This document shows positions 1 through 48,908 of a DNA stretch of 48,908 nucleotides, one piece after another. Source of the DNA: a virus; the IMG/VR virus record IMGVR_UViG_3300033144_001121, positions 1 through 48,908 of that record; one strand, written 5' to 3'. Each line of letters starts with the position of its first letter. Position 1 is the first letter of the stretch. The position numbers were made by a program, and so were the translations under genes. The notes under the pieces are model-generated. The model was not told the origin of the DNA. It saw nothing but the letters and a program-made list of their open reading frames with translations, and ran no database searches.

Positions 1-1287
1 GAGATGGACTCCACTCTGGCTAACCTCGCCAACTGGGACACCGCGTACGGTTGGGGGAACCACGGCTCAGCAGGCTACTTGACCGCAGTACTGGCGGGTG
101 ATGTAAACGCAGAGTCTTCTACTGATGGCTGGGTCCTGACCTCTGACGGAGGCGGGAACGCCGCATGGGAGGCCGTGGCAGGCGGAGCCCGACTCAATGC
201 AGATGTAAACACAGCTACTCCACCCTTCGATGAGACCCCGACTGTAAACTGGGAGATATGGGATTTAGCTGACGACTCTCAGCTTTTCAGTATGGGATTC
301 AACGGAGTAGATCAAGTATTCAAGCTTCGTAATTTCTTCGAGGCAGACGGTAGTACTGTCGGTGGGTTTGATCTTGTCATAGACAACGACCACGGCAGCA
401 TTGGTGATATAGGGCTGAAGATTCGCACTGACGGAATTTGGTTAACTACAGACGCCACTGGCGCAATATCCACTGGGAGTGGAACTTGGACCTACCCTAT
501 ATACTGGGAGAATCGCTACGAGGACATAGGATTTAAGGTAGGACCAGCAAATGCTGATGAGACTTTCTGGGTTCGCGCTTATGACGAGAACGTACCAATT
601 GTCTTAATGACGCAAACTACAGGAACGCCGGGTAACGAGGGAGCATATATATCCATTGATCCCAATGGTGACAACTCTCCTTCAGGGTTCCCCGGCGTTG
701 TTCTAGGGCACTCAGCGGGATCAACGGGTCAAATATATGATGCGCTCCGAACTGAAACATCCGCCAATGGGTGCGCCTCACTCAACACAGACGGGGCTGG
801 AGACTGGGAACGAATCCTTACTGCATCTGACGCAGGACTGATCGGCGCTACAGGCCAGACGGTTACTGCAACATGGGCCTCGACAACCGGCACCCACAGC
901 TATGCTGCAGGGGCCACACAAGTTGTAGCCTCCGGCTCCACAAGCCGCTACGAGGACAACGCCGAGCTTAGGTTTGGTACGGGCGACGACATAGCACTAG
1001 ACTTCGACACCACCAACTTTGTCATAGCAGGGATCGGAGACTACAATTGTACCGGGTTCACTGACTTCAACTTCGCGGGTCGGGTCGTACCAGACTCCTT
1101 CACCACGCCGACCTCAACAACCGCTGCCCTAGCCGCGGTAGGTAACGCGATCAACACGTCAGCACAGAAGGTAGCAGGCACAATGATATTCAACACAGAC
1201 ACGGGCGCACCCGTCTGGGCTGTCGGCGCTGACGATGACTCTGCTTGGAATGATGCAACTGGCACACTGGCCCACGATCCAATATAG
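1..1287 (+). CDS. Tail fibre / receptor-binding protein (5' partial)
   Basis: The frame is open to the first base of the window, and an ATG at position 4 has no ribosome site, so the 5' end is probably missing. The N-terminus seen has the NWDTAYGWGNHGSAGYLT motif, which recurs in collar/spacer parts of phage tail fibres. The C-terminal 45 residues (GTMIFNTDTGAPVWAVG, then WNDATGTLAH) match a common fibre ending that presents the product as trimerised fibre text. The middle is Gly/Thr/Asp-rich and beta-like. It is followed after 8 bases by the tail tubular gene, as expected for a tail module. Role in host recognition is inferred from family and context. Confidence 0.7.
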   Translation, partial: EMDSTLANLANWDTAYGWGNHGSAGYLTAVLAGDVNAESSTDGWVLTSDGGGNAAWEAVAGGARLNADVNTATPPFDETPTVNWEIWDLADDSQLFSMGFNGVDQVFKLRNFFEADGSTVGGFDLVIDNDHGSIGDIGLKIRTDGIWLTTDATGAISTGSGTWTYPIYWENRYEDIGFKVGPANADETFWVRAYDENVPIVLMTQTTGTPGNEGAYISIDPNGDNSPSGFPGVVLGHSAGSTGQIYDALRTETSANGCASLNTDGAGDWERILTASDAGLIGATGQTVTATWASTTGTHSYAAGATQVVASGSTSRYEDNAELRFGTGDDIALDFDTTNFVIAGIGDYNCTGFTDFNFAGRVVPDSFTTPTSTTAALAAVGNAINTSAQKVAGTMIFNTDTGAPVWAVGADDDSAWNDATGTLAHDPI

Positions 1288-1295
1288 GACTCATT

Positions 1296-2042
1296 ATGGC
1301 AACACAGCTAGCGACAGTAAACAAACTTCTCCTCCGCCTGCGTGAGACAGAGGTGACCTCGGTTGCCTCTACGAACTACGCTAAGCTCATGGCTATCTTT
1401 GTCAACGATGCTAAGGAGATACTGGAAGACGCATGGTTCTGGACTGTCAATGAGGCAGCAGTCGATACGACTATCCTCGCTGACGGGACCCTCACATACG
1501 ACCTCACTGAGACATCGGATCGTTCCTTCTTAATGCGAACCGCCAACGATACTATTCCTATGGCCTTCGACATCACGACAGGCGAGGAGCGTCAGTTATT
1601 TGACTACTCCTTGAAGGCGCGCAACCGCATCAGAGACACATGGATTAGTACCCCCGACGATCAGGCCGCACCGCAAGCCTTTGCGATTCAGCCAGACGCC
1701 GACGGGCGGGGCTATACACTCGCACTGGTCTACGGCTCGAACACAGTGCGCACATGGCGCACCTATTGGTACAATCCTCAGGCTGAGCTTGCCCTCGACG
1801 GGACAGACGACAGCACTGGGATTCTTCTTCCGGCCCGACCTCTCTATCTACAGGCCCTCTCCCTTGCCATGAACGAGCGAGGAGAAGAGCTAGGCGAGCC
1901 CGCATCCTTCGTCAAGGAGGAGGCTAAGAACGCACTCGCGGCTGCTCTGGAGTTAGACATGCAAGTGAACAAGAAGTCGAGTGAGCTTGACATGACGAAT
2001 ACTGAACGGCTGCGCAATAACCTCTACGGTAACGTCCTTTAA
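1296..2042 (+). CDS. Tail tubular protein A-like (T7 gp11-like) adaptor
   Basis: A 248-residue protein, close to the size of T7 gp11-type proteins. It begins with a helical segment (LLRLRETEV, then KEILEDAWFW) typical of head-tail adaptor/tubular A proteins, followed by a beta-rich middle and a helical C-terminus (ALELDMQVNKKSSELD). It would form the upper ring of the short tail below the portal. The stop overlaps the next start as TAATG, and the next gene is hub-like, which supports the assignment. Identification is by pattern and position. Confidence 0.65.
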   Translation: MATQLATVNKLLLRLRETEVTSVASTNYAKLMAIFVNDAKEILEDAWFWTVNEAAVDTTILADGTLTYDLTETSDRSFLMRTANDTIPMAFDITTGEERQLFDYSLKARNRIRDTWISTPDDQAAPQAFAIQPDADGRGYTLALVYGSNTVRTWRTYWYNPQAELALDGTDDSTGILLPARPLYLQALSLAMNERGEELGEPASFVKEEAKNALAAALELDMQVNKKSSELDMTNTERLRNNLYGNVL

Positions 2043-3652
2043 TGCCGCAAAAGCAACTACATCCCGGCGCTGCAGTAATGCCGATCCCCCTGTCCTCTCC
2101 GGCCATGCGTGGCCTGAACACAGAGGCGAGCAGTACCCTCCTGTCATCTGAGTGGGCGACAGTCCTCAACAATGTAATATTCGACAGTAATGGGCGTGCT
2201 GCGATCCGCAAAGGCTTTACTTCTCAGACAGATACTCCCGCCGCGGGAGTCATTATGAGGGTTCACGAGTATGTCAAAGCAGATGGAACAACCCAAACAA
2301 TCAGTAGCACTGACGCGGACATATTCAAAACTGCGTCTGCGCCAACTACAGTTGAAGGCTCTCTCACAATCACTGAGGGAAACATCAAGTTCGTCAACTT
2401 CAATGACAAGTGTATCGCCCTCGGTACTGGCACGTCTTCGAACCCAAGTGTCTACACGGGTACGGGCGACTTCACAACTGTGTCTGTGGCTAGTGGCCAA
2501 GCTCCTACTGGGGGTGTCGGCACGGCTGCGTTCGGAAGGCTTTGGGTGCTTGATTCGGATGGCCACACTATCCGATTCTGTGCCCTCCTCGACGAAACCA
2601 AGTGGCACACCGACGACGGAGGCGGATGGATAGACATGGCTCGTGTCTGGCCCTCGGGTCAAGACACAGTGACCGCCATCGAAGAGTTCGCGGGAGACCT
2701 CGTGATCTTTGGCAAGCACAACACGGTCATCTGGACGGACGGGGCTGGCTCAGACATAGGTCTCAACCCGAGCAACATCTACGTCTCAGATACAATTCCC
2801 GGTACCGGCTGCGTCTCCCAGTTCGCTATTACGCGGGCTCTCGGGGATGTGTTCTTCCTGTCCCAGTCTGGGCTACAAGCACTGTCTCGTGCCCTACAAG
2901 ACAAGACGACACCAACGACAAATGTATCTCGCCACGTACAGTCAACGACGCTCGCGTACCTGACAGCAGAGAGTGACAAGGATGACATCACTGTACTGTA
3001 CTCACCTGTTGAAGACTTCGTACTGGTAGTCTTCCCGCAGTCGAACAAGGTGAAGTGTTTCGATACCCGGAACCCAATGGAGGATGGCTCCTACCGGTCT
3101 ACCGAGTGGTCCACTACCCTCCAGACCGCCACCTACTTCACGAGCGACCAGCAAGTGTACGGCTCCTTCACGGGGGTTGTAGGTGAGATCATGAAGCACG
3201 CAGACTTCAATGATGATGGTCTTAGTTATGACTTCACGTACCAGTCAGGGTGGCTCGACTTTGGGGAACTCAACCAGTACCTCAAGTTCGTCAAGCGGCT
3301 GACCAGCTTCATGTTCGTCGGCACAGACACCCAAGTAAACTTCACACTAAACTATGACTTCGACACCAATGCCTTCAATGAGGTCATATCTGCTGCAGGG
3401 TCCCAAGGCTCGGAGTTTAACATATCCGAGTTTACTGGTGGTGGGTCCGGCCTCGGGTATATCATCCCGACCGCACCGGCCAACGCCCTCAAAGAAACTG
3501 AATTCGGCGGCAGTATAGCACTACGAAAGCTGACCGTCCCCGGCAAGTCAGGGGGCCAGTACGTGAAAGTCGGATGTACACTCAGCACAGCGAAGGGTAA
3601 CTTCGCGCTTCAATCAATAAACCTGTTCGCTAAAATAGGAAGGATAGCCTAA
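2042..3652 (+). CDS. Tail hub / P22 gp10-like stabilisation protein
   Basis: A 536-residue beta-rich protein. Features near the N-terminus (RGLNTEAS, then RAAIRKGF) and a repeated beta-propeller-like pattern (AFGRLWVLDSD, LVIFGKHNTVIWTD, VFFLSQSGLQALS) match the P22 gp10 / podovirus tail-tube stabilisation family. It should close or extend the tail nozzle below the tubular protein. ATG 2042 overlaps the upstream stop; a second ATG at 2078 (MPIPLSS) is an alternative start. Its stop overlaps the next ATG. Confidence 0.65.
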   Translation: MPQKQLHPGAAVMPIPLSSPAMRGLNTEASSTLLSSEWATVLNNVIFDSNGRAAIRKGFTSQTDTPAAGVIMRVHEYVKADGTTQTISSTDADIFKTASAPTTVEGSLTITEGNIKFVNFNDKCIALGTGTSSNPSVYTGTGDFTTVSVASGQAPTGGVGTAAFGRLWVLDSDGHTIRFCALLDETKWHTDDGGGWIDMARVWPSGQDTVTAIEEFAGDLVIFGKHNTVIWTDGAGSDIGLNPSNIYVSDTIPGTGCVSQFAITRALGDVFFLSQSGLQALSRALQDKTTPTTNVSRHVQSTTLAYLTAESDKDDITVLYSPVEDFVLVVFPQSNKVKCFDTRNPMEDGSYRSTEWSTTLQTATYFTSDQQVYGSFTGVVGEIMKHADFNDDGLSYDFTYQSGWLDFGELNQYLKFVKRLTSFMFVGTDTQVNFTLNYDFDTNAFNEVISAAGSQGSEFNISEFTGGGSGLGYIIPTAPANALKETEFGGSIALRKLTVPGKSGGQYVKVGCTLSTAKGNFALQSINLFAKIGRIA

Positions 3653-4701
3653 TGTCTGATTATGCACGAGCCAATGCCGATGGTGCTACACACTTCGGAG
3701 ACAAAGATGCTCTAACCACGGGTGACGCCGACAAGGTAATCGTTGGCTCGCAATTTGACGCTGAGTTCAACGCCATTGTCACAGCGGTCGCTACCAAGTA
3801 TGACTCCTCTGACCTAGCTTCGCAGGCGGAAGCCGAAGGCGAGGCTGTTACTGGTACGCTGGTTAGTCCTGCGAGTCTGGCCTTCTGGTCTGACTACGAA
3901 GGGACAGGCTCACCACTGGGAATGATCGGGGACCTCAGAGCCTTAGCAGACCCCACTGAAGATGCTCTAGTCGGATGGGACAGTGGAGAAGCAGGAGGTA
4001 GTCAGGTAGCTTGGTTCACTCTGGGCACCGGCCTTGACTTCAGCGATGCCACCGTCATACTGAGCTTCCTCGGGCTTGAGGCCCTCACAGACCCGGACGC
4101 TGATAGCATAGCGTTCTGGGATGATAGCTCTGGTGACGATGGTGCATTCGGCTGGCTGACTATGGACAACGGTCTGGAGTTTATCACGGACACCACGACC
4201 CTTGGTATCGCTGACTATGAAGTGTCAGCAACGCAGCCCTTGGACATGTCCAGCGGCACAGCAACCTTTGACATCTCCTCGCTGACTACCCTTGCAGCAG
4301 GCAACGCCATCGCAGGCGGTGACCTCCTCTTTGTAGACGACGGAGCCGACGGTACTAACAAAGCGATTGCCTACCAAGACTTCGGTATCCCCGTTGTTTC
4401 CGATGGTCAGTACAACACAGCCAGCGTGAGTATGGACGACCTCAACATGGCTAACCGGTGGTATCAGTGTAACTACGCCACCTTAATGACAGTCACGTTT
4501 GATGCGCAAAGCGTTACGGACTGGCCAATAGGCTCAGTCTTCGCGTTCCACCAAGAGGGCGCGGGAAGGGTGCAGATAGTTGTCACGACTGATGACTTAC
4601 GAGCACCGAATGGAGACACAACCAATGTACAGTACTCAACCGTCTTCGTTACCAAAGTAGCGACCACGGAGTGGGTACTCACAGGCGATGCGGCAGTCTG
4701 A
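3652..4701 (+). CDS. Putative tail fibre / tail appendage protein
   Basis: A 349-residue protein. The N-terminal part (VIVGSQFDAEFNAIVTAVATK, read in two pieces by eye, then TGTLVSPASLAFW) is a recurring start of podovirus tail or neck appendage proteins. The remainder is low-complexity Asp/Gly/Thr-rich beta sequence. It lies directly after the hub gene with TAATG coupling. It may anchor or form a second fibre; the receptor-binding part is not evident. Confidence 0.5.
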   Translation: MSDYARANADGATHFGDKDALTTGDADKVIVGSQFDAEFNAIVTAVATKYDSSDLASQAEAEGEAVTGTLVSPASLAFWSDYEGTGSPLGMIGDLRALADPTEDALVGWDSGEAGGSQVAWFTLGTGLDFSDATVILSFLGLEALTDPDADSIAFWDDSSGDDGAFGWLTMDNGLEFITDTTTLGIADYEVSATQPLDMSSGTATFDISSLTTLAAGNAIAGGDLLFVDDGADGTNKAIAYQDFGIPVVSDGQYNTASVSMDDLNMANRWYQCNYATLMTVTFDAQSVTDWPIGSVFAFHQEGAGRVQIVVTTDDLRAPNGDTTNVQYSTVFVTKVATTEWVLTGDAAV

Positions 4702-5174
4702 TGTTGCCTGCACTCAGAATAATGGCTGGTAGCTCGTCACCGACAGTAATTTACCTGTCTGGTACTCCGGGCAGCCCCAACCTAGCCGAAGATGAAAATG
4801 ATGACCCGGCCAACGCTCTTGCTAGCTGGACGTTCAACGTGGATGGCACAATAGACCGTGACATCACTGCGGGCGAGAGCCAGTGGGTCACCAGCCCTGC
4901 TGAGTGGAATCTAGGACAGGTAAACCCAGCGCGAGACTTCTGGTTACGGTTCACCACACAGAGCGGAGATGATCCGACATCCTCTACCGGCACACTGGGG
5001 GTCACATGGAACCCACTCAGCGGTGCAGGAGAGGCCGAGTGTAAGGTTTCATGGTCTCAGACAGAGGTCGGCGAACTCGATGGAGTCATGAAGGTAGAGA
5101 TCGCACTCGATGATGCTGGAGTAACTATCATAGCCACCGGCTACTATCGCGGTGTTGCACACGTGGACGCATAA
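4701..5174 (+). CDS. Tail-module protein of unknown function
   Basis: ATG 4701 overlaps the upstream TGA (TGATG); ATG 4722 is an alternative. The protein has about 157 residues, is acidic and beta-strand rich, and has no recognisable catalytic motif. A mid-region DFWLRFTTQSGDDP and a C-terminal VTIIATGYYRG look like an immunoglobulin-like or lectin-like strand pattern. Its place between two appendage-type genes suggests a minor virion protein. Function unknown. Confidence 0.5.
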   Translation: MLPALRIMAGSSSPTVIYLSGTPGSPNLAEDENDDPANALASWTFNVDGTIDRDITAGESQWVTSPAEWNLGQVNPARDFWLRFTTQSGDDPTSSTGTLGVTWNPLSGAGEAECKVSWSQTEVGELDGVMKVEIALDDAGVTIIATGYYRGVAHVDA

Positions 5175-5175
5175 T

Positions 5176-5376
5176 ATGGACTACTATCAAATGGCAATGC
5201 TGGCTGTTCCAGCACTCACTATCGCCGCAGCATACGGTGGCACAAGACAAGCTCTGAATGGGACCCGCGAGAGCGTCAAGAGTATTGACGGGAAGGTAGA
5301 CAAGATACAAGAGAACCAATCTAAGATACGTGAGCGTGTCGCCGCGGTTGAGACCAAGGTAGACTCTCTCCTATGA
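5176..5376 (+). CDS. Small membrane-anchored coiled-coil protein
   Basis: 66 residues from ATG 5176, one base after the preceding stop. There is one hydrophobic segment near the N-terminus (MLAVPALTIAAAYGG), then a charged heptad-like helix (SIDGKVDKIQENQSKIRERV). This architecture resembles XhlA/spanin-accessory type phage proteins, but no family is certain. The stop overlaps the next gene as ATGA. Confidence 0.5.
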   Translation: MDYYQMAMLAVPALTIAAAYGGTRQALNGTRESVKSIDGKVDKIQENQSKIRERVAAVETKVDSLL

Positions 5377-5813
5377 GGTTCCTTATAACGGGGCTGCCAC
5401 GATCACGCACTGCGTGGTTCGCGGCCTACTTCTCGCAGGGGGATACCCTCTGCTATCACGAAGCCTCGTTCTTTGATTACGACATGCAGGTGCCTTTCAC
5501 CCATCTAGGGAATGCGGAGGCAGGTGTCTCCGTGAAGTGGTTGAACGAATTCGATCCACAAAAGATTGTAGTAGTCCACAGAGACCTCGACGAAATAGAA
5601 CGAAGTCTGAAGAAGATAGAAGTGCCGGTTGACCGAGTGTTCCTTGAGGCACTAGAGAAAGGGAACAGCGCACTGAAGGGTCTGCACGTGGCTTATGACG
5701 ACATCACCAAGAGCATTAAAGGCATACACGACTGGTTGGAATTGCCGGGCTACTCCTCAGAGAGAGCCTTTATAATGAACGACATGAACATCCAATCAAA
5801 GTACTGGAGATAA
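5373..5813 (+). CDS. Sulfotransferase-like protein (tail module)
   Basis: 146 residues. The N-terminal GLPRSRTAWF (residues 7-16) matches the 5'-phosphosulfate-binding loop of PAPS-dependent sulfotransferases. VVVHRDLDEIERS (about 67-78) matches the 3'-phosphate-binding RDP...S element. The protein is shorter than usual (200-300 residues), so only a minimal fold or a divergent P-loop NTPase of that superfamily may be present. It is ATGA-coupled to the upstream membrane protein and lies between appendage and ejection genes. Substrate unknown; a virion or host glycan is possible. Confidence 0.55.
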   Translation: MRFLITGLPRSRTAWFAAYFSQGDTLCYHEASFFDYDMQVPFTHLGNAEAGVSVKWLNEFDPQKIVVVHRDLDEIERSLKKIEVPVDRVFLEALEKGNSALKGLHVAYDDITKSIKGIHDWLELPGYSSERAFIMNDMNIQSKYWR

Positions 5814-5817
5814 CATT

Positions 5818-6858
5818 ATGGCAGGATGGGGTGCAGCAATAGAAGCAGCAATAGGACTCTACGGGCAGCACAGGTCCCAAGGTCAGCTACGCAACACGCA
5901 GGATCGTATCCAAGGTATGGCCGAGCCGAACCCCGGACGAGGAGTTGGTCCCTTTGGGTCTGGTGGCTTTGATACGTGGGGAGGCGGAAACTTCTTTGCA
6001 AACGAAGACCCCGGTATGGCTGCTATGCGGGCGAACATCGACGCAGGCTCCAACTGGATGTTGGGTGGGGGTATGTTCAACAACCAAGACTTCCAGAATG
6101 CCTTCCAAGGGAATGACATCGCAGGAGCTATGGCTAATGCTAATAACCAGCTTGGAATGCAAGCGGGCCCTAATGCTTTCGGGAACTTCGGCCAGCACGT
6201 ACAAGGCTTGTTTGGACAGGGCTTTCAAAACCTACAAAATGCTGGAGACACACAGGGGATGATGCAACAGCAGCTTGATGCCTCCCGCGCAATGGCTAAA
6301 CCCTTTGAGACGCAGGCTCGCAACAACTTCTTCGACACAGAGTTTGGGCGTACGATGGGCGGCACCTCAGGTGCAAGTGGTCGGATGGGATCGTTCGGAG
6401 ACTCTATGTTCCGAGCCGATCAGAACCGAATCATGGGCGCACAGCAGATGGGCCAACAGCACCAGCAGATGCTTGGCAACCTCGGGATGCAGCAGATTGG
6501 ACAAGGCTTTCAGGGCGAAGGGCAGGGCTTCCAACAGATGATGCAAGCCCTCCAGCAGAACCAAGGCGCAGGGCAGCAACGACTGTCTAACGCTATGGGG
6601 CTATTCGGGATGGGTCGCGACACGCAGCAACAGCAGTTTGGAATGGGCCTACAAGGACAGCAAGCTAACATAAATCAGAATCAGTTCTGGTCCAACATGA
6701 TGCTCGGCCTGCTCAACGCAGACGCTAACATGGTCGGCGCACGGACAGGTGCTTCCAACGCTATGGCACAGCTTGGTAGTAACCAAGCAGCGTCAACTGG
6801 CGGCTTTATGGGCGGCATGGGTAGCATGTTTGGCGGCATGAACTTCGGAGGCCAATAA
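5818..6858 (+). CDS. Gln/Gly/Met-rich internal virion (ejection) protein
   Basis: 346 residues, very rich in Gln, Gly, Met and Asn. There is a short helical start (GAAIEAAIGLYGQHRSQGQL) and a Gly-rich end (GGFMGGMGSMFGGMNFGG). Such proteins precede the two large ejection proteins in T7-, LUZ24- and phiEco32-type phages (T7 gp14 position). RBS GGAG lies upstream. Its stop overlaps the next ATG (TAATG). It is likely part of the internal core ejected to form the periplasmic DNA channel. Assigned by position and composition. Confidence 0.55.
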   Translation: MAGWGAAIEAAIGLYGQHRSQGQLRNTQDRIQGMAEPNPGRGVGPFGSGGFDTWGGGNFFANEDPGMAAMRANIDAGSNWMLGGGMFNNQDFQNAFQGNDIAGAMANANNQLGMQAGPNAFGNFGQHVQGLFGQGFQNLQNAGDTQGMMQQQLDASRAMAKPFETQARNNFFDTEFGRTMGGTSGASGRMGSFGDSMFRADQNRIMGAQQMGQQHQQMLGNLGMQQIGQGFQGEGQGFQQMMQALQQNQGAGQQRLSNAMGLFGMGRDTQQQQFGMGLQGQQANINQNQFWSNMMLGLLNADANMVGARTGASNAMAQLGSNQAASTGGFMGGMGSMFGGMNFGGQ

Positions 6859-8465
6859 TGGCTAACACAAACCCACAGGAACTAGAAGGCTTCTTAGGCG
6901 AACTCGGCCTTGGTGCAATTAACCAAGCTGAGGCTTATGAGAAGGGCATCGGTCGTGGCCTCAACACCAACCAGACTGAGGTGGGGCAATTTGCGCAGAT
7001 CGGGCAGCAGCTTGGTCGCGGCGTAGGCCGTGCCGGGCGCGGTCTCTTTGAGGCAGTCAAGGGAGCACGTGGCGAGGGTACCTTTAACTTCAGCCAAGGG
7101 GTCCGCAATGTAGATGATGCTATCGTCGCACGCGGCGCGGGCATCGCAGGCGGAGCAGCCGAGGTTCAGAGTCGGCGTAGTATCCGCAAGAAGATCGCGC
7201 AGCAAGACTTCGGGGACCTTAAAGACCCCGGCGCACGCATTAAGCTGGCAGAGTTTGTGGCTGAGCAGGCGCAACTAGAAGGTAATGCCACGGCGCAGTC
7301 CGCAGCACTCGCAAAGGTTCAAGCACTCCGTAAAGAGAAGGTTGAGTTCGACAAGCTCGACGCACAGAAGAACGAAGCCCAGTCCAGTGCAATAGACGCT
7401 GGCGTGGTGGACGTTGTAATAGAGGGAGAGGACGAACGACGCTCTGCTCAATGGGCTCGCCGTGGGAAGCAGTACGGGGTAGAGTACACCAATAAGGAGG
7501 GTGAGATTCAGTTTGCGCCCGCCGGTACATTTAAGAGACACGAACGAGCCTTCGCTGGTAGCCAGCTACGACTGGAGACTATAGGCTCGGCCATTGCTCG
7601 GAACACCAGTTCTAAAGAGTTGGAGGAGCTACGGAACCTGACGACCACGGGCCTTGAGTCTGTGCGTAAGATGGGTCGTGTCATGGACACAATCAATGAC
7701 CTCAACATCGGCGGCAACGCGGATCAAGTCATAAGCGCAGCCGGTGGTGTTAATGCCTTCATGGATCAGACAGCACGTAACATGAAAGGTATCTTGAAGT
7801 CAGCGGGTACTGCTGTTGGTATAGGACGGAGCAAAGACGCACAGGCAGACCCCAACAGACAAGATGCTGATGGTAATGTAGTCGGTTGGCAAGGATTTGA
7901 TTTCTGGACTGGTAAGGATGGTGTCGCTAGCGATGCCGCCCATCCAATATGGGACATCCTCACGCTGCCGCCCGAGATGCAAGAAAACTCGGCACAGGCG
8001 CAGAACTACCGCGCACAGATCATGGAGTTGATGTACATGGCAGCAAGGCTGGCAGAGCCCAGCAACCGCGGCCTGTCAGACAACGATATTATCAATGCGG
8101 CTAAGAGGTTGGGTGGTAACACCGCTAACCCGGCTGTGATGATGCGCCGGTTCGCTGAGATGATGCACGATAGCGCGGCTGGACTAGAGAATGAACTGGA
8201 TGTGTACTACGGTGCAGTCGAGTTTGAGAACTTCCCTGTACCAGAGGGCATGACCAAGCGAGGGGTGTTTGAAGCCTTCGTTGGGAACAAAGGACTTACG
8301 AGATACCGAGAGGAACTCACAGAATTGAGAGAGACGTATAACTTTACGGTTGATGATCGTACGGGACGCGCAACATTTATGTCTCCTATAGATGCAGATG
8401 TGAACCCACTTGACTCGGAGCCAGTAGAGGCGCAGAGTGATGAAGATTTCCTGAGTAGCTTCTAA
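6858..8465 (+). CDS. Internal virion protein (T7 gp15-position)
   Basis: 535 residues, mostly helical, with Gly/Arg-rich N-terminus (GRGVGRAGRGLFEA) and long charged helices. It has no enzymatic motif I recognise. It is the second of three large genes in a row linked by TAATG overlaps, the position of the middle ejection protein in podoviruses. Probably released into the host envelope with the genome. Confidence 0.55.
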   Translation: MANTNPQELEGFLGELGLGAINQAEAYEKGIGRGLNTNQTEVGQFAQIGQQLGRGVGRAGRGLFEAVKGARGEGTFNFSQGVRNVDDAIVARGAGIAGGAAEVQSRRSIRKKIAQQDFGDLKDPGARIKLAEFVAEQAQLEGNATAQSAALAKVQALRKEKVEFDKLDAQKNEAQSSAIDAGVVDVVIEGEDERRSAQWARRGKQYGVEYTNKEGEIQFAPAGTFKRHERAFAGSQLRLETIGSAIARNTSSKELEELRNLTTTGLESVRKMGRVMDTINDLNIGGNADQVISAAGGVNAFMDQTARNMKGILKSAGTAVGIGRSKDAQADPNRQDADGNVVGWQGFDFWTGKDGVASDAAHPIWDILTLPPEMQENSAQAQNYRAQIMELMYMAARLAEPSNRGLSDNDIINAAKRLGGNTANPAVMMRRFAEMMHDSAAGLENELDVYYGAVEFENFPVPEGMTKRGVFEAFVGNKGLTRYREELTELRETYNFTVDDRTGRATFMSPIDADVNPLDSEPVEAQSDEDFLSSF

Positions 8466-11400
8466 TGGTAACTGAATCAGATCGGATCAGAGAGCAGATA
8501 GCCAACCCCATGTGGGGAGGCAGTCAGCCTGCTCATATAACCCCTCCGGGAGTTCCTCTCTCTGGTGTCATTTCCGACCCAAGAATGCGACAACAGCTAC
8601 AGAACTTTCAAGCGAGCGACGAGCAGCAAGCACTTAATCGAGCAGAGGAAGCGGAAGATGCTGCCGCCGCAGAAGCAGCAGCGAACGCTCCCCCGCCTGC
8701 CCGCCAGATAAGGTCGGAAGAGGAAGCCCAGCGACTCAAGCAGGACATGGAGGAACTGGGACGGGACGGTATGAGTGAGCATGACTGGGCACGGCGCGTA
8801 GGTAAGCTCAGGCTGTGGCGTGAGGAGCATCCTAAGGATATACCTGAGTCCGAGAAGCCACCCCTCCCACAGTCGTTAGCGACTAGCCCACAGCCTACAG
8901 GCATCGAACGCATAGACAAGGCAGGACAGTCCGTGTGGCGTAGGCCAGTAGGTCCGGCAGGAATGGCATACCAAGAGGACATCCCCTCCTTAGAGGGTAA
9001 GCGTCCTGACCATCCCGACATGATTAAGAAACAGCGGGCCGACGAGGGCATAGACATGACCTCAGGCGGACCCCTGAAGGAACGGGCGCTCATTGCTACC
9101 ACGCCGACGGTACGGCAGCAAGGAGACGAGCTAAAGAATTTTGTAGACTCCTATAGGGATGAGCTACCGGATGACCTGAAGAACCAAGCCATCCAATACG
9201 ATCCCCTGCTCCAGCAGTGGTTGTTCTTACAGCCGGACACCGAAGACCCCAACAAGTGGCGATATACCACGATGGAAGGCACTGGCCTTGAGCTAGGTGA
9301 CCTTGGGGACATGATGGACCCGGCAGAGATACTGGGTCTAGCGGGTAGCCTTGGTGGTGTGTTCCTCACGCCACAAGGTAAGGTGGGTGCTCTGGGTAAG
9401 GTATTCACACTGGGCATGAAGGGACCTAACGCACGCATGGCAGCCACCGGCCTCACGGGTGGTGTCGGTGGGCGGCTAGAGGGCCACGCTATGGAGATCA
9501 TCGGTACTTATATGCGTACTGGTGGTGAGTCGTACCCGACGTACGCCGAGATGCTTGACTTGGGTTGGGACGCAGGAAAGATCGAGTTGTTCTGTACTCT
9601 GGCTGGTGAGCTAGGCGCTAAGATACTGCGCACCACCAGCAACGTCATACAAGACTTTGGTGCTAGGAGTGAAGGCAAGCTCGGTGTGTTCACGAACCCT
9701 GAGCGAGTCGAGATAGCCAACGCAAACATCAGACAGACTCAGCGCGACATGAAGAACATGAAGGATGTCCTCGGGTATGACGCTATGTATGTCACGCCGG
9801 GTACAGCTAGTCATAGTATTGAAGTCCTGAGTCATGAGGGCATGGCCATTAAGAGTACCTCCGCCAAGATACGAGAGCGGTTTACTATTAAAGAGGCCCA
9901 AGGCAAGCGAGGTTTGCAAGACTACATCCATAAGGTGTGGGGTGAGGACGGAGGTAGGTACTTCGACCCGGAGGCTGTCATCATAGCAGCTAATGATGCT
10001 ATCACTGGCGCTGGCCGCATCTCTGTGGCACAGACGAGTGACAATGTTATTCACTTCGCTCCCCGCGGCACTACTAATGCGGCAGGCGAGGCTGTGAGTG
10101 ATGTACCAGCAGGGTTTGGGGTTCACGTACTCCCTGACGGAGACGTGTGGAGAGTCCAAACATCCAATCTCATTGACAAAGAGGCCGACCTCACGAACGT
10201 AGGCATCGGCTTCGAGTTGTACAAAGCTAGCCATGCGGAGGCCCGCGCACACGGGGCACGCCTTGTTTCCGACAGCAATGTGAGCCCGGACGCTGTACGT
10301 ATGTGGGAGAAGCTGAAGAAGGAACCGGGCATCAAGATCAAGCGTAACCACGCTGACTGGGACGATGAAGCACAACAGTGGGTGTCTGAGGGTCCTATGT
10401 TTGAGGAGATTGTGCCTAGGAGCTACACTGAGGCATTGCTGGAAGGCTACACTAAAGCACGTAAGAAGATGGGCGATGGCCCACGTGTGCTACCCAAGCG
10501 GGGAGAAGACGGCAGGATACTGCCTAGTGAGCCACAAGCAGAGTTCTCTAGGTTCTTAAGTAAGCCAGCGAGATCAGAGCTTGGTGCTATAGAGGCAGAC
10601 ATCTCATTCAACCCACTCATGAAGCAGAGGTTCAGGGAAGCAATCCTTGAGGACTATGACCGTGCTGTAATCACCCAGAACAAGAAGGGTCAGGATGTTA
10701 TAGATCAAGACTTCTTTGAAGAGTGGATAGCCACTAAAGGCGAGACAGTTTCCAAGTTCTTCACTCCCGAAGAGATGCTGCACATACGACACCAGCCCGG
10801 TGCTCTGGCACACTACACACTTACGAATAAGGCTGCGATGGATGCTTATGGGGCTGAGATTAACAGACTGCTTCCTGACGTAGATATAGGGGTTAAGTCA
10901 TTGCTCAGAGAAGAGAACCAGAGACTCATCTGGGACCAAGTGAACAGCATGACGGGCAAGCAACAGAGACAGCTATTCAAGCTGCTCGATAATGTACCCG
11001 GCATGGAGAGAGGAGTACTCGGAGACCGTGTGCGGATGATGATGCAGGATGAACTGGAAACATCACTCCTCGCAGCGTCAAAGACTGGTAACTACCTTGG
11101 TTTTGAGAAGTGGCTTACCAAGAACAACGCACTTATCCGTAATGTATTCCCTGCGGAGGCTACAGTGTGGATACGGAACCTAGGCTTAGTCAAGAATGTA
11201 TTGAAACAACGGTCTGACCGTGCAATGGTTGTAGGCTCGGGTGCCGAAGCTAACCCCACAGGGCTAGCTTTGACACGTGTTATATTTGGCCCTCTGTCTC
11301 GTATGCAACGCTTCTTCACAGCGTTCCGCAGAGGACAGGTACGGGGTGGCGCAGCTAAGGCAGCGCACCTTGTCAATGACCCGGAGGCGCTCAAGTTGTT

Positions 11401-11668
11401 CGCGTCCATCAGGACGATGCGACTGGGCGGACGCCCTGCGGCTAGGATCATACAAGACCTTGGCGGATGGGACCTCTTCCCCGGTGACATACACAAGTAC
11501 ATCCCCGGCTCACGTGACGGTAGTGGTGGCGAGGAGTTCGACCAGAACAACCCTACACACCGTAAAGCTGTCGCTGACTACGTGATGTTCAAGCTGTCAC
11601 AGGAAGGCCTTGACACTGATAGTCAGATACAACCTATGGGTCAGGTACGTATGCCGGGTGAGCAATGA
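8465..11668 (+). CDS. Large internal virion protein with GNAT-like domain
   Basis: 1067 residues, the T7 gp16 position. The N-terminal 250 residues are Ala/Glu/Pro-rich and probably flexible. Gly-rich helices follow (about 275-345). About residues 550-650 contain a GNAT-like acetyltransferase pattern: FGVHVLPDGDVW, then VGIGFELYKASHAEARAHGA, then LVSDSNVSPDAVRMWEKL. The C-terminal third is helical and basic. No lytic transglycosylase Glu motif was evident. The stop overlaps the endolysin ATG. A CACGTGTTATAT promoter-like site lies within the gene at 11274. Confidence 0.6.
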   Translation: MVTESDRIREQIANPMWGGSQPAHITPPGVPLSGVISDPRMRQQLQNFQASDEQQALNRAEEAEDAAAAEAAANAPPPARQIRSEEEAQRLKQDMEELGRDGMSEHDWARRVGKLRLWREEHPKDIPESEKPPLPQSLATSPQPTGIERIDKAGQSVWRRPVGPAGMAYQEDIPSLEGKRPDHPDMIKKQRADEGIDMTSGGPLKERALIATTPTVRQQGDELKNFVDSYRDELPDDLKNQAIQYDPLLQQWLFLQPDTEDPNKWRYTTMEGTGLELGDLGDMMDPAEILGLAGSLGGVFLTPQGKVGALGKVFTLGMKGPNARMAATGLTGGVGGRLEGHAMEIIGTYMRTGGESYPTYAEMLDLGWDAGKIELFCTLAGELGAKILRTTSNVIQDFGARSEGKLGVFTNPERVEIANANIRQTQRDMKNMKDVLGYDAMYVTPGTASHSIEVLSHEGMAIKSTSAKIRERFTIKEAQGKRGLQDYIHKVWGEDGGRYFDPEAVIIAANDAITGAGRISVAQTSDNVIHFAPRGTTNAAGEAVSDVPAGFGVHVLPDGDVWRVQTSNLIDKEADLTNVGIGFELYKASHAEARAHGARLVSDSNVSPDAVRMWEKLKKEPGIKIKRNHADWDDEAQQWVSEGPMFEEIVPRSYTEALLEGYTKARKKMGDGPRVLPKRGEDGRILPSEPQAEFSRFLSKPARSELGAIEADISFNPLMKQRFREAILEDYDRAVITQNKKGQDVIDQDFFEEWIATKGETVSKFFTPEEMLHIRHQPGALAHYTLTNKAAMDAYGAEINRLLPDVDIGVKSLLREENQRLIWDQVNSMTGKQQRQLFKLLDNVPGMERGVLGDRVRMMMQDELETSLLAASKTGNYLGFEKWLTKNNALIRNVFPAEATVWIRNLGLVKNVLKQRSDRAMVVGSGAEANPTGLALTRVIFGPLSRMQRFFTAFRRGQVRGGAAKAAHLVNDPEALKLFASIRTMRLGGRPAARIIQDLGGWDLFPGDIHKYIPGSRDGSGGEEFDQNNPTHRKAVADYVMFKLSQEGLDTDSQIQPMGQVRMPGEQ
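11272..11289 (+). promoter_or_regulatory. Internal phage promoter upstream of lysis genes
   Basis: GACACGTGTTATATTTGG on the plus strand inside the large ejection protein gene. It has the full CACGTGTTATAT word and points to the endolysin and holin genes 380 bases on. Confidence 0.5.
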
Positions 11669-12090
11669 GAAACGTCACACGTGTGACACGCATCTGGGGA
11701 CGCAAGAGCAAACGTGTCCTGAAGGAGCTAGACCCCCGGCTACAGACCCTCATGACCCGTGTGCGGGATGAGGTTGCTGACATATCACTCATCAGTGGAC
11801 ACCGGGACTGCGATGAACAGAACACACTGTTCGAGGTCGGAGCCTCGACCCTCCGCTGGCCTGACAGCAAGCACAACAAGCGCCCGGCCCTAGCCGTAGA
11901 CTTCCAGCCCGCACCATACCCTGTCAACGAGAAGCTCTGGGGTGCCCTCGGCTACGCAGCCGGGCGTGCCTTTGGCATCGCGGCAGAGATGGGGATTAAG
12001 ATTAGATGGGGAGGGGACTGGGATGGTGATGGGGACGTGACCGACCAGAAGTTCGATGACCTCTTTCACATAGAGCTAGTCGATGTCTGA
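11665..12090 (+). CDS. M15-family peptidase endolysin
   Basis: 141 residues. The zinc ligands of the M15/VanY-type fold are visible: SGHR (44-47), SKHN with His70, AVDF with Asp79, and FHIEL with His135. A D-rich loop (DWDGDGDVTD, about 118-127) looks like a calcium-type insertion as in T5-like endopeptidases. It would cut peptide cross-links in murein at lysis. ATG overlaps the upstream stop (ATGA). The first codons contain the palindrome GTCACACGTGTGAC. Three genes later comes a holin, giving a lysis module. Confidence 0.85.
   Translation: MRNVTRVTRIWGRKSKRVLKELDPRLQTLMTRVRDEVADISLISGHRDCDEQNTLFEVGASTLRWPDSKHNKRPALAVDFQPAPYPVNEKLWGALGYAAGRAFGIAAEMGIKIRWGGDWDGDGDVTDQKFDDLFHIELVDV
11674..11687. 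promoter_or_regulatory. Palindrome GTCACACGTGTGAC at endolysin start
   Basis: Exact copy covering codons 4-8 of the endolysin gene, 387 bases after the promoter-like site at 11274. It could block or pause lysis transcription. Confidence 0.5.
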
Positions 12091-12322
12091 TACAGTAGTC
12101 GTTGTACACTGGGGCGATGCCTTCATTGACACCGACGACTTCGGAGTTGAAGAGGCACAAGAGACGGAGCCAGTATACCGTAAGACAGTGGGCTTCCTCA
12201 TTGCGAAGAACCAACACGGCTACGTCCTAGCGACGGACCTCTACGCTAAGAAAGAAGACGGAGCCGCAGCCAAGATGTTTATACCGAAAGGGATGGTAGT
12301 AAAAGTGGAGAAACTGATATGA
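12083..12322 (+). CDS. Hypothetical protein between endolysin and holin
   Basis: 79 residues, overlapping the endolysin end by 8 bases. It has a VVVVHWGDAF start and a C-terminal FIPKGMVVKVEKL strand pair, suggesting a small beta fold. No signal peptide or membrane segment is evident. It could be a lysis accessory protein; function unknown. Confidence 0.5.
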   Translation: MSDTVVVVHWGDAFIDTDDFGVEEAQETEPVYRKTVGFLIAKNQHGYVLATDLYAKKEDGAAAKMFIPKGMVVKVEKLI

Positions 12323-12822
12323 GTAAGAATGTATTCCGATACTTAACTGACGACGGACTGGTAGGTGATGGCACCAACCACCTTATGGTGGTAGGGGCTG
12401 CCGACATCTTCTATGCCGGTCCTGCTGCGGGCAAGGTGTGGGATATACACCGAGCTATCTTCTTGATTGAAGATGCCACAACCATGACAGCATCTCTGTT
12501 CGGGGGCATAAGTGCTCTCGGTAACGGTTGTACCCTGACGAAGACAGTGGGTGGACCTACTGGTGCAGTAGTCTTAGACCTACTCGACGGAAACCCGATC
12601 AAGAAGAACGGGGACTTCGGTGGGTTTTGTTATGACGTGAACTGGACAGCCCCCGGCCAAGGTAATGACCTACTTCTCTGCCGCTGGACGTTTGCCAAGA
12701 GCGGTTCCCCTCTACAACTAGTGGGAGCAAAGACTGAGAACCTTGTCTTCGGTGTGAACGATGCACTGACTGGGTTGGTTGACTTCTCGTGTATGATACA
12801 GGGCATTGAACACCAGAGGTAA
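12319..12822 (+). CDS. Hypothetical virion-like protein
   Basis: 167 residues, ATGA-coupled to the gene before it. Beta-rich, Gly-rich sequence with patterns such as WDIHRAIFLIEDATTM and DLLLCRWTF resembles small phage surface/decoration proteins that bind the capsid or tail. No catalytic motif. Its place inside the lysis block is unusual for a virion protein. Function unknown. Confidence 0.5.
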   Translation: MSKNVFRYLTDDGLVGDGTNHLMVVGAADIFYAGPAAGKVWDIHRAIFLIEDATTMTASLFGGISALGNGCTLTKTVGGPTGAVVLDLLDGNPIKKNGDFGGFCYDVNWTAPGQGNDLLLCRWTFAKSGSPLQLVGAKTENLVFGVNDALTGLVDFSCMIQGIEHQR

Positions 12823-12828
12823 GAAATT

Positions 12829-13227
12829 ATGATGATCTGGGACACGATTGTAGAAAAACTAATGGGGACAGTTGCGCCTGAAGTAGTAGGCTACTACAAG
12901 CAGAAGGTGAAGCTGAAGCATGACGTTGTGCTGGCCAAGCTCAAAGGGAAGATCGCATGGCAAGAAGCCCTCTCAAGGAGGGCTTCTGAAAGCGAGGGTA
13001 GGGATGCTGACTGGGAATCTCAGAGCATCGCAAACTCTGGATGGAAGGATGAGTTAGTCATCATCACCCTCACCATCCCAATGATCGCCGTATTCATTCC
13101 CGGCTTGGAGAGTTTCATTGCTCGGGGTTTCGAAAACCTTACGAACACCCCAGATTGGTACCGATGGCTCATCGTCATGATCTACGCTGCCACCTTTGGC
13201 ATCCGGGTCTGGAGACGCAAGATTTAG
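12829..13227 (+). CDS. Holin-like membrane protein (3TM holin type)
   Basis: 132 residues: an N-terminal charged helical part, then a hydrophobic stretch at about 70-90 (LVIITLTIPMIAVFIPGL) and another at about 110-126 (WLIVMIYAATFGIRVW). The pattern matches phage/GTA holins found next to M15 endolysins. It should form pores that release endolysin. A 10-bp perfect hairpin lies inside the coding region (12963-12987). It is the last gene of the rightward unit and converges on the leftward unit with 7 bases between stops. Confidence 0.65.
   Translation: MMIWDTIVEKLMGTVAPEVVGYYKQKVKLKHDVVLAKLKGKIAWQEALSRRASESEGRDADWESQSIANSGWKDELVIITLTIPMIAVFIPGLESFIARGFENLTNTPDWYRWLIVMIYAATFGIRVWRRKI
12963..12987 (+). 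other. Perfect 10-bp stem-loop inside holin gene
   Basis: AGAAGCCCTC (12963-12972), a five-base loop, then GAGGGCTTCT (12978-12987). No T-run follows on either strand, so it is not a standard terminator. It may slow ribosomes, stabilise mRNA or attenuate transcription. Confidence 0.5.
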
Positions 13228-13234
13228 CCTAAAG

Positions 13235-13846
13235 TTATTCCTCTTCCCGAACCACCTCAGACGCCGGACATTGTTCCGGCGTTCCTGTATCCGCGGGTGT
13301 ACCATGGGCATCCTCCTTTAACACAGCCAACGCTGCGTCTAGTGCTCGCGCTTCTGCGCGCCAGCGGGTAAGATTATCTTCGGCACGTCCAATAAGACCG
13401 TCCAGCGTAGTTCGTCGAGTAGCAAGAGTCGCTCCGAGTCCGGCAGATGCTTCAGCAAGTTCTTGCTGTGCTTCCGCTGCGCCTTGAATAGTTTCTTTAA
13501 CAGGGCGGGTATTTGGTACTCCACCGGGGCTGCTTCGTAGGCTGCTCTCGCTATCTCTTTGTTCAACACGTGCAGCCGCCTGTATAGCTCTTGCTTCAAC
13601 GGCTTCGTCATCTGTCTTGTCGGCGATGACGCTTCGGACGTACTCTGCGAACTGAGAGACTGCGTTTCGTCGTGATCCTGCATCAGTAATTCCCTCCATT
13701 CGTATCTCCACGGGACCTATCCCAAAGGGTAGGTCCAATGACTTGATGATAACACCGGGAGTAGGCTCCTCTGTCTGGGCCAACTCCCACAGTTTCATGT
13801 CAGACTGCATGATAGCTTGGATTGCTGCTTCAGTTAATTGTGTCAT
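13235..13846 (-). CDS. Hypothetical protein, last gene of leftward unit
   Basis: 203 residues. There is a short N-terminal helical part (LTEAAIQAIMQSDMKLWELA), a beta-like part (PFGIGPVEIRMEG), and a long Ala/Glu/Arg-rich coiled-coil segment in the C-terminal half. No enzyme motif. ATG overlaps the stop of the upstream exonuclease (ATGA). It could be a scaffold or partner of replication proteins; unknown. Confidence 0.55.
   Translation of the reverse strand: MTQLTEAAIQAIMQSDMKLWELAQTEEPTPGVIIKSLDLPFGIGPVEIRMEGITDAGSRRNAVSQFAEYVRSVIADKTDDEAVEARAIQAAARVEQRDSESSLRSSPGGVPNTRPVKETIQGAAEAQQELAEASAGLGATLATRRTTLDGLIGRAEDNLTRWRAEARALDAALAVLKEDAHGTPADTGTPEQCPASEVVREEE
13261..13282 (+). terminator. Hairpin at convergent junction
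   Basis: ACGCCGGA (13261-13268) pairs with TCCGGCGT (13275-13282) across a six-base loop, followed by TCCTGTAT on the plus strand. It lies 34 bases after the holin stop, inside the last codons of the convergent gene, and is well placed to end late rightward transcripts. The T-run is poor, so Rho help is possible. Confidence 0.5.
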
Positions 13847-14595
13847 GATAGTACCTGCATAGATTCTTTGCCGCCTTTCATCCGCTTACGGCCACGACCC
13901 TGCCAGCCACAGTCCTTGCACTGGTAGCGCATGTAACTGTTGACATTGAGTGGCTGCCATCCGCGGGTACCGACATTCTCAGACCCACACGCACGGCAGA
14001 CCGGGTTCTTTTGGTCTGTGATGTATAGTCCGTGGTTCGGGTGGCCCTTGATCCAGCCGCGCAGCTTGAGGTATAGCTCCTCCGTGATGCGTACGTCTTC
14101 CTTGTTATACCGCTTCATGACGTTCCACCACGTCGGGTCATTGTCAATCATGCACCCCATCCACAGCTTCAAGCCCTCGTGGTCAAGCTTCTGCCTCTTG
14201 AGCAGTACCTTGGCTACGTAGTCCAGCTTGTTGCTCGGGAACCGGAAGCGTTCCTTCACGGTCCTCAACAGGTCGATGTTCTTAGGCATCAGTGGGGGTA
14301 ACATACCCTCCTCGACGAACTCACGGTTCAGGTGCTTCATGTCGAAGGCCGTGCCGTTGTAGTGTACCACTGCATCAGCGGAGTCAATCATCTCCCAGAT
14401 GTCGTCAAGGAATCCCTCTTGGTCACACATCTTGTAGTAAATCTTCTTCTTACCGAGCCACTTCGCGGCCCACGACATCACGTACGTAGGCTCCACAATG
14501 AAGTCAATGGGGATGAACTGGTTGAACAACCCCCACGTATACACTAGGTTGGGGCTGGTCTCTATGTCCAGCGTAAGTATTTGCATGTCACTCAT
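13843..14595 (-). CDS. DEDD 3'-5' exonuclease with C-terminal zinc ribbon
   Basis: 250 residues. RNase H-like DnaQ-type motifs: LDIETS (Asp10, Glu12), HYNGTAFDMKHL (Asp85) and RYNKEDVRI (Asp167). A zinc ribbon follows: Cys200-x2-Cys203 and Cys226-x2-Cys229. This resembles YprB/PolB-exonuclease-type proteins of phages. The phage polymerase has its own exonuclease motifs, so this one may act in recombination, repair or host DNA breakdown. Good RBS GGAGGAGAA; overlaps the upstream small gene by 8 bases. Confidence 0.75.
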   Translation of the reverse strand: MSDMQILTLDIETSPNLVYTWGLFNQFIPIDFIVEPTYVMSWAAKWLGKKKIYYKMCDQEGFLDDIWEMIDSADAVVHYNGTAFDMKHLNREFVEEGMLPPLMPKNIDLLRTVKERFRFPSNKLDYVAKVLLKRQKLDHEGLKLWMGCMIDNDPTWWNVMKRYNKEDVRITEELYLKLRGWIKGHPNHGLYITDQKNPVCRACGSENVGTRGWQPLNVNSYMRYQCKDCGWQGRGRKRMKGGKESMQVLS

Positions 14596-14743
14596 GTAGC
14601 TTCTCCTCCAGTAGTTGCTTCACTACTTTGATGTCGTCGATGTCACTCTCCGTGAATAGCTCCGGGTATGCGTACAGCACATTCTCATAGTTCTCCACGA
14701 ACGTAAACAACCACTTCAAGTCTGCCTTAGTCAGTACGCTCAT
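14588..14743 (-). CDS. 51-residue hypothetical protein
   Basis: Read directly from the gap upstream of the exonuclease. ATG at 14743 has RBS AAGGAGAT; the stop overlaps the exonuclease start (ATGAGTGA). Acidic helical protein (WLFTFVENYENVLYAYPELF, then a Lys/Glu-rich end). It overlaps the upstream gene by 17 bases. Strong translation signals make it likely real. Function unknown. Confidence 0.6.
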   Translation of the reverse strand: MSVLTKADLKWLFTFVENYENVLYAYPELFTESDIDDIKVVKQLLEEKLHE

Positions 14744-15035
14744 TCTCTATCTCCTTCTGCAGCGCAGCGAGGCACCTCCATGCTGCCTTTGCCATGTGCC
14801 GCTGACCATCCGTGTCAAACTCCTTCCCCTTCGCCCTGTCATTCAGGTGTCTATCCGCAGAGTCATACTCCTGCGTAGACTTCTCCCGTGCCCAGTGTAA
14901 CTCCTCGCCGGGGTTGTGCTGCTCGTTGCCCACGAAGGACACACGAGCCACAGCCTCCAGTGCATCAGGGAAGTACGCCCGCATCCCTGTAAACAGCGGG
15001 GTATTCTTTCTATTCTTATCCGATGTCGATGTCAT
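14727..15035 (-). CDS. dATP/dGTP diphosphohydrolase N-domain-like (DUF5664)
   Basis: 102 residues from ATG 15035 (GTG 15038 is an alternative). The pattern YFPDALEAVARVS, GNEQHNPGEELHW, HLNDR, and HMAKAAWRCLAALQ is that of the DUF5664 / dGTP_diPhyd_N family common in phages. The family name comes from a nucleotide hydrolase domain, but activity of the stand-alone domain is not established. RBS AGGAGG. Located between RusA and exonuclease in the nucleotide/nuclease block. Confidence 0.65.
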   Translation of the reverse strand: MTSTSDKNRKNTPLFTGMRAYFPDALEAVARVSFVGNEQHNPGEELHWAREKSTQEYDSADRHLNDRAKGKEFDTDGQRHMAKAAWRCLAALQKEIENERTD

Positions 15036-15417
15036 CACGCTCCTCCTTGATCGTCACTAGACAGTATCCTTCCTCCCCGAAACTCAGGAATCGCTTTCGC
15101 CATAGTCCAGTCGTAATCCACTTGTCGTCCAATAAGTACTTCTTTCGCTGTAACAGATCGTAGAGACCCTTCTCGAAGTTGTCCCCGTCCCCTAAAGGAA
15201 CGACCAACTTTGAGGTACGTGCCCTCGGGATCGCGAACATTACCGTCACCATCACGGGGAAGTCCACTGGTGTTCCATCCCACTCGGGTAGCACCGCTGC
15301 TGCCTCGTCCCGCCACCGCTTATACGTCTTCGGAAAGTATGGCTTTCCGAACCGGGGTATCCTCGGTCGGCTCGCCGCTACTGGACGGAGGGGTATTCTG
15401 ATCTTGATGTCCTTCAT
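15016..15417 (-). CDS. rusA: RusA-family Holliday junction resolvase
   Basis: 133 residues. The RusA pattern is clear: N-terminal IPLRPVAASRPR, then GDGDNFEKGLYDLL with the conserved Asp and Asn-x2-Lys-x3-Asp set, and LLDDKWI. Metal-dependent cleavage of branched DNA before packaging or during replication is the family role. RBS AGGAGACGAAG upstream of ATG 15417. It overlaps the upstream gene by 98 bases in another frame, unusual for this genome. Confidence 0.8.
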   Translation of the reverse strand: MKDIKIRIPLRPVAASRPRIPRFGKPYFPKTYKRWRDEAAAVLPEWDGTPVDFPVMVTVMFAIPRARTSKLVVPLGDGDNFEKGLYDLLQRKKYLLDDKWITTGLWRKRFLSFGEEGYCLVTIKEERDDIDIG

Positions 15418-15697
15418 CTTCGTCTCCTGCTGTATTGTCTTGCGCCCTCGTCTTGAAGATGCGACGGACGTGTGTCTCTAACAGGTCAGCGTCGGCCTGC
15501 GCACTGTCTTCCGGCGCACCGCTCTGCTCAATGTGTGCCTCCATTAGCTCCACCAGCCTGCGTACTGATCGTACGTTAGCCAGTGTAACCTCGTCTACCT
15601 CTACCGGGTATGCGTCGAAGCCAAGGGAGTCTGTCGCCTCGGCTGGGCTCAACAAGTAGAAGGGAGTGCGTCGGTTAAAGTATGCTCTTACTTTCAT
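15320..15697 (-). CDS. Hypothetical acidic protein overlapping rusA
   Basis: ATG 15697 (ATGA overlap with the upstream stop, RBS AAGGAG) gives 125 residues. The N-terminus (MKVRAYFNRRTPFYLLSPAE) looks folded; the middle is helical; the last 35 residues are Asp/Glu/Ser/Pro-rich and are encoded in the 98-base overlap with rusA. No family recognised. Confidence 0.6.
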   Translation of the reverse strand: MKVRAYFNRRTPFYLLSPAEATDSLGFDAYPVEVDEVTLANVRSVRRLVELMEAHIEQSGAPEDSAQADADLLETHVRRIFKTRAQDNTAGDEDEGHQDQNTPPSSSGEPTEDTPVRKAILSEDV

Positions 15698-16089
15698 GTC
15701 ATGTTCTCCTTCAGTATGTCCAGTATCCATGTAGGTTCGTACTCTTCCATGCCGTACAGGTCGAAGATAGATTTATCCATGCTGAGTGCTGTGAATACTT
15801 CTAGTCGTGCGCCCCGTGATTTCTCCCACCCCGGAAGTACAATAACACCATCAACATCGTCAATTATCAGCATTAGGTCTCGCCCTAATAACGTGCCTAA
15901 CGACTCCTTAAACGTCGCCAAATTACCTGTCTCATCAGCTTTCGCGGCTATGTATGTTTCAGAATCGTCGAGTTCGATAGGTGTGATAACATCAAACCCT
16001 TGTTTACGTAGTAGTCCTGCTGCTGCCTCAAATAGTGGAATATTATGGTGCGGGATTCCAGTCATGGGTCCTGCTATGTAGTACTTCAT
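15694..16089 (-). CDS. DUF4406 / nucleoside deoxyribosyltransferase-like protein
   Basis: 131 residues from ATG 16089 (RBS GGAGGT, TAATG overlap with the nuclease stop). KYYIAGPMTGIP at the N-terminus and DGVIVLPGWEKSRGARLE in the second half are the signature of DUF4406, a Rossmann-like relative of nucleoside 2-deoxyribosyltransferases. It may act on nucleotides during replication. Specific substrate unknown. Confidence 0.75.
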   Translation of the reverse strand: MKYYIAGPMTGIPHHNIPLFEAAAGLLRKQGFDVITPIELDDSETYIAAKADETGNLATFKESLGTLLGRDLMLIIDDVDGVIVLPGWEKSRGARLEVFTALSMDKSIFDLYGMEEYEPTWILDILKENMT

Positions 16090-17039
16090 TAGTCTACCTC
16101 CAATGTTAACTCGCCCACATCCCACTCTGTTTCCTCAGTTTCTAGCTGGAACTCCCACATCTGGAGAGGCCAGCGACGTACCCACACTAAGCGAGCCTGC
16201 TCCAACAGATACTCCTGCCAGTCTTCCTTGCCCGAGTGTATCTGATACATCCGAGCAACCTCAGAGAGTTGCTCCATCTCCGTCTCCATGCCGTGGAGTG
16301 CCTTGGCTGCCTTCCCCTTGCCTATGCCGGGGAGTCCCACGATGTTATCCGTAGTGTCCCCCATCATTAGCTGTATGTGGAAGTTGTACATGGCCTGCTC
16401 GTCAGTGATGTCATAGTGGACATCGTGGAGCCAGTTGTACTTCAGCCCCGGTATCTGATCAAGGTCCTTGTCCAGCGTGATGATTACAGCACCGTGCGGA
16501 CCATACTTGGTCGCCCAGATACCTAACAGATCATCTGCCTCCTCGTCCTCTGCCACATAGCAGTCCCAGTTCTCCTTCATGTATGACTTGATGTCCTTCT
16601 CGTACGTGGGCCGACGCGCATCATCCCTGTTCCCTTTGTATGGGCGGGTTACTGCCAGCTTATGCCGGAACGTCTGCTTCGCACTGAACGCCACCTTAAG
16701 CTCGAACTCATTGATGTCACACTCCTTGCACAGCCGTTGAATCAACGTCTTCACGTTCTGCAGCGCGTAGGGCAGGGGCTCTAGCTGGACCTCAGGCCAC
16801 AGCTTGTAGTCCTCTCCCTCTACACGCGACATGATGCCGGGGCACACTACGTCCAGCCGGTCGAGCGCCTCACGCTTGAACTCGAAGTCTTCGTGGTCCC
16901 GGAACTCCCCTTGGAAAAGCTTAGCCTCCCCATCAGGTGCCTCCTCAAACATTGGAGTCCAACCCAAGTGCCAACGCGTCCGTTCCGCCGCGAAGCCGCA
17001 GCGGAACAGCACGATGTCACCGTCTAGGAGTCCGTACAT
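16089..17039 (-). CDS. 5'-3' exonuclease (FEN / T7 gp6-like)
   Basis: 316 residues. Acidic metal-binding residues of the PIN/FEN fold: Asp6 and Asp8 (LLDGDIVLF), AEDEEADDLLG (163-173), ITLDKDLDQIPG (187-198) and MGDTTDNI (226-233). A helix-hairpin-helix DNA-binding motif follows (GLPGIGKGKAAKAL, 235-248). It should remove RNA primers and degrade host DNA. TAATG overlaps on both sides. Confidence 0.85.
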   Translation of the reverse strand: MYGLLDGDIVLFRCGFAAERTRWHLGWTPMFEEAPDGEAKLFQGEFRDHEDFEFKREALDRLDVVCPGIMSRVEGEDYKLWPEVQLEPLPYALQNVKTLIQRLCKECDINEFELKVAFSAKQTFRHKLAVTRPYKGNRDDARRPTYEKDIKSYMKENWDCYVAEDEEADDLLGIWATKYGPHGAVIITLDKDLDQIPGLKYNWLHDVHYDITDEQAMYNFHIQLMMGDTTDNIVGLPGIGKGKAAKALHGMETEMEQLSEVARMYQIHSGKEDWQEYLLEQARLVWVRRWPLQMWEFQLETEETEWDVGELTLEVD

Positions 17040-17329
17040 TAGTTGATAACTGGCGGGAAGACATCATCAGTACTAACCTCGCTGCCCTCGGCAGTCTCAG
17101 GCTCGTCTGACAGGAGAGACTTCAACGCCTTCTCCATGTAGTCGGCTTGGAAGATAGCCGTAGGCAGGACCGTTGTAGTAAACTCAGTGATCCCATTCTC
17201 CTTGTTCACGACTGCATATCCAACAACACTAGCGCCCTTGCCGTGGATGTATCGCCCGTCCTCGCCAATAGACTTACCGCTGAGTACAATCTCGTAGTAT
17301 TCCATGCCCTCATTGATTTTATCCAACAT
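17039..17329 (-). CDS. Hypothetical protein
   Basis: ATG 17329 has RBS AAGGAG and gives 96 residues. The core alternates strands (YEIVLSGKSIGEDGRYIHG, GYAVVNKENGITEF) and the C-terminus is acidic. It overlaps the upstream small gene by 11 bases and is TAATG-coupled to the 5'-3' exonuclease. No family recognised. Confidence 0.6.
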   Translation of the reverse strand: MLDKINEGMEYYEIVLSGKSIGEDGRYIHGKGASVVGYAVVNKENGITEFTTTVLPTAIFQADYMEKALKSLLSDEPETAEGSEVSTDDVFPPVIN

Positions 17330-17489
17330 CAGGTGTCTCCTTCTCTGCTTCTTCTGCCTCAAGCTCATTGATTAACGCAGCAATGCGACCGAAGAGTTCA
17401 TTCATTCGCTTGGCTTCCGCTGGCGAGACGGTATACTTGCCCGTCGATGCCATCTTAGCTAGCTCGATTACTAGTTCACTTCTTTTCAT
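17319..17489 (-). CDS. 56-residue hypothetical protein
   Basis: Found by reading the gap: ATG 17489 with RBS AAGGAGAAGAG, stop at 17319. Helical and charged, with ELVIELAKMA, then TVSPAEAKRMNELFGRIAAL and a Glu-rich end. It overlaps both neighbours by 11-14 bases, as do many genes here. Function unknown. Confidence 0.6.
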   Translation of the reverse strand: MKRSELVIELAKMASTGKYTVSPAEAKRMNELFGRIAALINELEAEEAEKETPDVG

Positions 17490-17700
17490 TAGCTCTCTTC
17501 TCCTTGAAGGCTACCTGCGCCTTTTCTACCAGCTTGACAATCTTTGCCAGCGCCTTATCATCAATATAAACAGAGTCATGGCCATTACTAATCGTAATGT
17601 TTGTCCAGTCAGTGTTGTCCCACTCTTCGTGACTTATGTAAACGTCTACTGCGCCCACACCAGTTGTTTCTAAGAATGCTCGCTTGTGTACAGTTGTCAT
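17476..17700 (-). CDS. Hypothetical 74-residue protein
   Basis: ATG 17700 with RBS AGAGGAG, overlapping the upstream stop (ATGA). It has a beta-like first half (GVGAVDVYISHEEW, TNITISNGHDSVYIDD) and a Lys-rich helical end. It lies in the replication operon. No family recognised. Confidence 0.55.
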   Translation of the reverse strand: MTTVHKRAFLETTGVGAVDVYISHEEWDNTDWTNITISNGHDSVYIDDKALAKIVKLVEKAQVAFKEKRANEKK

Positions 17701-18134
17701 GATGCGTTCTCCTCTTCTAAAAAGTGTTCTGTCACCTGAGTGATGTACCCAAGCAACAGGTCTAGCCTCTTACTCTTTGCCTTCCTCTGCGTCTCAGTCC
17801 ACGGCAGAGCCTCCGTATGGAGGGCTGCTACCACGAGACGTGTGGCGTCTGATCGTGCAGCCTGATAGCGTATGCGCTCTCCCACGTCCATCACGGGCGG
17901 GGTGTCGGGCTTCAACACGGCCAGACTGTCGGAGGCAATCGCCTTGATGCTATCCCAGTCCACGTTGCTGTTACGCTCGGTAAACTGGACTGCATCCCCG
18001 ACTGCAAACTCAGGCTGCTTCTGTCCGAGCCGCCAGTACCTCTCGCTGCCCTCAATCTTGAAGCTGTAGAGCAACGTACCGTTCCAGTCCTTCTCGTGTA
18101 GACTGTGGACTACTCCTCTCTGCTCTGTGCTCAT
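17697..18134 (-). CDS. Putative OB-fold protein
   Basis: 145 residues. The first 55 residues alternate strands (GVVHSLHEKDWNGTLLYSFK, RYWRLG, FAVGDAVQF) like an OB-fold. The second half is helical (RIRYQAARSDATRLVVAALH, then LLLGYITQVTEHFLEEE), similar to helical tails of some phage ssDNA-binding-type proteins. Placed among replication genes; a nucleic-acid role is an inference. Confidence 0.45.
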   Translation of the reverse strand: MSTEQRGVVHSLHEKDWNGTLLYSFKIEGSERYWRLGQKQPEFAVGDAVQFTERNSNVDWDSIKAIASDSLAVLKPDTPPVMDVGERIRYQAARSDATRLVVAALHTEALPWTETQRKAKSKRLDLLLGYITQVTEHFLEEENAS

Positions 18135-18448
18135 TTCTGTCCTCCAATCTTATACATGTACCGTAAGTCTAGGCTATACATTTCTGGGTGCTTGTTGAAC
18201 GGAGCGCCACATAGATACCATGACTCGTGGATCAATTCTAGTTCATGTCTTCCCCGCCACTCTACACCCGGACCAAAGATAGCCTTGAAGTTCTTGTCAC
18301 ATTGATCCTTATACGTAGTTCGTAGCAGTTGATCTGTTTGATCGTTGATCTGTACTGCCCCGCCTACTTTGAAGTATGGATTGAGTTCATCTAGTGAAGC
18401 ACATCCTCCCATGAGTAATATGCAGAGTATCAAGATCGCTCGCTTCAT
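18131..18448 (-). CDS. Lipoprotein (early region)
   Basis: 105 residues with a short signal peptide and lipobox (RAILILCILLMGGC; Cys16). RBS GGAGG; ATGA overlaps with both neighbours. An exported lipoprotein among replication genes is not needed for DNA synthesis. By analogy with T5 Llp it could block receptors against superinfection; that is inference only. The mature part has two Cys (DQCDKNF, YLCGAPF) that may form a disulfide. Confidence 0.65.
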   Translation of the reverse strand: MKRAILILCILLMGGCASLDELNPYFKVGGAVQINDQTDQLLRTTYKDQCDKNFKAIFGPGVEWRGRHELELIHESWYLCGAPFNKHPEMYSLDLRYMYKIGGQK

Positions 18449-20322
18449 ATCATTCCTCCGTTGTGTGCTGCTTCGATGTAGTGGTCTGGGTCTGCTTCGT
18501 ACACTGTTTCACTGGCCTTCGCTTCCTTATTTGCCCAGTGAGAACCAACCATGACACCAGCGCCCAGCGGCACAGTAAGATCAACACCATACAGGCTATG
18601 AAGTACAGTATAGGTATCGTCAATAAAACATGTTCTTCCCAATTCATGCCACAGTTTCTCCTCGTCTGGATGTATCTCCCCCACGATGCTGTCGTGTACC
18701 GTGTTCACAAGGAAGGACTCCATGTCCCTCATCCTATGCCACGCACACACCAGCCCTATCGGTATGATCTCTGCCGTAGCGAGACCCTGCACAGGGTAGT
18801 TGAAGATGTTCGTGGAGTGGATGATGTATCCGTTCCGCGTCATGCGACACTCGGGCCAGTAGTAGATCAGCCCGTACTCTGTGGTCAACTTCTTGTCCTT
18901 TAAGACTTGGTGCGTCCACTCTGTCTGGGCCGCGTGGAGTTGGTGATACTTCGCTGCGAACGCTGCGTAGTACCTCTCTTGGGCCGGGGTCCCCGACTTC
19001 CCACCGTAGGTAGGCTTGAAGGTGTCCGGCTTGGCCGCTTGTCTTTGTTCACGAGTAACCTCCTCTTCTGGTATCTCATGTAATACTGAGGCCGTGTACC
19101 GGTGGATGTCTACGCCACCAGTGATGTCCTCGTACGCCTGCTTGTCCCTGCCCAAGTGTGCGGCAATGCGGAACTCTAGCTGCGCACCGTCGATCTCACC
19201 CATCAGCCAGCCCTCATGTCGTGACGTGAACACAGGCTTGAAGCTCCTGTTGAGGTTCTGGAACTGGACCTTGAACTCAAAGCCCGAGCTAGTGAGTCGG
19301 TGAGTCCGCGAGACACACTGATTAAATATCGCTCGCATTAGACCTGCTGCCTCATTGCAGCACTGCTCAAACTTGCGGAGATACTTAGTAACATCAGAGT
19401 GTAACGCGGCCCACTCAGTGTGCAGTTTGAGGAACTCTATCTGCTTCGGGGTCGTCGCTTTGAGTCGCAGCAATACATCGGCTGCGGTACTCCCGTTGCC
19501 CGACTTCGTAAGGAACTGATTCCCCTTGTAGTCTCGCGGCACCTTGAATCCCAGCGTCGTGTAGATGTACACACCCTTCTGCAATGTAGCAGAGGGGGGT
19601 ACGCCTCCCATGAAGCGTTGTAATTCCTCAGTCTTCTTAGCGTACGCATCCTCTTCAATCTTGATCTTATTGTGTACCATCTTATCGTCTAGTTGCATCC
19701 CATGAAACTCCATGTCTACGAGCGCAGGGGTAACTAGACAGCGTTGGTACTGAATATGGATCAAGCCACGGTCTTTCAGGATTTCACGCTGTTGTAGGAA
19801 CAACTCTTCTGTTCCCGCCACGTCACGGTAACAATATTTAAGTAACCATGACTCCGGTATGAGCGTCGTGTCTATGCCTGCCTTCAGCATGAGTCCACAG
19901 ATGCTCACCTTAGGGTTGAGACGATACCTCTTGAGACAGGCATCGAGTCCTAGCATGACTAGGTTGAAGCGATTGCCTCCCCTAACGTATTCTCCTATCA
20001 GTGTGTCGTAGACTACAATCTTTCTAAGGTCCACTCCACATCGACGCAACCACCCGAGTTCAAACTTCGCGTTATGCGCCACAATGAAATCACTCGCCTC
20101 AATGTCCGCCACAAGCTCCCCCATGTCGAATTCAGAACCAAAGCAGTGCTTGGCCACACCAAGGTATGTCCAACAGGCGAGTACAATCCGGTTCTCAGGA
20201 GACAAAGGTGACCCTTTAAGGATTGTCGTTGTCTCAAAGTCAACCGTGACATAGTTATCACTCCAGTAGATGGATGGGTCCGGGGCACTCACGTGCCCCG
20301 GCAATGGAGCCAGCTTACTCAT
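18445..20322 (-). CDS. Family A DNA polymerase with 3'-5' exonuclease
   Basis: 625 residues. Exonuclease motifs: VDFETT (Asp28, Glu30), AHNAKFEL (81-88) and CYRDVAGT (Asp166). Polymerase motif A GEIDGAQLEFR (Asp377), motif B with Arg426, Lys430, Phe434 and Tyr438-Gly (RQAAKPDTFKPTYGG), motif C VHDS (541-544). Motif A differs from the usual DYSQ(I/L)E at the second residue (Gly for Tyr/Ser). Somewhat shorter than T7 polymerase. TAATG-coupled to SSB, so made together with it. Confidence 0.92.
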   Translation of the reverse strand: MSKLAPLPGHVSAPDPSIYWSDNYVTVDFETTTILKGSPLSPENRIVLACWTYLGVAKHCFGSEFDMGELVADIEASDFIVAHNAKFELGWLRRCGVDLRKIVVYDTLIGEYVRGGNRFNLVMLGLDACLKRYRLNPKVSICGLMLKAGIDTTLIPESWLLKYCYRDVAGTEELFLQQREILKDRGLIHIQYQRCLVTPALVDMEFHGMQLDDKMVHNKIKIEEDAYAKKTEELQRFMGGVPPSATLQKGVYIYTTLGFKVPRDYKGNQFLTKSGNGSTAADVLLRLKATTPKQIEFLKLHTEWAALHSDVTKYLRKFEQCCNEAAGLMRAIFNQCVSRTHRLTSSGFEFKVQFQNLNRSFKPVFTSRHEGWLMGEIDGAQLEFRIAAHLGRDKQAYEDITGGVDIHRYTASVLHEIPEEEVTREQRQAAKPDTFKPTYGGKSGTPAQERYYAAFAAKYHQLHAAQTEWTHQVLKDKKLTTEYGLIYYWPECRMTRNGYIIHSTNIFNYPVQGLATAEIIPIGLVCAWHRMRDMESFLVNTVHDSIVGEIHPDEEKLWHELGRTCFIDDTYTVLHSLYGVDLTVPLGAGVMVGSHWANKEAKASETVYEADPDHYIEAAHNGGMI

Positions 20323-20831
20323 TAGCTGAAGTCAGTCCAGAATGCTGCACCGCCACCCGTACCTGTCTTAAGGTCGATGACTTGTACTGCCTTCATGCGG
20401 AGTGTAACGCCCACTACTGCGTCCTTTGCGTTAGTGTATGGCACTACCTGACCCTTCACACGAATGATCGAGCCATCATAGACGGGCTGCGTAATCTTCT
20501 CGCCTGTCTCCGCGTCAACTACGACGGGGGCTTGATCAAACGGCTCGCCTTCCTTCGGAAGTACCCGTGCCTTCAGCTTGAAGCGCAGCAGGACGTTCCC
20601 GGTTGGCTCACCCTTAAAGGTAAGACGGATGTCTTCCTTCTGTTCGTCGGTCGCATCCTCTGGGTACTCAGGCCGTGTCAACTCAATGAGATACACGGGC
20701 CGGGGAGTCAAAGCTGCCTGCTTCGCTGCGGACAGAGTTGCAATGAACTCGTCCCGGATGCGGGTCAGCTTGTCGATGGTCTCCGTTGCCAGTTCCTCGG
20801 GGACTGCTTCGTATCGTGGTGCGTCACTCAT
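20322..20831 (-). CDS. Single-stranded DNA-binding protein (DUF2815/T7 gp2.5-like)
   Basis: 169 residues from ATG 20831 (RBS AAGGAG). Strand pattern LLRFKLKARVLP, PVVVDAETGEKI, IIRVKGQVVPYTN, GVTLRMKAVQVIDL follows the DUF2815 OB-fold ssDNA-binding proteins. The end GGGAAFWTDFS has the aromatic/acidic tip that such proteins use to bind polymerase. Located between sigma factor and polymerase. Good, not certain. Confidence 0.65.
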   Translation of the reverse strand: MSDAPRYEAVPEELATETIDKLTRIRDEFIATLSAAKQAALTPRPVYLIELTRPEYPEDATDEQKEDIRLTFKGEPTGNVLLRFKLKARVLPKEGEPFDQAPVVVDAETGEKITQPVYDGSIIRVKGQVVPYTNAKDAVVGVTLRMKAVQVIDLKTGTGGGAAFWTDFS

Positions 20832-21274
20832 GTATCGTCTCCTTCTAGTAGTTTTCTCGTCTGATGTATGCGTTGATAGATCGTGTTCGCAGTTGTACTC
20901 TCCCACTTGGCCAGTTCCTCTGGCGACATCCCCTCCACAAATACTCTAATTAGGGTCTGCAGTAGCAGCGGAGTTAAAAGTTTAAGTTTCCGCTGTATGT
21001 CCTCGTCTTGCATCAGGCTATCCAGTGGGTCTGCTTCTTCGTCGTTCAAGCCGAGTGTATTCACGATAGCATCGTGGTTGTCAGTACGTATCTCAGCCCG
21101 CCGACGCTCATCCCTGAGGTTGTTCTTCTTAAGGTTATGATACACCGTACTCAGCCACGCCTCCGTGATCGGAGTCTCCGCGGTCTCAAGGATTTTGGCA
21201 TAAACATCCTGCCGTATGTCCTCGTCCCACGGTTGTGCTTCGCAGTACGTTATCATTGCTTGCTTTAGTTCCAT
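20828..21274 (-). CDS. ECF-like sigma factor
   Basis: 148 residues. Region 2-like helices at about 15-65 (DEDIRQDVYAKILE, WLSTVYHNLKKNNLRDERRR). Region 4-like helix-turn-helix at about 100-145 (LLTPLLLQTLIRVFVEGMS, ANTIYQRIHQTRKLL). Size and two-domain layout match ECF-type sigma factors such as phiEco32 gp36, which redirects host RNA polymerase to phage promoters. Its own RBS (AGGAGG) follows directly on a CACGTGTTATATATATA element, so it may activate itself. The start is 12 bases after the RBS. Confidence 0.75.
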   Translation of the reverse strand: MELKQAMITYCEAQPWDEDIRQDVYAKILETAETPITEAWLSTVYHNLKKNNLRDERRRAEIRTDNHDAIVNTLGLNDEEADPLDSLMQDEDIQRKLKLLTPLLLQTLIRVFVEGMSPEELAKWESTTANTIYQRIHQTRKLLEGDDT

Positions 21275-21284
21275 TATTGTGCCT

Positions 21285-21305
21285 CCTATATATATAACAC
21301 GTGGG
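21285..21305 (-). promoter_or_regulatory. Phage promoter upstream of sigma factor gene
   Basis: On the minus strand CCCACGTGTTATATATATAGG (split: CCCACGTGTTATATAT then ATAGG). It lies in the 42-base gap between helicase stop and sigma start and shares CACGTGTTATAT with three other sites. The motif ends right at the RBS, so the transcript would have a very short leader. Recognition by the phage sigma factor is inferred. Confidence 0.6.
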
Positions 21306-21316
21306 CCTCGCCATTC

Positions 21317-22525
21317 TTAGCCGAGAGGCATAACCTTACTTAAGTGAGGCTCTACCGACACCGCAAAGTACTCGTGCCTCCCACTCACCTTGTTCCGGGG
21401 GAGCGACAGCATCCGTTCTCCTGCCTTCATCTGTGCTTCGTTAGCTCCCATAGCTATCATCACATCACATTGCGATGGAATGCCGGTGTTGGACCAGTCA
21501 ACGTCCCCCATGTCCAAGACAGCCTTGCCTGCAGCCGAGTCTCCGGCCTGTGTTACACTTACCACCACGCAAGAGTATCGTTTGGCCCACTGTCTAGCTT
21601 GTTTAGCAGCCGCCTCAAGCGCAAGTACATAGTTGTCGTTGTGCATGTTAAGGTTACGTAGCTGATCCAACACCAACACGTCTGGCCGGTACTTCTCCAT
21701 CAGTGCTGTGATTTCCCGTACAGTTCCCGGTGCAAGACTCTTGAGTACTATCGTCTCATATCCAGCTTCTCTGGCTTTCTTGTCTGCTATCTCGGGAGTG
21801 TTAATAACGTGTAGCTTGTCCATGTTCGCCAGCCTGTTGACGACACGCATGTTAATGTCAGCAATGGGGTCCTCGTTCCCAATGTACAGGGTGGTGAGTC
21901 CCTGCCGAGCGAAGCCAGCCATCATCTCAATGACCAGCATCGTCTTGCCCATCTCAGGCCGAGCGAACACAGTAATATGGTGGCCGGGCTTTACGCCCCC
22001 GTCCAGCCGCTCATTGAGCGACTCAGGATAAATACGCACAAGGCTATCACGATCAAAGTCTGTACTAACAAGCTCAACCACAGAGTACCCTTGTCTTGCG
22101 TCTTCTTCCTCGCTGTCCTCATCAAGTGTTTTTGCATCCAGTATTTCATTGTACTCCTCCAGTAGTGTACCTGCCTCGTCTCCCGCAAGCAGGGCAGCGG
22201 CTAGTTGCTGGCCGACGCGCTCTCTCTTAGTTGCGAGTAAGTCTGCCACCACATTCCGAGGCGAAGCGTCGAAGTCGTGGAGCCCATCGACAAGCTGTCG
22301 GAACATGTGCTTGTGTTTTTCGACTGCCACTGCTCGGGCCAGCGCGTCACCGAGAATGGCCCCGTCGATGCACTGTGCCTTGGGGTCTGTATCATAGTAA
22401 TCCTTGATCCCAACCCAGACGACGTTACCTTGCTCCGAGAGGTCAGCCTCCCGTACGTGCTTAACAATTTGTTCATACGCCTCTCGGCTTTTGATACAGG
22501 ATGATAGGACATGTTTTTCCCTCAT
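21317..22525 (-). CDS. Replicative DnaB/RecA-like helicase
   Basis: 402 residues from ATG 22525 (ATGA overlap). Walker A is FARPEMGKT (about 187-195), Walker B is VLVLDQL (Asp287), and VVVSVTQAGDSAAGK resembles the DnaB H3/H4 region. The first 150 residues are an acidic helical N-domain. In T7 the primase and helicase are one protein; here they are separate genes with a small gene between. Unwinds the fork for the family A polymerase. Confidence 0.82.
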   Translation of the reverse strand: MREKHVLSSCIKSREAYEQIVKHVREADLSEQGNVVWVGIKDYYDTDPKAQCIDGAILGDALARAVAVEKHKHMFRQLVDGLHDFDASPRNVVADLLATKRERVGQQLAAALLAGDEAGTLLEEYNEILDAKTLDEDSEEEDARQGYSVVELVSTDFDRDSLVRIYPESLNERLDGGVKPGHHITVFARPEMGKTMLVIEMMAGFARQGLTTLYIGNEDPIADINMRVVNRLANMDKLHVINTPEIADKKAREAGYETIVLKSLAPGTVREITALMEKYRPDVLVLDQLRNLNMHNDNYVLALEAAAKQARQWAKRYSCVVVSVTQAGDSAAGKAVLDMGDVDWSNTGIPSQCDVMIAMGANEAQMKAGERMLSLPRNKVSGRHEYFAVSVEPHLSKVMPLG

Positions 22526-22710
22526 TCGGGCCACCATTCCGTGAAGATAGGCAGCGGTACTTCATCGAAGTTACGGAACTCATGGGGTCGCACAGGGGCA
22601 TACCACCATGCCTTCCAGTAAGCCTCACCTTTGTGTAAGTATCGGGAGGGTGCAGCCCACATAAGCTGCCACCACTCACCCTTCTGGTCAATCAGGTCAA
22701 TAATGCACAT
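22522..22710 (-). CDS. Trp-rich small protein between primase and helicase
   Basis: 62 residues with nine Trp in about 50 positions (EWWQLMWAAPSRY, YWKAWWYAPVRPHEF, FTEWWPE). RBS GAGGAGG upstream of ATG 22710. It overlaps the primase end by 19 bases and the helicase start by ATGA. The Trp-dense sequence has no recognised family. Its position suggests a primase-helicase partner or linker. Confidence 0.55.
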   Translation of the reverse strand: MCIIDLIDQKGEWWQLMWAAPSRYLHKGEAYWKAWWYAPVRPHEFRNFDEVPLPIFTEWWPE

Positions 22711-23462
22711 AGGTCCTCCTCATTCATGTCTTTGATGTCCTTCTTAAGTGGGAGTACCTTCACGTCACCCCAGAGGAGCGCCCACTTATGAGCAATTCGG
22801 AACGATTCTGCTGTAGCGTCTTGGTCGAGCGCGACTACCACAGGTCGTGTCGCATACTCCGCTATCTCCGTCGCACGTGCAATGGATGTCCCAGTGCCGA
22901 GGAGGGCTACAGTGTTCACATATGTAGACCCACGAACTGCGGATGGGATGTCCTCGACGACCACAGTCGGGGCATTCGGTGTTGTCTTGTACCATGATAT
23001 TCCCTCCTCTCCTTCATCAATGTATGTCAGCGCCTTGACTGCCGACCTGTTGTAAATGTCACGTAGCACCCACCCACGATGTACGTACTTCGGGGACCGG
23101 ATGCTCATAGCCACCCTACCCATGTGATCGGGAGTCCACCACCAGTGGTCAGGCTCAGTGATGCCCCACAACTTGTGTATCTGTGCAAGCTGGTCAGGAT
23201 CAAGGTCTTGTACCTCGCCCTCAAATACACGTCGCTTGGGTGCATGTATCACCGAGTTTGTCGTGTTCACTGAGCCGGTGCTGTTACCCTTCTCGTTGCA
23301 ACTAGCTCTGAAACACTGCCACAGTACCCCCTCTTCACTCTTTGTAATAGAGAGCGACTGTTCGGCAGTTGAGCCACCGCCACACCTTGGACACAGTTCC
23401 CTTATCGTGGTGCCTATGTCTAGGTTGGCCGCAAGCTCAGCGATGATTGCTCGATGATTCAT
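22692..23462 (-). CDS. DNA primase (zinc finger + Toprim)
   Basis: 256 residues from ATG 23462 (RBS GGGAG; a TTG start 12 bases upstream is possible). Zinc-binding motif Cys24-x2-Cys27 and Cys50-x4-Cys55 (ELCPRCGG, WQCFRASC). Toprim core VVVEDIPSAV (Glu170) and VVVALDQDAT (Asp213, Asp215). It matches the primase half of T7 gp4 but stands alone. Makes RNA primers for lagging-strand synthesis. A CACGTGTTATAT promoter-like site lies just upstream. Confidence 0.82.
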   Translation of the reverse strand: MNHRAIIAELAANLDIGTTIRELCPRCGGGSTAEQSLSITKSEEGVLWQCFRASCNEKGNSTGSVNTTNSVIHAPKRRVFEGEVQDLDPDQLAQIHKLWGITEPDHWWWTPDHMGRVAMSIRSPKYVHRGWVLRDIYNRSAVKALTYIDEGEEGISWYKTTPNAPTVVVEDIPSAVRGSTYVNTVALLGTGTSIARATEIAEYATRPVVVALDQDATAESFRIAHKWALLWGDVKVLPLKKDIKDMNEEDLCALLT

Positions 23463-23490
23463 TGACTCTCCCAAAAACTCCTACGTATAG

Positions 23491-23506
23491 TTATATAACA
23501 CGTGGG
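23491..23506 (-). promoter_or_regulatory. Phage promoter upstream of primase gene
   Basis: On the minus strand CCCACGTGTTATATAA, followed by CTATACGTAGG, in the 55-base gap upstream of the primase. It shares the CACGTGTTATAT word with three other sites. Probably drives primase, the Trp-rich protein and helicase. Confidence 0.6.
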
Positions 23507-23517
23507 AAGGCTGAATC

Positions 23518-23715
23518 TTAGTCCCAGCCCCGGTTATACTTATTCTGTCGCCGTTCTGCCGGTGGAATGGTGTCGAGCCAGAACGCATCTTCTGGATTCC
23601 ACCCGTTGCGCAGCCTCAGTCTGAGAGTGATAAGTTTAAGTGTCGGTGGGCTTAGGTCGCGCCACGCCGCTACTATCGACGGATATTGTACGCCGTTCAC
23701 TGTGATTGGCTTCAT
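23518..23715 (-). CDS. Small HTH-like protein (NUMOD-like repeat)
   Basis: 65 residues, RBS GAGGAGA. ITVNGVQYPSIVAAWRDLS, then LRLRLRNGWNPEDAFW resembles the phage/homing-endonuclease NUMOD-type DNA-binding unit (a strand pair then a helix-turn-helix). No nuclease domain is attached. A DNA-binding role is inferred. Confidence 0.55.
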   Translation of the reverse strand: MKPITVNGVQYPSIVAAWRDLSPPTLKLITLRLRLRNGWNPEDAFWLDTIPPAERRQNKYNRGWD

Positions 23716-23716
23716 T

Positions 23717-24007
23717 TTATGTCTCCTCTATTTGGTGTTTCGGGTTAGCTTCATTCCACTTCTTTGTCCGATTCTCGTCGCAATACGCACGACTGATGCA
23801 GGGCTTACCGCCTGAGCCATTAGCACAGTGGCAGAACCCTACCCGCTTCCATGTGTCACCCTCGTCGGCATAGAAGAAGTAGTGTATACGGCCATCGCCT
23901 GTCTCCACCGTGAACTGTGCTGACAAGTGATCGACTACCTTAGCAGGCGTCTTTGTGTCCAACAGGAGGACGGACGTAAAATTCTTCTTTAGGGGTCTTC
24001 GGATCAT
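23717..24007 (-). CDS. Cys-containing hypothetical protein
   Basis: 96 residues from ATG 24007 (RBS GAGAGGAAAC). Strand-rich core (VETGDGRIHYFFYADEG) then FCHCANGSGGKPCISRAYC, with four Cys that could bind zinc. It overlaps the next upstream gene by 68 bases in another frame. No family recognised. Confidence 0.55.
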   Translation of the reverse strand: MIRRPLKKNFTSVLLLDTKTPAKVVDHLSAQFTVETGDGRIHYFFYADEGDTWKRVGFCHCANGSGGKPCISRAYCDENRTKKWNEANPKHQIEET

Positions 24008-24122
24008 TGTGTTTCCTCTCATATGTCAAACACTCCATGCACCTACAGTAACGGCGCATCCGGCTTCCCTTTGGACGCTTACAGTCCGGGTTGTTCGGGT
24101 ATCTGTTATAGAAGTTCCTCAT
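23940..24122 (-). CDS. Small Cys-rich basic protein
   Basis: 60 residues, ATG 24122 in an ATGA overlap with the upstream stop. Basic, with CKRPKGSRMRRYCRCMECL providing four Cys close together, and a terminal Cys. It has no clear RBS and overlaps the downstream gene by 68 bases. Translation would rely on coupling. Plausible but not certain. Confidence 0.4.
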   Translation of the reverse strand: MRNFYNRYPNNPDCKRPKGSRMRRYCRCMECLTYERKHNDPKTPKEEFYVRPPVGHKDAC

Positions 24123-24568
24123 AAGTGCCCGTACATCGCGCGTTGAGCACCTTTCCGGTAGTACTTCTTCTTAATAATGTGATCGAACACAGCCGACATG
24201 TCCGGGCAGAAGATCGCCGGACGCAGGATGGTGTTGTGTGAATGTACCGGATTGGTGTTGTCCTCTCCGACAATGCACGTACCAAGCTTGTGCTTCTCAA
24301 CATAGACAGCAAAGCGGTTAATCTTCTCTGCTCCCTTTAAGCTTCGACCCTTATTCTCCATCTCACGCTTCCTGTTGTACGCATACGACATCACATAGAA
24401 GGCACGACCCCAGCCGGGAGCCGAGCGCTTGTATCCGCCTTTCTTCTCCTTGCCTGTCCAAGCTCGTGTACTCGCAATGGCTTGCAAGATGCCCTTGATC
24501 GTGTTGTCCGCGTAGTTCATACCGGTGATTTCTGCACCACCGCAAGTGCTCATTCCTCGATGATTCAT
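24119..24568 (-). CDS. Hypothetical protein after the inverted repeat
   Basis: Up to 149 residues. ATG 24568 has no RBS; ATG 24553 (MSTCGG) has GAGG only one base away. The start is therefore uncertain, possibly because the inverted repeat at 24573-24728 replaced the native 5' context. Basic, Gly/Lys-rich middle (GKEKKGGYKRSAPGWGR) and VYVEKHKLGTCIVGEDN. No family recognised. Confidence 0.5.
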   Translation of the reverse strand: MNHRGMSTCGGAEITGMNYADNTIKGILQAIASTRAWTGKEKKGGYKRSAPGWGRAFYVMSYAYNRKREMENKGRSLKGAEKINRFAVYVEKHKLGTCIVGEDNTNPVHSHNTILRPAIFCPDMSAVFDHIIKKKYYRKGAQRAMYGHL

Positions 24569-24572
24569 GCTA

Positions 24573-24728
24573 TGAAGGCACTACACTTCCCAACTACTTC
24601 ACTGCCTTTAGCGGAATACTCCCTGAAATTAATGCTGGCCCAATCGACGCCGTGCGTACGATCCAGCTTTAATTTCAGGGAATATTCCGCTAAAGGCAGT
24701 GAAGTAGTTGTGAAGTGTAGTGCCTTCA
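24573..24728. repeat. Near-perfect inverted repeat with 66-base arms
   Basis: Arm 1 is 24573-24638 and arm 2 is 24663-24728, with a 24-base loop. The arms pair with three mismatches (24590, 24619, 24633 against their partners). Arm 2 codes for the last conserved residues of the ATP-grasp protein (LHNYFTAFSGIFPEI); arm 1 is an inverted copy of this coding sequence, and the ATP-grasp stop codon lies inside it. The transcript would fold into a long hairpin. Origin by template switching or by assembly/amplification foldback cannot be told apart here. Confidence 0.9.
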
Positions 24729-25426
24729 ATACCCGGAGCCGTGTTAACCTCGTATACGCAAGCAGTACCAGCGTGCTTATTGTAACCAACATCAACGCCA
24801 CCAAAATCAAGGCCAAGGGCAGTGACAGCAGCAAGAGCAGCCACACGCACGCAATCAGGAGCAGCCACTCCACCACGACAAAACACCCATCCATTATGAT
24901 AGTTCCTAATTTGGTAATCAACTTCGTCATTGTTCGTCTCCTGTCGTTTTCGTTTCATTTGAATGTCGATAATCTCTCCGCGCACACAATGGACGCGGTA
25001 CTCGTCTGCCTTCTTCATGTACTTCGTATATAGTGGCGCATGTACGAGGGGTACGTCGCGCTTACGGCCTGCAAGAACAATTCCACGACCACCGGAGGCC
25101 CGCAGTAGCTTACGGACAACCACGACCTTTCCAGCGTCCCACCATACCTGCGCTGCCTCTTGCGAATCAGTCCACGTAAGTGTAGGTACGTTGGCAGCAT
25201 CCAGAGCCTTAAACGTGGCAATTTTATCGCAAGCATCCTGTACTTTTGCTGGAGGGTTAATGTAGGTCCCATTAAATTTCTCCTCTGTACTGCCCCAGTT
25301 AATGATGTGGGTGAAGTCTCCGTGCTTCCGTATCTGTTTGGGGGTAGCCAGCAGAATACCACACTGTTTAGCGAACCGTCGAGCACCGCCCGAGGCTCTC
25401 TTCCACGGTTGTATTCGAATCGTCAT
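24629..25426 (-). CDS. ATP-grasp ligase
   Basis: 265 residues. The ATP-grasp pattern includes VVVVRKLLRASGGRGIVLAG (read as two parts, about 101-120), and the metal/ATP site YEVNTAPG (Glu226, Asn228) as in RimK and D-Ala ligases. Forms amide bonds between a carboxylate and an amine, with acyl-phosphate intermediate. It belongs to a cassette with a class II glutaminase, two amidoligases and a cyclotransferase. ATGA overlap upstream. The last 12 residues and the stop come from the loop and arm of an inverted repeat, so the native C-terminus may be altered. Confidence 0.8.
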   Translation of the reverse strand: MTIRIQPWKRASGGARRFAKQCGILLATPKQIRKHGDFTHIINWGSTEEKFNGTYINPPAKVQDACDKIATFKALDAANVPTLTWTDSQEAAQVWWDAGKVVVVRKLLRASGGRGIVLAGRKRDVPLVHAPLYTKYMKKADEYRVHCVRGEIIDIQMKRKRQETNNDEVDYQIRNYHNGWVFCRGGVAAPDCVRVAALAAVTALGLDFGGVDVGYNKHAGTACVYEVNTAPGIEGTTLHNYFTAFSGIFPEIKAGSYARRRLGQH

Positions 25427-25623
25427 GATGCGGTAGCGTCGTCGAGTCGTCGTAACGCTCCCTCCAGAAGAACTTCGCTCTCATCGACCTTGATCTGTGC
25501 TGCATCGTAGGTCTTCTTGTACTTGTCCCGCCATGCTGCACGATCCTTAAGCTCTTTCTGTGCCCGTGTAACTGCCGTAGCAGCCTCTATAATGTTCGTT
25601 GTCCTTCCATTTAAGTTTCTCAT
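25423..25623 (-). CDS. Small coiled-coil protein
   Basis: 66 residues, RBS GGAGG, ATGA overlap with ATP-grasp. Charged helix throughout (AVTRAQKELKDRAAWRDKYK, then KVDESEVLLEGALRRLDD). Its place between glutaminase and ATP-grasp hints at a structural or adaptor role. Unknown. Confidence 0.55.
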   Translation of the reverse strand: MRNLNGRTTNIIEAATAVTRAQKELKDRAAWRDKYKKTYDAAQIKVDESEVLLEGALRRLDDATAS

Positions 25624-25645
25624 CAGAATTTCCTCCAGTAATCCT

Positions 25646-27160
25646 CTAGTTCAGCTTCTCTTTCGGGTAGGGTTTGTTTCCCTCCCATCCGTCCAAGGTA
25701 CTCACGCAACCCCCGCATAGCAAGTCTTTGCCTTCGTTCACAATAAGTGCGTATGCAGTGTCGTCCATATTCATAGACGCGGTGCAGGAAATACAGCCCC
25801 TCTCTAGCATAGTATCCAACACGGTAACCTCTATTTCCTTGTCCCCGACGTTGACGGTCACGCGTCCTTTTCCCTCATCTTGGGCCTCTTCGTCAGGTTT
25901 GTGCTGCTCCCAATCACAGTTAATCAGGTCGCACAACACACTCGGGACCGTCGTCGCGCCCTTCTCTCTGGGCATGGCGTGTGGCCTCGACAGTCCGACC
26001 GGATTCACCATCCATGACTGTCCCATGTACGCGTTTGCCATTGCAGGTCTTACGTCATAGAGGACAGCATCCCACTCAGAGTCGCCCCAATCCCGATGAA
26101 CTATGTCACCAAAGACAGTGTACCTGCCATTTTGCTGCTCATATTTCACTACGGGCTGGAATTCTAAGAGGTCGGTTGGCCTTAAGTCGTATTCGCGTCT
26201 TAGCTCGACTAAATGCTTTATCAGCAATTTTCTGTGTTTGAGGTTCACTGTTATCCTCATATCCGTTGCCTTCAGTCCATCGCCAGTGCCCCGTCTCACG
26301 GTTGAGTCGCCATGCTCCTCCGCCCTCGGTAGCCACTTGTTCACGGCTCTTTGTAAGGCACTCTGGTCTGATCCAGCCCCTTTTGCGCGTCGCTCCTGTT
26401 GACGTTTCGTCATAATGCTTACTATTGGGAGAGACTTTCGGACAAAAGGGTCAAAGCTAGTGACCTCAGGCACTAGGCTTCCCTTCTTGTACTTCAGTAT
26501 CTTCCACTTATCCATCTCGAAGATCGACCGACCCTCACATGGGCGCTTCCAGAGGCTCTTGTTGACGGTCTTAAGGTGCATCCCGTCGCTCATGAACCAC
26601 ATAATGTCCTTCGCAGGACTTATGGTGAAGTGTAGTGGTCGATCACTGTTCCGAGCCATGTTAATCGACTCGTCTCGGCGGTCCACCCAGACAACAGCGA
26701 AGCTACCATCAATGCTTTCCAAGACCTCTTTGGCCTTCTCCGGTGGTTGTTTCGATAGGCCCAAGGCAATCTGCATGGAATCGACCTCAAGAGCGCTGTC
26801 GAATGTGACCATGCTGCTGCCCTTGTGGGCAAGAGTTCCGTTGTGGACCAATGAGACATCACCGAATGTAAAGGGGTGTGCATTTTGAAGCTTGATGCTT
26901 CCCTTTGTAGCCGCCCGGTTATGCCCGATCTTCGCCCACGAATCGAAAAGATTCTTACGATAATGCTTGCTGTGAACGTACTTGTCCCCAGCCATCAGGC
27001 TACGCTGGTTCTTCACCCGGAAGCGCTGATCGACGTTGATGATGCCCGTCGAATCAAAGCCCCGCAGTGTATCCAGTGTCAGCCCAAAGTGCATAAAGTG
27101 GTTTTTCTCAAGGGTGTACTGATCGTCCTTGAGCGATATGTACCCTACAATTCCACACAT
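25646..27160 (-). CDS. Class II glutamine amidotransferase (Ntn hydrolase)
   Basis: 504 residues starting MCGIVGYISL, so Cys2 is the nucleophile after Met removal. GHNRAATKGS (79-88; Arg82) and LVHNGTL (Asn107-Gly108) are the glutamine-binding elements. No synthetase domain (sugar isomerase or AsnB type) follows, so ammonia would go to a partner, probably the ATP-grasp or amidoligase proteins. The C-terminus has a zinc-ribbon-like pair (GCISC and CGGC). RBS GGGAG. Homologous cassettes are described in phiEco32-type phages. Confidence 0.82.
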   Translation of the reverse strand: MCGIVGYISLKDDQYTLEKNHFMHFGLTLDTLRGFDSTGIINVDQRFRVKNQRSLMAGDKYVHSKHYRKNLFDSWAKIGHNRAATKGSIKLQNAHPFTFGDVSLVHNGTLAHKGSSMVTFDSALEVDSMQIALGLSKQPPEKAKEVLESIDGSFAVVWVDRRDESINMARNSDRPLHFTISPAKDIMWFMSDGMHLKTVNKSLWKRPCEGRSIFEMDKWKILKYKKGSLVPEVTSFDPFVRKSLPIVSIMTKRQQERRAKGAGSDQSALQRAVNKWLPRAEEHGDSTVRRGTGDGLKATDMRITVNLKHRKLLIKHLVELRREYDLRPTDLLEFQPVVKYEQQNGRYTVFGDIVHRDWGDSEWDAVLYDVRPAMANAYMGQSWMVNPVGLSRPHAMPREKGATTVPSVLCDLINCDWEQHKPDEEAQDEGKGRVTVNVGDKEIEVTVLDTMLERGCISCTASMNMDDTAYALIVNEGKDLLCGGCVSTLDGWEGNKPYPKEKLN

Positions 27161-27163
27161 ATA

Positions 27164-28144
27164 TCATAACTCCCATTCAAAGTCTGTCCAAGGCGCGGCT
27201 ATGTGTCCTGCCGCCATAGTTGCAACGTCTTCTGCTTCCTCTTGGTCAAGATCATCGACGTTAACCTGATCCAGTTGTAGTGTGTCCTGTAGCCTAAGTA
27301 GGCCACTCTCCTCATACTCATCTAAAATGTCCAGTGGGTCTTTGTACTCTCCGGCTAGGTCCCGCAATCCCATGAGGAACTGCACCCACGCATCGACCTT
27401 CTTCATGTCCGTTGTCGCCGGGTGCTGCCTAAACTCTATTGTACCGAGCGAAGTCAGTGGCCGGAAGTTCAGGGCCGAGTACTTGATGCAGTGGAACAGC
27501 CCAAGGTCCGGTAGTTCTTGTACTGGGTCGTGTACCCGCGCAATTGGGGCCTGCGCCTCCACCGCACGCTGCAAATCATCGTCGAGGACATGAAACATAC
27601 CCGGCTGGGCGCGTGCCGCCCGACGCATCTTCGGTGCCTTCTGTAGCTTCATCTTCGCGTACCCCACCCGTAGGTGTCGCATGTCGTTGTACAACGTCTG
27701 GGCAAACATCGCATTGGACCACAGGGGGACACAGAAGTGGCTCCCCTCCCGCCCGTCTGCGAACTGCTTAAAGATGGACGGTTCCGCGAGAATGTACAGC
27801 ACGATTGTATTCCACAGGTGGGTGAGTGTCACATCCGACATATTCAGATGTACATGCACGCCGCACCTAATATTCGCCTTCGCGGTTGATGCTCTGATAA
27901 TTGCCGTAGCTTCCTTATAGGCACTATCAAGGTGACCGGGCATAAGCACGTGGCTTATCAACTCCATGCCTCCGCCGCGGAGACTGGGGTCACGCTCCAA
28001 GTACCAGCGATTCACCTTGAGGTCCGAGTCCAAGAACCGAGCGCTGGAGAACCCTTCGTACTCCAGTTCGATGCCTACTCGTTGACCCGTGCGCTGCTCG
28101 ACATGTGGTAACAGCTTGATTAGTGGCGTGTTGAGATCAATCAT
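27164..28144 (-). CDS. Amidoligase family (COOH-NH2 ligase)
   Basis: 326 residues of the glutamine-synthetase-like amidoligase fold: RVGIELEYEG (22-31), GGGMELIS (57-64), CGVHVHLN (94-101) and GTIEFRQHPAT (234-244). Joins carboxylates to amines using ATP; predicted to build peptide-like metabolites or modify proteins. ATGA-coupled upstream. It is distinct from the second amidoligase nearby, with little obvious similarity outside the motifs. Confidence 0.78.
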   Translation of the reverse strand: MIDLNTPLIKLLPHVEQRTGQRVGIELEYEGFSSARFLDSDLKVNRWYLERDPSLRGGGMELISHVLMPGHLDSAYKEATAIIRASTAKANIRCGVHVHLNMSDVTLTHLWNTIVLYILAEPSIFKQFADGREGSHFCVPLWSNAMFAQTLYNDMRHLRVGYAKMKLQKAPKMRRAARAQPGMFHVLDDDLQRAVEAQAPIARVHDPVQELPDLGLFHCIKYSALNFRPLTSLGTIEFRQHPATTDMKKVDAWVQFLMGLRDLAGEYKDPLDILDEYEESGLLRLQDTLQLDQVNVDDLDQEEAEDVATMAAGHIAAPWTDFEWEL

Positions 28145-28710
28145 AAGACACCCTCCTTCGCCAGCTTAATGTATGCTCGTTTGCTGAGCGGATCATTTGG
28201 GATGAATGGTTCAAATCCCAAGTCAGTTAATGTACCTGTAGGGTTACCCCGGAAGATAACCTCAACAGCCTCGTGTTCGTTCTGCCTCAAGATAATATCA
28301 CGAGTTACTGCCACGGAATGGGCAATATTCTTAGCCAATGCCCTTTGTGCTTCCTTTATCGACATATAATCAGGACCGTCGATCATGAGCCGCATGATGT
28401 CGCCACCCATGCCGCGCCCGTAGGTTAGTTGGTAGTGGTCGCCCATGCTGGCCGACTTCCGCATGTTGCGGGCAGCCTTGCGTGCGATGTACACCGCGCC
28501 GTAGGGGGTGTTGTAGGAACCACTTCGAGGCCACCAACATTCCAGATCGTCCGGTTTCACTTTGCGGGGTTCGTCGTCAGGCCCACCCCGAGTGTGTCTC
28601 AACTGTCCATCGTTGACGAGTATAAGACCCGGCCCGTACTTCACGTGGTCCATCCACGTGTTGGCGTAGTACATCCGCCAGTCCTGTTTATTTGCTTGTG
28701 AAGGCTTCAT
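28141..28710 (-). CDS. Conserved unknown between two amidoligases
   Basis: 189 residues, ATGA overlaps with both amidoligases. It has GGPDDEPRKVKPDDLECWW, then YGAVYIARKAARNMRKSAS and a C-terminal PFIPNDPLSKRAYIKLA. No motif known to me. The tight coupling suggests work in the same pathway, for example as substrate or carrier. Confidence 0.6.
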   Translation of the reverse strand: MKPSQANKQDWRMYYANTWMDHVKYGPGLILVNDGQLRHTRGGPDDEPRKVKPDDLECWWPRSGSYNTPYGAVYIARKAARNMRKSASMGDHYQLTYGRGMGGDIMRLMIDGPDYMSIKEAQRALAKNIAHSVAVTRDIILRQNEHEAVEVIFRGNPTGTLTDLGFEPFIPNDPLSKRAYIKLAKEGVL

Positions 28711-29543
28711 ACTGCTGGTACTCCATGTGCCATTGCTTCGAGTTGTATGTCACGGTACAGCACGCCTCGATCTACCTTTGTAGATGGAGTCATGTAATCC
28801 CGTACACGCGGCCAATTGATCGCCTTGAACACGGTGCGAATCAGAGCCGCCTCAGTTTCAGTGAGCCACTTGACTAGTTGCAGTGCGTTGGCCCCCACCC
28901 GGTAGATTTTGTCAACATCATTTGTCCACAAGTTGTCTGGTGTTCGGTACTCAACCCCGTATGGTTTGGGGCGGAAGATACCCGGACGACCATACCACTC
29001 TGTCCGTGAGTTCACCCGCCGGGGGTGTGTCTGACTCATGACCCCAATCATAAGGTCTGCAAAGAGAGCAGCCGCGAAGTCGGGACAGTTGAAGTTCCCG
29101 CCTAAGTGTATGTGGCCGCCACAACTACGCTTCCTGCCGAGTTCACCCTGAAAAGCACGTTCCTCGCCGCCCTCATAGGCGTTGAAGTCCGGCTCACACC
29201 CAATGACCTTGGCTTGATCCGACATAAGATCACGGGCTAAGAATGTATTCTCGACTTGTATCCGAAACGAATGCTTTGCTGGAATGTACTTCGCCAACAT
29301 TTCATGGGCAGAGGTAAACCGATCACACCAAGTCCTGATCGACTTTGCCGGGGGAATGTTGTACTCCAGCATTACATTGTCTTCTTGCAGCATAAAGCCC
29401 GCCATGAAGTCCGGCGCTTGAAACGGCTTGACCTTCGTGCCGTCGATAATACCGACACACGGGACAATCCGATCCTGCTCGTTGCTAAACAAGAAGACTT
29501 CAACATCTGATCCAATTTGAGGATCGCATGGTACCTTCTTCAT
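28707..29543 (-). CDS. Phage COOH-NH2 ligase type 2 (amidoligase)
   Basis: 278 residues. GSDVEVFLFS (11-20), CGGHIHLGGN (141-150) and GVEYRTPDNLW (196-206) are the metal/ATP and substrate motifs of the phage-specific glutamine-synthetase-like ligase first noted in phiEco32-type phages. RBS GGAGG, ATGA overlap. Likely forms an amide between an acid and amine with ammonia or amino donor supplied by neighbours. Confidence 0.82.
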   Translation of the reverse strand: MKKVPCDPQIGSDVEVFLFSNEQDRIVPCVGIIDGTKVKPFQAPDFMAGFMLQEDNVMLEYNIPPAKSIRTWCDRFTSAHEMLAKYIPAKHSFRIQVENTFLARDLMSDQAKVIGCEPDFNAYEGGEERAFQGELGRKRSCGGHIHLGGNFNCPDFAAALFADLMIGVMSQTHPRRVNSRTEWYGRPGIFRPKPYGVEYRTPDNLWTNDVDKIYRVGANALQLVKWLTETEAALIRTVFKAINWPRVRDYMTPSTKVDRGVLYRDIQLEAMAHGVPAV

Positions 29544-29878
29544 TTGGTGTCCTCCATCTTCTTAAGTAGGAAAGTAGGCGCAATCCACGGCGACCCAAAT
29601 ATGTGCGGTTGCGGGGTCGGTATGTGTGCCTTCCGTTTTGGTACTACTACGTTCTTGTTGTGCTTGGTAAGGTTTGCAGGTTGATGAGTGGTCATAAGCA
29701 CGATTTCCCCATTCTCATCAATTTCAGATAGTGTGCAGCGGAGGATAGTAGCGCCCCACCCCTCGGCCATGTCCTCCAGTGTGTCCATTGCGTCACTCGG
29801 TATGGCGGCGGGGATAACCCCCTGCCTCTCCCGAATGCGGCCTGACTTCTTAGAGATTGTGGCTTTGTAATAGTACAT
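29540..29878 (-). CDS. Hypothetical protein in amidoligase cassette
   Basis: ATG 29878 (TGATG overlap with the cyclotransferase stop, AGAGG upstream) gives 112 residues; longer open frame upstream is not needed. First half strand-rich (YYYKATISKKSGRIRERQ, ATILRCTLSEIDENGEIVL), second half basic and Pro-rich. Function unknown; coupled to the type 2 ligase. Confidence 0.55.
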   Translation of the reverse strand: MYYYKATISKKSGRIRERQGVIPAAIPSDAMDTLEDMAEGWGATILRCTLSEIDENGEIVLMTTHQPANLTKHNKNVVVPKRKAHIPTPQPHIFGSPWIAPTFLLKKMEDTK

Positions 29879-30348
29879 CACATCGCCTCTCTTTGTACCC
29901 AGAAGTTCTCCTCCTCCTCGCCGGGCTGCCACACGCCAGTCTTGATAATGCTGTCCTGCGCGGGGTCGTCCAGCTTTGTGAGAGGCATGAGATACATCCA
30001 CACACGCTTCTTCATAATCTCCGTCCAGAGCTTACGCCGCTGGAAGAAGTGTGGGTGGCCCTCGTAGAAGTCCAAGTGCGCCAAGGCATCCTCATTCATC
30101 ATGTATACCTCCCCGCAGATGGGTTGCTCGGCTGCCGCGGCTCGCCTTTCCTTCGGGGTCAGATCGAACACCGCCGGAAACGGGCCAAGGTCCTTGAGCT
30201 TGTAGTGCCCGAGGGTAAAGTCGTACCCAAGGAAGGTAGCGCGAATCTTCTTCATCAGTTCGTGGTTCGTGTGTGTACTCTTCAATGTACCGTACACAAG
30301 GACACGTACCTTGCCCGTGTCGTCAATTGTTCTCGTCCTGTCTGCCAT
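29878..30348 (-). CDS. Gamma-glutamylcyclotransferase-like (GGCT/AIG2)
   Basis: 156 residues. RVLVYGTLKS (15-24) is the substrate loop of the GGCT/AIG2 fold; the catalytic Glu is Glu96 in DFYEGHP; GEVYMMNEDALAHLD fits the family core. Releases 5-oxoproline from gamma-glutamyl amines, so it could edit or cut gamma-glutamyl products made by the neighbouring ligases. RBS GGAGG before ATG 30348. Confidence 0.78.
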   Translation of the reverse strand: MADRTRTIDDTGKVRVLVYGTLKSTHTNHELMKKIRATFLGYDFTLGHYKLKDLGPFPAVFDLTPKERRAAAAEQPICGEVYMMNEDALAHLDFYEGHPHFFQRRKLWTEIMKKRVWMYLMPLTKLDDPAQDSIIKTGVWQPGEEEENFWVQREAM

Positions 30349-30356
30349 GTTTCCTC

Positions 30357-31100
30357 CTACCAGTAGTGCGCAATTTCTTCCATTTCAGTTAACTCAGCAA
30401 CGTCCCCTTTGTACTTGGACTGTGTGAGCAGATTCTCTCGGTATTCTTCAATATATTTCAAGTGTCTGTTGAGGCGCTTTCGGACAACCGTAAGGTATGA
30501 CTGACAGTGCGTAAGGTTGAGTGTCATAAGCCACGAGCTACAACTACCTCCATGTGCGCCCTCTACGTCTGTCAGCCGCACCATGCGACAAATAAACTTG
30601 TGTGCTAGGCGGCGTCCTATGTGTTCAGCAAAGCCCATAACACAGGGATTCCGAATCTCGCCAAAGTCTCGGTCCCTGTCACGGGTCCTGTCACCCATGA
30701 CAAATGTCTTGGAGGGGTATGTATTGTTGCCCCACATATTCTGGCCCCCGTACCCGTCCCTAGCCTTAAGGAATAGCTGCTCAAGAACCCATGCGTAGTG
30801 GTACTCAAGGGGCAGATCGAAGTGTGTATTCCCGATCTGATCCTTTTGCATGTCCTTGAACTTTTGTATGCGGTTGAGAGGCTCGAAATCACCCCGATAC
30901 CGGACAAGCAGCTTGTCGAGCACGTCTCGCTTCACCTTATCGTTGCGTGAGGCTGTGCGGACACGCCCTCCAATCCCAGACACAATCGCACCTGAACAGA
31001 AGCGATGCCAGCCTTGTATCTCGACTTGGGGATTCGAGTACAAGTTAGCCTTGGACGAGACTATGTTGTACAGTCCCTTAGTTTTCGTCCTGCTCTTCAT
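30357..31100 (-). CDS. Unknown protein at head of amidoligase cassette
   Basis: ATG 31100 follows AGGAGG by 6 bases and is preferred over ATG 31118; 247 residues. Features: RFCSGAIVSGIGGRV, GYGGQNMWGNNTYPSKT, VMGDRTRDRDRDF, and GAHGGSCSSWL. Several Cys/His/Arg-Asp clusters could be catalytic, but no family is recognised. Directly upstream of the cyclotransferase, so probably in the same pathway. Confidence 0.6.
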   Translation of the reverse strand: MKSRTKTKGLYNIVSSKANLYSNPQVEIQGWHRFCSGAIVSGIGGRVRTASRNDKVKRDVLDKLLVRYRGDFEPLNRIQKFKDMQKDQIGNTHFDLPLEYHYAWVLEQLFLKARDGYGGQNMWGNNTYPSKTFVMGDRTRDRDRDFGEIRNPCVMGFAEHIGRRLAHKFICRMVRLTDVEGAHGGSCSSWLMTLNLTHCQSYLTVVRKRLNRHLKYIEEYRENLLTQSKYKGDVAELTEMEEIAHYW

Positions 31101-31248
31101 CCACAACCTCCTGTTCATAGTTCTCCGCCTTGTGCCGTGGTCTTTTGTACTTCACGGCGCTCTCGTGGCGCTGCGTCTGCCTCGCCAAGTGTTTCGGGTC
31201 TTTCTGTGCCTTAAACCTTCGTTCTTGGCTCTTGCTCAGTGGCCTCAT
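31078..31248 (-). CDS. Small basic protein with acidic tail
   Basis: 56 residues from ATG 31248 (GGATATGGAAAA upstream). The first 40 residues are strongly basic (SKSQERRFKAQKDPKHLARQ); the last ten are acidic (EVVDEEQDEN). It overlaps both neighbours by 23-38 bases. Nucleic-acid binding plausible. Confidence 0.5.
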   Translation of the reverse strand: MRPLSKSQERRFKAQKDPKHLARQTQRHESAVKYKRPRHKAENYEQEVVDEEQDEN

Positions 31249-31402
31249 TTTTCCATATCCTCTTGTTGAGTACTGCTGGAATAATGTCACACGTGTGACC
31301 TTCGCGCTCGACTGCCTCACGGCATATCGCAGCTTTCCGGCCATTTGAGAAAATCCCATGTATCACGTGGGTCGCTATTTCTTGAACGATGAATACGTCC
31401 AC
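31211..31402 (-). CDS. Hypothetical protein (GTG start)
   Basis: 63 residues. GTG 31402 follows GGAGGT by 7 bases, a strong start. Sequence includes IATHVIHGIFSNGRKAAICR and a basic/Glu-rich end. The palindrome GTCACACGTGTGAC lies inside the coding region (31286-31299). Unknown function. Confidence 0.55.
   Translation of the reverse strand: MDVFIVQEIATHVIHGIFSNGRKAAICREAVEREGHTCDIIPAVLNKRIWKNEATEQEPRTKV
31286..31299. promoter_or_regulatory. Palindrome GTCACACGTGTGAC within a small gene
   Basis: Exact copy inside the coding region of the gene at 31211-31402, about 185 bases upstream of the start of the amidoligase cassette (31100). Confidence 0.5.
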
Positions 31403-31405
31403 TGG

Positions 31406-31588
31406 TTAGACCTCCTTGTGTACGACCGTTAGGCCGAGACATTTCATACACCCACTACCGCGCTTCTTCGTGGTATGTACTCGTTTCATTGAACCATCAT
31501 CTTGCTTTTGAGGCTCAAATTTGACGACGGGGTGCGAGTTTTTGTCGTGCCCCGTTCCTTTGCAGCGATCACAGATCACTTTCTTCAT
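31406..31588 (-). CDS. DnaJ-type zinc-ribbon small protein
   Basis: 60 residues with CDRCKGTGHD (6-15) and SGCMKCLGLT (45-54): CxxCxGxG and CxxC pairs like the DnaJ central zinc region. RBS GGAGGT, ATGA overlap. No J-domain. Probably a zinc-binding adaptor. Confidence 0.6.
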   Translation of the reverse strand: MKKVICDRCKGTGHDKNSHPVVKFEPQKQDDGSMKRVHTTKKRGSGCMKCLGLTVVHKEV

Positions 31589-31884
31589 GCCTTTACCTCC
31601 TTGGGTAATGGCGGGAGTTTCCTACTCAGGAACTTGTGGCCCCTGATAATGTCCTTCAGGCAGTAATGCCTGTTTGTGAGCTTCGCCCTGTATTTGTACA
31701 GTGCGGTTAGCTTCCTCTGGACCGTCTCATCACGCTCAGCCGGGCCTATCCGTTGCTTACAAGACTTACACGTCTTGCGGTGCGCCCACAGCTTGTCATG
31801 TGTCCGAAAGATTCGTCGGTCTACGTTATTCAGTAGACGACCCGTGGTCTTGACCTGTTCACGTGCTCGCTCAAGGGTAATCAT
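31585..31884 (-). CDS. Hypothetical helical protein with CxxC
   Basis: 99 residues, helical and basic, with one CKSCKQR motif near residue 41 and His/Cys at HYCLKD that could complete a zinc site. ATGA overlaps on both sides. Unknown. Confidence 0.55.
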   Translation of the reverse strand: MITLERAREQVKTTGRLLNNVDRRIFRTHDKLWAHRKTCKSCKQRIGPAERDETVQRKLTALYKYRAKLTNRHYCLKDIIRGHKFLSRKLPPLPKEVKA

Positions 31885-32072
31885 GCTACGTCCCTATCCC
31901 AGACAGTGTACTGGCGCACACAGTTATGGTTGACCACTAGCCGCTTACCGTTCGTCTCTTCAAGCTCCAGATAGACGGGGCCGCGAGTGATGAACTTAAT
32001 GTCCGTGACCAGTCTTGGTCCGGGCGTTCGGTGCTCAGGCACGTTCTGATAGTATACTTTTGCAAACCTCAT
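31881..32072 (-). CDS. Hypothetical beta-rich small protein
   Basis: 63 residues, RBS AGGAGGT. Alternating strands (RLVTDIKFITRGPVYLELEE, KRLVVNHNCVRQYTVW) like an SH3-type small barrel. ATGA overlap with the zinc-ribbon gene upstream. Unknown. Confidence 0.55.
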   Translation of the reverse strand: MRFAKVYYQNVPEHRTPGPRLVTDIKFITRGPVYLELEETNGKRLVVNHNCVRQYTVWDRDVA

Positions 32073-32230
32073 TGTTGTACCTCCTTGTGACCGGGGTCAC
32101 GTATGTACTCTTGTGTCATTGGGTCTTTGGCCCAACTATTATGTAGGGTAAGGAAATATTGTGCTTCAGAATATGGATACTCACACTCTGGGCACTCAAT
32201 ACGTTGTTGTACTCGGGGACACTGGTTCAC
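32069..32230 (-). CDS. 53-residue zinc-ribbon protein (GTG start)
   Basis: Read from the gap: GTG 32230 overlaps the lipoprotein TGA (GTGA) and the stop overlaps the next ATG (ATGA). Begins MNQCPR and has ECPECEYPYSEAQYF, giving three Cys in CxxC-like spacing, then RDPGHKEV. The double overlap, matching the style of its neighbours, supports it. Confidence 0.55.
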   Translation of the reverse strand: MNQCPRVQQRIECPECEYPYSEAQYFLTLHNSWAKDPMTQEYIRDPGHKEVQQ

Positions 32231-32559
32231 CAGCGTCGCATCCGTTGAAGTACCGTGCTTATATCAGTGCAGGTACATCCTTTTGAAATGTACTTGATGT
32301 CCCTGCGGTGCTTTACATCGCTACGACACATCATCACGAGGTCTAGCTCGTTGCAGTAGGCGGCAGCATCGGCTAGTGCCCGCTTGAAGTTGATGCGAGC
32401 CTCGCGGCGCTCAACCTCAGTCCAGTCACCCGTTTGGAGTGCCTCCGCCTCCAGTTCTTCGAGTGTTGTACTGGCGCAACCACCCACAAACATGAGTATT
32501 ACGACCAGACACACAAGAATGCTGATCTTGATAAGAAGCTCTCTCGTTTGCCAGTTCAT
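32227..32559 (-). CDS. Second early lipoprotein
   Basis: 110 residues from ATG 32559 (RBS GGAGGT, TAATG overlap). Signal sequence LLIKISILVCLVVILMFVGGC with lipobox FVGGC (split LLIKISILVCLVVI / LMFVGGC). The mature part is helical with paired Cys (AAYCNELDLVMMC, GCTCTD). Candidate envelope or superinfection-exclusion factor, by analogy only. Confidence 0.6.
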   Translation of the reverse strand: MNWQTRELLIKISILVCLVVILMFVGGCASTTLEELEAEALQTGDWTEVERREARINFKRALADAAAYCNELDLVMMCRSDVKHRRDIKYISKGCTCTDISTVLQRMRRW

Positions 32560-32762
32560 TAGCAGGGTACCTCCACGTGTCCAACAGTGCGACACGGCAT
32601 GTTGTATGGCTCATGTGGGACATGGCTCATCAAGGCTATGATGATTCCCCAGCCCATTACCAGAATTGTTGTAGCTAGGGCTATAATAACTCGACGGTGC
32701 CTTTGGTCAAGGCTACAGTCACCCATATGTCTCTCACAGTCTTGGTCGTGTGTACATCTCAC
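32559..32762 (-). CDS. Small membrane protein (GTG start)
   Basis: 67 residues. GTG 32762 overlaps the stop of the gene before (GTGA), RBS AGGAGG. One membrane segment (VIIALATTILVMGWGIIIAL) with Cys/His on both sides. Next to the lipoprotein, so both may act in the envelope. Confidence 0.55.
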   Translation of the reverse strand: MRCTHDQDCERHMGDCSLDQRHRRVIIALATTILVMGWGIIIALMSHVPHEPYNMPCRTVGHVEVPC

Positions 32763-32929
32763 GACTCGTTTTCCTCCTCTGAGGCAGCCAACTCAGCGCG
32801 GCTCAGTATTTCGAGGCTCTTACTAACCTCGTGTAGTTGAGTGACAATGCGGCAAAGGGCGTCGATACGCGCCTCTGTTCGCTTGATACGGTCACAAACG
32901 ACCGTTTGTATCTGTCGCGTCGTATTCAT
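32759..32929 (-). CDS. 56-residue helical protein
   Basis: Read from the gap. ATG 32929 with GGGAGA upstream; stop overlaps the next GTG (GTGA). Heptad-like helix (RIDALCRIVTQLHEVSKSLE) with acidic tail, likely a coiled coil. Overlaps the upstream gene by 38 bases. Confidence 0.55.
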   Translation of the reverse strand: MNTTRQIQTVVCDRIKRTEARIDALCRIVTQLHEVSKSLEILSRAELAASEEENES

Positions 32930-33080
32930 ATTGATTGAGTCTCCCGGTTAAGCGGCTTGAACATGCCGCAATAGCTAATAGGGTCCTGCGCAAATAAGCG
33001 TCAACAGGGACGCCTGCACAGGTGGTGCGAGTACACTCTTTGCAGGGTGTCTCGCATGTATCGTATTTAGGGGCTGTCAT
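32892..33080 (-). CDS. Cys-rich small protein
   Basis: 62 residues, ATGA overlap. CETPCKECTRTTC provides four Cys in a row of CxxxCxxC(x4)C, a likely zinc site; a helical middle follows (AYLRRTLLAIAACSSRL). Unknown. Confidence 0.5.
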   Translation of the reverse strand: MTAPKYDTCETPCKECTRTTCAGVPVDAYLRRTLLAIAACSSRLTGRLNQYEYDATDTNGRL

Positions 33081-33253
33081 GGCGTTGCCTCACACATAGC
33101 GAGCATGAAGGCGCAAAGGGCAAGTCCGTAGACTACCAGAGTCTTTTGGTATCCACGGTCTGCGAGCCACCCAAACAGGTAGAATACACCTGCACAGATA
33201 AGGAACATAAGGAATGCTCCGCCCCATGTAAGTAGGAACTCAGTGTATGTCAT
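33077..33253 (-). CDS. Small two-helix membrane protein
   Basis: 58 residues from ATG 33253 (ATGA overlap). Two hydrophobic segments: FLLTWGGAFLMFLICAGVFY and LVVYGLALCAFMLAM, with a short basic turn (ADRGYQK). Inner membrane location likely. Confidence 0.55.
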   Translation of the reverse strand: MTYTEFLLTWGGAFLMFLICAGVFYLFGWLADRGYQKTLVVYGLALCAFMLAMCEATP

Positions 33254-33477
33254 AACCATGATCCGTGTCCCGTCCATACCTTGTCAACCAAATCCTGAGA
33301 GGGTAGGGAATGTACATGTACGCCAAACAACCTCAAGGCTGCCGCCTTGGTGGTTGCGTGTGCCGTGAGTATCCCATCAGTCACGGTGTGATGCTCCATT
33401 GTCTCATACTGGCCACGTTGAATACTTATGGCCCTCAAGAATGAGTCGCTGGAGAATACCAGTTTACGTTTGCTCAC
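33250..33477 (-). CDS. Hypothetical protein (GTG start)
   Basis: 75 residues, GTG 33477 overlapping the stop of the basic protein gene (GTGA), GGAGA upstream. Basic N-terminus, then HHTVTDGILTAHATTKAAAL and LPSQDLVDKVW. Unknown. Confidence 0.55.
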   Translation of the reverse strand: MSKRKLVFSSDSFLRAISIQRGQYETMEHHTVTDGILTAHATTKAAALRLFGVHVHSLPSQDLVDKVWTGHGSWL

Positions 33478-33608
33478 TTAGTGAGTCTCCTCAATTTACG
33501 GGTGCGAATGTACCCTGCATCCGTATGTTTTGTACGCTTTCGCGTACTCCGAGCGCGATTTGTTGTACCGCGCGTTTTACGCCTGTTACCGGCTACTCTC
33601 TTACTCAC
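33474..33608 (-). CDS. 44-residue very basic protein (GTG start)
   Basis: Read from the gap. GTG 33608 follows GGAGGATAAC; stop overlaps the next GTG. About 20 of 44 residues are Arg or Lys (MSKRVAGNRRKTRGTTNRAR, then TRKRTKHTDAGY and RTRKLRRLTK). Likely binds DNA or RNA, or the host polymerase. The imperfect palindrome at 33644-33658 is 36 bases upstream. Confidence 0.6.
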   Translation of the reverse strand: MSKRVAGNRRKTRGTTNRARSTRKRTKHTDAGYIRTRKLRRLTK

Positions 33609-33643
33609 GTTATCCTCCTAGTGGATACGGTGAATCTGGAAAC

Positions 33644-33658
33644 GTCACACGGTGTGAC
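33644..33658. promoter_or_regulatory. Palindromic operator-like site (one extra base)
   Basis: GTCACACGGTGTGAC inside GAAACGTCACACGGTGTGACGTTTTC, i.e. the 14-base palindrome with one added central G and longer flanking symmetry (ACGT on each side). Upstream of the small-gene run starting at 33608. Confidence 0.55.
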
Positions 33659-33693
33659 GTTTTCACATGCACAATGCCCGGACACACGAATGC

Positions 33694-33717
33694 CCCGGTG
33701 GGCCAAAGCCCACCGGG
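33694..33717 (-). terminator. Strong hairpin after early gene
   Basis: CCCGGTGGGC (33694-33703), four-base loop, GCCCACCGGG (33708-33717). Located 24 bases after the stop of the early gene at 33741. No T-run on the minus strand, so it may be a partial terminator or processing site. Confidence 0.5.
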
Positions 33718-33740
33718 TACCATGTTACCTTGCTACCGTT

Positions 33741-34520
33741 CTACCCTGTCGCAGCGGTATCGGCCTTTTCGTCATCTGGTTTCGTCGCCAATTCGAGCGC
33801 GGCCAGTTCAGCCGCCTCATCGCCAGCGGTCGCGGTCTTTTCTTCGTCCGCTTTCTTTTGAAGCTCGGCCTGCTCTTTGATCTGCTCAACAACGCTGGCC
33901 TGTGTCTCGGCCAGTACTGTCGTGAGATCGCCTACGAGCTTCGCGTCCTGCTGCTCCACAACCAAGTCCAAAAGCGTACTGAACTGTTCATGGCACAAGT
34001 CGATAGCATCCGCCATCGCCGCCTTGTCCGGGTATTTCGCCCGGTCGCGCTCGGCACGTTTCGCTTCGACCAGTTCCCGGCATTCCCGGTAACTGTCTTG
34101 CGGCTCAAGCTCGAACTCGATACAGCCTTTTGCAATGCTAATCACATTGCGGCCATATCCCGTCATAACAGCGGTCGCCGCGTTATCGCCCTTTGCCTCG
34201 CGCAGTTCTGCGAAGCGGTTACCAGCGGTGGCCAGTTCAAGGGCCAGCGGCTTAAACGAGTCACGCCAAGCGACCGTAACGGTATCAATATCAATACCAG
34301 TGTTATCCACCATGAAACGGTGCGCGAGCTTACAGATAGACAGCGCGGCGGTTTGCTTCTCAGCCTGCGATGTCTCGGCCTGCGTAGCTGTATCCCCAAT
34401 GATGCCCAATGCTTTCTTGAGCGCCGCTTTAGGGAACTTCTTACAACCCGCTTGATTTGCTTTGCCGATTGCAGCGTTAACGCCTGCTGCTACCTTGGTC
34501 TTACCTTTTGAGTTACTCAT
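33741..34520 (-). CDS. First early protein, unknown
   Basis: 259 residues; ATG 34520 with AGGAATAG upstream. Lys/Ala-rich helical start (MSNSKGKTKVAAGVN), then a core with FMVDNTGIDIDTVTVAWRDS and LCHEQFSTLLDLVVEQQDAK, and an acidic Ala/Glu tail (DEAAELAALELATKPDDEKA). Codons are richer in GCG/CGC than neighbours. First gene of the leftward unit and flanked by palindromic sites, so probably made at once after entry. Function unknown. Confidence 0.6.
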   Translation of the reverse strand: MSNSKGKTKVAAGVNAAIGKANQAGCKKFPKAALKKALGIIGDTATQAETSQAEKQTAALSICKLAHRFMVDNTGIDIDTVTVAWRDSFKPLALELATAGNRFAELREAKGDNAATAVMTGYGRNVISIAKGCIEFELEPQDSYRECRELVEAKRAERDRAKYPDKAAMADAIDLCHEQFSTLLDLVVEQQDAKLVGDLTTVLAETQASVVEQIKEQAELQKKADEEKTATAGDEAAELAALELATKPDDEKADTAATG

Positions 34521-34565
34521 AATTCTATTCCTGTAATTGAAGCGGTGGTGATGGGCAAACATGGC

Positions 34566-34579
34566 GTCACACGTGTGAC
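34566..34579. promoter_or_regulatory. Palindrome GTCACACGTGTGAC (operator-like)
   Basis: Perfect 14-base palindrome 46 bases upstream of the early gene at 34520. One of four exact copies in the window. Confidence 0.6.
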
Positions 34580-34656
34580 GTTTCCATCGCCGCTTAGATC
34601 AGATGCTCAGAATGAGCCTAGCTGTCTATCCGTTGGACCACCTAGCATTCAGCACG

Positions 34657-34708
34657 TGGCCCCGGTCGAACCGGGTTTGACCCGTCGGTGGCCCACACCG
34701 TGGGGCCA
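34657..34708. other. Cloverleaf-like nested stem-loops
   Basis: Outer stem TGGCCCC (34657-34663) with GGGGCCA (34702-34708) encloses three hairpins: GGTcgaACC (34664-34672), GGGTttgACCC (34673-34683) and CGGTGgcccaCACCG (34686-34700). Both strands can fold. Alternative pairings exist (CCCGGT/ACCGGG). Not a tRNA: loops are too short. Confidence 0.45.
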
Positions 34709-34764
34709 GTCGAACAACCAGTATGACAGATTGCGAGCCAGATAGCCAGCCCATCAGGGCCAAC

Positions 34765-34778
34765 GTCACACGTGTGAC
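34765..34778. promoter_or_regulatory. Palindrome GTCACACGTGTGAC (operator-like)
   Basis: Exact copy within ACGTCACACGTGTGACGG, 186 bases from the copy at 34566. Two sites this far apart could allow looping. Confidence 0.6.
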
Positions 34779-35042
34779 GGTGGTGATATTGGCATGATCC
34801 TTGCCCAGACCGAGCTTGTTACCGTGGGCAATAACCGTGCCAACTATGCCCGACAGCCGATCTATTTTTTATGATGCCTAGCTATGTCATACCCTGATCG
34901 TCTGTTAGGCAGGCATACAGGCCGCCTGCTGCCAATTGTATAATGTCCATGTATATCAACAGGTTATGGCCCATTGTTACACTGATGTATCGGACCATAT
35001 GTGGTGCTGTCCCCTACCACACACGCGCTCGCCCCACCATAC

Positions 35043-35112
35043 GTACATCTACCTATTGACAGCACCCAACCACTGGATGGATACACAGTAGGTACATCTA
35101 CCTATTGACAGC
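35043..35112 (+). promoter_or_regulatory. Tandem 21-base repeats with TTGACA
   Basis: GTACATCTACCTATTGACAGC at 35043-35063 and again at 35092-35112, 49 bases apart. Each carries TTGACA (35056-35061, 35105-35110), the ideal sigma-70 -35 box. The -10 candidates are weak (GATACA at 35080; none good for the second). The second copy also forms TAGGTA-CATC-TACCTA. Early host-polymerase promoters or initiator sites are both possible. Confidence 0.45.
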
Positions 35113-35149
35113 CCATGTTGGCACGCATCTTGTTGCAAATGCTAATCTA

Positions 35150-35168
35150 AATGAGAGTGATTCGCATT
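35150..35168. promoter_or_regulatory. Fur-box-like 19-mer
   Basis: AATGAGAGTGATTCGCATT differs at two places from the common Fur-box form AATGAGAATGATTCTCATT. It is 7/9 symmetric. It lies downstream of the TTGACA repeats. No iron gene is nearby. Confidence 0.35.
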
Positions 35169-35338
35169 CAGCTTCGGCAAGGACCATGCCAACTCGCAGA
35201 AATGTCAATGAAATCAATGACTTACGGCTGGCTGCATTATGTTAAGTCGTGGTTTGGGGGTGGGGGCCTGCATTATGTTAAATATGGCGGGGGGGTGGGT
35301 GGGGACCCTAACGAGTGAATCTGAGAGAAAGCCACTTT

Positions 35339-35371
35339 ACCCCTAGTTGACCCCTAAAATACCCCAAAAAG
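35339..35371. repeat. Three 11-base phased ACCCC iterons
   Basis: ACCCCTAGTTG, ACCCCTAAAAT, ACCCCAAAAAG begin at 35339, 35350 and 35361, an exact 11-base period (one helix turn). AT-rich sequence follows at 35480-35560. This is an origin- or activator-like layout. Confidence 0.45.
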
Positions 35372-35526
35372 TAGCCCGAAATGGGGTGGCTAATGAGCGA
35401 AGCGAAGCTCGGAGGAACGACGATAGCCCGGCCCTTTCGGGCCTACTGAGACCAAATGTGCATACTTTACAGGCAAACTACAGGAAATACTCACAATATA
35501 GTTAAAGGAAACTAAGAATCACCTCG

Positions 35527-35545
35527 CCCACGTGTTATATATATG
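35527..35545 (+). promoter_or_regulatory. Phage promoter for structural operon
   Basis: CCCACGTGTTATATATATG on the plus strand, sharing CACGTGTTATAT with three other sites. No gene lies between it and the first structural gene at 35792, leaving a leader of about 240 bases that contains strong stems. Confidence 0.6.
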
Positions 35546-35697
35546 TACATAGTACAAATAACTCTTAGTTAGCAAACCTACGTTGGTCATGGACTAGGAG
35601 TTAATTGGTTAGCTATGGTTTGGGTATGTCTAAGACCGGCTAACCTATAGTATTCACATAGAGCGAGCCCTACTTAGGGACCTCTCTTCAAAGGGGT

Positions 35698-35768
35698 AGA
35701 ACCCTCCGTCCATCCGGACATGGCCATTCGGCCATTAGATGCGGGAACCTGTGCCCCCTTCGGGTTCT
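35698..35768 (+). ncRNA. Structured leader RNA element
   Basis: Outer stem AGAACCC (35698-35704) with GGGTTCT (35762-35768). Inside are GTCC-ATCC-GGAC (35708-35719), ATGGCC-ATTC-GGCCAT (35720-35735) and GGG/CCC (35743-35757). The element ends 14 bases before the RBS (AAAGGAG) of the first structural gene. Could protect mRNA, be cut by RNase III or control translation. Confidence 0.5.
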
Positions 35769-35791
35769 TGCATCGCCTTCAAAGGAGCCAC

Positions 35792-36091
35792 ATGAACGAA
35801 GTTACCTACTTCTGGAGTGGAATCACCATAGGATTAGCCGGTGGCCTCATCTGTGGCCTGTGGGCTGGGGTGCAAGCCCTGTACTGGTACCAAGTGTACC
35901 GCATACGAAAGCAACTCGTACGGAACGGTGGAGACACCTCCAACTGGAATAACCCCGCACGGCTTCTACAGCAAGTAATTGTACACCCGACGGACTTTGG
36001 TAAGCTCCAATACCCGGATGGGAAGAAACCCTTTGGATTCGTCTATCTGGACGAGTTCTCCCAAGTAGTGGATTCCAGACCAAATGAGTAA
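35792..36091 (+). CDS. Membrane protein, first gene of rightward unit
   Basis: 99 residues from ATG 35792 (RBS AAAGGAG). One membrane segment (GITIGLAGGLICGLWAGVQA), then a basic stretch (YRIRKQLVRNGG) and a soluble C-terminus (KKPFGFVYLDEFSQVV). Overlaps the next gene by 8 bases. Unknown. Confidence 0.6.
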   Translation: MNEVTYFWSGITIGLAGGLICGLWAGVQALYWYQVYRIRKQLVRNGGDTSNWNNPARLLQQVIVHPTDFGKLQYPDGKKPFGFVYLDEFSQVVDSRPNE

Positions 36092-36482
36092 GAAAGCAAC
36101 ACAAGGACCAGCAAACACCTCACTCGCTGGACAACTGGCGCGGAATGCTGAGGGCCAGTATATAGAAGGCACTTCAGGCAATCCCGGAGGGAGGCCTAAG
36201 GGCTCCAAGAATAAAATCACGCTCCTTCGTATGAGCGCAGAGCAAGCATTCAGGGAGAGGAACCAAGATAGGCTGGACACCATACTGGACCTCATCCTTC
36301 AAGACGCCCTTGACGGGGATAAAGCTGCAAGGAAGATGGTGTTTGAGTCCATCGTCTCCAAGGCCAATGTCGCTGAAGACAAGAGCGCGGGCCAGAGACA
36401 ACAGATTACTGTACACAAGATGACCGTAAATAAAGGGGACAACGACGTTGATTCACAACCAGAGGACGAATCTCATGAGTAA
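36084..36482 (+). CDS. DUF5681-like protein, candidate small terminase subunit
   Basis: 132 residues. GTSGNPGGRPKGSKNK (29-44) is the DUF5681 signature of phage/prophage proteins next to packaging genes; a helical middle (FRERNQDRLDTILDLILQDA) and acidic tail follow. Small terminase is a reasonable guess by location and size, though the large subunit is 6 kb away. Confidence 0.5.
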   Translation: MSKKATQGPANTSLAGQLARNAEGQYIEGTSGNPGGRPKGSKNKITLLRMSAEQAFRERNQDRLDTILDLILQDALDGDKAARKMVFESIVSKANVAEDKSAGQRQQITVHKMTVNKGDNDVDSQPEDESHE

Positions 36483-36645
36483 CGAAGCCAATACTGGCAA
36501 GCAAGGCGGAGCCCCCGCAATCCCGAACAACTTCTCGGCGAAGAACAGCTTTGGAAACAAGACTGCGCCTAAGATTGGTAACGGGCAGGGCCTCCCTATC
36601 TCGCCAAACTCGCATAACCGCGGTAAGGACGGGACACAAGTCTAA
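36475..36645 (+). CDS. Small Asn/Gly-rich hypothetical protein
   Basis: 56 residues from ATG 36475, overlapping the previous gene's end by 8 bases. Asn/Gly/Lys/Pro-rich and probably disordered (NNFSAKNSFGNKTAPKIGNG). Unknown. Confidence 0.5.
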   Translation: MSNEANTGKQGGAPAIPNNFSAKNSFGNKTAPKIGNGQGLPISPNSHNRGKDGTQV

Positions 36646-36651
36646 CATCCG

Positions 36652-37503
36652 ATGAAGGTATCAGTCCATCTGAAACCCCACATGACCACTGTTAACGAGA
36701 GGTCGAACTGCTTAGGCAGACTTCTGAAGGACAGGGGACATGATGTAACATGGACTACACGGGATGTGGTTGTTCCTGACACGGAACTCACCCTCCAGAC
36801 CTGCTTCGCACCCTCCGTGGCCCTCAAATGGGCCATTGAGAACAAAGTTCCCTTCCTGATCATGGAGGCCCCGCACTTCCGGTCCTTCTATGACAAGAAC
36901 GTATCTGCGTCTTGGGGGTACAACGGATTGGCTGGGGGGTCATGGAGGACTCCTCCGCCCACAGAGCAACGACCTAAGCCAGAACTCCTGAAGATGAAGG
37001 GAGGGGGCAAGACCCTCATCATTGGGCAGAAGCCCACCGACATCTCTCTACGGGGGTCAGACCACACACAATGGCTCTTGGACCGCTTCGAGGAGTTCCC
37101 GGACGCCGACTTCCGGCCCCATCCCCTTATGGTGTGGCCCAGAGAGTGTCTGCCTCCTATTGAAGAAGCGCTGAAGGACTACGGGCGCGTCATCACATAC
37201 AACTCCACGGTAGGGCTGGATGCCACTATTGCGGGGTGTGAGGTCCGCATAGACGGCCCGTGCTCACTAGCTAGCAGGAAAGAGGGCGTATCACGCGAGG
37301 AATGGCTCCACGATCTCTCATGGTCACAAGCGAACTACACTGACTTTGAACTACTTGTGGATAACATTCTCGACGGACACGAAGAAGCCAGAGAACGAAT
37401 GGAAGCTGGATTACATGAACTAGCGCAGGTGAGACCAAATGGCCAAGCTATTCAACGGGAATACTATCGGGAAATCCCCCACGCTGACTGGGGAGTACTC
37501 TAA
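36652..37503 (+). CDS. Glycosyltransferase-like protein (KpsC/S-like)
   Basis: 283 residues. GRLLKDRGHDVTW near the N-terminus and VITYNSTVGLDATIAGCEV (about 181-199) match the GT-B-like capsule polysaccharide (KpsC/KpsS) family, where the second forms the nucleotide-sugar region. Target unknown: virion protein, DNA or host surface. Weak RBS. It leads the modification-type cassette. Confidence 0.45.
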   Translation: MKVSVHLKPHMTTVNERSNCLGRLLKDRGHDVTWTTRDVVVPDTELTLQTCFAPSVALKWAIENKVPFLIMEAPHFRSFYDKNVSASWGYNGLAGGSWRTPPPTEQRPKPELLKMKGGGKTLIIGQKPTDISLRGSDHTQWLLDRFEEFPDADFRPHPLMVWPRECLPPIEEALKDYGRVITYNSTVGLDATIAGCEVRIDGPCSLASRKEGVSREEWLHDLSWSQANYTDFELLVDNILDGHEEARERMEAGLHELAQVRPNGQAIQREYYREIPHADWGVL

Positions 37504-38044
37504 GGCTATCCAGCAGCACCACATTGACAGAGGTTATATGTGGGGCGCTTCAGCGATCAAGTACGCTGGTGCTGATGTCCTAAGGCTACTGGACGATAAG
37601 TATAAGACTTCTATAGTCACAGCCCTCGATTACGGTTGCGGGCAAGAGGCTATGAAGAAAGAGTTTCCCCAAACGAAGTGGACTGGATATGATCCGGGCA
37701 TTCCGGGGAAGACTGAGAAGCCTGAAGGTCAGTTTGACCTCGTTGTTTGCGTAGATGTCATGGAACACATAGAGCCTCAGTTCATCGAAACTGTACTCGA
37801 AGAGATAGCTGACTACGCCAAGATAGCCGCGTACCTCGACATAGCATGTACGACTTCCCACGATGAGTTCCGTAGTGGTCCTTGGGCGGGTCAAGAAGTA
37901 CATATCTCTCAGTACCCCGCCGACTGGTGGGAAGAGAAGGTCAGGGCTCTCCAGAACATGCACGTGCAGGAAACGACCTACTTGGGGCGACAGCTTCGCG
38001 GGGAGTGGCGCACTCGGTGTAAGTTCCTCCTTGAGAAGCTTTGA
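37439..38044 (+). CDS. Class I SAM methyltransferase
   Basis: 201 residues. TALDYGCGQE (61-70) is motif I for SAM; WTGYDPG holds motif II; FDLVVCVDVMEHI (99-111) is motif IV/post-I. RBS AGGTGAG; overlaps the previous gene by 65 bases. No DNA methylase catalytic motif (NPPY) is visible, so a small molecule, glycan or protein target is likelier. Confidence 0.7.
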   Translation: MAKLFNGNTIGKSPTLTGEYSKAIQQHHIDRGYMWGASAIKYAGADVLRLLDDKYKTSIVTALDYGCGQEAMKKEFPQTKWTGYDPGIPGKTEKPEGQFDLVVCVDVMEHIEPQFIETVLEEIADYAKIAAYLDIACTTSHDEFRSGPWAGQEVHISQYPADWWEEKVRALQNMHVQETTYLGRQLRGEWRTRCKFLLEKL

Positions 38045-38562
38045 ACATCAGACACACCAACGTCTTGGTAGCCGACATCGTGGGGTTCATACGACGTAAC
38101 CCCCAAGCTATCGAGGGCTACGAAGCCGGACCCTTTGGGTGGCGAGTTCGGCTGGACATGACTAAACACAACAAGCCGGTGTTCAGGAAGGCTCTCCAAG
38201 AGAGTATCCAGAAGAACGGCATACGCAACCCCTTACTGGGGTGGTGCTTCAAAGAGGGGCTGTTCATAGCCTTCGGTGCCGGGCGGCTCAAGGCCGCTAA
38301 GGAAGCCGGACTAACAGAAGTACCGATGATCGTCAACGATTTCACAGGGGAGTACAAAGAGGCAGAACTGGTGACACCAGAGAACTTCGCCGACTTCTTT
38401 ACAGACGTGCCCCTGACCTACGAGTTCAACCAACAGGGCTTTACGTACCACTACAACCTGACACCATCGACAAGGGTTGTACATGACCCCGGTGCTACAG
38501 CATGGTACGAGGGCGATGTAAGTGACTTTTACGACGAATTTCCATATTTGAGGGGAGCATGA
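38041..38562 (+). CDS. ParB-like domain protein, copy 1 (TTG start)
   Basis: 173 residues. The ParB/Srx-like N-domain core is KNGIRNPLLGWCF (58-70), FGAGRLKAAKEAG (78-90) and VPMIVNDF. TTG 38041 overlaps the methyltransferase stop (TTGA); alignment to the paralog at 39037 supports this start. Similar residues and order through FFTDVPLTYEF and the end (DEFPYL). A nuclease or ATP/CTP-dependent function is possible but not shown. Confidence 0.6.
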   Translation: MNIRHTNVLVADIVGFIRRNPQAIEGYEAGPFGWRVRLDMTKHNKPVFRKALQESIQKNGIRNPLLGWCFKEGLFIAFGAGRLKAAKEAGLTEVPMIVNDFTGEYKEAELVTPENFADFFTDVPLTYEFNQQGFTYHYNLTPSTRVVHDPGATAWYEGDVSDFYDEFPYLRGA

Positions 38563-39050
38563 GCCCCTTTGAGTGTTGGTGGGTAATCCCTGAATGGAAC
38601 ATGACGCTGGGGTTACCTCCCCGGTGTGGTTCTTCGACGGTGCTGCACTACCTACAGGCGGAGGGCATACTAGCCTATCGGCCTACTGAGTTCACTGGAC
38701 GCTGTACGTTTGTTGTGCGCGACCCTGTGGACCGCTTCGTGTCCCTCTGGCGGGCGAAGTGTCGGGATAGAAACCTTCTAACCGTAGACGACACAGACTC
38801 CCCTATCATCGACATGACGCCCACAGAACTGATAGAGTTCATTGAAACGACGGATATACAAAACCCCCACTGGGCGACGCTCACTGAGATAGAAGCCGGG
38901 GGCAGTACAGAGAGGCTACCCATCGAAAAACTACACACCTTCGTTGGAGACGCTCCACACTATAATGGAAGTACCGGCGATGTACTACTAGGGGAGAACC
39001 TTCTGATGAGGGTCCAAGCACACTACGCAGACGACTATGAGCTTATTTAA
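38559..39050 (+). CDS. Sulfotransferase family protein
   Basis: 163 residues. GLPPRCGSSTVLHYL (18-32) is the 5'-phosphosulfate loop and FVVRDPVDRFVSLWR (51-65) the 3'-phosphate-binding motif of PAPS-dependent sulfotransferases (Sulfotransferase_2-like). RBS GGGGAG; ATGA overlap. Lies between two ParB-like paralogs. Moves sulfate to a hydroxyl or amine; substrate unknown. Confidence 0.72.
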   Translation: MSPFECWWVIPEWNMTLGLPPRCGSSTVLHYLQAEGILAYRPTEFTGRCTFVVRDPVDRFVSLWRAKCRDRNLLTVDDTDSPIIDMTPTELIEFIETTDIQNPHWATLTEIEAGGSTERLPIEKLHTFVGDAPHYNGSTGDVLLGENLLMRVQAHYADDYELI

Positions 39051-39573
39051 TGTACGATTCTCTTATATTGACCCTGCAAGCATTAGGGGCCGTCTCATTC
39101 GTAATTCTGGTTACGGCGGGCCTTCAGTGGGTGTGCATGGGTGGACGTGGAGGCCAGAGGTCTGCAAGTCCAAAGCCGCTAAGCCCGGATTCCACGAAGC
39201 ACTTAGGGAGTCCATCGCTAAAGACGGGCTCAGAAACCCTGTGCTTGTTTGGGCGTTCAGTGAAGGAATCTTCCTTACCTTTGGAGGTTCAAGAGTGGCT
39301 GCTGCAATCGCTCTCGCCATACCCGCCATACCAGCTATTATCAACGATTACACCGGAAGCTTCAGCGAATCCGAATTGGTTACGGAAGACAATTGGACAA
39401 CCTTCTTCACGGATATACCCCGCTCTTTCACTTTCGATGCTGACGGAGCCGACTATCATTATCACCTCGAACGAGCACGACGACACGAACATGACGAGGC
39501 TGGACTGGCTTGGCTCGAAGACCACCCTACTTGGCTAAATGAGGAATTCCCATGGCTCACCCAAAACTCTTAG
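39037..39573 (+). CDS. ParB-like domain protein, copy 2
   Basis: 178 residues, paralogous to the gene at 38041 (RNPVLVWAFSEGIFL, FGGSRVAAAIALA, IINDYTG, FFTDIPRSF, EFPWL). ATG 39037 overlaps the sulfotransferase end by 14 bases. It has a longer aromatic N-terminus (VGVHGWTWRP) and His-rich end (ARRHEHDE). The pair flanking a sulfotransferase is a striking arrangement. Confidence 0.6.
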   Translation: MSLFNVRFSYIDPASIRGRLIRNSGYGGPSVGVHGWTWRPEVCKSKAAKPGFHEALRESIAKDGLRNPVLVWAFSEGIFLTFGGSRVAAAIALAIPAIPAIINDYTGSFSESELVTEDNWTTFFTDIPRSFTFDADGADYHYHLERARRHEHDEAGLAWLEDHPTWLNEEFPWLTQNS

Positions 39574-39884
39574 CAGACGCTAACAACTACCCCATTCAGG
39601 CGGTAGAGTTAGCAGACGACGCTGTAGCTATTGCCGTAGGCACTTCTAGCTCAGCCGATACTATTCCAACAGGGGCGGTGCTTATTCGGATCGGAATTGA
39701 TGTGGATTGTTACATTCGGTTCGGAGCATCAGTAACAACGTCTAACGGGCATTTCTTCCCGAAGGGCGTTGAGGTGTTAATAGTCCCGGAAGGGGCTACA
39801 CAACTGGCAAATATCAGCGCCGATGGGTCTAGTACTGGAAACGGTACAATGTGCTCTATCACCGGCACACAATATATAGACTAA
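39552..39884 (+). CDS. Virion-type hypothetical protein
   Basis: 110 residues, RBS GAGGAAT. Beta-rich sequence (AVAIAVGTSSSADTIPTGA, VLIRIGIDVDCYIRFG, EVLIVPEGATQL) like small phage decoration or adaptor proteins. Overlaps the previous gene. Unknown. Confidence 0.55.
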   Translation: MAHPKLLADANNYPIQAVELADDAVAIAVGTSSSADTIPTGAVLIRIGIDVDCYIRFGASVTTSNGHFFPKGVEVLIVPEGATQLANISADGSSTGNGTMCSITGTQYID

Positions 39885-39897
39885 TGAGGTACTACTA

Positions 39898-40353
39898 ATG
39901 GCACAAGGCACTGTAACACTCTTCGATCAGTTCATTGAGGATGTCGGGAATGGCGTCCACGACTTGGACTCAGACACAATTCTGATGGGTCTTATTGACT
40001 CTGTTCAGACTCCCGCGGCTAATGCATCTGACGCACGTTGGGGCGCTGGCGGCAGCACAAACTACGACACCAATGAGGTGTCTCAGACTGGTGGCAACTA
40101 TGCCGCAGAAGGTCTCGACATCACAGGTACGTGGTCACAGACTACGGGCACCGGCACGTTCGACGCTACTGATGTATCCACATGGACACAAGACGGCGGC
40201 AACCCGGATGACGCTCGCTGGGGTATCATATACAACTCAACGTCCGCAGGCAACGAGTGTATCGCATTCCTCGACCTTGGGGCTGAGTTCGATATGACGA
40301 CCGGCGACCTGAACGTGACGTGGAACGGCAGCGGCATCTTCACGGTTAGCTAA
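39898..40353 (+). CDS. Conserved virion-type protein
   Basis: 151 residues, RBS GAGG. Begins GTVTLFDQFIEDVGNGVHDL and contains DARWGAGGSTNYDTNEVSQ and ECIAFLDLGAEFDMTTGD, a pattern recurring in phage proteins near tail/decoration genes. Beta-rich. Probably on the virion surface. Confidence 0.55.
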   Translation: MAQGTVTLFDQFIEDVGNGVHDLDSDTILMGLIDSVQTPAANASDARWGAGGSTNYDTNEVSQTGGNYAAEGLDITGTWSQTTGTGTFDATDVSTWTQDGGNPDDARWGIIYNSTSAGNECIAFLDLGAEFDMTTGDLNVTWNGSGIFTVS

Positions 40354-40364
40354 GGGGAATAGAT

Positions 40365-40601
40365 ATGGGAATTTTCACACGTAAAATCAAGATCACAGCG
40401 CACGATGCGGACATCAATCCTGCACCGAAGTCCACCCTCGTAAGGAAGGTGGCTCGCTACAATCGCGTCGTAGAGGCGCAGAAGCGAGCAATCAAGCGGG
40501 GTAATGTACATCGAGCGGCTGTACTTGAAGCTGAAATGGAAGCACTGGCAGAGAACCTGCTCGCGGAGCGCGAAGCTCTCGAATCCTTATACCGCAAGTA
40601 G
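40365..40601 (+). CDS. Small basic coiled-coil protein
   Basis: 78 residues, RBS AAGGGGAAT. Lys/Arg-rich helices (RKVARYNRVVEAQKRAIKRG, then EAEMEALAENLLAEREALE). Unknown. Confidence 0.55.
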   Translation: MGIFTRKIKITAHDADINPAPKSTLVRKVARYNRVVEAQKRAIKRGNVHRAAVLEAEMEALAENLLAEREALESLYRK

Positions 40602-40613
40602 TCCGGCGGCGCT

Positions 40614-41210
40614 ATGATTGAATTCTTCATAGTGCCTATCGAGGCTGCAGGCGGTCCCGGATTAGGTGCATTTAGCGTAAAATACCAGCATGACCCGGCG
40701 GTATCATCGTACGGGTCTATGCGGTATTCTTGGGGTAGCTGTGCTGTCCTTATGCTGAATGCAACCCAGACCTACCTTGACTCCGTGGCTGCGCAGCCTG
40801 ACGTATATAAAGTCTGTGCGGCCCCTGACCTGCTAGAGAACATCGGGGGTCAGGCTACCGTTGCGCTTCGTAACTGGCTTGAAGGCTGGGGCATACCGGG
40901 TAACTGGATTTCAGCAGCAGACAGCTACCGACAGGTCCTACGGGGCATCCTTGGGATGTTCCTGTTCGCCCACCGGCACGAATACCTTAATAAGAAGGGA
41001 TTCTTTCAGGACTTAGAGGAGCAGGGCTTCGATCTTAACACGAGATGGGAAGACCTGAGTCAGTCGTTCCGCGATACTATTCTAGCCCAGATCACGGAGA
41101 AGGAGTGGCCTATTGCACCTGCGGCCAACGATCAGGTCCGAAAGCTGCTCAAAGACTTCTCTGATAAGTATGATGGTACTCGTATCGTCATATGTAATGT
41201 TGAAATCTAA
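40614..41210 (+). CDS. Hypothetical protein
   Basis: 198 residues; weak RBS. N-terminal strands (MIEFFIVPIEAAGGPG), then DLLENIGGQATVALRNWLEG and helices. Stop overlaps the next ATG (TAATG). No family recognised; may assist the repeat protein after it. Confidence 0.5.
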   Translation: MIEFFIVPIEAAGGPGLGAFSVKYQHDPAVSSYGSMRYSWGSCAVLMLNATQTYLDSVAAQPDVYKVCAAPDLLENIGGQATVALRNWLEGWGIPGNWISAADSYRQVLRGILGMFLFAHRHEYLNKKGFFQDLEEQGFDLNTRWEDLSQSFRDTILAQITEKEWPIAPAANDQVRKLLKDFSDKYDGTRIVICNVEI

Positions 41211-42607
41211 TGGCATACGGCGACAACAGACAAACTGATGTCTCAGATACCTTCGATACGGAGATTGATGGTAACTGGGATAGAGGTCCCGGTGATTGGG
41301 AGGACTACGTTTGGGCTACCGGCGGTTTCGTCAACGCGGCTAGCAACGACCAAAGTGGTGCCAACTCCTACACAGGCAGAACCCACGCTGACGATCAGTG
41401 GTGTAAGGTAACCGTAAATGCTCAGGATGGTGGTTCCTACCTGAGTGCCAACGCTAGGCACGTAGGTGGAGCAGCCGAGGCCATGTACAGCGCAACTGCG
41501 GCTGAAGCAGAAGACGAGTACCAGATATACGAGTTTGAAGAAGGAATCGGCGGAGGCATCATAGCAGGTGCTACGGCTAGCCCAGGAGGGGAACTCCCCT
41601 TTGGTGCTGGTGATTACGTTGTAATAGAATGTGAAGGCACACGGATTTCTCTCGGCAGCAACGCCGGGGGCGCAGACGCAGAGAAGATTGAAACCTCAGA
41701 TGGCACCCTGACAGAAGGGGACATCGGTCTCGGCGGGTATGAGGGCGGAGATGAGACAGCAACAGATATTACTGCCTTTGAAGGCGGTGACATCGCCGCA
41801 GGCGGTAATCTCGAAGTTACGGCTACACTCGCTACCCTCGACATAGCGAAAGAGGACTCCGCGGTTAATGCGACACTAGAGGTAGCAGCCACACTAGCGA
41901 CGCTCACTATTGCGAAACAGGATGCGGTTATTACGTATCCACGCAATATCACAGCGACACTGGCTACTCTTGACATGGCGGCGGTGAACGCTACCATGAA
42001 CATGTCACGAGAGGTCGTAGCGACCCTAGCGACGCTTGACATAGCGAAAGAGGATGCAACGGTTGATACTTCTTCTGATCTGAACGTATCAGCTACGCTG
42101 GCTACTCTGGATATAGCGGCGGTGAACGCAAGCGCCAATGCAACACGCAACATCACCGCTACCCTCGCCACGCTTACCCTGTCAGATGAGGATGCGGTTA
42201 TCACGCTCCCCCGCAACATCACCGCTACCCTCGCTACCCTTGACATAGCGGCGGCTAACGCCACTATGAACATGGGACGGAATGTAGATGCAACGCTGGC
42301 TACACTGACGTATGCAGACTTAGATGCAGTCGTTAGCTCCTCGATTCATCGTAACATTACCGCCACACTAGCGACGCTTACTATGCTCGGGTACTCGACG
42401 AGCATGAATGCGACCCGCAACATCACCGCTACCCTCGCCACGCTTGATATAGCAAAAGAAGATGCGACGGTGGTGCGCGCACGGAACATCGTAGCGACCA
42501 AGGCGGCACTGAGTATTGTAGCGCACAACACGCTAATCAACGGTGTTGGTGCTGTCCTGATCCAAGCACGGCGTTCTCTGCTGACTATGATCGGAAGGCG
42601 ACGGTAA
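41210..42607 (+). CDS. Lectin-like plus tandem-repeat virion protein (head fibre-like)
   Basis: 465 residues. The first 190 residues resemble a concanavalin/LamG-like beta-sandwich (DTFDTEIDGNWDRGPGDWE, QWCKVTVNAQDGGSYLSAN). The rest is eleven 22-24-residue repeats with consensus NITATLATLDIAxxDATVxxxR. Such regular beta repeats often form extended fibres. Followed by TAATG overlap with terminase, so probably packed in the head operon as a capsid fibre or appendage. Confidence 0.55.
   Translation: MAYGDNRQTDVSDTFDTEIDGNWDRGPGDWEDYVWATGGFVNAASNDQSGANSYTGRTHADDQWCKVTVNAQDGGSYLSANARHVGGAAEAMYSATAAEAEDEYQIYEFEEGIGGGIIAGATASPGGELPFGAGDYVVIECEGTRISLGSNAGGADAEKIETSDGTLTEGDIGLGGYEGGDETATDITAFEGGDIAAGGNLEVTATLATLDIAKEDSAVNATLEVAATLATLTIAKQDAVITYPRNITATLATLDMAAVNATMNMSREVVATLATLDIAKEDATVDTSSDLNVSATLATLDIAAVNASANATRNITATLATLTLSDEDAVITLPRNITATLATLDIAAANATMNMGRNVDATLATLTYADLDAVVSSSIHRNITATLATLTMLGYSTSMNATRNITATLATLDIAKEDATVVRARNIVATKAALSIVAHNTLINGVGAVLIQARRSLLTMIGRRR
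41806..42560 (+). repeat. Eleven tandem coding repeats (about 66-72 bases)
   Basis: Each repeat codes for xxxATLATLxxx units of 22-24 residues. DNA units such as AACATCACCGCTACCCTCGC recur almost exactly (e.g. near 42148, 42220 and 42418), showing recent duplication or conversion. Confidence 0.8.
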
Positions 42608-43950
42608 TGGACATTTATCTCCATCAGGGGCAGTCGGAGATAGACGAGGACGAGCACCGCTTTCAAGTAGTCGCCGCGGGGCGACGCTTCGGCAAGAGCT
42701 TCTACGCTGCATACAGGCTATACGATGCAGCCAGCCACACGACCAAGGTACGGTCGGATGGTACAGAGATCGACCTCACGGAAGAGATCGTCTACTATGT
42801 AGGACCTACGTTCAAGCAAGCACGGGAGAACCTATGGGAAGTCATGATGAACATGGGCCAAGGGCTCATCGAGGGGATAAGACAGAACGAGGGGGAGATA
42901 AAGCTGACCAATGGCCGCCTCATACGCTTCAAGGGAGCAGACGACCCAGACTCTTTGCGGGGTGTGGGTCTGCATTTCGTAGTGATGGACGAGTATGCGT
43001 TCATGAAACCGAGTGTGTGGGAGTACATAATCAGGCCCGCCCTTGCGAGAGCGGAGGGGGGTGCCCTCTTTATTGGTACACCGGACGGTAAGAACCACTT
43101 CTACGACATGTGGATGTGCGCCGAGGCGGGGATAGACCCCAAGAGCGGCAAGCCGACGAAGAACTGGTCCGCATTCCAGTTCGCATCGAGCATGAACATC
43201 CATATCACCTCGACAGAGATAGACGAGTTGGTTGAGGGGCTGAGCGACGATGCCCGTAAGCAGGAGCTAGAAGCTAGCTTTGCAGCCACCGGAGGTAAGG
43301 TATTCCACCAGAATATGTTCCCGGTGCGGGCCCTGCACCCCAACATCAGAGGAGAGTATGTCATCGCAGCCGACCTCGCGGGCTTCTCGCCCGGAGAGGG
43401 CAGGAACAAGGCGAAGACGATACTGGACGACCACGCCATCTGTGTTGCTCTTGTCCACGACAAGGGGTGGCACATCGAGCGAATCTACCACGGCCAGTGG
43501 GACGTGCGTGAAACAGCGCTAAGGATTATCAGAGCGTGGCGGCACCACAACCAGTGCCCGGTAGGGATCGAGAAGGGCATGGCTCGCAACGCAGTGTGCG
43601 GGGAGGACGGTCAGAGCGGGTACCTCGGCGACTTAATGCAGAAGTACGGGTTCTTCACCGTCAAGCCACTGACACACGGGAACCAGAAGAAACATGACCG
43701 GATCAAGTGGGCACTACAAGGCCGGGCCGAGAAGGGTGAGATTACCCTAGAGCCTGATACTAAGCTGCCTATGGAGGAGAAGTGGATCGGTAAGTTCCTC
43801 AGTCAAGCTGTAGACTTCCCGAACCCTCTCGCGCACGACGACCTAATAGATGCCGTATCGTATATCGACCAGATGGCTGAAGACGCATTCGGCTGGAACA
43901 TCCAGTTAATTGATGACTGGGTGCCACAAGACCTTGAGGTAGGATTCTAA
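42607..43950 (+). CDS. terL: Large terminase subunit
   Basis: 447 residues. Walker A AGRRFGKS (24-31), Walker B FVVMDEY (Asp128, Glu129), coupling motif LFIGTPDG (154-161). Nuclease: AADLAGF (Asp256) and HDDLIDAVSY (about 417-426). Drives DNA packaging into the portal. TAATG overlaps on both sides. Confidence 0.9.
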   Translation: MDIYLHQGQSEIDEDEHRFQVVAAGRRFGKSFYAAYRLYDAASHTTKVRSDGTEIDLTEEIVYYVGPTFKQARENLWEVMMNMGQGLIEGIRQNEGEIKLTNGRLIRFKGADDPDSLRGVGLHFVVMDEYAFMKPSVWEYIIRPALARAEGGALFIGTPDGKNHFYDMWMCAEAGIDPKSGKPTKNWSAFQFASSMNIHITSTEIDELVEGLSDDARKQELEASFAATGGKVFHQNMFPVRALHPNIRGEYVIAADLAGFSPGEGRNKAKTILDDHAICVALVHDKGWHIERIYHGQWDVRETALRIIRAWRHHNQCPVGIEKGMARNAVCGEDGQSGYLGDLMQKYGFFTVKPLTHGNQKKHDRIKWALQGRAEKGEITLEPDTKLPMEEKWIGKFLSQAVDFPNPLAHDDLIDAVSYIDQMAEDAFGWNIQLIDDWVPQDLEVGF

Positions 43951-45887
43951 TGCCAATTGTAGAACTAGACGAAGCACGGAACGCCAACATCCCGACGATG
44001 GGCTTTCAAGGTCTGGTACACCACGTGATGTACCTTGTTCGAGAGAACCGACGGGTGCGTGACCGTCTGTATAAAGCGAACTGGGACGCATACGAGAGAA
44101 ACTTCCGAGGGAAGTACTCTGGCGCAGACAAGACGCGCGCAGCCGAACGGAGTCGATTAGTCACTCCAGCACTCGCGGCTGCCATAGAATCTACAGCGGC
44201 AACCATTGAAGATGCTATCTTCTCGCGGGAACGCTGGTTCGATGTCCTCGACGACAAGGCCGACAAGGATAAGAAGGACATCCAGCAGGCCCATGCCTTC
44301 TTGGAGGAAGACTTCAATGAGGCGGGCGTCCCGGATGCTATTGCCAAGATTGTCCTAAATGGCTGTCTGTACGGCACGGGCATCGGTAAGGTCAACATCA
44401 CACGGCGGGAAATCCGTAAGGTGGTCAACGGGAAGATAGAAAAAGACTATCGGCCCTTAGTCACACTGGAGGCCATTCCGCCGTGGGAGTTTGTCATCGA
44501 CTCACAGGCTCGGGACATAGAGAGTGCCTACTTCGTAGCGCACGAGACTCACGTACCGAAGAATGTGATCTGGTCCCGCATCAAGGCAGGGACTTATCGG
44601 AATGTGCCCCTGAGAGGTAACACAGCCTCTACGACAGCGAGCCCAGCGGGTGAAGAAACCCCAGATGGCTCCCGTAAGGCTGAAGAGCATGACGGGTCAG
44701 TATTCGTCACTGAGTACTACGGGCTCGTCCCAGCAGCAATGCTCAAGGGCGTGACGAAGTACGCGAAAGAGGATGTACAAGGCAATGGCCACATAGAGGT
44801 CATCGTCACTGTCGCCAATGAATTAGAGATACTGCGAGCGGTAGTCAACCCCTTCAGCACGAAGGATCGACCTATCCTCGCATACCAACACAGTGTGGTC
44901 CCCGGCAAGTTCTGGGGACGTGGTGTCGCCGAGAAGGGTTGGAATGCCCAACGAGCGTTGGACGCAGAGCTTCGGGCGCGAATGGACGCGCTTGGCTTAC
45001 TGACCTCCCCAATGATGGGCGCTGACATCACAAGGCTGCCACGGAACCCGGATATGCGCGTTAGGCCGGGGAAGGTCTGGCTGACCCGAGGGAGACCTTC
45101 AGAGGTACTCGAACCCGTAATCCTCGGTAACATTGACCCCAGCACGTTCAATCAGTCTTCTGAGATGGAGCGCATGGTGCAGGTGGGTACGGGCTCAATC
45201 GAGAGCAATGCCCCCCTGAACAGCGACCGACGCAACGAGACTGCCTCCGGTATCAGCATGATCCAGTCGTCCGCCCTCAAGCGGATGCGCCGGACTATGT
45301 GGAACATGGAGCGTCAGTTCCTCAACCCCTTCATCAAGAAGTCCATGTACCGGTATATGCAGTTCAACACCAGCAGATACCCACAGGACTTCCAATTCTG
45401 CATCAAGGGTACTATGGGCATCGTAGCCCGCGAGTTCGAGCAGGCACAGCTTATTGGCCTCTTGAGCAACGTCGGTCCCGACAGCCCACAGCACAAGCTG
45501 ATCCTACGAGCTATCATCGAATTAAGCTCCTCGCCCAAGCGTGATGAGATTCTGATGGCACTCGACGAGATGAGCAAGCCTGACCCTGAAGCAGAGAAGA
45601 TGAAGAAGGAGTCAGAGCAACTCCAGATGGAAGCTCAGCGTGCGGCTGTTATGGAGCAGAAGCTTGAGAACGAGAAGACGAAGAAAGAGATAGAGAAGAT
45701 CGACGCTGAGATAGCGCAGATCAAGAAGATGACGGACCTTGAAGATGAGAAGGTTGACATCCAAGCAGCGAACACTGTCATTGGCCACAACAAGGTCAAG
45801 GTACAAGAGGAAGCGCTAGAGGTACAGCGAGAGAAGAACAAACTCGACGCGAAAGCGAAGGCGAGGGCCAGTGTCAGCCAAAAGTAA
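43950..45887 (+). CDS. Portal protein
   Basis: 645 residues. N-terminal clip/stem pattern (YERNFRGKYSGADKTRAAER, then ATIEDAIFSRERWFDV), middle YYGLVPAAMLKG and FWGRGVAEKGWNAQRALDAE, typical of podovirus portals. C-terminal 100 residues form a long charged coiled coil (MKKESEQLQMEAQRAAVMEQ). Dodecameric DNA gate. Directly after terminase. Confidence 0.82.
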   Translation: MPIVELDEARNANIPTMGFQGLVHHVMYLVRENRRVRDRLYKANWDAYERNFRGKYSGADKTRAAERSRLVTPALAAAIESTAATIEDAIFSRERWFDVLDDKADKDKKDIQQAHAFLEEDFNEAGVPDAIAKIVLNGCLYGTGIGKVNITRREIRKVVNGKIEKDYRPLVTLEAIPPWEFVIDSQARDIESAYFVAHETHVPKNVIWSRIKAGTYRNVPLRGNTASTTASPAGEETPDGSRKAEEHDGSVFVTEYYGLVPAAMLKGVTKYAKEDVQGNGHIEVIVTVANELEILRAVVNPFSTKDRPILAYQHSVVPGKFWGRGVAEKGWNAQRALDAELRARMDALGLLTSPMMGADITRLPRNPDMRVRPGKVWLTRGRPSEVLEPVILGNIDPSTFNQSSEMERMVQVGTGSIESNAPLNSDRRNETASGISMIQSSALKRMRRTMWNMERQFLNPFIKKSMYRYMQFNTSRYPQDFQFCIKGTMGIVAREFEQAQLIGLLSNVGPDSPQHKLILRAIIELSSSPKRDEILMALDEMSKPDPEAEKMKKESEQLQMEAQRAAVMEQKLENEKTKKEIEKIDAEIAQIKKMTDLEDEKVDIQAANTVIGHNKVKVQEEALEVQREKNKLDAKAKARASVSQK

Positions 45888-46059
45888 GAAGCGCGTAGGT
45901 AAGGGCAAGATTGATGCCTCCCGCACTGAGGGTGGTGGCACGCTTGGCCTTACCAACAAGGACAAGCTGAAGCTCGCCAAGTCAGGAGTCAAGGACCTAC
46001 TGGAAGGCACTATGGAACTGAATCGACTCCGAATGCAGCAATCACGTAAGGGGAAATAG
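45871..46059 (+). CDS. Small basic protein (GTG start)
   Basis: 62 residues. GTG 45871 overlaps the portal end by 17 bases, GCGAGGG upstream. Lys-rich (SAKSKKRVGKGKIDASR, KDKLKLAKSGVKDLLEG). Unknown; may assist assembly. Confidence 0.5.
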   Translation: MSAKSKKRVGKGKIDASRTEGGGTLGLTNKDKLKLAKSGVKDLLEGTMELNRLRMQQSRKGK

Positions 46060-46311
46060 ATGAATAATGAAGTTAATGCAGAAGAACTAGAGAATGCTGT
46101 TCTCCTAGTTACTGGGTCTCCTGAGTGGGAAACTATTCAGAAGGGACTGTTCAACGAGATACAGGCCGCACACTACAACGCACTCTTCCTCCCCACATGG
46201 GAGAAGGTCAACGAAGAGAAAGGATTCGTACGCGGTCTGATGTATTGCATCACGCTTCGGGAGCAGATGATTGCTGCCAAGAGACAGGCGGAAGCTGATG
46301 CCGACGTATGA
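46060..46311 (+). CDS. Hypothetical protein
   Basis: 83 residues, RBS AAGGGGAAAT. Helical and acidic (EELENAVLLVTGSPEW, EIQAAHYNALFLPTWEK). Similar small proteins sit between portal and scaffold in T7-like phages. Unknown. Confidence 0.55.
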   Translation: MNNEVNAEELENAVLLVTGSPEWETIQKGLFNEIQAAHYNALFLPTWEKVNEEKGFVRGLMYCITLREQMIAAKRQAEADADV

Positions 46312-46555
46312 CTATAAGTGCCCGAAGGACGGATACTTCGAGCTACAGCAGCGCATGGTGGATCACGCACGGGCAGACTGCCCTACCTGCGGAGCCCCAT
46401 GTACTCAGGTGTTACTGACTCCGCCCGTACTTGATACGGAGGCCATGGCAGACATTGGAATGCCGGGTGCCTTCGAGAAGTCGGGGGACCGGATGACGAA
46501 ACGCCACGAAGCCGCTGGCCAAGATCATCACTATTGGAGAGACGATCTACGCTAG
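46298..46555 (+). CDS. FmdB-type zinc-ribbon protein
   Basis: 85 residues from ATG 46298. MPTYDYKCPKDG and CPTCGAPC form the FmdB-family zinc ribbon (Cys8/Cys-x..CxxC). Regulatory role in the family; in phage head operons it is a recurring small gene. Overlaps the previous gene by 14 bases. Confidence 0.7.
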   Translation: MPTYDYKCPKDGYFELQQRMVDHARADCPTCGAPCTQVLLTPPVLDTEAMADIGMPGAFEKSGDRMTKRHEAAGQDHHYWRDDLR

Positions 46556-46561
46556 CATCCC

Positions 46562-46618
46562 AGAGCCCTACACCATTCCTCGGGCGGGCTCTACTCACAC
46601 CCTACACCCCTTGCGGGG
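46562..46618 (+). other. Two hairpins upstream of scaffold gene
   Basis: AGAGCCC (46562-46568) pairs with GGGCTCT (46586-46592). CCCC-TTGC-GGGG follows (46607-46618). The 89-base gap between FmdB and scaffold is the largest in the head operon, so mRNA processing or partial termination may set the high capsid dose. Confidence 0.4.
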
Positions 46619-46644
46619 CGGGATACACTAGAGGAGTCATTGAC

Positions 46645-47439
46645 ATGGCTAAAATTGCAGATTATTTACCTGCACCAGCAGGCGGGCTCGAAGGAGAGAT
46701 TAAGGATGCCAGCCAACAGCAACAGGAGAGACTGAGGGACCCAACGAGCGGACAGTTCATTGTAGACCCAGCCTCCACACCTAACGTTGATTGGGAGAAA
46801 CGGTACCTAGAGCTTGAACAGCACAACAGCAGACAAGCACAAACGCTGGGACTGTACAAGCAACAGATCGACACCTTCATCACCAACCCTACCCCTGCTA
46901 CGCCAGAGCCTCAGGTGGCACCAGAGCCAATCACTATGGATGCCTTGTATGAGGACCCCAACGCTGCGATACATCAAGCAGTAGACCAACACCCTGTCGT
47001 TCAGGAAGCACGTGCCTTGACACAGCGATATGAAGCTGACCGGCTTCAGAGGGATGCCGACGCCTTTGGTGTCAAACATCCTGACGCTATGTCCATCAAG
47101 GAAACGCCTGAGTTCCAGAATTGGGTCGTAGCGGATGCTACTCGTATGGATTTATATACGAAAGGCAACCAATACGATTTCCACGCAGCGGACGCACTTT
47201 TCCATATGTTTAAGACAGAGAAGGGCTTAGCTAACGTAACCACCCAGCAGGCCGTTCAACAGGCAGAGCTAGTCTCATCGTCTGGCGAACTGGTCCAAGA
47301 ACCCGCAGTTTACAGCCGACAGGAGTATATCCAAAAGCTCATGCGGTCGAAGCAAGGCGACTTGGAAGCTGAGGCTTGGGTTAAAGCTAATGCCGCCAAC
47401 TATCGGATAGCCTTAGGAAATGGGAATGTCCGTGACTAA
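46645..47439 (+). CDS. Scaffolding protein
   Basis: 264 residues from ATG 46645 (RBS AGAGGAG). Acidic, Gln-rich, coiled-coil (RYLELEQHNSRQAQTLGLYK) with a Pro-rich linker (PTPATPEPQVAPEP) and a basic C-terminal helix (KLMRSKQGDLEAEAWVKAN). Position immediately before the capsid gene and composition fit a scaffold. Confidence 0.72.
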   Translation: MAKIADYLPAPAGGLEGEIKDASQQQQERLRDPTSGQFIVDPASTPNVDWEKRYLELEQHNSRQAQTLGLYKQQIDTFITNPTPATPEPQVAPEPITMDALYEDPNAAIHQAVDQHPVVQEARALTQRYEADRLQRDADAFGVKHPDAMSIKETPEFQNWVVADATRMDLYTKGNQYDFHAADALFHMFKTEKGLANVTTQQAVQQAELVSSSGELVQEPAVYSRQEYIQKLMRSKQGDLEAEAWVKANAANYRIALGNGNVRD

Positions 47440-47484
47440 CTACTAGAAGTATTTCCTTAACCACCACGCAAGAGGTATGCTATT

Positions 47485-48453
47485 ATGGCAACTGCCTTAT
47501 ATACCCCTGACACAGTTGCGTCTAGTACCACAATAACCACTGCTGCCAACTTTATAAAAGAGTTATGGTCAGATGAGGTTATTGCTGTGTACAAGGCCAA
47601 CACCGTCATGGTCCCCCTCGTACAGTCTATGCCGTTCTCGGGAGAGAAGGGCGACACTGTAAACATCCCCAAACCAGCCCGCGGCTCAGTAACGGCCAAA
47701 GCTGCTGGTACGGGCGTCACGCTAATCGTTGAAACGAGCGGCGTATTTCAACTGTTGATTAACCAGCACTTTGAATATTCTCGTTTGATTGAAGACATCG
47801 CAAAGATTCAAGCTCTTGATTCAATGCGCGCCTTCTACACAGACGACGCTGGTTACGCTCACGCACTGTCCTTGGACGCTGCAATTCACGCCAACGCCTC
47901 GACATGGGCTGGCGCTGATGGCACACCCACCACAGCAGGTTCCTTCTACTCGAAGGCTGTAATTGGTGGCGACGGCTCAACCACATGGGTTGGAACTGGT
48001 TCCGGTAACGGCACCGCTCTAACTGATGCTGGTATCCGTCGGGCAATCCAGTACCTTGACGACAACAATGTTCCGGCGCGCCAGCGCTGCCTCGTTGTAC
48101 CGCCTGTCGAGAAACGCCGGTTGCTTGGCCTGCCGCGCTTCACAGAACAAGCGTTTGTCGGAGAGAGTGGCTCTAGCAACTCGATCCGCAACGGCCTGAT
48201 TGGTGACATCTACGGTGTACCCGTATATGTCTCTACGAATGTGCCGACAGTAGACTCTTCTGACTGCACGAGCTACCGCCCGTGCTTGCTCTTCCAGAAA
48301 GAAGTCGTTGTCCTTGCCGAGCAGCTTGCTCCTCGGTCACAGTCGCAGTACAAGCAGGAATTCTTGTCTGATTTGTTCACGGTTGATACGATCTACGGCA
48401 TCGGGGCTCCACGTCCTGAAGCTGGTATCGCTATGTTCGTTCCAGCCGCCTAA
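47485..48453 (+). CDS. Major capsid protein (HK97 fold)
   Basis: 322 residues. Begins MATALYTPDTVASS, with WSDEVIAVYKANTVMVPLV as N-arm/E-loop area and MPFSGEKGDTVNIPKPARGS; ends GAPRPEAGIAMFVPAA. Domain order, length and Gly/Thr-rich core fit podovirus HK97-fold capsids. RBS AGAGG. Follows scaffold. Confidence 0.82.
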   Translation: MATALYTPDTVASSTTITTAANFIKELWSDEVIAVYKANTVMVPLVQSMPFSGEKGDTVNIPKPARGSVTAKAAGTGVTLIVETSGVFQLLINQHFEYSRLIEDIAKIQALDSMRAFYTDDAGYAHALSLDAAIHANASTWAGADGTPTTAGSFYSKAVIGGDGSTTWVGTGSGNGTALTDAGIRRAIQYLDDNNVPARQRCLVVPPVEKRRLLGLPRFTEQAFVGESGSSNSIRNGLIGDIYGVPVYVSTNVPTVDSSDCTSYRPCLLFQKEVVVLAEQLAPRSQSQYKQEFLSDLFTVDTIYGIGAPRPEAGIAMFVPAA

Positions 48454-48460
48454 TTGGATA

Positions 48461-48479
48461 GGGGGTCCTAGTGGCCCCC
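48461..48479 (+). terminator. Weak hairpin after capsid gene
   Basis: GGGGG (48461-48465) and CCCCC (48475-48479), with inner CC/GG pairing; C-run rather than T-run follows. May be a partial terminator after the capsid gene. Confidence 0.4.
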
Positions 48480-48506
48480 ATCCCCCCACTTAGGAGGAAC
48501 TAAGAT

Positions 48507-48878
48507 ATGGCAACTGAAGCATTTACCACAGCAACCGAAGACGCAGGAGAAGCCCACGCACGACAGTTTAGGGCTATCTTCTCCGTTGTAATTCCTTTCA
48601 AGATGAGCTTGGAGGAAGATTCTGTGGCAGATCAAGCTGGCTCGAACGCGGTTATTACCGTGCCGGATGCAGCGCTGGGCGATTTCGTCTTGATTGGTTG
48701 GGGCGCTGACCTCTCCAACATGACGTACTCCGCATCAGTAATTTCTGCCGGTGTTGTCGAGATTCAAGTCCATAATCTGACCGGCGCAGCAGCCGAAGGA
48801 TTAGCAACAGCATCTACGTGTTATGGCCTCGTCCTGAGACCTAACCCTGATCTGTTTGGCGAACTCGCTACATCATAA
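48507..48878 (+). CDS. Putative head decoration protein
   Basis: 123 residues, RBS TAGGAGGAACTAAG. Beta-rich; FVLIGWGADLSNMTYSASVI and EIQVHNLTGAAAEGLAT recall small capsid-decoration proteins that follow capsid genes. Function inferred from position. Confidence 0.5.
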   Translation: MATEAFTTATEDAGEAHARQFRAIFSVVIPFKMSLEEDSVADQAGSNAVITVPDAALGDFVLIGWGADLSNMTYSASVISAGVVEIQVHNLTGAAAEGLATASTCYGLVLRPNPDLFGELATS

Positions 48879-48884
48879 GCTTTC

Positions 48885-48908
48885 GGGGGTGTGCTTAACA
48901 CCCCCCTT
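48885..48908 (+). terminator. Terminator-like hairpin at window end
   Basis: GGGGGTGT (48885-48892), five-base loop, ACACCCCC (48898-48905), then CTT where the window ends. A strong stem just after the last head gene; the T-run is cut by the window edge. Confidence 0.65.

What the first reader, a model, noticed from the sequence alone, without database searches (positions are those of the whole stretch)
36652..39573. Glycosyltransferase-like, methyltransferase, sulfotransferase and paired ParB-like genes
Five overlapping genes in the head operon encode sugar, methyl and sulfate transfer proteins plus two ParB-like paralogs. Together they could decorate a virion protein, DNA or host glycan. 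I know of no described system with this set. ParB/Srx-fold proteins with sulfur enzymes hint at sulfur handling.
Basis: partly seen in the sequence, partly recalled or inferred. Interest (0 to 1): 0.75.

Follow-up and report, generated by a model that had tools for sequence, protein, structure and literature searches.

The report
Phage sugar-decorating gene cassette beside terminase
An uncultured phage, and all 16 relatives found, carry next to their DNA-packaging genes a small set of genes that look able to attach, methylate and sometimes sulfate an acidic sugar, probably on the virus particle, together with a nucleotide-binding ParB-like protein; the sugar part has precedents, but this combination appears undescribed.

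Summary
The five genes are real and were read correctly. GT (36652-37503), MT and one ParB-like gene form a conserved, overlapping trio between a DUF5681 gene and terminase/portal: order DUF5681-GT-MT-ParB-(cargo)-TerL-portal in the window and, where contigs reach, in all 16 relatives. The sulfotransferase is optional (3 of 17 loci); the second ParB is a fast-diverging duplicate seen only here. GT has the fold (Foldseek probability 1.00) and catalytic motifs of retaining beta-Kdo transferases KpsC/WbbB/KrkA, so it probably uses a CMP-activated ulosonic acid. The sulfotransferase has PAPS-site motifs and matches Sulfotransfer_2. MT lacks DNA-amino-methyltransferase motifs, and its homologues in named phages lie in glycan clusters or beside coat genes. 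Both ParBs keep the GxxR nucleotide motif but lack ParB's catalytic Glu and sulfiredoxin's Cys. Best reading: a late glycan-decoration cassette, more likely acting on the virion than on the host surface, and unlikely on DNA. 'Sulfur handling' by the ParB pair is not supported. Target, donor sugar and ParB role remain inferred.

The parts
36652..37503 (+). GT: glycosyltransferase with the fold of retaining beta-Kdo transferases (283 aa)
   Evidence: AlphaFold pLDDT 87; Foldseek KpsC 6mgb E 1.9e-7, WbbB 5fa1, KrkA 9yfx, prob 1.00; orthologues
37027..37041 (+). QxxxD motif (Q126, D130): candidate catalytic nucleophile Asp130
   Evidence: present in 14 of 15 homologues; the motif is the nucleophile site in KpsC/WbbB/KrkA (PMC10148158, PMC9587256, PMC12887879)
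37114..37125 (+). (K/R)xHP motif (R155-P158): candidate CMP-binding motif
   Evidence: 13 of 15 homologues; motif role from PMC12887879
37204..37209 (+). S185-T186 in YxSTVGxDA: candidate phosphate-binding Ser pair
   Evidence: S185 invariant; matches NSSVGLEA of WbbB 5fa0 (weak, E 0.2)
37439..38044 (+). MT: class I SAM methyltransferase (Methyltransf_23), likely O-methyltransferase
   Evidence: Pfam E 6.5e-7; UbiG-type O-methyltransferases nearest in PDB, E 0.005; motif LDYGCG and DVMEHIE, no DPPY
37625..37642 (+). SAM-binding motif I (LDYGCG) of MT
38041..38562 (+). ParB1: divergent second ParB/Srx-fold paralogue, window-specific extra copy
   Evidence: ParB_N E 1.7e-5; long branch 2.5 vs 0.5; GxxR kept as GAGR
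38275..38286 (+). GxxR nucleotide (P) motif of ParB1 (GAGR)
38559..39050 (+). ST: small PAPS-dependent sulfotransferase, carbohydrate type (Sulfotransfer_2)
   Evidence: Pfam above cut-off in window; both relatives also match; homologues in L024, L025 between MT and ParB
38619..38639 (+). 5'-phosphosulfate-binding loop of ST (PRCGSST)
38715..38750 (+). 3'-phosphate-binding motif of ST (VRDPVDRFVSLW)
39037..39573 (+). ParB2: ParB/sulfiredoxin-fold protein, the conserved core copy
   Evidence: profile vs PDB ParB E 2e-7; AlphaFold pLDDT 90, Foldseek ParB 7bnk / Srx 6ky4 prob 1.00
39283..39294 (+). GxxR nucleotide (P) motif of ParB2 (GGSR)
   Evidence: function of motif from PMC12704722
36084..36482 (+). 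DUF5681 gene: conserved upstream neighbour of the cassette (context)
   Evidence: Pfam E 9e-12; conserved in relatives
42607..45887 (+). TerL and portal: conserved downstream neighbours (context)
   Evidence: PHROG hits; order conserved

Best explanation
It is a late-expressed glycan-decoration cassette of an uncultured phage clade with a T7-like portal and a PolA/DnaB replication set. GT, a minimal member of the retaining beta-Kdo-transferase fold, takes a CMP-activated ulosonic acid from the host pool (most likely CMP-Kdo, present in nearly all Gram-negative hosts), forms a covalent sugar-Asp130 intermediate and transfers the sugar to an acceptor. MT adds a methyl group from SAM; in some lineages ST adds a sulfate from host PAPS. 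The most likely acceptor is a surface protein (or protein-bound glycan) of the new virion, since the cassette sits among packaging and structural genes and next to a variable slot with adhesin-like virion genes. ParB2 is a nucleotide-binding partner, probably of MT; ParB1 is a diverging duplicate. Shown by computation: gene order, folds, motifs. Inferred: donor sugar, acceptor, timing, ParB role.
For: GT fold and motifs (viral fold relatives include 'Capsule polysaccharide biosynthesis protein' of Tetraselmis virus 1 and CcrColossus K4JVV7). Trio conserved, with 44-65 nt GT/MT and 14 nt MT/ParB overlaps in many loci; ParB and TerL trees largely agree. GT homologue in MW202713 lies just upstream of TerL with a MT, a DegT aminotransferase and a gene annotated glycosyltransferase tibC; in CcrPW beside a tail gene with a MT and GT9. 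MT homologues: S20, in a GT/'sialyltransferase' cluster between major capsid and head-closure genes; CcrColossus, after a tail gene; DSL-LC06, GTs and a 'KpsC' around a packaging gene; CRP-9, directly after the coat gene; MW202512; DLP_6. Cargo between ParB and TerL includes baseplate-wedge/virion-like and pectate-lyase-like proteins. No CMP-sugar synthetase or APS kinase in the record, so donors would come from the host. Phage ParB folds are often fused to Methyltransf_23, the Pfam of this MT (PMC12704722).
Against: No sequence-level match of GT to characterised Kdo transferases is significant (E 0.2); TM-scores are moderate (0.4-0.5). CcrPW homologue lacks QxxxD and xHP; L025 has RHNP instead of RxHP. 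No direct evidence on timing or acceptor. No ParB was noted in the named phages' glycan clusters, so its link to glycans rests on adjacency only. MT substrate cannot be told from sequence.
Confidence: 0.5

Rival explanations
1. Same enzymes, different target: they modify host LPS, capsule or O-antigen during infection (superinfection exclusion or preventing progeny from sticking to debris).
For: Kdo is an LPS/capsule sugar and WbbB caps O-antigen with beta-Kdo (PMC9587256); the sulfotransferase is of a carbohydrate type; phage O-antigen modification is common (own knowledge).
Against: No membrane protein, flippase or polymerase partner seen in the cassette; genes lie among packaging/structural genes rather than early or lysogeny genes; no integrase was seen among the families found.
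Confidence: 0.25
2. DNA hypermodification: GT, MT and ST build a modified base and the ParB pair binds or guides on DNA.
For: ParB proteins bind DNA and are fused to predicted DNA methyltransferases in phages (PMC12704722); phage GTs can hypermodify DNA (cited in PMC12619734).
Against: MT has no [DNS]PP[YFW] in any of 12 homologues; no thymidylate-synthase-family (hydroxymethylase) gene; GT fold is Kdo-transferase-like, no T4 AGT/BGT among listed hits; named-phage homologues sit in glycan clusters.
Confidence: 0.08
3. The ParB gene is functionally separate: a packaging or regulatory protein that stays beside TerL, with GT-MT(-ST) merely inserted upstream.
For: ParB is always the member nearest TerL, with +1 or -1 nt spacing in L003, L007, L010 and L012; a ParB/sulfiredoxin gene also lies just upstream of the terminase genes in Psychrobacter phage vB_PmaS_Y8A (PMC10434257); no ParB noted in the named phages' glycan clusters.
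Against: ParB overlaps MT (or ST) by 2-32 nt in nearly all loci but is separated from TerL by 0.3-3.8 kb of cargo in many; phage ParB folds are often fused to Methyltransf_23 (PMC12704722).
Confidence: 0.35
4. ParB/Srx proteins plus sulfotransferase form a sulfur-handling system.
For: Fold matches sulfiredoxin; the FGG motif resembles Srx FGGCHR.
Against: Aligned on ParB GERR / Srx GCHR, the catalytic Cys position is Gly (ParB2) or Ala (ParB1); 14 of 17 loci have ParB without a detected sulfotransferase, three of these cut by the contig end.
Confidence: 0.02

Closest known systems
Retaining beta-Kdo glycosyltransferases KpsC (GT107), WbbB (GT99), KrkA (GT140)
   Same: Fold (Foldseek prob 1.00), QxxxD nucleophile motif, (K/R)xHP CMP motif, Ser pair
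   Different: Smaller (283 aa against roughly 300-400 aa targets), no significant sequence similarity, phage-encoded, acceptor and donor unknown
Glycan clusters inside structural operons of phages (S20, CcrColossus/CcrPW, DSL-LC06, MW202713)
   Same: Homologous MT and/or GT next to other sugar enzymes, among capsid, tail or packaging genes
   Different: No ParB or sulfotransferase noted there and more GTs; none has the GT-MT-ParB order before TerL
Glycosylated virions of mycobacteriophages (Freeman et al. 2023, cited in PMC12619734 and PMC11256854)
   Same: Phage-encoded GTs put glycans on capsid/tail proteins
   Different: Different GTs and hosts; no methyl/sulfate/ParB set described in what I read
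Phage ParB-CTPase-fold proteins fused to Methyltransf_23 (PMC12704722)
   Same: Same ParB fold and same methyltransferase Pfam, as fusion there and as overlapping neighbours here
   Different: Separate genes here, extra GT and optional ST, about 75-aa C-terminal extension, no HTH seen in the model
Sulfotransferases of marine phages (e.g. OM43-phage metagenomic genomes, PMC10580990)
   Same: Phage sulfotransferase genes of unknown function
   Different: Those are Sulfotransfer_3 (PF13469); this one is Sulfotransfer_2 in a sugar-enzyme operon

Membership tests
Retaining beta-Kdo transferase superfamily (GT99/107/140) | KpsC/WbbB-type fold | tested here: met
   ranks 1-19 all KpsC, WbbB or KrkA, E 1.9e-7 to 4e-5, prob 1.00; TMq about 0.4-0.5
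Retaining beta-Kdo transferase superfamily (GT99/107/140) | QxxxD nucleophile motif | tested here: met
   14 of 15 homologues, Q126/D130; residue-level superposition not available
Retaining beta-Kdo transferase superfamily (GT99/107/140) | (K/R)xHP CMP-binding motif | tested here: met
   13 of 15 homologues
Retaining beta-Kdo transferase superfamily (GT99/107/140) | Catalytic-base Glu in N-terminal part | tested here: inconclusive
   E72 nearly invariant, but not shown to be in the active site
Retaining beta-Kdo transferase superfamily (GT99/107/140) | Significant sequence match to a named GT family | tested here: not met
   so filed as 'same fold and motifs', not as a member of GT99, GT107 or GT140
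Retaining beta-Kdo transferase superfamily (GT99/107/140) | Transfer of Kdo from CMP-Kdo | not testable with these tools
   needs enzyme assay
Sulfotransfer_2 (PF03567) | Profile match above curated cut-off | tested here: met
   28.6 bits vs 22; all 3 members match, best 9e-10
Sulfotransfer_2 (PF03567) | PAPS-binding 5'-PSB loop and 3'-PB motif | tested here: met
   PRCGSST / PKCGATT (divergent PKVGSTS in L025) and VR[DE]PV.RF.[SA]LW
Class I SAM methyltransferase (Methyltransf_23) | Profile above cut-off and motif I | tested here: met
   29.7 vs 27 bits; LD[FY]G.G in 12 of 12
DNA amino-methyltransferase | [DNS]PP[YFW] motif | tested here: not met
   0 of 12
ParB-CTPase fold | Fold and GxxR (P) motif | tested here: met
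Canonical ParB (CTPase DNA clamp) | GERR catalytic Glu and HTH domain | tested here: not met
   Glu position is Gly/Ala; secondary structure gives a beta-hairpin and short helices after the fold, and no HTH family matched
Sulfiredoxin | Catalytic Cys in FGGCHR | tested here: not met
   FGGSR; register via ParB alignment puts Gly at the Cys position, or Ser if aligned on FGG; no Cys either way
Phage DNA hypermodification system | Hydroxymethyl-pyrimidine synthase (ThyA family) | tested here: not met
   (the record may lack a part of the genome)

The most novel reading that the evidence does not exclude
A three-gene core (CMP-ulosonate transferase, O-methyltransferase, ParB-fold NTP-binding protein) that couples virion surface glycosylation to an NTP-binding ParB switch in the packaging operon, with sulfation as an optional finish: sulfated, methylated Kdo-type sugars on a phage particle, and a first ParB-fold role in glycan modification.
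Probability: 0.25. Interest if true: 0.75.

Novelty: new variant of a known kind. Interest (0 to 1): 0.5.

Why it matters
If right, a phage lineage uses the essential LPS sugar donor CMP-Kdo, which Gram-negative hosts can hardly give up, to coat its particles, and finishes the coat with methyl and sulfate groups. It would give a role to orphan phage sulfotransferases, whose function is called unclear in the literature (PMC10580990), and link the orphan ParB folds often fused to Methyltransf_23 in phages to an assayable pathway. The adduct assay used for KpsC and WbbB makes the main claim directly testable.

Tried and rejected
Pairwise alignment of GT with the KpsC nucleophile peptide printed in PMC10148158: no better than shuffles, so the family link rests on fold and motifs. 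A GT single-sequence scan of viral contigs found nothing; the alignment worked. Scans of genome contigs with GT and ParB alignments found no cellular relative, so the host stays unknown. ST had no relative by its own scans; two were found only through ParB neighbours, so the first idea that ST is unique to the window was dropped. A +1-frame ORF inside ParB2 (39050-39538) looked like an overprinted gene; the other gene families tested show a weaker bias of the same kind and the frame is broken in L002, L004, L009, L019, so it is not claimed. The genome search 'relatives' is not available for virus records.

Full report
Observation. The window is a 48,908-base virus record. The five ORFs exist as described and overlap by 65, 4, 4 and 14 nt. 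Pfam supports MT (Methyltransf_23, E 6.5e-7), ST (Sulfotransfer_2, E 1.9e-6) and, just below cut-off, ParB1; GT and ParB2 needed profiles and folds. Downstream lie TerL, portal and major head protein.

Conservation. Scans of IMG/VR with ParB2 and then with alignments of ParB and GT gave 16 distinct related loci. Their order is DUF5681 - GT - MT - [ST] - ParB - [cargo] - TerL - portal wherever the contig reaches; one locus (L014) has its cargo between MT and ParB. The ParB and TerL trees largely agree, so the trio mostly travels with the packaging genes. ST is present in 3 of 17 loci (window, L024, L025): in L024 and L025 it sits between MT and ParB with a 14-nt overlap after MT; three loci without it (L005, L007, L011) are cut by the contig end. 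Only the window has two ParBs; ParB1 is a long branch (2.5 vs 0.5), loosely placed near ParB2 and L014, so I read it as a fast-diverging duplicate inserted before ST.

GT. AlphaFold on a 12-sequence alignment gave pLDDT 87. In the PDB the first 19 Foldseek matches are KpsC, WbbB or KrkA, the three characterised retaining beta-Kdo transferase families (E 1.9e-7 for 6mgb, probability 1.00, TMq about 0.4-0.5). The best sequence-profile hit in the PDB is also WbbB, at the STVGxDA motif, though not significant (E 0.2). The published motifs are conserved: QxxxD (nucleophile) in 14 of 15 homologues and (K/R)xHP (CMP) in 13 of 15 (motif roles from PMC10148158, PMC9587256, PMC12887879). Viral fold relatives include 'capsule polysaccharide biosynthesis' proteins of Tetraselmis virus 1 and CcrColossus K4JVV7. 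A KpsC homologue can also use pseudaminic acid (PMC12887879), so the donor may be Kdo or another CMP-ulosonate. The record has no detectable CMP-sugar synthetase or APS kinase: donors would be the host's.

MT and ST. MT has class I motifs, no DNA-amino-methyltransferase motif, and UbiG-type O-methyltransferases as nearest PDB matches. ST carries PAPS-site motifs and an HW motif that, from my own knowledge, is typical of carbohydrate sulfotransferases.

ParB. ParB2 models at pLDDT 90 and matches ParB and sulfiredoxin structures with probability 1.00. GxxR is kept in all 16 aligned sequences, the motif whose Arg is needed for NTP binding in this fold (PMC12704722). ParB's catalytic Glu and sulfiredoxin's Cys are absent; a conserved C-terminal part of about 75 aa (HYxLERxRR..D) is family-specific. 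Phage ParB folds are often fused to Methyltransf_23 (PMC12704722), the Pfam of this MT: a hint, not a test, that ParB2 works with MT.

Context in named phages. GT homologues: MW202713 just upstream of TerL with a MT and DegT aminotransferase; CcrPW beside a tail gene with a MT and GT9. MT homologues: S20 between major capsid and head-closure genes within a cluster of annotated sialyltransferases and GTs; CRP-9 directly after the coat gene; MW202512; CcrColossus; DSL-LC06 with GTs and an annotated KpsC around a packaging gene (weak profile similarity to GT); DLP_6 with sugar transferases. In this clade the slot between ParB and TerL holds baseplate-wedge/virion-like or pectate-lyase-like proteins. 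This favours a virion or surface glycan over DNA; absence of a ThyA-family enzyme agrees.

Judgement. Shown: genes, order, folds, motifs, optional ST, duplicated ParB. Inferred: CMP-ulosonate donor (about 0.65), glycan chemistry rather than DNA (about 0.85), virion as acceptor (about 0.5), ParB coupled to MT (about 0.4). The kind of system is known (phage glycan cassettes), the composition new as far as my searches reach: new variant of a known kind.

Noticed in passing
window 24629-30348 (- strand): R2K-like ATP-grasp (weak), GATase_6, Amidoligase_2, phiEco32-type COOH-NH2 ligase and GGACT genes in one cluster; partly conserved in L010/L015 and L019. An amidoligase-type modification cassette; amidoligases are mentioned in papers on HMO-2011-related phages (PMC6256558, PMC10580990).
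   Followed up: partly
window 39050-39538 (+), inside ParB2: A 162-aa +1-frame ORF; all 16 orthologues have fewer +1 stops than synonymous shuffles (70 vs 100.6 in sum), but the frame is broken in four relatives and has no consistent start.
   Followed up: partly
slot between ParB and TerL (window 39574-42606; L009 3903-4685; L019 9680-13245; in L014 2633-6213, between MT and ParB): Highly variable cargo: adhesin/baseplate-wedge-like, pectate-lyase-like or unknown proteins.
   Followed up: partly
window ends: Order in L009 and L023 (major head protein followed by homologues of window genes at 1-1287 and 1296-2042) suggests the record's two ends adjoin and the genome is nearly complete.
   Followed up: no
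L025 7259-8023: Portal fragment lies in reverse orientation after TerL; perhaps an assembly inversion.
   Followed up: no
L033 (phage DSL-LC06) 1732-7331: MTs, a heptosyltransferase, GTs and an annotated KpsC surround a DNA-packaging gene, possibly a parallel case in an unrelated phage.
   Followed up: partly
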